NCBI GenBank assembly: GCA_001791325.1
Contig: MGEK01000026.1
Coordinates: forward strand, 1-34,777
DNA: 34,777 nt
From: Candidatus Uhrbacteria bacterium RIFCSPLOWO2_01_FULL_47_25
GTDB lineage: Bacteria > Patescibacteriota > Patescibacteriia > GWA2-46-9
Direction: 5' to 3'
The position numbers and the translations under genes are program-made. Below the pieces are notes generated by a model, which saw only the letters and a program-made list of their open reading frames with translations, did no database searches and was not told the origin of the DNA. Below are positions 1 to 34,777 of the stretch, in pieces (the stretch's first letter is position 1; every line of letters begins with the position of its first letter).

Positions 1-52
1 AAGCACGTGTATTACCATTATACTACAAGCACGTGTATTACCATTATACTAC
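1..52. repeat. Perfect 26-bp tandem duplication (aagcacgtgtattaccattatactac x2)
   Basis: Direct reading of positions 1-26 and 27-52. Confidence 0.95.
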
Positions 53-58
53 GCCCGC
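1..58 (-). tRNA. Partial tRNA, probably tRNA-Gly(GCC) 5' half, truncated by the window edge and carrying a 26-bp internal tandem duplication
   Basis: Reverse complement begins GCGGGCG-TA-GTATAATGGTAATAC-A-CGTGCTT (acceptor, D-arm, 5' anticodon stem); GTAGTATAATGGTAATACACGTGCTT then repeats. The anticodon lies outside the window, so identity is inferred. Confidence 0.55.
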
Positions 59-156
59 AGGTTTATTGAAAAGATTGTTTAAAAGATTAACAACATTAAA
101 TCACGGCAAGAGAATATAATCAATACTTATTCAAATTTATAATCATGCCCCGCGAC

Positions 157-306
157 CTATATGCTATTCGCGTACCAAGAGGGATCAACGATCGGCTTTT
201 GGAATTCGCGCCAAACCCAAATCCACAGACCAACAGCAACAATAAGCAAAATTGCTAAGTAGGCCCAGTCCTTCTTGGTCATAAGTTGCTTCATCTGGAA
301 CATCAT
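157..306 (-). CDS. Small single-pass membrane protein (49 aa), MMFQMKQLMTKKDWAYLAILLIVAVGLWIWVWREFQKPIVDPSWYANSI
   Basis: ORF below the track cut-off, read by hand; one clear hydrophobic segment. Confidence 0.5.
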   Translation of the reverse strand: MMFQMKQLMTKKDWAYLAILLIVAVGLWIWVWREFQKPIVDPSWYANSI

Positions 307-394
307 AATCATTGGTCCTAATTATATATTTTTTTGAGAATCAGCGAAACCCCACGGTTTGATTCGTTCTTGGCGTGTTATTTGTGGGGAAATG

Positions 395-946
395 CTATTT
401 TTGGATAGTTACGATTTTTATTGAATTGCCGTGAGGATTTTTCTCAACGAAAATATCAATCGTAGGCAGGCCCCTTTTTTGGTCTAGCCATTTGGCGTAG
501 CGGTCTTCACAAGCATAGGACTTACCGTCAATGTTCACCTGGGTTCCAAGATCAAGGAAAATAGGGCAAGCGGCAGCACCCACATAAACAGGTCGTCCGC
601 TAGCCATAATACACTTACCTTTCCGAATAGTGTGGCAGCTGTCGGCGCGACTATATTGAGTAATGACAGCTTGAAAAATTATCATCGGTGCGGGCGGTGG
701 AAAAGCAGAGGCAGAATTATCAGTCGTGGCAGCTTCAGTTTGAGCGCTTGTTTTGACCGCAAGATTAGATGCCGCCACGGCATCAGTCAGCGATCCATCA
801 AGCATCGCGAGAATGACCCCCAGCACAATAACAGTAAAAAATGTTTTTTCAGCGCAGCGCCATGTGTAATAAACACAAAAGTTCATAATAGACAGAATAT
901 GTTGGCTAATAAAAAATCTGCCTTTAAATTTTGGCAGGCGACACAC
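395..946 (-). CDS. Putative exported 3D/double-psi beta-barrel-like protein
   Basis: N-terminal hydrophobic signal-like segment; C-terminal pattern KCIMASGRPVYVGAAACP..LDLGTQVNIDGKSYACEDRYAKW...IDIFV resembles 3D/RlpA-like domains. The start may be internal. Confidence 0.6.
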   Translation of the reverse strand: MCRLPKFKGRFFISQHILSIMNFCVYYTWRCAEKTFFTVIVLGVILAMLDGSLTDAVAASNLAVKTSAQTEAATTDNSASAFPPPAPMIIFQAVITQYSRADSCHTIRKGKCIMASGRPVYVGAAACPIFLDLGTQVNIDGKSYACEDRYAKWLDQKRGLPTIDIFVEKNPHGNSIKIVTIQK

Positions 947-1031
947 CTTAGCATAATCTAAAATTTTTGTCCAGAGTTAGGTGATTGCTTGAAAATTTAG
1001 AATATGTTATGTTGCACTTTCCTTTTAGCGT

Positions 1032-2924
1032 ATGAGGTTTAAGATTGTATCAAGATTTAAACCAACCAGTGATCAGCCCGAAGCAATTCGGCAGATTTCA
1101 ACATGGCTTAAAGCTGGTGAGCGACACCAAACCTTGCTTGGTGTTACCGGTTCAGGAAAAACTTTTACTATGGCCAAGGTGATTGAGGAGTTGCAACGCC
1201 CCACGTTGGTAATTTCTCCAAACAAAACTCTGGCCGCCCAACTCTATAGCGAATTCAAGCAATTTTTTCCGGATAATGCCGTTCACTATTTTGTTTCATA
1301 CTATGATTACTACCAGCCCGAAGCCTATATTCCGCAAACAGATACCTACATTGCCAAGGAGGCGATGATCAATGATGAAATTGATCGGCTGCGTCACGCC
1401 GCCACCCAATCGCTTTTAACGCGTCCGGATGTTTTAATTGTGGCTTCAGTTTCTTGCATTTATGGTTTGGGTTCCCCGCTCACATATCAATCGCAAAAAA
1501 TTTCAATCCAGCAGGGTGAACAAATCTCGCGGCAAAAATTTTTGAAAGAATTGGTGGCCATGCAATACAACCGTAATGACATTGATTTTGGCCGTGGCAC
1601 ATTCCGCGCCCGCGGCGATATCGTGGAAATTCATCCAGTGACCGGCGAAGATATTATTCGTGTGGAGTGGCTGGGGGATATTTTAGAAAAAATTACTTTA
1701 CTGCCTAATATTGTGCGCAAAAAAGCGGGACAAGCTATTAAGGCAACGCAAGTACTTAAACAAATTGATATCTATCCGGCCAAACATTTTGTGACGCCCT
1801 TGCATGAAGAAGAGGACGCGCTCAAGGCTATTCGCGCCGAGCTTAAGGAGCGGCTGAACATTCTTCAAGCTGAAGGCAAGGAGCTTGAAGCGCAGCGTTT
1901 AGAACAGCGGACTAATTATGATTTGGAGCTCATTGCCACAACTGGCTACTGTAATGGTATTGAAAATTATTCGCGTCATTTTGATCGTCGCCATCCAGGC
2001 CAGCCGCCCTTTGCTTTGTTGGATTATTTTACCTACGCCGTAAAGGAGCAAAAACTAGACGGGTATTTAACATTTCTTGACGAGAGCCATATCGTCATTC
2101 CCCAGCTTCGCGGGATGTATGCCGGCGATTATTCCAGAAAACAAATGCTGGTGGATTACGGCTGGCGTCTGCCTTCGGCTTTTGACAATCGCCCTTTAAA
2201 TTTTCAAGAATTTTCGGACAGGATACAGCAGCTTTTATACGTTTCTGCCACCCCCAATGATTATGAATTAAGCTTGTCCGGTGCCAAACATGGATTTAAA
2301 GATCTTAGCGAAAGGAAAGAGAAATCGGTACGGGTGGCCCAGCAGCTAATTAGGCCAACCGGTATTCTTGATCCAGAAGTTGTGGTGCGGCCAACCGATG
2401 GTCAGCTTGACGATTTAATGGTAGAGATCAGAAAGAGGATATCTAAGAGTGAGCGTACTTTGGTAACCACCCTAACAAAGCGCTTGGCCGAAGAGTTGAC
2501 TGATTATTTAGCGGAGGCGGGAATTAAAGTACAATATTTGCATTCTGACGTAGAAACTCTGGAACGCGTTGAAATTTTGAAGAGTCTTCGCGCGGGGGTG
2601 TATGATGTGGTGGTTGGCATTAACTTATTGCGCGAAGGCTTGGACTTGCCAGAGGTTTCGCTGGTTGCAATATTAGACGCTGACAAGGAAGGATTTTTAC
2701 GCAACGAAACAACACTAATCCAAACCATGGGTCGGGCGGCGCGTCATGTTGAGGGAAAAGTTATTATGTATGCCGACACTATGACTTCGTCTATGAAACG
2801 CGCCATCGCCGAGGTGGAGCGTCGCCGCGCCATTCAACGGGCTTACAATAAAAAACATGGCATAACTCCGCAGCCTATTGAGCGGTCAGATGAAGTGATG
2901 ATCGTAGATTATATAGTGAAATAA
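1032..2924 (+). CDS. uvrB: Excinuclease ABC subunit B, lacking the C-terminal UVR motif
   Basis: [16 protein letters not shown] Walker [74 protein letters not shown]; ends soon after [10 protein letters not shown]. Confidence 0.97.
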
Positions 2925-3047
2925 ACACTTTACTTACTTGAACCTTCGTTGACAAACTAAAACAACTAACGTACTCTTGCGCGAGGCGTTCATCTTCAAC
3001 AAGCGAGCAGCCAGTAGTTTGCTAAAAAGGGAGGGGGGTAATGTCAT

Positions 3048-3185
3048 ATGTCACATAATGAGAAGGGAGCTACGTCAGTGAACTCCCCAATGTTATCGGG
3101 GTGGGCCTATCTGAGGGTACTCGGTTTAGTCTTGCTGTATGGCGGCTTCCCCCTTGCGGCATTTTGGCTTATCGCCTACTGGTAA
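3048..3185 (+). CDS. Small hydrophobic protein (45 aa), MSHNEKGATSVNSPMLSGWAYLRVLGLVLLYGGFPLAAFWLIAYW
   Basis: Hand-read ORF with a purine-rich gggagggggg upstream, a hydrophobic C-terminal half, and a hairpin just downstream. Confidence 0.45.
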   Translation: MSHNEKGATSVNSPMLSGWAYLRVLGLVLLYGGFPLAAFWLIAYW

Positions 3186-3210
3186 ACAAGAAGCACGCCA
3201 TATAGTTACG

Positions 3211-3233
3211 CCCCGGGCAGCCAATGCTCGGGG
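3211..3233 (+). terminator. Hairpin (9-bp stem CCCCGGGCA/TGCTCGGGG, 5-nt loop), possible terminator of the small ORF
   Basis: Inverted repeat read directly (one G-T pair); only a weak T-rich tail. Confidence 0.5.
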
Positions 3234-3236
3234 TTC

Positions 3237-3332
3237 TCATTTACCGATAAGTTTTTTTCGACACAGCAATTTGTGATAGCTCACCGCAAAACGATGGGCT
3301 TCGTCGCAATCAAGAAAGGTGACTACAACGCC
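3237..3332 (-). pseudogene. uvrC 3'-terminal remnant
   Basis: Minus-strand frame encodes ...DEAHRFAVSYHKLLCRKKLIGK*, matching the end of the intact uvrC (RDEAHRFAVSYHKVLRRKQLLFR*). Most nucleotide differences in the DEAHRFAVSYHK core are synonymous. Confidence 0.75.
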
Positions 3333-3476
3333 ACCCTTGATTTATTTTAGGAAGCATGCTAGGATAGGGTGTCTTTTCTCGAGTTTCTCATTCTGATTTT
3401 CTGAGCAGAAAAGACCCCAACGGCCAAGGGATAGCGGCTAGAGAAAATCGGGCACGCAGCCTGATAGGAGGCCAAA

Positions 3477-4439
3477 ATGGCAAAGTACAGTTCGTTGACA
3501 AAGGGACAAGATGAGGCGCTCGTCAATCGTTTGGGCGACGCCTTCGGCGGCGACGGTCTCGCAGCCGTGCACGCCATCTTGGCTGGTGCCAAGGTGACGA
3601 TCGAAGAGATCATCGCGACCTTCTTCGACAAGCATGGTCGGCGTATCCCGCCCCGCGGCATCAAAGCTGCGGTCTGCGACGCGAACTACAAGTTCCACCT
3701 GGTCCAGCCGGAGACCGTCGACTACGCCGCTCGGATCGAGCGCGTGATTGACGCCTTTGAGGGCAAGGTGGCATTCCCGGAAGCGGCCTGGTTTGAGGAT
3801 GCAATCGGCGGTCTCAAGATGAAGATTGAGGGCGATTCCAAGATCGTCAATGCTTTGAAGGGCATCCATCTCCCGAATGTCGTTCCGCAAATGGTCATCA
3901 CCAACCACGGCCAGACCTTGGACGAGGTGCTCCTTGTCGCTCTTGGCCGCTCCTACCAGAAGGAGTTCCCGGAGGGCCGTCCCTTCAATAACTACTGCAA
4001 GGGCGAATTGGTCAACCAGGTCAGGGTTCTCTCCGAGAGCCGTCTCGATCTCTTGGTCGAGCGGGCGAAGCAGGGACCGGTTCCGATACTCGAGTTCCCG
4101 ACCGCGACTCAGGGGTTCTCGGTCGACGCTCAGCGCGAGCAGATGGAAACGATGCTGGAGGGGTTCATCCTCAACGGTTTCAACGCCGTGCTCGCCATGA
4201 TCATGTGGCCCGATGTCTTGGCTCGGGATTTCAACACCCCAGTGATCGACCTTTCCGCCTATCAGCGGCAGTCGGCCGAGTACTCGCTCTGCCTGCGCCC
4301 GCGCGGCGCCCTCCGCTTCGGCTACAGGGCGAACCTCGCGGATGCGAACGACAACTACTCAGGAGGGGTGTCCTTCGTCGGATTGTGTCTACTTTGTAGC
4401 TGCCCAGGAGTTTTTCCAGAAGGGAAAACTCCTGGCTAA
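3477..4439 (+). CDS. Candidate DGR target (variable) protein
   Basis: RBS-like ataggagg upstream of ATG; GC-rich relative to neighbours; C-terminal ...SAEYSLCLRPRGALRFGYRANLADANDNYSGGVSFVGL resembles the 3' variable region of C-type-lectin-fold DGR targets; adjacent hairpin, Avd-like gene and DGR-class RT. Confidence 0.65.
   Translation: MAKYSSLTKGQDEALVNRLGDAFGGDGLAAVHAILAGAKVTIEEIIATFFDKHGRRIPPRGIKAAVCDANYKFHLVQPETVDYAARIERVIDAFEGKVAFPEAAWFEDAIGGLKMKIEGDSKIVNALKGIHLPNVVPQMVITNHGQTLDEVLLVALGRSYQKEFPEGRPFNNYCKGELVNQVRVLSESRLDLLVERAKQGPVPILEFPTATQGFSVDAQREQMETMLEGFILNGFNAVLAMIMWPDVLARDFNTPVIDLSAYQRQSAEYSLCLRPRGALRFGYRANLADANDNYSGGVSFVGLCLLCSCPGVFPEGKTPG
4404..4435. other. DGR-type hairpin/cruciform at the 3' end of the target gene
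   Basis: CCAGGAGTTTTTCC-AGAA-GGGAAAACTCCTGG: 14-bp stem with one T-G pair and a 4-nt loop, just downstream of the putative variable region. Confidence 0.75.
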
Positions 4440-4801
4440 GCTTTTGCAGCTTCGGCGAGCGATCGCTGCCATCCGCCGATCATGCGTCCGATTTCTCGAA
4501 TCTGTGTTTGTAGAACGATGTACTTTTTGGCATCAATTGCGCCAATTTCTCGGGAGAGACGCAGGAGGACTTTAAGCGTGTCGAACTTGACGTTGGCTTG
4601 ACGAAGTAGCGCGAGTTTTTCTGACTGCGGAACGCTACTTGCCGCTAGCATAAACTCGAGCGTTCCTATGATGTAGTGCTCGCATTTGGCTCCAAGCGTG
4701 TACTTATCTTTCTTGGGGAAGAGGAGCGAGTATCCATAGAATGTTTTGTAGAGGTCGTAGAGTTTTTGGACAATCGGTATTTCTTTATCGTTATTGTTTG
4801 T

Positions 4802-4816
<15 letters not shown>
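4436..4816 (-). CDS. avd: Avd-like four-helix-bundle protein (DGR accessory variability determinant family)
   Basis: Translation MDTPHTNNNDKEIPIVQKLYDLYKTFYGYSLLFPKKDKYTLGAKCEHYIIGTLEFMLAASSVPQSEKLALLRQANVKFDTLKVLLRLSREIGAIDAKKYIVLQTQIREIGRMIGGWQRSL has the family pattern. The track ORF extends upstream to 5062, but the Avd-like part begins near 4816. Confidence 0.8.
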
Positions 4817-5882
<1,066 letters not shown>

Positions 5883-5944
5883 GATTATATGCTCAGCAGT
5901 TGACTATGAGTCATATGGGCGCGAGATATACTTATTTATGAGGC

Positions 5945-7507
5945 TCACCGAAAAAGCAGTTGTTTTCTACGTAATACCTTATGATAACTAACCGCAAAGC
6001 GGTGGGCCTCGTCGCGCACGCGTTGAAGCAGGTGCAGCGCGCCAGAGGTACGCGGGAGTACTATTGGGTTTAACTGATTGGGCACAAATATTTCCTCAAG
6101 ACGTTTGGCGAGCGAGACAATAGGAATATCAAGTTTGAATTCTCGCCAAACTTCCATGGCCGCGCCGAGCTGCGGTCGTCCGCCGTCAACAACAACTAGG
6201 TCGGGCTTTGGCCAAACCGAGCCCTGTTTGTTTTTTGATTTTTCTTTCCCCCACCTAGTATACGCCATGGCGTATACTAGGTGGGGTGGGCGAGATGGTG
6301 GATTTTTTATTGAAATAGATGACGGTATTTCCTGATTGATGTAATGATTAAAGCGTCGCCGTAAGATTTCTTTAAGCATAGCCACGTCGTTTGCTCCGTG
6401 GACAGTTTTGATTTTGAATTTTCGGTACTGGCTTTTATCAGTCTGCCCCGCGGTGAATACGACCATTGAAGCAGTGGCGAGCGTCCCCATTATATTTGAG
6501 ACGTCATATCCCTCAATGCGGTGAGGCGGTTTTTTGAGGTCCAGCACTTTCGCGAGCTCAATAATATCACCTTCAATTTTCTCGCCAAAAGAGAGAATGT
6601 GCGACATGGCCAGCACTTTTTCTAGATTTTCTATTTTATATTCTACCCTCCTTCGCAGAAAGCCATCCGCCCGGGGCGGATAAACCCATGGATGAACCCC
6701 GTTAGAAGCCTTGCTTCTAACGGGGTGAATGCGCGAGGAGGGTACCCTGCGTAGCCTTGGCGAAGCAGGGTACGCTTCGGAGGGTTCCGCCCGACGAAAT
6801 ATGTGGAGCGGTGCCACGGGTGTAAACTCATAGGGCTCCACATTCTCGGCACGTTTTAGAGATGGCTCGTCTCTCATTCGTCGCAGCATTTTTAGCTGAC
6901 GTTTGAGGTTGTTTAAAATTCGCTGACGCTTGCCAGCAAAAAAATCTTTTATGTATTTTATGTTCTGACGGTATTCTTGAAGGCTGATTTTGCCGATACA
7001 CACTCCAGGACAAAGTCCTAGATGATAATATAGACAAGCGCGGTCGTTGTTTGGCACGCAATTGGTTCGGTAAGGAAAGAAGCGACGCAAAATTTTCAAG
7101 GTTTCTTTAACCGCGCGCGCGTCGGTAAATGGGCCGAAGTAAGTGCCGTCTTTTTCTATTTTTCTCGTTGTTAAGACGCGTGGATATTCTTCATCGGTTA
7201 TTTTGACCGAAAGATAAGTTTTGTCATCACGCAAGAGCACGTTAAAACGCGGCTGATATTTTTTGATGTAGTGAGATTCTTGCAGCAGGGCCTCTATTTC
7301 TGACGGCGTTTCTTCCCAGGTGACCGTGGCTGCTTCATCAAGAAGACGATGCTTGGCCGGCGATAGGCCATTATTCTTTACAAAGTAGCTTGATATTCGG
7401 TTTTTTAGACTGGTCGCCTTGCCAACATAGAGCATGTTGCCATTTTTATCCTTAAAGAAATACACTCCGGGGGATGTTGGAATTTTTTCTTTTTTTATCT
7501 TAACCAT
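5945..7507 (-). CDS. uvrC: Excinuclease ABC subunit C with internal palindrome-encoded insertions
   Basis: GIY-YIG N-terminus (SPGVYFFKDKNGNMLYVGKATSLKNRISSYF), CLYYHLGLCPGVC, IEGYDVSNIMGTLATASMVVF, PDLVVVDGGRPQLGAA, RDEAHRFAVSYH. Confidence 0.97.
   Translation of the reverse strand: MVKIKKEKIPTSPGVYFFKDKNGNMLYVGKATSLKNRISSYFVKNNGLSPAKHRLLDEAATVTWEETPSEIEALLQESHYIKKYQPRFNVLLRDDKTYLSVKITDEEYPRVLTTRKIEKDGTYFGPFTDARAVKETLKILRRFFPYRTNCVPNNDRACLYYHLGLCPGVCIGKISLQEYRQNIKYIKDFFAGKRQRILNNLKRQLKMLRRMRDEPSLKRAENVEPYEFTPVAPLHIFRRAEPSEAYPASPRLRRVPSSRIHPVRSKASNGVHPWVYPPRADGFLRRRVEYKIENLEKVLAMSHILSFGEKIEGDIIELAKVLDLKKPPHRIEGYDVSNIMGTLATASMVVFTAGQTDKSQYRKFKIKTVHGANDVAMLKEILRRRFNHYINQEIPSSISIKNPPSRPPHLVYAMAYTRWGKEKSKNKQGSVWPKPDLVVVDGGRPQLGAAMEVWREFKLDIPIVSLAKRLEEIFVPNQLNPIVLPRTSGALHLLQRVRDEAHRFAVSYHKVLRRKQLLFR
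6249..6286. repeat. 38-bp perfect palindrome without a loop, inside uvrC
   Basis: CCCCACCTAGTATACGCCA|TGGCGTATACTAGGTGGGG; encodes PHLVYAMAYTRWG on the uvrC strand. Confidence 0.95.
6645..6785. repeat. Nested palindromic insertion in uvrC (outer ACCCTCC/GGAGGGT; inner CCCCGTTAGAAG/CTTCTAACGGGG and TACCCTGC/GCAGGGTA)
   Basis: Direct reading; the inner 12-bp stem spans 6697-6725. Confidence 0.85.
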
Positions 7508-7596
7508 AAGTATTGTTATACAACGATAAAGAGAATTTGAATAGGTATGATGGACAAACTGCTATTCTCGCGATATTATAGGTTAATATAAGATAT

Positions 7597-10533
7597 ATGC
7601 CGCAAGAAAAAGAATCAAAACAAGAAATTAAAAGCGCGCCATTTAGCTTTTCTAAAATTGAAGAGCAGGTGCTGGCGTTTTGGCAAAAGGAGAAAATTTT
7701 TGAACGTTCGGTTAATGAACGTTCCGACGAAAAAGAATACGTTTTTTACGACGGCCCACCTTTTGCCACAGGCCTTCCTCACATTGGACATCTTTTGGCT
7801 TCAGCTATTAAAGACATTGTACCGCGCTATCAGACCATGAAGGGCCATCGCGTGGAGCGGCGATTTGGCTGGGATTGCCACGGGCTTCCCGTGGAGACGA
7901 TGGTTGAAAAAGAATTAGGGGTTAACAGTAAAAAAGAGATTGAAAAATTGGGCATCCAAAAATTCAATGACGCTTGTCGCGCGGCGGTGCTGCGTTACGT
8001 GGCCGAGTGGCGGCGCACCATTACTCGCTTCGGCCGTTGGGTTGATTTTGACAATGATTACAAAACCATGGATCCAAAATACATGGAGTCGGTCATTTGG
8101 GTGTTTGGCGAACTATATAAAAAGAAACTCATCTACGAAGATTTTCGTTGCTCACTTTACTGCACGCGCTGCGAGACGCCGCTCTCAAACTTTGAAACAG
8201 CCATGGACAACAACTATCAGGAAGTTGAGGACCCTTCCATATATATAGTGTTTGAGGCGATGAAGAAACCCAATACTTTTTTCCTCTCTTGGACTACTAC
8301 TCCCTGGACACTTTCGGCCAATGTGGCCTTGGCCGTGAAAGAAGATGCTAAATACGTGGAGGTAGAATTAACCAAAGGTGGCAAGGTTTGGAAAGGCCGT
8401 CATATTATTCTAGCTAAGGACAGATTATCGTTTGTCTTCGCGGATCAGCCGTATCAAATTGTGAAGGAATTTAATGGGGCTGATTTTATTGGCTGGGAAT
8501 ACAAGCCAATTCAAGGTTTTATTAAGCCAGACAAAGAAGCGCATCGGGTAGTGGCCGCTGATTTTGTTTCACTTGAAGATGGCACAGGCATTGTCCATAT
8601 CGCTCCAGCTTTTGGCGAAGATGATTTTAATATATCCAAAAAAGAAAACTTGCCTATGGTGTTAACGGTTGACGATGGCGGCAAATTTTTACCGGCCATT
8701 GCCCCATGGGCGGGTCAGTATGTCAAGGCCGCTGACCAAAGCATTATTGAGGTCTTAAAAAATGAAGGCAAATTGTGGCGCGCCGAAACAATAACACACA
8801 GTTATCCTTTCTGCTGGCGCTGTGCGAGCCCTCTTATATATAAAGTGCAGACTTCATGGTATATCAAAGTAGAAGCTTTGAAGAAAAAAATGCTTGCCAC
8901 AAATGAAAAAATCCATTGGGTGCCGGAACACTTAAAGCATGGCCGGTTTCAAAAAGGCATAGAGAGCGCGCCTGATTGGGGGGTGTCCAGAAGCCGTTAT
9001 TGGGGCGTGCCCATTCCGGTGTGGCGATGTGATCGGTGTAAGAAGGAGCGGGTCGTCGGCAGTTTGGATGAGTTGGAAAAATTGTCCGGGAAAAGGCCGC
9101 ACGACCTCCATCGGCCATTGATTGATGAAGTAGCCTGGGCTTGCGCTTGCGGTGGGATATTTCAAAGAGTGCCGGAAGTTTTTGATGTGTGGTTTGAGTC
9201 TGGCTCCATGCCCTATGCTCAAGTTCATTATCCTTTTGAAAATAAGGAAAAGTTTGAAGTGACTTTTCCAGCCGATTTTATTACCGAATACATTGCCCAG
9301 ACGCGTGGCTGGTTTTACGTCATGCATGTTTTGTCTAATGCTCTGTTTGGCAAGCATAGCTTCAAGCACGTTGTGACCACGGGTACCATTCTCGCCGAAG
9401 ACGGCTCTAAGATGTCTAAGTCCAAGGGCAATGCTCCAGACGTTAATCTCATTTTAGATCGTTATGGCGCCGACGCTTTGCGCTATTATTTTTTGGCATC
9501 TTCGGTCATGCAGGCCGAATCAGTGAATTTTTCTGAATCAGAAATTGCCGAGGCGGTACGAAAAATTTTATTGCCGCTTTGGAATGTTTTTACCTTTTTT
9601 AAGTTATATGCGCCGGAAGGAAAAAAATTAAGACCAATGCGTGAGCCAAAACACGTGCTTGATAAATGGATTTTGGCGCGGCTGGAAGAAACGCGGCACG
9701 AGGTTGAAGGAGCCATGGAAAGCTATGAACTTTGGCTGACCGCCCGTCCGCTTGCCGAGTTTGTGAACGATCTTTCTACTTGGTATTTGCGGCGATCGCG
9801 CGACCGCTTTAAGAGCGACAATGAAGAAGATAAACATGAGGCACTTACTACTTTGTATTCGGTTTTAGTGACCGCTAGTAAAATTTTTGCGCCCTTCACG
9901 CCGTTTTTGGCCGAGCATTTATATCAAAACTTGAAACCTTGGAATGCCAAACCAAAAGATTCCGTTCATCTGGAGCCGTGGCCAAAAAGCCATAAAGAAT
10001 TTGTTGATGAAAAATTGCTTCAGGAGATGTCTGCGGCGCGGGAAATTATTGAGGCCGGGCACGCTCTTCGCTCCGAAGCCAAGCTCAAGGTTCGCCAGCC
10101 GCTGGCCGCCGTATGGGTGCATGGCTCTGCGGCCATTTCTAAAAACATTGAGCGATTAATTTTGGATGAACTTAATGTGAAACAGTGGACCAGCAGCAAG
10201 GCGCCCAAGGGGAAAAATATCGTTTCTTGGAAGTCGCCCGCGGGTAAGCTGGAAATTTCTTTTGACACTAATCTCACCGATGATCTTAAGCTTGAAGGCT
10301 TGCGGCGCGAACTGGTTCGTCAAATTAATGCTTTGCGCAAAAAGCAGGGGCTCACTATTCGCGACAAAGTTATTGTTCATTACAATACCGACAGCGCGCC
10401 GTTGTTAAAATTGTTGAAAAATCAAGAGGCGGCAATTGCCAAAGACATTATCGCTTCCGGTTTTGAATATGGTGAGGGGGCGCATGAATTAAAGATTGAT
10501 TTGGAAGTGATAAAAATTTCTTTAGAAAAATAA
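7597..10533 (+). CDS. ileS: Isoleucyl-tRNA synthetase
   Basis: FYDGPPFATGLPHIGHLLASAIKD (HIGH region), GWDCHGLPVE, DGSKMSKSKGN (KMSKS). Confidence 0.97.
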   Translation: MPQEKESKQEIKSAPFSFSKIEEQVLAFWQKEKIFERSVNERSDEKEYVFYDGPPFATGLPHIGHLLASAIKDIVPRYQTMKGHRVERRFGWDCHGLPVETMVEKELGVNSKKEIEKLGIQKFNDACRAAVLRYVAEWRRTITRFGRWVDFDNDYKTMDPKYMESVIWVFGELYKKKLIYEDFRCSLYCTRCETPLSNFETAMDNNYQEVEDPSIYIVFEAMKKPNTFFLSWTTTPWTLSANVALAVKEDAKYVEVELTKGGKVWKGRHIILAKDRLSFVFADQPYQIVKEFNGADFIGWEYKPIQGFIKPDKEAHRVVAADFVSLEDGTGIVHIAPAFGEDDFNISKKENLPMVLTVDDGGKFLPAIAPWAGQYVKAADQSIIEVLKNEGKLWRAETITHSYPFCWRCASPLIYKVQTSWYIKVEALKKKMLATNEKIHWVPEHLKHGRFQKGIESAPDWGVSRSRYWGVPIPVWRCDRCKKERVVGSLDELEKLSGKRPHDLHRPLIDEVAWACACGGIFQRVPEVFDVWFESGSMPYAQVHYPFENKEKFEVTFPADFITEYIAQTRGWFYVMHVLSNALFGKHSFKHVVTTGTILAEDGSKMSKSKGNAPDVNLILDRYGADALRYYFLASSVMQAESVNFSESEIAEAVRKILLPLWNVFTFFKLYAPEGKKLRPMREPKHVLDKWILARLEETRHEVEGAMESYELWLTARPLAEFVNDLSTWYLRRSRDRFKSDNEEDKHEALTTLYSVLVTASKIFAPFTPFLAEHLYQNLKPWNAKPKDSVHLEPWPKSHKEFVDEKLLQEMSAAREIIEAGHALRSEAKLKVRQPLAAVWVHGSAAISKNIERLILDELNVKQWTSSKAPKGKNIVSWKSPAGKLEISFDTNLTDDLKLEGLRRELVRQINALRKKQGLTIRDKVIVHYNTDSAPLLKLLKNQEAAIAKDIIASGFEYGEGAHELKIDLEVIKISLEK

Positions 10534-10543
10534 TTTGACTTGT

Positions 10544-11650
10544 ATGCGAAGCATCTACCCTGGCCGTTTGGCTCATTTGCGTCGCGCCATGAAACAGCGA
10601 GGTTTAGCGGCCGTATATCTAACTTCAACTGTTTCGCGACGTTATATCACTGGTTTTACTGGTACATCCGGCACGGTGTTGATTACGCCGCACTTAGCCG
10701 AATTTTTTACTGACTTTCGTTATTTGGAGCGCGCCGCCGAAGAAACTTTGGGATTATTCAAAATTATTGACGTCGGCAATGATGGTCTTAAAGTTTTGAG
10801 CCAAATTTTGAAAGATAATCATGTTCGCCGTTTGGGTTTTGAAGATCGGGCGATAAGCGTGGCTAGACATAAGTCATTGCAAAAACAGTTAAAACCATGT
10901 TCGCTCGTTGGCATTGGCGATATGGTTGAAAAATTGCGCGCGGTGAAAGACGATTATGAGCTAGATACTTTGCGGCGAGCAGTTGGAGCTACTGATAAAA
11001 CATTTCAGGAACTAATTCGGTGGCTGAAACATTTAAAGCGAATAAAGCGCTTGCCCAGTGAAGAAGCCGCGGCTTGGAAAGTACGCGACATTATCCACAG
11101 CAAGAAATTTGGAGAAATATCATTTGAGCCGATTATCGCGAGTGGCGCGAACGCTGCGCGGCCGCATCATGAGCCAAGCCCGAAAAAATTAAAACTTGGA
11201 GAAATGGTCATCATTGATTTGGGCGTGAAAGTCAATGGCTATCATGCCGATATGACGCGCACTATATTTTTGGGAGAGCCAACAACCAAACAAAGAAAAA
11301 TATATGAGACAACTTTAAGCTCGCAGCTATCAGCCATCAGCTATTTGAAGAAAGGTGGAAGAAGCGCTAAGCAGGCGGATATGCAAGCGCGGCGTATTAT
11401 TGACGCTAAGTTTCCGGGCGCGTTCGGCCACGCCCTCGGCCACGGCGTTGGTTTGGAGATCCACGAGCGACCCAAGCTCGCGCAAAACAGCGATGATATT
11501 CTGAAATCAAATATGGTCTTTTCCATAGAACCCGGCATTTATCTCCCGGGCGAAGGTGGCGTCAGAATTGAGGATTTGGTAGTATTGAAGGAGAGCGGCT
11601 CTGAAGTAATAAGCAAATCACCGAAGATTCTCCGTCAAACAATTATATAA
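10544..11650 (+). CDS. Xaa-Pro aminopeptidase family (M24)
   Basis: YITGFTGTSGTVLIT, MVIIDLGVKVNGYHADMTRTIFLG, GHALGHGVGLEIHERP, FSIEPGIYLPGEGGVRIEDLVV. ATG at 10544 preferred over the upstream TTG. Confidence 0.93.
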   Translation: MRSIYPGRLAHLRRAMKQRGLAAVYLTSTVSRRYITGFTGTSGTVLITPHLAEFFTDFRYLERAAEETLGLFKIIDVGNDGLKVLSQILKDNHVRRLGFEDRAISVARHKSLQKQLKPCSLVGIGDMVEKLRAVKDDYELDTLRRAVGATDKTFQELIRWLKHLKRIKRLPSEEAAAWKVRDIIHSKKFGEISFEPIIASGANAARPHHEPSPKKLKLGEMVIIDLGVKVNGYHADMTRTIFLGEPTTKQRKIYETTLSSQLSAISYLKKGGRSAKQADMQARRIIDAKFPGAFGHALGHGVGLEIHERPKLAQNSDDILKSNMVFSIEPGIYLPGEGGVRIEDLVVLKESGSEVISKSPKILRQTII

Positions 11651-11692
11651 ACTTATTTATAATAGCCATAAGCTCCAAGTCTTAAGCTTTTT

Positions 11693-12292
11693 ATGATTGC
11701 CTACCTTGAAGGAATAATTCAATCTAAGGGGGAACAGTATGTGATTGTGGTGGTGAACGGGGTTGGGTATAAGATTTTTGTTTTGCCCCCCTTGATTTTA
11801 ACCGCGGAAGTGGGCGCTACGGCCGCTCTGCACACTCATCAATACGTGCGCGAAGATTCACTCGAACTTTATGGCTTTGAGCGGCCGGAAGAATTGCGGA
11901 TGTTTGAGGTGCTCATTGGCGTTACTGGCATTGGCCCTAAAACTGCCTTGGGCATTTTATCCATTACCACTCCCGAGCAATTGCGCGCCGCAGTGATCAG
12001 CGGCAATGTTGGGCTACTTACAAAAGTTTCAGGTATTGGCAAAAAAACAGCCGAACGGTTGCTTGTTGAATTGAAAGACACATTTATCGCTGAGCAAAAA
12101 AAGCGCATAGGCGAGGTCGCGCCAACAATGTATGAAGGAGATGTTGAAGTTATTGAAGCGCTGGAACGCTTAGGGTATAGCGTTAGCGAAGCGAGGAAAG
12201 CATTAGAAGGTTTGCCAAAAGAATTAATTGACACTGAAGCTAGACTTAAGGCGGCACTACGCCAGCTCGGAGGAGCTGGACGCAAATCCTAA
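11693..12292 (+). CDS. ruvA: Holliday junction branch migration protein RuvA
   Basis: MIAYLEGIIQSKGEQYVIVVVNGVGYKIFV; LYGFERPEELRMFEVLIGVTGIGPKTALGILS; VSGIGKKTAERLLVELKD. Confidence 0.96.
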   Translation: MIAYLEGIIQSKGEQYVIVVVNGVGYKIFVLPPLILTAEVGATAALHTHQYVREDSLELYGFERPEELRMFEVLIGVTGIGPKTALGILSITTPEQLRAAVISGNVGLLTKVSGIGKKTAERLLVELKDTFIAEQKKRIGEVAPTMYEGDVEVIEALERLGYSVSEARKALEGLPKELIDTEARLKAALRQLGGAGRKS

Positions 12293-12405
12293 ACCCCGTT
12301 AGAAATATAATCAGTATTTACCAATAAGAGAATAACGTTTTTTTGTGTTAGATATATTTGAGATTTATGTATCGTAGTTTAGATTTCTAACGGAGTTTAG
12401 GATTT
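12284..12405. mobile_element. MITE-like element (~122 bp) with 23-bp inverted repeats (1 mismatch); left arm supplies the ruvA stop codon
   Basis: aaatcctaaaccccgttagaaat (12284-12306) versus reverse complement of atttctaacggagtttaggattt (12383-12405). Confidence 0.65.
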
Positions 12406-12427
12406 AGAGCTTAGAGTTTAATGTATC

Positions 12428-13540
12428 ATGGATTTCCGCTTCATTGACGACGAATACGTTTGGAATATTCCTTTGAGTAGCCCCGCTGTTCGCGGGGCGC
12501 AGTTTTTACAATCGTGGGAATGGGGGGTATTTCAGCAGACGTTCGGGCGAGCAGTTCACCGTATTCAGATTGTGGAGGAGGAAACAGTGATGGCCATTAT
12601 GCAGGTTTTTGAATATCCTCTGCCGTTTGGAAAAAGATATTTATACGCGCCGCGCGGACCAGTTATCTTATCTGATGACCATGATGCTTTGAGCACGATT
12701 GTGCATTTAATACATCGTGCTTGTCGCGAGGTGGGGTATAATGTTGGCGCCATGTTCGTGCGCCTTGAGCCGATGTATTATCATCCTTACATACTTGAGA
12801 ATGTCAGGATGATTAATATAGAGGAAGAGGAGACGAGGAGTAGTTTGCTTGAGGAGCTTAGAGCATTAGGTTTTCGGTCTGGTTTTTCAGTTCAGCCAAT
12901 GGATGAGCTTGCAGTTGTTTTAGACAAAGATGAAGATGATTTGCTTGCCGCCATGCACGAGAAAACTCGCTACAACATTCGTCTGGCCATAAAGCACGGC
13001 GTTCGCGCGCGGCTCATAGAACAGCCCGATTACGCGAAGCGAGTCTTTCCCTTTTTTTGGTCTTTACTTCAAGAAACGGCCAAGCGACAAAAAATTCGTA
13101 CTCACTCACGGCAATATTACGAGCGTATGGTTGACTTATTGGTGCCGCGCGGGGTGTTAAAGTTGATGCTAGCTGAATATGACAATAAAATCATTGCCGC
13201 GCATTTACTTTCCGTTTTTGGCGATACAGTATATTATCTTCATGGCGGTTCTAGTTATGATAACCGTCAGCTAATGGCGCCATATCTATTACATTGGGAG
13301 GAGATAAAGTTAGCCAAGCGGATGAAAAAAAAATTCTATAATTTTGGCGGTATTGTCCCAGCCGGTGAAACCAACCACTCTTGGCAGAATTTAACTAAAT
13401 TTAAGGAGGGCTTTGTAAGGGATGGCGAAACTGGCCAGAGACTTCATTATATTGGCGCGTTTGATTTGGTATTTCAGCCAATGTGGTATAGGATTTACAA
13501 GGCAGCTCGCCATCTGCAAAGCTTCATAAGAATTAGATAA
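12428..13540 (+). CDS. FemAB/peptidoglycan bridge-type aminoacyltransferase
   Basis: FLQSWEWGVFQQTFGRAVHRIQI, YLYAPRGPVIL, AAHLLSVFGDTVYYLHGGSSYDNRQLMAPYLLHWEEIKLAKRMKKKFYNFGGI. Confidence 0.85.
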   Translation: MDFRFIDDEYVWNIPLSSPAVRGAQFLQSWEWGVFQQTFGRAVHRIQIVEEETVMAIMQVFEYPLPFGKRYLYAPRGPVILSDDHDALSTIVHLIHRACREVGYNVGAMFVRLEPMYYHPYILENVRMINIEEEETRSSLLEELRALGFRSGFSVQPMDELAVVLDKDEDDLLAAMHEKTRYNIRLAIKHGVRARLIEQPDYAKRVFPFFWSLLQETAKRQKIRTHSRQYYERMVDLLVPRGVLKLMLAEYDNKIIAAHLLSVFGDTVYYLHGGSSYDNRQLMAPYLLHWEEIKLAKRMKKKFYNFGGIVPAGETNHSWQNLTKFKEGFVRDGETGQRLHYIGAFDLVFQPMWYRIYKAARHLQSFIRIR

Positions 13541-13651
13541 GTTATTCTTTTGAATTGGGTGGATACCCTGCACCTTTTGGTGCCTTCGTAGTTTCCACCC
13601 AAGGCGGACCCGCCTGGGGCGGGCAACGGATACCTGCCCGCCATGGCCTGA

Positions 13652-13723
13652 GCCCCCATAGCTCAATGGATAGAGCGTAAGCCTCCGGAGCTTGAGATAG
13701 AGGTTCAATCCCTCTTGGGGGTA
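13652..13723 (+). tRNA. tRNA-Arg(CCG)
   Basis: GCCCCCA-TA-GCTCAATGGATAGAGC-G-TAAGC-CTCCGGA-GCTTG-AGATA-AGAGGTTCAATCCCTCT-TGGGGGT-A folds as a full cloverleaf with anticodon CCG. Confidence 0.92.
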
Positions 13724-13748
13724 TTGGCGATGGCAGGCGGGGAACACA

Positions 13749-13792
13749 GGTTTCCGGAACCTAGGATCCAAGTTCGATTCTTGGCGAGGGCA
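13749..13792 (+). pseudogene. Truncated tRNA-Arg(CCG)-like 3' half
   Basis: ggtttccggaacctaggatccaagttcgattcttggcgagggca has an anticodon-loop CCG, T-arm CCAAG-TTCGATT-CTTGG and 3' acceptor cgagggca, but no matching 5' acceptor (gccctcg) or D-arm was found just upstream. Confidence 0.6.
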
Positions 13793-13884
13793 ATGGAAAG
13801 GTGCGGGGCAGGGCGAATTGGCTCTCCACTTGGCCCTTGGCATAAACGATATTAATTTTGGGGGAAGAAAATTTTTTAATCATA
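13790..13884 (+). repeat. 95-bp direct repeat, copy 1 (upstream flank of gene 13913-14518)
   Basis: gcaatggaaaggtgcggggcagggcgaattggctctccacttggcccttggcataaacgatattaattttgggggaagaaaattttttaatcata; identical to 14661-14755. Confidence 0.97.
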
Positions 13885-13912
13885 AAGTCGAAAATTATTA
13901 ACTAATAAATTT

Positions 13913-14518
13913 ATGAACAATCAAAAAGGTTTTGCAAACATAGTGTTAATTGTTTTGGTCGTCGTTTTGGCGGGTGCTTTGGGATATGTAACTTTAGTTA
14001 AGAAACCAGCTCCTTCGACAATACCCACTACTTCAGAAAAATATGCTATTTCCCTAAAAACCATACCCATTACGTTTGAGTTACCTAATGGATATGCAAT
14101 TTTCCAACGGGAAGGTTTTGAAGGGGGTTACGCAACCACAATTTCTGTCGGTAAAGAAGTGTCCAGCGGTCATTTCAATTATGCCCCTCTCGGAATGGAA
14201 TTTCTTGCTACGGCCTACGACACTCAACTTAAGCGCGAGTATTCTCCAAAGGAATATGTTGATGTTGTATTCAATGAGCAAAAAAAAGATTCTGTTTCAA
14301 ATCCTCAATACATACAGCTTTTTGGAAATAAAGCTGTTAGCTACGCAAACGCCGTTGATGGTAGCATTACAATTGTTGGGTATTTAAGAACAGATCAACT
14401 ACCCGAACTATCACATGAATATCTCGTGAGGATTTCATCTTTCACTTACGGCAGTGATGTTGGAATTGACAAAGAACCCTTCGATACGGTAGTTAATTCT
14501 TTAAGGGTCAGTAAATAA
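13913..14518 (+). CDS. Membrane-anchored/secreted hypothetical protein (cassette gene 1)
   Basis: N-terminal NNQKGFANIVLIVLVVVLAGALGYVTLV signal-anchor; no family recognised. Confidence 0.75.
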   Translation: MNNQKGFANIVLIVLVVVLAGALGYVTLVKKPAPSTIPTTSEKYAISLKTIPITFELPNGYAIFQREGFEGGYATTISVGKEVSSGHFNYAPLGMEFLATAYDTQLKREYSPKEYVDVVFNEQKKDSVSNPQYIQLFGNKAVSYANAVDGSITIVGYLRTDQLPELSHEYLVRISSFTYGSDVGIDKEPFDTVVNSLRVSK

Positions 14519-14522
14519 ATTC

Positions 14523-14590
14523 TGCCGCCAAAGAAAAACTTGAAACCCGCCTGAACGAATTCATTCGGGCAGGTTGTCAGCGGTGCGGCT
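14523..14590 (+). repeat. 68-bp direct repeat, copy 1 (downstream flank)
   Basis: tgccgccaaagaaaaacttgaaacccgcctgaacgaattcattcgggcaggttgtcagcggtgcggct; identical to 15709-15776. Confidence 0.97.
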
Positions 14591-14660
14591 CCGCCGCCTT
14601 TCCGAATTTTCGCGGGGGGATTTTTCCGGCAAAATGCGTTCGGACTAATTCAAGAATACT

Positions 14661-14755
14661 GCAATGGAAAGGTGCGGGGCAGGGCGAATTGGCTCTCCAC
14701 TTGGCCCTTGGCATAAACGATATTAATTTTGGGGGAAGAAAATTTTTTAATCATA
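14661..14755 (+). repeat. 95-bp direct repeat, copy 2 (upstream flank of cassette gene 2)
   Basis: Identical by eye to 13790-13884. Confidence 0.97.
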
Positions 14756-15702
14756 TGAATGAAAATTCTAATTTAATAACTGAATCTAATTTCTCTAATC
14801 CTGTTCCGCCAGACAAGAAACCAAAAGGTGGTTTGCTACTGGCAATTTTATTGGGACTACTCACTTTTATCGTTACTGGAGTTATCGCTTTAGTAATAGC
14901 TATACCATTTTTCTTTCTTGGCAAGGTTTCTGAAAGCTTTAATCCGATAGTAATTATTGCCGGAATTTTCGGGCTTCGAGAACTGGGCGGATTTTTCGCC
15001 GCGCAATTCATACTGATACTATTTTTTGCATTGCTTGGTGATTTTGGGACTGCAATAATTTCTTGGTTCATAAATCGTTCTAAAAAATTAGCGACTGTTA
15101 CTTTTTTCTCTGCACTCATTTTCCAAATTATTGCTGTTGCTATTGTGCTTCCCGCTACTCTAAAGAAATCACAAGAGACAATGAATGCAGGTATTGAGCG
15201 CGAAAAATCTTTTGAACAATATGCGACAATAGGTAATGTCAGTTTTGAGACACAAGAACCATTTTCAGAATCGCGGGGCATAAATGGAAAATTGGTCGAG
15301 GTGTCGTTGTTCAAAAAATTGGTCATAGTCGTTCCGATTTCTGTATCACGAACGGGAATTTATCAAGTTAATGTTCAATACAGCGATAGTGAAATTGGCA
15401 GTACTCCAATGAAAGATGTTAAACAAACTCTTAATGTTGGCGATAACACAATCAAGGTAGAATTTTTGTCTAACGAATCGCGAGAGTACGGCTATGTGTC
15501 TCCAAAATCTGTAGGAGGAACAGCTCAAATTCAATTATCTTACCTTGCCTCGCAACAAGAACTTCTTGACAGCTTGAAATCAGACAATACAACTGATCCG
15601 AAAGTGCTCCAACAATTTATGAAAGATGAAGGGCTCGACCAAGGAGTAAACTCCAACCCTACCGTCAATAAGTTTGTTGGCAGAAAAGAAGTCCAATTCT
15701 GA
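14755..15702 (+). CDS. Multi-pass membrane hypothetical protein with an extracytoplasmic C-terminal domain (cassette gene 2)
   Basis: MNENSNLITES... then hydrophobic segments; ATG at 14755 sits exactly at the end of the direct repeat. The track start at 14689 is inside the repeat and disfavoured. Confidence 0.75.
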   Translation: MNENSNLITESNFSNPVPPDKKPKGGLLLAILLGLLTFIVTGVIALVIAIPFFFLGKVSESFNPIVIIAGIFGLRELGGFFAAQFILILFFALLGDFGTAIISWFINRSKKLATVTFFSALIFQIIAVAIVLPATLKKSQETMNAGIEREKSFEQYATIGNVSFETQEPFSESRGINGKLVEVSLFKKLVIVVPISVSRTGIYQVNVQYSDSEIGSTPMKDVKQTLNVGDNTIKVEFLSNESREYGYVSPKSVGGTAQIQLSYLASQQELLDSLKSDNTTDPKVLQQFMKDEGLDQGVNSNPTVNKFVGRKEVQF

Positions 15703-15708
15703 ATTCAA

Positions 15709-15776
15709 TGCCGCCAAAGAAAAACTTGAAACCCGCCTGAACGAATTCATTCGGGCAGGTTGTCAGCGGTGCGGCT
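15709..15776 (+). repeat. 68-bp direct repeat, copy 2 (downstream flank), followed by a 24-bp insertion cacttcgacttcgctcagtacaag
   Basis: Identical by eye to 14523-14590; the flanking ccgccgcctt continues after the insertion. Confidence 0.97.
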
Positions 15777-15919
15777 CACTTCGACTTCGCTCAGTACAAG
15801 CCGCCGCCTTTTCGGACTTTTGCGAGGACTTCCCGCATGGCTGAAGATCGCGAAATATGTTGTGCTATATGGCCATACGGTACATTGACTTTTTTTTGTG
15901 ATTTTTTTAATATATAAAC

Positions 15920-16168
15920 GTGGCTAAACATATTTCCCGCAAAGTGTGTCAATATACTGCTATTTTTGAACCAGATAGAAAATCTGGTGGATTTACTGTG
16001 ACCATTCCCGCCCTGCCTGGCTGTATATCTGAAGGCGATACATTTGAAGAAGCATTTCGCAACGTTGAAGAGGCGGCCAGTTTGTATCTTGAAGTTATGC
16101 TGAAGAAAAATACAAAGGTATTTAAAGAAGAAGGAGTAGTCATCGCTCCAGTGACTGTTCGCATTTAA
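15920..16168 (+). CDS. hicB: HicB-family antitoxin
   Basis: YTAIFEPDRKSGGFTVTIPALPGCISEGDTFEEAFRNVEEAASLYLE, the HicB-like fold pattern. Confidence 0.88.
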   Translation: MAKHISRKVCQYTAIFEPDRKSGGFTVTIPALPGCISEGDTFEEAFRNVEEAASLYLEVMLKKNTKVFKEEGVVIAPVTVRI

Positions 16169-16386
16169 TGCCCAAGCTGCCAGTTTTGAAACCAAAGGAA
16201 GCAATAAAGGCCCTTGAACGGGCTGGTTTTATTTTTGTACGGCAGAATGGCAGTCATCGTATTTACACCAAAGGATCCCTGGGGGTGACCGTTCCTTATC
16301 ACAATAAGGATTTAAAACCAAAGACCTTGAAGCATATTATCAAGCATTCTGGTCTAGAGCTTGAAGAATTTATCAAATTTCTTTAG
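16168..16386 (+). CDS. hicA: HicA-family toxin
   Basis: LKPKEAIKALERAGFIFVRQNGSHRIYTKGSLGVTVPYHNKDLKPKTLKHIIKHSGL; overlaps hicB. Confidence 0.9.
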   Translation: MPKLPVLKPKEAIKALERAGFIFVRQNGSHRIYTKGSLGVTVPYHNKDLKPKTLKHIIKHSGLELEEFIKFL

Positions 16387-16493
16387 CGGTTTAAGCAGTA
16401 GATGATGGCTTGTGGCAGGGCTTGGTCGGGATTCGCTCTATCAAGAATAGAGCAAAGACGCATAAATTTTGTTATATTTATTTTGCCTTTGTG

Positions 16494-17828
16494 ATGAAAA
16501 ATTTCGTTAAAAAATTTGTTCCAAAATTTTTGTTGCGTTTATATCACTTAGCACTTGCTTGTCTCGCCGCTTTTTGGTATGGCTATCCGTCGGAAAAACT
16601 TATTGTCATTGGTGTAACGGGCACTAAGGGGAAATCAACAACTGCGAATTTGATCGCCCAATTTTTAGAAATGACTGGTTGTCGGGTGGGCTTAACTTCA
16701 ACGGCGACCATGAAAGTAGCGGAGCGTGAGTGGTTGTCAGACAAAAAAATGACAATGCCAGGGAGGTTTCAATTGCAAAAACTTCTCTGGGAAATGGTCA
16801 AGGCAAAATGCGAGTACGCAATCATTGAAACGTCGTCTGAAGGTATTGAGCAATTTCGTAGCCGCGGCATTAACTATGATGTGGTGCTTCTCACCAACTT
16901 AACACCGGAGCATATTGAAGCGCATGGCTCGTATGAGGCCTATCGCGCGGCTAAGGCAAAATTATTTTATCAATTAAAATTTTCGCCAGTTAAAAAAATA
17001 AAAGGAAACGTTATTAATAAAAAAGTTATTTTAGATTCGACCATTAGTGAGTATGGTTTCTTTTCAAAAATTCAAGCTGGTGAAGAATGGTATTTTTGTT
17101 TAAGTCAACAGAGAGCGGAAACGAAGAACACTGAACGAAAAATTATCGGATGCGTTGTTGAATTACGTGCTGACGGTGCAATTTTTGAATGCGCAGGAAA
17201 AATATTGGTCACTCATTTACTCTTTGAATTTAATATAAAAAATATTTTAGCAGCCATGGCAGCCTGTATGGCGGTTGGCATTTCTTTTGATCAACTGGCG
17301 GCCGTTGTGGCAAACTTGAAACCGGTGCCTGGGCGTCAAGAGTTAATTGAAGAGGGTCAGCCATTCAAGGTAATGGTTGATTATACTTATGAGCCAACAT
17401 CCATGCGAGCGCTTTATGAAAATTTGAATATTATTCCGCATCGCCGCGTTATTCATGTATTGGGGCCAACGGGCGGCGGACGTGATAAGTGGCGCCGGCC
17501 AGTGCTTGGAGAAATTGCCGCGCAGTTTGCTGATATAGTTATTGGCACTACTGATGATCCACACGATGACGATCCCTCAGAGATTTTAGATGTACTGTTG
17601 GCTGGTGCCCTGAAGGTTCAGCGGGCAGGCCGAGCAGTGGAGGTGCTAAAGATTTTAGATCGTCGGCAGGCCATAGCCGAGGCCTTGCGCCGAGCGCAAG
17701 CCAACGATCTCATTTTGATTACCGGCAAGGGCGCCGAACAAAAAATGGCGCTCGCTCACGGAAAGTATATCCCGTGGGATGATAGACAAGTGGTTCGCGA
17801 GGAGCTTCGCAAGCTTGTAGCTTCTTAG
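16494..17828 (+). CDS. Mur ligase family protein (MurE-like UDP-MurNAc-tripeptide synthetase)
   Basis: VIGVTGTKGKSTTANLIAQFLE, ETSSEGIEQFRSRGINYDVVLLTNLTPEHIEAHGS, VPGRQELIEEGQPFKVMVDYTYEPTSM, LGPTGGGRDKWRRPVLGEIA, TTDDPHDDDP. ATG at 16494 preferred. Confidence 0.88.
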   Translation: MKNFVKKFVPKFLLRLYHLALACLAAFWYGYPSEKLIVIGVTGTKGKSTTANLIAQFLEMTGCRVGLTSTATMKVAEREWLSDKKMTMPGRFQLQKLLWEMVKAKCEYAIIETSSEGIEQFRSRGINYDVVLLTNLTPEHIEAHGSYEAYRAAKAKLFYQLKFSPVKKIKGNVINKKVILDSTISEYGFFSKIQAGEEWYFCLSQQRAETKNTERKIIGCVVELRADGAIFECAGKILVTHLLFEFNIKNILAAMAACMAVGISFDQLAAVVANLKPVPGRQELIEEGQPFKVMVDYTYEPTSMRALYENLNIIPHRRVIHVLGPTGGGRDKWRRPVLGEIAAQFADIVIGTTDDPHDDDPSEILDVLLAGALKVQRAGRAVEVLKILDRRQAIAEALRRAQANDLILITGKGAEQKMALAHGKYIPWDDRQVVREELRKLVAS

Positions 17829-17899
17829 CTTGTAGCTTGTGGAAATAGGCGTTATGATAAAATTAATAAGCTACAACCTACAAGCTACCAGCTAATGAT

Positions 17900-18481
17900 A
17901 TGCCCTTATTTAGCTCTCCCAAACACATCCCCACTAGCCGCATCTGTCCTCTGCAGTATCGCAAGATTTGGAAAAAGCTTTTGGTATTGGAAATATCACC
18001 TAGCCCGCAAAGCCAAAAGATGTGGCGTTCAATTTTTGTGAGCTTGCTTTCATTGGCAGGCTTGTATATTGTTTTGGGATTGGCCACATCGTCAGTTAAG
18101 CCACTTGACTGGTCGGTATTTTTGGCGCCGATCATCGGGTTATTCTCAATTATTATATTCCTGTTGATTTTTTATCAATGGCTTTATATCTGGACTTATT
18201 TTTACGATGTTGATGAGTCCTTTTTAAAAATTCGCAAAGGCGTTATCATTCGCCGTGAAATCACTATCCCTTACAACCGCATTCAGGATGTGTATTTAGA
18301 TCAGGATATTATGGACCATTTGTTTCATCTTTATGATCTTTATATTTCCACGGCCACACCGACTTCTATTATTGAATCTCACATAGATGGCCTAAATAGT
18401 CATAACGCCCAAAAAATTCGTGATCTTATTTTAGCCAAGGTGACGGCTGCTAATGTAGCTACCCCCAATGGCGGGGTCTAA
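17900..18481 (+). CDS. PH-domain (bPH2/YdbT-like) membrane protein
   Basis: Two TM segments, then YDVDESFLKIRKGVIIRREITIPYNRIQDVYLDQDIMDHLFHLYDLYISTATPTSIIESHIDGL. Confidence 0.75.
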   Translation: MPLFSSPKHIPTSRICPLQYRKIWKKLLVLEISPSPQSQKMWRSIFVSLLSLAGLYIVLGLATSSVKPLDWSVFLAPIIGLFSIIIFLLIFYQWLYIWTYFYDVDESFLKIRKGVIIRREITIPYNRIQDVYLDQDIMDHLFHLYDLYISTATPTSIIESHIDGLNSHNAQKIRDLILAKVTAANVATPNGGV

Positions 18482-18489
18482 ATAAGCCC

Positions 18490-18518
18490 TTGACAGCCTT
18501 TTGGCAGGTTGTTATTGT
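18490..18518 (+). promoter_or_regulatory. Possible sigma70-type promoter upstream of rpoB
   Basis: TTGACA (18490-18495), 17-nt spacer, TATTGT (18513-18518). Confidence 0.4.
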
Positions 18519-18670
18519 ATATATACTTTAAGTCCGCAATTACAAAATTTAGCTTAGTTAAGCTATTTTTGCTTTTTTAGCTCACATGTTCGGTAGCGGG
18601 CTAACCCGCGACAAGTTCACATAATGATGAAATACTCTTCCCAAGAAAGGGGAGGGGGTATTTTTTGTTT

Positions 18671-18796
18671 ATCCCGTTAGAAAACTTTATTGTTTCATAT
18701 CGCGCCGGATAACCATGTATGTCATTTTTTAGTATGTCATTTCTTGGCATAGCAGAGACAGAGAAAAAGTAAGGGTTCGCCATTTTCTAACGGGAT
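18671..18796. repeat. 126-bp segment bounded by a perfect 14-bp inverted repeat ATCCCGTTAGAAAA/TTTTCTAACGGGAT in the rpoB leader
   Basis: Direct reading of 18671-18684 and 18783-18796. Confidence 0.8.
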
Positions 18797-18965
18797 TTAC
18801 CACGGTCAGTTTGAAAAAATAAAAAGTTTCAAATATTCATTCACTTTTTAACTATTTTAAATAATTTAACCGCATGACCGTCGCTGGAACTATTCAACAT
18901 ATATTACGACGGTTGCCAAGCAACCAAACGGCGAAGCCTTTTCCAAAATTGATTGCGTAATTTTT

Positions 18966-21900
18966 ATGGCCCAAACAAGAACTTTTTTTACCAAAGTTCA
19001 TGAGGCGGCGCCGTTGCCAGACCTCATAGCTATCCAGAAACAGTCCTATGATTGGTTTCTTAGAGAAGGCTTGAAAGAATTATGTGACGAAATTTCTCCA
19101 ATTAAAGATTTTACGGGCCGCGATCTTGAGCTGTACTTTACGGATTATTATTTAGATGAGCCGAAGTTTGACGAAGTGACTAGTAAAGCCAAGAATGTTA
19201 CTTATGAGTCGCCCTTACGAGTAAACGCAAAATTAGTAAACCGCCGCACCGGAGAGATGAAAGAGCAAGAAATTTATCTTGGCGATTTTCCACTAATGAC
19301 TCCACGTGGCACTTTCGTGGTGAACGGTATTGAACGCGTGGTTGTTTCGCAGGTGATTAGATCAGCCGGAGTTTTCTTTACTTCGGACACTTGGCGTGGC
19401 CATCGTTATTATGGAGCCAAAATCATCCCTAACCGTGGCGCTTGGTTAGAGATGGAAACCGATCCGAGCGGCGTCATTTGGGTGAAGATAGATCGTAAAC
19501 GCAAAGTGGTGGTGACATCTCTATTGCGTGCTTTTGGGTACGGCTCTGATGATCAATTGGGAACTCTTTTTAGTGATGATATCTATAAGATGAATTTGGA
19601 GGCAACTCTCCAAAAAGACACAGCCAAAAATGAGGCGGAAGGTGTGCTGGAGGTTTACAAACGCGTTCGCCCCGGCGATTTAGCCACTACTGATAATGCC
19701 CGCAGTCTTATCCATTCAATGTTCTTTCGCTTTGATCGTTATGATTTTGGACGAGTCGGTCGTTACAAACTTAATCAGCGCTTTGGCTTTGACTTACCGA
19801 ATAACAAGGAAACAAGGGTTCTGCGTCCAGAAGATTTAGTGAGCATTATTAAGGAAGTAATGCGTCTTAATGTTACTCAGGAAGAAGCTGATGATATTGA
19901 CCATTTAGGGAATCGTCGTATTCGTGCCATCGGCGAACTTATTCAAAACCGTTTTCGGATTGGTCTTACGCGCATGGAAAGAATAGTCAAAGACCGTATG
20001 AGCACGGCGGAGATCTCCACCTTAACACCCAACCGATTAATTAATGCCCGACCAGTGATTGGCGCGATTAAAGAATTCTTCATGTCCTCGCAGTTATCAC
20101 AGTTTATGGATCAGACGAATCCTTTGGCCGAATTGGAACATAAACGTCGTCTTTCGGCCATGGGGCCGGGCGGGCTTTCTCGCGAGCGTGCCGGATTTGA
20201 AGTGCGTGACGTGCATCCCACTCATTACGGTCGCATTTGTCCTATTGCCACTCCGGAAGGACCAAACATTGGGTTGGTTGGCCACTTGGCTTGCTATGCA
20301 AAAGTGAACGATTACGGTTTTATTGAGACGCCATTTAGGCGGGTTCTTCATGACGTACCCAATAATCCTAAACACACGGTTGGCGAAATATTGCGCCAAA
20401 ATATTACCAACCAAGATAATGGCAAAGTAGTGGCTGAAGCAGGTGTTAAGATTACTCGCGAATTAGCGCAAGAGCTTTCTAAATTATCTGATACAAAATC
20501 CATTCCGATAAAACCGCGAGTGACGAATGAGGTAGTTTATCTGGACGCGTTTACGGAGGAGCGTCACGTCACCACTGCCGCGACCACGCCGCTGGATGCT
20601 AATGGCTATTTTATGGAAGAGAAAGCTGAAGTGCGTGCTCATGGCGAGCCGTCCGTTGATAATGTTGAAACGATTGATTTTATGGATGTGTCGCCCAAGC
20701 AAATAGTTAGCATTAGCACTGCTCTCATCCCTTTTTTAGAGCACGATGATGCGATTCGTGCCCTCATGGGAACAAATATGCAGCGTCAAGCCGTTTCCTT
20801 GATTAATCCTCAGTCACCGGTTGTCGGTACCGGCGTGGAAGCAAAAGCCGCTTTGGATTCTGGGCATTTGATTGTGGCTGATGATGACGGAGAAATTGCG
20901 GAAGTAGATGGTAAGCATATAGTACTTTTAAGCGCCAGCGGTCAGCGATATGTCTATGAGTTTTCCAAATTCGTCCGTTCCAATGCTTCTACTTGTATCA
21001 ATCAACGTCCCATTGTCAGCAAAGGCCAGCAAGTCATTAAAGGTGAAACCTTAGCTGATGGGCCGTCCACTGACCATGGTGAGCTGGCTTTGGGTCAGAA
21101 TATTACCGTCGCCTTTATGGCTTGGGAGGGGTATAATTATGAAGATGCTATTATAATTTCCGAGCGGCTAGTGCATGATGATCGTTATACCTCTATACAC
21201 ATTGAGGATTATATTGTTGATATTCGCGATACCAAACTCGGCCCGGAAGTAATTACTTCTGATATTCCTAACATCGGAGAGGAGAAATTGAAAGATTTGG
21301 ACGCAGAAGGAATTGTGTGCATTGGCGCAGAGGTTTCTTCGGGCGACATTTTGGTTGGGAAAATTACGCCCAAAGGCGAAACCGAACTTTCTGCTGAGGA
21401 AAAATTACTGCGCGCGATTTTTGGCGATAAGGCTAAAGATGTGCGCGACAGCTCGTTGTATCTTGAACATGGCGAACACGGTAAGGTCGTTGACGTTAAA
21501 ATTTTTTCGCGTGAAGTGGGGGATAAATTACCAGCCGGAGTAATTAAGTCGGTGCAGGTGACGGTAGCTAATCTGCGCAAGATTCAGGTTGGTGATAAAA
21601 TGGCTGGTCGTCACGGCAATAAGGGTGTCATTTCCAAAATTGTGCCCGTTGAAGATATGCCGTTTTTGGAAGACGGTACGCCAGTTGACATTATTCTTTC
21701 CCCTCTTGGCGTGGTGTCTCGCATGAATCTTGGACAGGTTCTGGAAACTCATCTTGGCTTTGCCGCTCGCTCTCTTGGCTATAATGTAGCTTCGCCGGCC
21801 CTTGATGGAGTGCCAGAAACAATAATTCAACGAGAATTGGAGCGCGCCCACCTGCCGATTGATGGTCAGGTTACCTTATATAATGGTCGCACCGGAGAAC

Positions 21901-22361
21901 CTTTTGATAATCCAATAACCGTTGGCTGTATTTATATGCTTAAATTGAATCACATGGTTGAGGATAAAATTCACCAGCGATCCATTGGGCCATATTCTCT
22001 CATTACCCAACAGCCCTTGGGTGGTAAGGCGCAATTTGGCGGTCAGCGGTTTGGCGAAATGGAGGTGTGGGCGCTGGAGGGTTATGGCGCGGCACACACC
22101 TTGCAGGAGATTTTGACTATTAAGTCGGATGATGTGCCGGGGCGCTCTAAGGCGTATGAAGCCATTATTAAGGGAGAAGCAATACGCAAGATGAATGTAC
22201 CGGAATCGTTTAATGTTTTAGTTCGTGAGTTGAAAGGGCTTTGCCTTGACGTAGAGTTGCTTGATGAATCAGGAAACATTATGCGCGAGCAAGTGACAGC
22301 TGAATTAGCGTCGTCAACAGGCGCCGTATCGGTTAATAATAATGAAAAAACGCTAGTATGA
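18966..22361 (+). CDS. rpoB: DNA-directed RNA polymerase subunit beta
   Basis: [86 protein letters not shown]. Confidence 0.98.
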
Positions 22362-25300
22362 TTATGCCGGAACCATCACGTCCAACTGATTTTGTTTCCA
22401 TTCGGTTGAAGCTAGCATCGCCTGAAGCGGTGCGGCGTTGGTCCTATGGTGAAGTAACGAAGCCCGAGACAGTGAACTATCGTACGCAAAAACCAGAAAA
22501 AGAGGGTTTGTTCTCAGAGAGGATTTTTGGACCGTCCAAAGATTGGGAGTGTTACTGCGGTAAGTATAAGAAAATTCGTTATAAGGGGATTGTTTGCGAT
22601 AAGTGCGGTGTGGAAGTTACACGTTCCATCGTGCGCCGCGAGCGTATGGGGCATATTGATTTGAAAGCGCCGGTGTCGCATATTTGGTTTTTACGCGGCG
22701 TGCCTTCCAAGATCGGGCTTCTTCTTGATCTGTCTGTCCAGAATTTAGAAAAAGTTATTTACTTTGCCAATTTCATAATTACCCACGTAGATGAGGATCT
22801 ACGGGCGGCAACCTTGGAGCAGGTCAAGCAGGAGTATTCTATGAAACGCAAAGCCATTGACGCAGAATACCATCGTGAGCTTAAGGCTATGGGTGAAGGT
22901 GCGCCAGAAGGACGGCGAGCCTCATTGGGGAAAATTCGTGACACCCGTTTGAAGGAACTGGAAGAAGCTTTTATGGTTGCGACGCGCGAACTTAAAGAAC
23001 TTCGGCCGTTAAGAATCATTGCGGAAAGCGCTTATCATGATTTGTCTTTGAAATATGGCCATGTGTTTGAGGCAGCCATTGGCGCCGAAGCTATTTATGA
23101 ACTGCTAAAAAAATTTAATTTATCAACCGAAGTGGCCAAGCTTGAGCGTGAGCTTAATGAATTAAGCGGGGCGCGCGCCGAGAAAATTGTTCGTCGCTTG
23201 AAGCTGATTAAAAGCTTGGAGCATAATCATTTACGCCCCGAGTGGATGATTATTACTGTTTTGCCCGTGATTCCACCCGATCTCCGACCGATGGTGCCAC
23301 TGGACGGAGGGCGTTTTGCCACCTCGGATCTTAATGATTTATATCGGCGCGTCATTAATCGCAATAATCGTTTAAAGCAACTTATTGAACTAAACGCGCC
23401 GGAAGTTATAACCCGCAATGAAAAGAGAATGTTGCAGGAGGCGGTTGATGCTCTGATAGACAATAGCGCTCGTCACGGCAAGACCGTGGTTGCTTCAACC
23501 GGCCAGAAGCGCATGCTGAAATCTTTAGCCGATATGCTGAAAGGCAAACAAGGACGGTTCCGCCAGAATTTACTTGGCAAACGCGTGGATTACTCTGGGC
23601 GCAGTGTTATCGTCGTGGGACCAACATTGAAAATGCATCAGTGCGGTCTGCCTAAACGCATGGCTCTTGAACTTTTTCGTCCGTTTGTTATCTCCCAGCT
23701 CATTAAACGCGAGTTTGTGCATAATGTTAGAAGCGCTAATCGTTTTATTGAGAGCGGTCGCGCGGAAGTTTGGGATATCTTGGAGGAAATTACCAAAGAT
23801 GCGTATGTGCTTTTGAATCGCGCTCCAACCTTGCACCGTCTTGGGATTCAGGCATTTCAACCGATTTTAGTTGAGGGCAAAGCTATTCAGCTTCACCCCT
23901 TGGTTTGTCCGGCCTTTAATGCTGACTTTGACGGCGACCAGATGGCCGTTCATGTTCCTTTAACCGAGGAAGCCAAAATGGAAGCCAAGGAAATCATGCT
24001 TTCCAGTAAGAACCTCCTGAAGCCGGCGCATGGCGAACCGGTGGCCACACCCACCCAAGACATCGTTTGGGGTTTATATTATCTGACTTCTCTTGAACCA
24101 AACGCCGTCGGCCCTCTAAAAACATTTGCCAATGTCAATGAGGCTTCGGCCGCGTATGATCATGGGATTACTTCTCTAAAACAAATGATTAAAGTGCGTC
24201 TTGACGACGGCAGTATTATTGAAACGACAGTAGGGCGTTTACGTTTTAATGAAGTTCTGCCCGCTAGCTTGCGCTATTGCAATAAGGCGATGGATAAAAA
24301 AAGTCTGGGGGCGCTTGTTAAACGATCATTAATTATTGAAGGCGTAGAGCGTACGGCCGTATTGCTGGATGATTTAAAGGAGCTTGGTTTCAAGTCGTTA
24401 ACACAATCTGGTTTGTCCTGGGGAATGAAAGACTTGCCTCATCTGGCCGATAAACCAGAGATGGTTGAGGCAACAATTCGTCAAGTTGAAGAAGTTGAGC
24501 AACAGTATGCCGAAGGTCTTCTAACCAAAGACGAAAGGCACAGTCAGATAGTGCAATTGTGGACGGCTGTTAAAGATCGCATTGTTGCTTTATCTAAGAA
24601 GTCATTGCCGCGCGAGGGTTCGGTTTTTACCATGATTGAGTCCGGGGCGCGTGGTTCTTGGGGGCAATTAACGCAGATTGTGGGGATGAAGGGATTAGTT
24701 ACCAATCCGGCTGGCGATATTATTGAATTGCCGGTGAAAGCCAGTTTTAAAGAAGGTTTTGATGTTTTGGAATATTTTATTTCTACCCACGGCGCTCGCA
24801 AAGGACTATCTGATACCGCCCTAAGAACAGCCAATGCCGGTTATCTTACCCGGCGGTTGGTTGATGTGGCTCAAGATGTTATCGTGCAGGCCGAGGATTG
24901 TGGTGACGAGGAAGGACTAGAAATCACTCAGACTGAATCTGGCTCAATGGGTGAATCTTTGGAGAATCGGGTGGTTGGACGGTTTAGCAACCAAAAAGTA
25001 ATAGATCCCAAAACTCGTAAGGTTATTGTGAAGTCTGGTGAGCTCATTACGCCGAACCACGTAGAGTTATTTAAACCATTGGACTTGCCTTCTTTAGTGA
25101 TTCGTTCCGTGTTAACTTGCAGTTTAAAAAAAGGGGTGTGCCAAAAATGTTATGGTATTGATTTGGGGTATAACCGGTTGGTTGAAATAGGCACGGCCGT
25201 TGGTATTATTGCTGCTCAATCTATTGGCGAACCCGGCACGCAACTTACTATGAGAACCTTTCACACCGGCGGCGTCGCCAGCGAAGAAGATATTACTCAA

Positions 25301-26077
25301 GGTTTGCCGCGAGTTGAGGAGTTATTTGAGGCCAGGCCGCCTAAACGTGCGGCGCTGATGGCTGACGTGGCTGGGGTAGTTTCCATACATGAGGTTAATA
25401 ATCACGAACACAATCCTGGCAGTAGCCGAGCGACGCGCATCCAACGGGTCATTAAAATTACGGCCGCCGAACCAATCAACAGGAAGGGGCGTGGCCGAGG
25501 AAAAGGAAAGATCAAAACGACTGACACAAATGTTCGTGAATTTGTAGTGCCGCCCGGTTATGCGTTTTTGGTTAAAGACGGTGAGCCCGTTGCCGTCGGC
25601 GATCAACTGACCGATGGAGCTTTTGACTTGCAGCAGCTAGTGCGGTTGCGCGGACGCTTAGAGGCCCAGCGTTATATTATTAAGGAGATACAATACATTT
25701 ATTCTTCGCAAGGGCAAAGACTAAACGACAAGCATATTGAAATTATCTGCCGTCAGATGTTCTCGCGCGCTTATGTCAGAGATGGCGGAGACACCAATCT
25801 TTTGCCGGGCGAGATTGTGGAACGCTCAGTGGTGGCTGAAGCTAACGCGACTGTCGTGGGTAAGCCGGCGGAGACGGAAGACTTGCTTCTTGGAATGACT
25901 AAAGCCGCTTTGTCTACCAAGAGTTTTCTGGCCGCCGCTTCATTCCAGGAGACGGCTCGGGTTTTGATTAATGCGGCAATTACTGGACGAATAGACACTT
26001 TAGATGGCTTAAAGGAAAATGTAATTATTGGGCGTTTGATACCGGCCGGCACAGGCTATCACCGTAGTGCTGACTAA
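22358..26077 (+). CDS. rpoC: DNA-directed RNA polymerase subunit beta'
   Basis: [94 protein letters not shown]. Confidence 0.98.
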
Positions 26078-26210
26078 CACCCCCAGTGGTTGTTTTGGAC
26101 TCATTCGCACTATTACTTCAGCATTGTATTGAATAAGGGGCGGTTGTTGTCAGCCATTATTGGTGTTATAATAAAATTAGTTATTTTTAATAATATTCAT
26201 AAATTAAGAT

Positions 26211-27038
26211 ATGCCCGAGGCAAATCCTGTTAAAATCCTTATTATTGAAGATGAAGAAGTGTTACTGTCAGTACTGGAACACAAGCTGACCCATGAGGGT
26301 TATCAGGTGTTTTTAGCGCGAGATGGAGAACAGGGTTTAGAGCAGATTAAAGCTATAAAGCCAGATATAGTTCTCTTAGACATTTTGATGCCCAAATTAG
26401 ATGGTTTTGGCGTCCTCCAGCGTCTTCATGACGATGGCACAATTGCTAAACTGCCAGTGATTATTATTTCCAATTCCGGTCAACCAGTAGAAATTGACAG
26501 AGCCTTAAAACTTGGTGCAAGGGACTATTTGATTAAGGCGGAGTTTTCTCCAGAAGAAGTCGTCGCTAAAGTGCGTAAGATTCAAGTTGATCCACCAGAG
26601 GATGAGATGCCTGAGGCAGAATCGGCATCTATTCTTCCACCCAACGCTCGCGGCGGTGCGGGAGGACAGATGGGACGAATTCTTATTATTGAGGATGATC
26701 AATTCTTGCGAGATCTTATGGAACGCAAATTAGTGAAGGAAGGATTTATAGTAGAAACAGCCATTGAGGGAGAATCGGGTTTGCAGAAAATTAAAAAATG
26801 GCGACCTGATCTTGTGCTTTTAGATATTATTTTGCCCGGGCTTGATGGTTTTAGTATTTTGGAAAAAGTTAAAGAAGACGCGTCTGTCGCGAATATACCA
26901 GTTATTCTTCTGACCAATCTTGGCCAGCGCGATGACGTGGAAAAGGGTTTGAAGCTCGGAGCTGTCGGCTACTTGGTGAAAGCACATTTCACCCCCGGCG
27001 ATATTGTGGAGAAGGTGAAAAGCGTGCTGAAGAAATAA
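26211..27038 (+). CDS. Response-regulator-like protein made of two tandem REC domains without an output domain
   Basis: Two REC copies (KILIIEDEE..DIVLLDILMP..IIIISNSG..YLIKAEFSP and RILIIEDDQ..DLVLLDIILPG..VILLTNLG..YLVKAHFTP). Confidence 0.92.
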   Translation: MPEANPVKILIIEDEEVLLSVLEHKLTHEGYQVFLARDGEQGLEQIKAIKPDIVLLDILMPKLDGFGVLQRLHDDGTIAKLPVIIISNSGQPVEIDRALKLGARDYLIKAEFSPEEVVAKVRKIQVDPPEDEMPEAESASILPPNARGGAGGQMGRILIIEDDQFLRDLMERKLVKEGFIVETAIEGESGLQKIKKWRPDLVLLDIILPGLDGFSILEKVKEDASVANIPVILLTNLGQRDDVEKGLKLGAVGYLVKAHFTPGDIVEKVKSVLKK

Positions 27039-27040
27039 TT

Positions 27041-27137
27041 CAAAAGTCAAAATGCAAAGGTCAAATGAATGCTTTAATGACCGAAATTTTTCTGCCCTAG
27101 GCAGATCAGCCTTGGGCTGAGAATTTTAACTTTTGAC
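27041..27137. repeat. Intergenic segment bounded by an imperfect inverted repeat (caaaagtcaaaat / attttaacttttg) with an internal gccctaggc/gccttgggc hairpin
   Basis: Read directly; one mismatch in each repeat. Confidence 0.45.
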
Positions 27138-27139
27138 TT

Positions 27140-27376
27140 ATGCCAAGCGTTATCATCTATACCACCATCACTTGCCCTTACTGCAAAATGGCCAAAGCGT
27201 TTTTTAAGGAGCACAATGTTGAGTTCGTAGAAAAGGACGTGACCAGCGATGTGGCCGCCCAGCAGGAAATGATCAGCAAATCCAATCAATTAGCCGTGCC
27301 CGTGATTGATGTCGGTGGACAGATCGTTGTGGGCTTTCAACAGCCGAAACTCAAGGAGCTATTGGGAATCACATAG
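27140..27376 (+). CDS. Glutaredoxin-like protein
   Basis: VIIYTTITCPYCKMAKAFFKEHNVEFVEKDVT...QLAVPVIDVGGQIVVGFQQPKLKELLG. Confidence 0.92.
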   Translation: MPSVIIYTTITCPYCKMAKAFFKEHNVEFVEKDVTSDVAAQQEMISKSNQLAVPVIDVGGQIVVGFQQPKLKELLGIT

Positions 27377-27384
27377 TCTGAACT

Positions 27385-28230
27385 ATGAATAATATGCCTG
27401 ATTTTTCGCGTTTCGGCCGTATCATAAAATGGGCGGCCTTAATTATTCTGGCCCTGATTATTATTCCTCGTTTTTTGGTGGTTATTCCCGCGGGTACAAC
27501 CGGCGTTTACCACCTTTTTGGTAGAGTATCCGACAAACCATTGTCTTCTGGCCTTCATTTTGTGATTCCTTTGGCCGTCGTTACCAAAATGAGCATTCAA
27601 ACTCAAGACTACACAATGAGCATTGTTAAAGAAGAAGGACGGCGCTTGGGCGACGATTCTATTGACGCTCTAACCAAGGAAGGGTTGAATGTGGCCTTAG
27701 ATATCACGGTTTTGTTCAAGTTGCGTGAAGAGTCATCTCCATCGGTTTTTCGTGAGCTTGGCGTTAATTACCAGGAGATAATTATTAGACCAGAAACAAG
27801 GAGTATCATTCGTGAAGTGGTCGCGCAATATGACGCCAAATCTTTGTATTCAGAAAAGCGAGGGGAGGCTGTTGAAGCAATTAAAAATGGGCTCAAGGAC
27901 AAAATTGAACCGCGCGGCATAATTGTGGAGGAAGTATTATTAAGAAATGTTAAATTGCCGGACAGATTAGCCAAAAGCATTGAAGAAAAACTGCAAGCCG
28001 AGCAAGAGTCTGCCCGCTATGATTTCGTTTTGGAAAAAGAGAAAAAAGAAGCGGACAGGAAACGCATTGAGGCCCAGGGCCAGCGCGACGCCCAAAAAAC
28101 CATCAGCGAAAGTTTAACATCGTCATATCTTGAATATCTTTATTTGACTGGCCTCAAGGACAGGCAAGGCACGATCTACGTGCCGACTAATCCTGCGAAC
28201 GGCTTGCCATTGTTTAGAGATACACGGTAG
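27385..28230 (+). CDS. SPFH/prohibitin (band 7) family membrane protein
   Basis: N-terminal TM, VIPAGTTGVYHLFGRVSDKPLSSGLHFVIPL, EVVAQYDAKSLYSEKRGEAVEAIKNGLKDKIEPRGIIVEEVLLRNVKLP. Confidence 0.9.
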   Translation: MNNMPDFSRFGRIIKWAALIILALIIIPRFLVVIPAGTTGVYHLFGRVSDKPLSSGLHFVIPLAVVTKMSIQTQDYTMSIVKEEGRRLGDDSIDALTKEGLNVALDITVLFKLREESSPSVFRELGVNYQEIIIRPETRSIIREVVAQYDAKSLYSEKRGEAVEAIKNGLKDKIEPRGIIVEEVLLRNVKLPDRLAKSIEEKLQAEQESARYDFVLEKEKKEADRKRIEAQGQRDAQKTISESLTSSYLEYLYLTGLKDRQGTIYVPTNPANGLPLFRDTR

Positions 28231-28261
28231 GTCATTTGATAGTTAGACAAAATAGGCAATG

Positions 28262-28281
28262 CCGCGCTTGCGCGGTTTTTT
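28262..28281 (+). terminator. Rho-independent terminator
   Basis: CCGCGC-TT-GCGCGG followed by TTTTTT. Confidence 0.88.
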
Positions 28282-28341
28282 GTTTTGGGCTAAGATACTC
28301 AACACCAAAATACTACATTCTACATACTACCCACTATCATA

Positions 28342-29862
28342 ATGACTATCCGCGTTCTCAAATCTGACCCATTAAAACATTCTACTGACCTTTTAGCCGT
28401 GGCCGTGTTTGAGGGCGAGAAAAAATTGCGGGGGCTCGCGGCCGAGATTGACAAATCACTCGGAGGTATTTTGTCGTCTCTGATTCAAGATGAGGGGTTC
28501 AAAGGAAAGGAACGTGAAACATTGCTGGCGCAAACGCATGGACGCATCGGAGCCAAACGTGTACTTTTTGTTGGGCTTGGCAAGGAGAAAAATTTCACCA
28601 CCGACTCGGCTCGTCAAGCCGCGGCCTTGACGGTCAAGCGCGCTCACGAATATGCCGCCAAATCTGTGTCGTTTTCTGTGGGCAAAGCCTTGCGAGCGTC
28701 TGCTATGCGGTTTAATGAACGAGCCAGAGCCATTACTGAAGGAGTGTTGCTCGGGAGCTATCACTATACAACTTATCACGGACAGGAAACCAAAGATGAG
28801 CACGAGAAACGTCGCGCGGAAGAGGTCATTCTTCTTGCGCCCGACGCTTTGAGCACAAAACAAATTGAAGCGGGCATCGCCGAAGGGCAACTCAATGCTG
28901 AAGCCGCAATTTTTGCGCGCGATTTGGTGAACGCACCAGCTTCAGACATGACTCCACAGCATCTCGTTGATGTGGCCAAAGACATTGCTGGTAAATCAAA
29001 AAGAATTTCTTTGGAAGTTTTTGACGAAAAAGAAGCGAGAAAGCGCGGCATGGGTGCGTTTCTGGCTGTGGCCAAGGGTTCTGATATTCCACCATATTTT
29101 ATACATCTTACCTATAAACCCAAAGCAAAGAAAACCAAAAAAGTTTTTTTGGTCGGCAAGGGAATCACCTTTGATTCAGGCGGACTTTCTCTAAAGCCGT
29201 CAAAGAATATGGAAAGCATGAAGAACGATATGGCCGGAGGCGCGGCCGTGCTCGCTGTTTTTTACAAACTTGATGAGCTTCAGCCAAAAGTTGAAGTACA
29301 CGGCGTTATCCCTTGCACAGAAAATATGCCATCTGGCAGGGCAGTCAAGCCCGGCGATATCGCTCGCGCCATGAATGGTAAAACAATTGAGATATTGAAT
29401 ACCGATGCCGAAGGGCGAGTGGCGCTCGCCGATGCATTGTCTTTCGCCGTCAAAGAGGGAGCCGATACAATTGTTGATTTGGCTACACTTACGGGTTCAT
29501 GCATTGAGGCGCTTGGCGAAGAGGTGGCTGGCTTGTTTGGCAACAGCCGACAGCTAACAAAACAACTAACGACAGCCGCTGAAAACGCCGGAGAATATGT
29601 TTGGGAAATGCCGATGGTCAAAGAATATCAGCCCTTAATTAAAAGCAAAGTGGCGGACATAAAAAACATCGGCGACGGCCGTGGCGCTGGCTCAATCACG
29701 GCCGCGCTGTTTCTCAAAGAATTTATCGGCGAAACGCCGTGGGCGCACCTGGACATCGCCGGCCCAGCTTGGGCTGAAAAAGAAACTTTTCCGTCCGTGC
29801 CGCTCGGCGCCACCGGCTTTGGCGTGAGGACACTCATAATGTTTTTGAAAAGCTTGCGCTAG
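28342..29862 (+). CDS. pepA: Leucyl (cytosol) aminopeptidase, M17 family
   Basis: FLVGKGITFDSGGLSLKPSKNMESMKNDMAGGAAVLA, EILNTDAEGRVALADAL. Confidence 0.95.
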   Translation: MTIRVLKSDPLKHSTDLLAVAVFEGEKKLRGLAAEIDKSLGGILSSLIQDEGFKGKERETLLAQTHGRIGAKRVLFVGLGKEKNFTTDSARQAAALTVKRAHEYAAKSVSFSVGKALRASAMRFNERARAITEGVLLGSYHYTTYHGQETKDEHEKRRAEEVILLAPDALSTKQIEAGIAEGQLNAEAAIFARDLVNAPASDMTPQHLVDVAKDIAGKSKRISLEVFDEKEARKRGMGAFLAVAKGSDIPPYFIHLTYKPKAKKTKKVFLVGKGITFDSGGLSLKPSKNMESMKNDMAGGAAVLAVFYKLDELQPKVEVHGVIPCTENMPSGRAVKPGDIARAMNGKTIEILNTDAEGRVALADALSFAVKEGADTIVDLATLTGSCIEALGEEVAGLFGNSRQLTKQLTTAAENAGEYVWEMPMVKEYQPLIKSKVADIKNIGDGRGAGSITAALFLKEFIGETPWAHLDIAGPAWAEKETFPSVPLGATGFGVRTLIMFLKSLR

Positions 29863-29915
29863 TAATCTTTTGTGTCTGTATTGTGTTTGTGATATTATGA
29901 AATTAGTAAATTAAT

Positions 29916-30113
29916 ATGTTGAATAAACAGACAATCCAGCCAAATCCAGTGTTAGAGCCCAAGAAGCTTTTAGAAGAAATTAAAAGACAAAGAGATCGTT
30001 ATAAGGCATCTCTTGACATGCTTGATTCTTTGGAAACTCAACTAAAACAATCAATATCTGATGATGATAAATCGGAAATTGAAGTCATTAAAAATAAAAT
30101 AGACGATACATAA
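29916..30113 (+). CDS. Small coiled-coil hypothetical protein
   Basis: ORF with charged heptad-like composition; no family recognised. Confidence 0.5.
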   Translation: MLNKQTIQPNPVLEPKKLLEEIKRQRDRYKASLDMLDSLETQLKQSISDDDKSEIEVIKNKIDDT

Positions 30114-30118
30114 TTACT

Positions 30119-30592
30119 ATGACGCGTTCACACGAAGATTTACGCAATGAGCCGCCATCAAGAACGCCAGACCAATTCCTTGATGTCGAAATTTTTGGCG
30201 AACTTGGCCAGAGACTTGATTTACGTAAAGAAGGGCGGCTTCCACCCGAGGCCATGCCTGGTATTATAGACTACTACAAACAATTACAAGGCGAGATCGG
30301 ACGTAGAATAAAAGAAATAGAAGAGGAAGTGGTCGCGCGTTTTCGGGCCGGATCTAATGTCGATGATTTTCAAGCTCGAAGAAGGCTTTCTGATCTTGAA
30401 ACCAGTGCCAGAGAGGCAGAGCTTAGGGCAAAACAGTTTGGGGTATTAGAGAAAATAATGCAAATCAAAAGAGAAATTACGGAACGTGAACGAGAACTAT
30501 CTGTTCTTGAGGGCATGCTTAACGATATTGTTGAGCAAGATAAACGGACGCCAAGATCAGAAATAGACACGGAATATGGAGCCGGAAGATAA
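30119..30592 (+). CDS. Coiled-coil hypothetical protein
   Basis: ORF just downstream of 29916-30113, rich in E/R/L helices. Confidence 0.6.
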   Translation: MTRSHEDLRNEPPSRTPDQFLDVEIFGELGQRLDLRKEGRLPPEAMPGIIDYYKQLQGEIGRRIKEIEEEVVARFRAGSNVDDFQARRRLSDLETSAREAELRAKQFGVLEKIMQIKREITERERELSVLEGMLNDIVEQDKRTPRSEIDTEYGAGR

Positions 30593-30769
30593 AACGCCGC
30601 ACATAACTTACGAGCCTTTACTGAAAAATTCTTCCTTTTTGGGTTTCTTTCAAAATTGACAATCATTCACGACCGTTCCCAATATCCCCAATTATAGAAT
30701 GAGGCGTACACCGAGTAGAACCGTTGTGCTGGTTGTTCTACTGGAGTAAATTTATGGTAAAATTCAAAT

Positions 30770-30964
30770 ATGTATAATTGGTCAACAGATGAAGAACGGC
30801 TGAAAAAAAATCCCGAAAAATATGCCATCTGGCGGCTTGAGCAGATGGTTAATTTTGGTATTGGGAGTAGCAAAATAAAAGAGGCTGACTTGAAAAGATA
30901 TTGGGATCGTATTGAGATAGACGAATCGCGTCGTAAGTTTTTAGCAATTCTACTTCATAAGTAA
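30770..30964 (+). CDS. Hypothetical small protein, possible antitoxin partner of the downstream AbiEii-like gene
   Basis: MYNWSTDEERLKKNPEKYAIWRLEQMVNFG...; abuts the gene at 30966. Confidence 0.6.
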   Translation: MYNWSTDEERLKKNPEKYAIWRLEQMVNFGIGSSKIKEADLKRYWDRIEIDESRRKFLAILLHK

Positions 30965-30965
30965 A

Positions 30966-31622
30966 ATGGTACTCACGAGCGATCAAGTAGCCGTTCTTGA
31001 GGCGGTTGGGCGAAACGCGCACCTTGTCAAGCGGTTTTATCTCACTGGCGGTACGCCGCTCGCCGCTTTCTATCTTCATCATCGTTACTCCGAAGATCTA
31101 GACTTTTTTTCGGAGAGAGAAGTTGATATTGCGCCCCTCAACATTTTTTTTCATGAGCTTAAAAAGCCGCTTGGCATTATTTCACTTGATTTTCAGCAGA
31201 GCTACGATCGCAATTTGTTTTTTCTCCATCTTCCAAGCGGCGTTCTCAAAACAGAATTCACCTATTTCCCGTTTTTGAGAATAGAGAAGGGCCGGCCACA
31301 GTATGGCGTTGAGGTTGATAGTCCGCTTGATATCGCGGTGAATAAGCTGTTTACGATTTATCAGCGCACTAAAGCTCGTGACTACATTGATTTGTATTAC
31401 CTCTGTCAGAAGCAAGGATTCAGCGTTGCCGACTTGGTGGGGAAAGCACGAATTAAATTTGATACGACAATTGATCCACTGCAACTCGGGACGCAATTTG
31501 TCAAAGTCGGAGAAGCGCTGGATTTGCCGAGAATGCTTATTGATCTTGCGCCAGACTTATGGCAGAAATTTTTTATTGAGGAAGCAAAAAAACTTAAGCC
31601 GATTATTATTGACAATAGTTAA
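30966..31622 (+). CDS. AbiEii/AbiGii-type nucleotidyltransferase toxin-like protein
   Basis: FYLTGGTPLAAFYLHHRYSEDLDFFS (nucleotidyltransferase GG/DxD core), SPLDIAVNKLFTIYQRTKARDYIDLYYL. Confidence 0.85.
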   Translation: MVLTSDQVAVLEAVGRNAHLVKRFYLTGGTPLAAFYLHHRYSEDLDFFSEREVDIAPLNIFFHELKKPLGIISLDFQQSYDRNLFFLHLPSGVLKTEFTYFPFLRIEKGRPQYGVEVDSPLDIAVNKLFTIYQRTKARDYIDLYYLCQKQGFSVADLVGKARIKFDTTIDPLQLGTQFVKVGEALDLPRMLIDLAPDLWQKFFIEEAKKLKPIIIDNS

Positions 31623-31663
31623 TCTCTCTATTTTTTCTATGATTTTTTTGATAAATTTTAAAT

Positions 31664-31891
31664 ATGAAATTCAGACAAGCATTATTTTGGGACACTGATC
31701 CAAAAAGAATTGACGTTAAAAAAAACGCGCAATACATTATTGAGCGCGTGGCTGATTTTGGTCGCGATAAAGAAGCGCGTTGGGTTTTGGAGCATTATGA
31801 TAAAGCGCTGTTGCGGAGGGTAATTTCCAAATCAAGGTGTTTGCGTCCGCGCACAAAAAATTTATGGCTCTTACTTCTGAAAAACAAGTGA
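31664..31891 (+). CDS. Putative antitoxin partner of the second AbiEii-like gene
   Basis: FWDTDPKRIDVKKNAQYIIERVADFGRDKEARWVLEHYDKALLRRVISKSRCLRPRTKNLW resembles small partners often found next to AbiEii-like genes. Confidence 0.6.
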   Translation: MKFRQALFWDTDPKRIDVKKNAQYIIERVADFGRDKEARWVLEHYDKALLRRVISKSRCLRPRTKNLWLLLLKNK

Positions 31892-32557
31892 AACAGACGA
31901 AGTTGTATTTTGACATTTTGTCATCCGAGGCCAGAAGGGCGTTGGATTATTTGTCTTTAAAAAAATGGCTTAGGGAATCAAGGTGGTATTTGGCCGGCGG
32001 AACAGCCCTGGCGCTTCAGGCGAGGAATCGTCAATCAATTGATTTAGATTTTTTCACAGAGGATAAGGAATTCAATGTAAAAAAATTGATTGCTCGTTTT
32101 GTCGGCGAAGAAGGTTGGCACGTCAGCGTAGAGGAAAATAATACCATTTACGGAGAATTATTCAAAGTAAAAGTGAGTTTTATCGCCTATCCATTTTTTG
32201 TTCCTAAGCAAAAGCCAATATTTTACGGCGCTATTCGTATTTTGTCGCCGCTTGATATCGCAGTCATGAAAATTATCGCCGTGTCCCAGCGTGGCAGGAA
32301 GCGAGATTTTTTTGATCTTTTTTGATCTTTATTGGTGCGCGCATAATCTTGAATCATTGGAGAAAACTATCAAACGGCTCAAGGTGCAGTACCCGACAGT
32401 CGCCCACAATTATCATCATATTCTAAAAGCGTTGGTTTATTTTGCTGACACGGAAAGCGACCCTGAACCAATAATATATTTTGACGCCACTTGGAAAAAA
32501 GTAAAAAGTTTTTTTACCAAAGAAATCCCAGTCATTGCGGATAAGGTAATGAGATAA
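31864..32557 (+). pseudogene. AbiEii-like nucleotidyltransferase, frameshifted by a 10-bp tandem duplication
   Basis: First frame: WYLAGGTALALQARNRQSIDLDFF...SPLDIAVMKIIAVSQRGRKRDFFDLF*; second frame resumes DLYWCAHNLESLEKTIKRL... to 32557. Confidence 0.85.
32311..32330. repeat. 10-bp perfect tandem duplication (tttgatcttt x2)
   Basis: Direct reading; removing one unit restores RDFFDLYWCAHNLE. Confidence 0.95.
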
Positions 32558-32588
32558 AGAGGCTTTAAGACATAAGCCGTAAGCATGG

Positions 32589-32895
32589 CCCCGCTTGCGC
32601 GGGGTTGATTGTTGATTACTTTCTTTGTGCGGGCAAAGAAAGTAATCAAACCGCCCTTCGCTGCCTACTTAGTTAAAGCTTCGCAGGTCAAGAAAGCTTC
32701 GGCGTGGCGCAGGAATGACACCCTCGGAGTCGGCGTCGGGAACAGTCGCTCTCTTTGGGGCGGCAGGTGCAAACTCACCTCGCACGGCTCGGTTCAGACA
32801 TGCACCCGCTTGTCCGCCTCACTTCGCTTGCAGTTCCACGACACCGCTCCCATGGATTTAATTGTTGTTGTCACGCTACGCATCTCCGATGTTTA
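32589..32895. ncRNA. Candidate structured non-coding element (GC-rich, hairpin-rich); function unknown
   Basis: CCCCGC-ttgc-GCGGGG hairpin; 14-bp perfect inverted repeat GATTACTTTCTTTG-tgcggg-CAAAGAAAGTAATC; GCGTGGCG...TGAC near 32703 complementary to GTCA-CGCTACGC near 32870-32881. The overlapping ORFs look non-coding. Confidence 0.4.
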
Positions 32896-32971
32896 ATCTT
32901 GACGGAATGGTCGGGGGGGGTAAGATATGAGCAAGAAAATACATACTTATTCATTTTTAATTAATTAAAAT

Positions 32972-33412
32972 ATGCCAAGAGATATTGGAGGACCAACTCC
33001 GGAGGAGATGGGAATAAAAACAGACTCCGCTGATATTAATTTAAAAATGCTTGATGACGAAGCACTAATTTTACGAAAACAAAAGGCGGAAAAATATAAT
33101 GATACAATTAGACAGTTTACTCCAAAAGAAAAAGAGTGTTTTGAAAGAGAACTTGAATTGGAAAAAATTCATGAAGCTCTCCAGTATCTTAAAACAGCGG
33201 CGGAGATAACCAAGGATACCGGATTGAGTAAAGCATTAAATACTGTAGATCGCTCAGTAGATGTATTGTTGAATGATGCCTTGAAGATTCGGCATGAGGC
33301 CATGGGAGAACAGCGAAGTACAGAAATTGGTAATTTCGTTTATGAATATTTCACCGATTCTGATTCCCCATACGCGATGCAGCTAGAGAAAGAAGCCAAA
33401 TCTCAGTCATGA
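32972..33412 (+). CDS. Hypothetical protein
   Basis: Good ORF with charged helical composition; no family recognised. Confidence 0.6.
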   Translation: MPRDIGGPTPEEMGIKTDSADINLKMLDDEALILRKQKAEKYNDTIRQFTPKEKECFERELELEKIHEALQYLKTAAEITKDTGLSKALNTVDRSVDVLLNDALKIRHEAMGEQRSTEIGNFVYEYFTDSDSPYAMQLEKEAKSQS

Positions 33413-33721
33413 TCATAATTACACAGACGTCTTATTGATGTGACTGTTAATCGTTTGCTTGGACGATTAGGGGCGTGTTTGAAATGCTGGTTGGCGCCCT
33501 TATTTAGCGATGAGATTGACGTCGCCCGATTGGGTATCGCGCAATATCCCCGGTGCTGCTTCTGAGGCAGATCTTTTTCCTTTCTTGTGTAACAAAGAAA
33601 GCGGGAAAACTGTTTTTCATTAATCGAATTCAAGAAGTCCCAATAATTAGGGCTTTTTTGATGGTTTGACGAGATGTTACACTGGTGTTACACTAGCAGT
33701 ATAGTTTTTAAATTGATTTTT

Positions 33722-33943
33722 ATGCCGACAATAAAGAATAGAATTAATCTTACTGTACCGCGCGATCTTAATTTAGTGCTTAATCGTTTAGCGGTGCGCG
33801 ATGACCGCTCTGTTTCTTCAAAGGCCCTTGAGCTCATTGAACGGGCGCTTGAATTAGAGGAAGACATTGTCTTGCAAAAAGTAGCAGAGGATCGCGACCG
33901 CAAGGGCGTTAAATATATATTGCACAAATCAGCCTGGCGATAA
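33722..33943 (+). CDS. Ribbon-helix-helix-type antitoxin (RelB/CopG-like)
   Basis: KNRINLTVPRDLNLVLNRLAVRDDRSVSSKALELIERALELEED; adjacent RelE-like toxin. Confidence 0.75.
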   Translation: MPTIKNRINLTVPRDLNLVLNRLAVRDDRSVSSKALELIERALELEEDIVLQKVAEDRDRKGVKYILHKSAWR

Positions 33944-33949
33944 CGGATT

Positions 33950-34225
33950 ATGTATACTATCCAGTACCACCCATTGGTGGTACATGATGATATCCCTAAA
34001 CTTGACGCGACGCATAAGCAACGAATTAAACGAAGCATTGAGCAAAGACTTTTGATTGACCCAGAAACATTTGGCATCCCACTTCGTCGCTCGTTGAGAG
34101 GTTACCGCAAGCTTCGTGTGGGCGACTATAGAATTGTGTTTCGTATAGCTGGCAACACGGTTTACATATTAGCCATTATGCACCGGTCAATAGTTTATGA
34201 TCACATGTCTAAGCGGGTCTGGTAA
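33950..34225 (+). CDS. relE: RelE/ParE superfamily toxin
   Basis: MYTIQYHPLVVHDDIPKL...GIPLRRSLRGYRKLRVGDYRIVFRIAGNTVYILAIMHRSIVYD. Confidence 0.9.
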   Translation: MYTIQYHPLVVHDDIPKLDATHKQRIKRSIEQRLLIDPETFGIPLRRSLRGYRKLRVGDYRIVFRIAGNTVYILAIMHRSIVYDHMSKRVW

Positions 34226-34303
34226 TGAGGACGAGATAAGGATTTTTGTTGTGTGAAACTCATGGCTTTACAGCCGTGGATCTTCACAGTAAACTGGAGG
34301 CAT

Positions 34304-34600
34304 ATGAAGATTGTCGAGATTCGCCGTAAAACTGCGCCGGTGTTTGAGGCCTACAACGTAAAGTTCGCCGGGCTCTTTGGGTCATACGCGCGCGGGAAGC
34401 CGGGCACTAGAAGCGATATTGATATTGCGGTTATTCTCGGTCCCGATGCTGACCTTTTTGATTTTGTTGGTTTAAAATTAGATCTTCGCAAGGTGTTAAA
34501 AAAGCCCGTTGATTTGGTGACATATAGAACGATGTACCCATACGTCAAGCGATCTGCCAAGCGAGGTATGAAGAAACTCTATGGCCAAACGGCTCACTGA
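34304..34600 (+). CDS. MNT-type nucleotidyltransferase (minimal NTase)
   Basis: VKFAGLFGSYARGKPGTRSDIDIAVIL is the GSYARG..SDID signature; ATG at 34304 follows ctggagg. Confidence 0.9.
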   Translation: MKIVEIRRKTAPVFEAYNVKFAGLFGSYARGKPGTRSDIDIAVILGPDADLFDFVGLKLDLRKVLKKPVDLVTYRTMYPYVKRSAKRGMKKLYGQTAH

Positions 34601-34699
34601 AAGCGAGTCACAGCGAAGACTCTTGAGTTGTTTGCAGTCATATCACTTGTTATGGTATCCTTGATGGCGTGAGCATTAACTCAAATTTATTCTGAATAT

Positions 34700-34777
34700 A
34701 TGCAACAACTTAATCCGCGGGCGACGTGGTTGTTCTTCATAAGTTATCTAATTGGCTGGTTTCTTTTTGCCTTCTTC
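34700..34777 (+). CDS. 5' end of a membrane protein (possibly PH-domain/YdbS-like), truncated by the window edge
   Basis: MQQLNPRATWLFFISYLIGWFLFAFF...; no stop before the end. Confidence 0.5.
   Translation, partial: MQQLNPRATWLFFISYLIGWFLFAFF

Follow-up and report, generated by a model that had tools for sequence, protein, structure and literature searches.

A tandem array of single-gene cassettes at the 3' end of a tRNA-Arg gene in a Candidatus Uhrbacteria genome, with probable ancestry in a large serine recombinase element

The window analyzed here, a stretch of 34,777 nucleotides from Candidatus Uhrbacteria bacterium RIFCSPLOWO2_01_FULL_47_25, carries a locus that we interpret, with a probability of roughly three in four, as two integrative cassettes in tandem, each with a single gene and neither autonomous, that descend from a large serine recombinase (LSR) element docking at tRNA genes. 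This interpretation draws on sequence comparison of the cassette anatomy, the anchoring at tRNA genes, the LSR ancestry of the ends, the parent elements, the diversity of the cargo and a +5 spacing in the att sites. All window features given below are on the forward strand.

Two copies of a repeat A (13790-13884 and 14661-14755) were identical at 95/95 positions, and two copies of a repeat B (14523-14591 and 15709-15777) at 69/69. This confirmed the proposal of an earlier, sequence-only reading that identical flanks surround two different genes; its length of 95 bp for A was correct, while B measured 69 bp instead of 68. These are the limits of exact identity within the 34.8 kb, in which the longest repeat expected by chance is ~15 bp, far shorter than A or B, and ungapped extension carried repeat A to 119 bp at 92%. 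The framed genes, both of unknown function, are cargo gene 1 (13913-14518), encoding a protein of 201 aa with an N-terminal membrane anchor or signal, and cargo gene 2 (14755-15702), encoding a membrane protein of 315 aa, its ATG beginning on the final base of the second copy of repeat A. As had been supposed, the two are unrelated, their best blastp alignment covering 16 residues (E = 1.1). Neither had a match in Pfam or NCBIfam, and a search of 286 other genomes of the class gave no homologue of cargo gene 1; a single-sequence AlphaFold model of its product was unusable (mean pLDDT of 37.6). Genes for a HicB-like antitoxin and a HicA toxin lie at 15920-16386, directly after the array.

Upstream of the array, an intact tRNA-Arg(CCG) gene (13652-13723), detected with ARAGORN, is followed by the 3' part of a second tRNA-Arg(CCG) (13742-13792), recognized by alignment to L092 and by synteny. 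Repeat A begins exactly on the last GC of this partial gene, which we consider the docking site (an attB half). The empty attB, as known for LSR elements, was found in the relative G018, where an intact, cassette-free orthologous tRNA-Arg(CCG) occupies the syntenic place (RuvA-FemAB-tRNA-Mur ligase). From the final GC of the tRNA onward, the outer part of repeat A (13790-13851) forms the left end of cassette 1, a position assigned by analogy with the complete element L152 described below, and is followed by a conserved core, the A-core (13852-13882). Downstream of cargo gene 1, repeat B (14523-14591) consists of a stretch corresponding to LSR codons ~30-40 (TGCCGCCAAAGAAAAACTTGAAA...TTGTC) and the beginning of the right end, which continues as arm C1 (14574-14631) and the putative att half-site C2 (14632-14663). 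The second copy of repeat A (14661-14755) supplies the left end and A-core of cassette 2, and the junction between the two cassettes reads C2.GC.left end (14638-14685), which resembles a rebuilt attP and may function as one. Cassette 2 ends with the second copy of B (15709-15777) and a decayed C1 arm (15801-15827), without a C2 half-site, so that the array is eroded at its outer right end.

Partial 3' pieces of tRNA genes were seen near intact tRNA genes at several array loci (window 13652-13792; L027 ~8400-8480, minus strand; L156 ~7990-8040, minus strand); in the window (Arg) and on contig C3 of the same genome (Leu), they match the isoacceptor of the intact neighbor. The intact tRNA of the window is flanked by inverted repeats (CCTGCCCGCCATGGCC / GGCGATGGCAGGCGGG). 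Replacement or duplication of tRNA genes seems to be recurrent at array loci. The Rfam gathering search of these loci returned tRNAs only.

The origin of the constant frame became apparent from relatives. In G046, the A-core precedes MKYILYTRKSTEEDDRQVLSIEAQLVELQEYAAKEKLEIV, the N-terminus of a serine recombinase, whose codons YAAKEKLEIV are the B-core. Of 58 genomes, 24 had matches to this N-terminus, for the most part within open frames of ~430-580 aa. By blastn, B equals LSR nucleotides ~86-118, the best pair being the array of G008 and the LSR of G023 (33/33 identical), and a leader segment equals nucleotides ~1334-1364; pieces from both ends of the LSR gene flank the cargo. Moreover, left ends in relatives encode, on the reverse strand, LSR C-termini that run into the tRNA (L027, E = 3e-6), and the left-end position holds the LSR terminal inverted repeat. 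Judging by its position and by these relatives, the left end in the window would also be of LSR origin; the outer 62 bp of repeat A, compared with 382 other class genomes, had no significant match beyond one of 22 bp. Read against these genes, the A-core and B are remnants of an LSR gene, namely its 5' leader and codons ~30-40, and the cargo appears to occupy the place of LSR codons 1-29.

The same frame was found elsewhere. Within the genome itself, the whole of repeat A had no further copy, and repeat B was found once more on contig C3 (97%), as a third copy, and as a fragment on contig C9. The host tRNA on C3 is tRNA-Leu(TAG), and a YdjM-like protein is among the cargos there. When 57 relatives were searched with the complete unit, other families of the class yielded matches that were short and strong, and these shared a single layout: the 3' end of a tRNA, a left end containing the A-core TTTTGGGGGAAGAAAATTTTTTAATC, one cargo gene, B-core GCCGCCAAAGAAAAACTTGAAATTGTC, C1, and C2 (GTTCGGACTAATTCAAGAATACTGCA). 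On C3 and in the relatives, A-core, B and C2 keep a constant order beside tRNA genes, with other cargo each time. The view that this is a cassette or cargo-swap system is upheld by this recurrence in the genome and in many relatives, where the repeats proved neither confined to one locus nor wrapped around homologous genes. An empty cassette, with left and right ends beside tRNA-Lys and no cargo, was observed at L161 (~3700-3940, minus strand).

With three mismatches allowed, a scan of 383 class genomes located C2 at 28 sites in 23 genomes (control pattern, 0), and B was present in 55/383 (controls, zero). C2 also occurs outside the class; searches of viral contigs, phages and plasmids gave no C2. 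Nineteen of the 28 sites had a same-strand tRNA gene within 2.5 kb upstream (background, 11%) and six were at contig edges; of the other three, one belonged to a three-cassette array located 2.9 kb from its tRNA, another to the complete L152 element, and the last adjoined a tRNA-like 3' end. Nearly the same C2 accompanies tRNAs for Arg, Leu, Tyr, Met, Lys and Ile. The junctions are precise: the T-loop TTCG starts 19 nt ahead of the junction in the tRNAs (13773-13791 in the docking tRNA), and the distance from TTCR to the junction is 24 nt in C2 (14639-14662). For LSRs, the zinc-ribbon motif lies 5 bp nearer the center in attB than in attP (PMC3783163), and the TTCR half-site has this geometry (19 vs. 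24 nt), an offset that counts as one observation because the T-loop distance is fixed in tRNAs. The assignment of the crossover dinucleotide is tentative, a few right ends reading CTG|TA. C2 is a conserved, putative att half-site of 26 bp, presumably belonging to attP. Since the same attP half is found with tRNAs of several amino acids, we suggest that the enzyme may read the near-universal T-loop TTCR.

Full elements with a complete LSR are two-part, the LSR gene lying in one set of inverted repeats (79-144 bp, 91-100% identical), with its C-terminus running into the tRNA, and the cargo module in another (94-233 bp, 82-100% identical). A complete parent is L152 (G084), docked in tRNA-Leu (3162-3248, minus strand), with a full LSR gene (1686-3200). 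The A-core and C2 of the window occur in it without mismatch (A-core, 31/31 in the cargo module and 27/27 in the LSR leader; C2, 32/32). In L152, the A-core is present at 1320 (minus strand) and, before the LSR ATG, at 1643 (plus strand); B is found in the LSR N-terminus and at 373 (minus strand); and C2 is present twice (246, minus strand; 1498, plus strand). The cargo arms of L152 are 130 bp long and 100% identical, with parts matched by C1 of the window, and its LSR arms are 118 bp long and 93% identical. The window and L152 belong to different families and share exact words of 31, 23, 19, 15 and 32 bp in the same order; a common 16-mer arose in 1/200 shuffles. The L152 LSR has Resolvase, Recombinase and Zn ribbon domains and resembles the A118 integrase, and its best NCBIfam matches (CcrB/XisF/CcrA) were far below cut-off. 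LSR genes inside long, near-perfect inverted repeats were also noted at L071-L083 and L155 as at L152, and many contigs break there, which suggests inversion or assembly trouble.

The cargos are mutually non-homologous, apart from a single weak similarity, between antisense frames in the cassettes L027 c1 and L029 c2 (64% over 53 residues). They include AIR-synthase-like, dehydroquinate-synthase-like and Bestrophin-like proteins, a serine hydrolase, a methyltransferase, an HNH protein, VTT-domain and EamA membrane proteins, and other secreted or membrane proteins. Several have a GC content of 0.56-0.60 within loci of 0.41-0.48, suggesting that these cargos may be foreign in origin. This GC-rich sub-class comprises L027 c1, L029 c1/c2, L032 and L009 c1, each with its own promoter-like and Shine-Dalgarno-like sequence by eye. 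At L163 (~5560-6490, minus strand), an open frame with the strongly repeated motif TDGxAGLVANLHxFDLATxETLLV adjoins an AroB-like cargo.

We propose the following cycle. The unit would comprise a left half-site with the A-core, the cargo gene, and B with the C1/C2 right half-site, and its circular form would carry attP as C2.GC.left end. An LSR supplied in trans by a complete relative element would join this circle to the 3' end of a tRNA gene (attB), the products being attL (tRNA.left end) and attR (C2.chromosome). A second insertion at one tRNA would place cassettes head to tail and rebuild attP between them, as at 14638-14685. The likely recombination points are the start of A at the tRNA 3' end and, between the repeats, 14592-14663. 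Exchange of cargo between constant flanks could proceed by homologous recombination through the A-core and B. A window-type cassette could itself arise from an L152-like parent through inversion of the LSR module and subsequent recombination between its two A-cores; inversion followed by such a deletion fits L152, and a similar deletion fits L031.

As the sequence-only reading had stated, no recombinase was seen in the window; its recommended search for recombinase genes elsewhere turned up two Xer-type tyrosine recombinases in the genome and no LSR (no PF07508 match in the window or the genome). An LSR is encoded instead by parents such as L152. Because the genome itself yielded no LSR, the window copies would be non-autonomous, depending on another element, or relics. 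One alternative is that an ancestral LSR inserted the cassettes, that none acts now and that the genes persist as ordinary chromosomal genes. We place this somewhat below even odds, and it is compatible with the origin proposed here. The missing LSR, the eroded right end of cassette 2 and the palindrome insertions in B agree with it, but the identity within both flank pairs is still 100% and C2 has no mutations compared with other families, so the last event is either recent or maintained.

We regard as unlikely a second alternative, in which ordinary homologous recombination turned a single LSR cassette into a tandem pair, one copy of which later had its cargo replaced via the flanks, so that the second unit needed no site-specific recombination. 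The complete identity of the flanks, the lack of an LSR in the genome and the suitability of the A-core and B as natural homology arms all speak for it, as do two identical tandem cassettes in G032, the product expected of plain duplication. However, the boundary of the units falls exactly at the tRNA/att junction GC|A and not at random, and B at tRNA-Leu on C3, beside a third cargo, carries the same 28-bp insertion as the window copies, which requires movement between loci. A single cassette lineage therefore occupies two tRNA loci with three cargos.

This insertion is the inverted repeat noted earlier in B, which is real (14546-14573) and occurs in both window copies. Lying inside otherwise conserved sequence of the LSR remnant, it was ruled out as an active recombination site. 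An integron-type array, in which a tyrosine integrase acts on attC sites, is very improbable: single-ORF cassettes between short repeats and a palindrome in B recall one, but the palindrome is an insertion, the only tyrosine recombinases of the genome are Xer-type with no integron integrase, docking is at tRNA 3' ends, and the cassette ends correspond to an LSR gene and show the att geometry of LSRs. Equally improbable, and also rejected, is the idea that A and B are mere shared expression signals (leader, terminator) copied to two genes: A does precede and B follow each gene, but B is LSR coding sequence, everything begins at tRNA 3' ends, and promoter- and terminator-like matches stayed below shuffle level, with none scored in A, where a promoter had been suggested, and the only terminator-like site lying outside B.

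Returning to LSR-derived cassettes, the routes by which very small bacterial genomes gain genes are poorly known. If our interpretation is true, these cassettes would be a compact route, at ~1 kb per gene, with tRNA docks everywhere and arrays possible, and the conserved 26-bp C2 end could be used directly to search for what would be a hidden pool of mobile accessory genes, encoding secreted and membrane proteins, transporters and enzymes. The enzymes are known; no description of one-gene, LSR-framed cassettes at many tRNAs was found in the open-access literature searched.

As in LSR integrative elements (A118/phiC31-type integrases; IMEs, prophages), the parents encode a canonical LSR, insertion occurs beside tRNA genes, and the attB/attP geometry has the 5-bp shift (PMC3783163). 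Unlike these, the cassettes are mostly ~1 kb, hold one cargo gene and no LSR, and lie head to tail in arrays; each of the two modules, LSR and cargo, has inverted repeats of 80-233 bp, and tRNAs of many amino acids are served by one attP half. SCC elements are driven by LSRs (Ccr), dock at the 3' end of one gene, form tandem arrays and include some members without a recombinase. The array resembles them in these four respects, whereas its dock is a tRNA gene and not rlmH, each cassette has one gene, remnants of a recombinase gene frame the cargo, and in place of ccr genes there is no LSR here and a parent LSR far below Ccr cut-offs. With Hin-type invertible segments, the parent elements share a recombinase gene inside inverted repeats; the enzyme here belongs to the large and not to the small serine recombinases, and inversion is a possibility suggested by the inverted repeats. 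Finally, integron gene cassettes and CALINs have in common with this system single-gene cassettes, variable cargo and arrays without a recombinase in the genome, but here the recombinase is a serine and not a tyrosine enzyme, with no IntI in the genome, the dock is a tRNA 3' end, no attI was seen and no attC is expected. We tentatively suggest, at less than even confidence, a cassette system in this group of small-genome bacteria that parallels integrons, in which an LSR reads the T-loop shared by nearly all tRNAs, so that any tRNA gene can be used for docking, and genes move singly as short circles with ends built from the recombinase's own gene.
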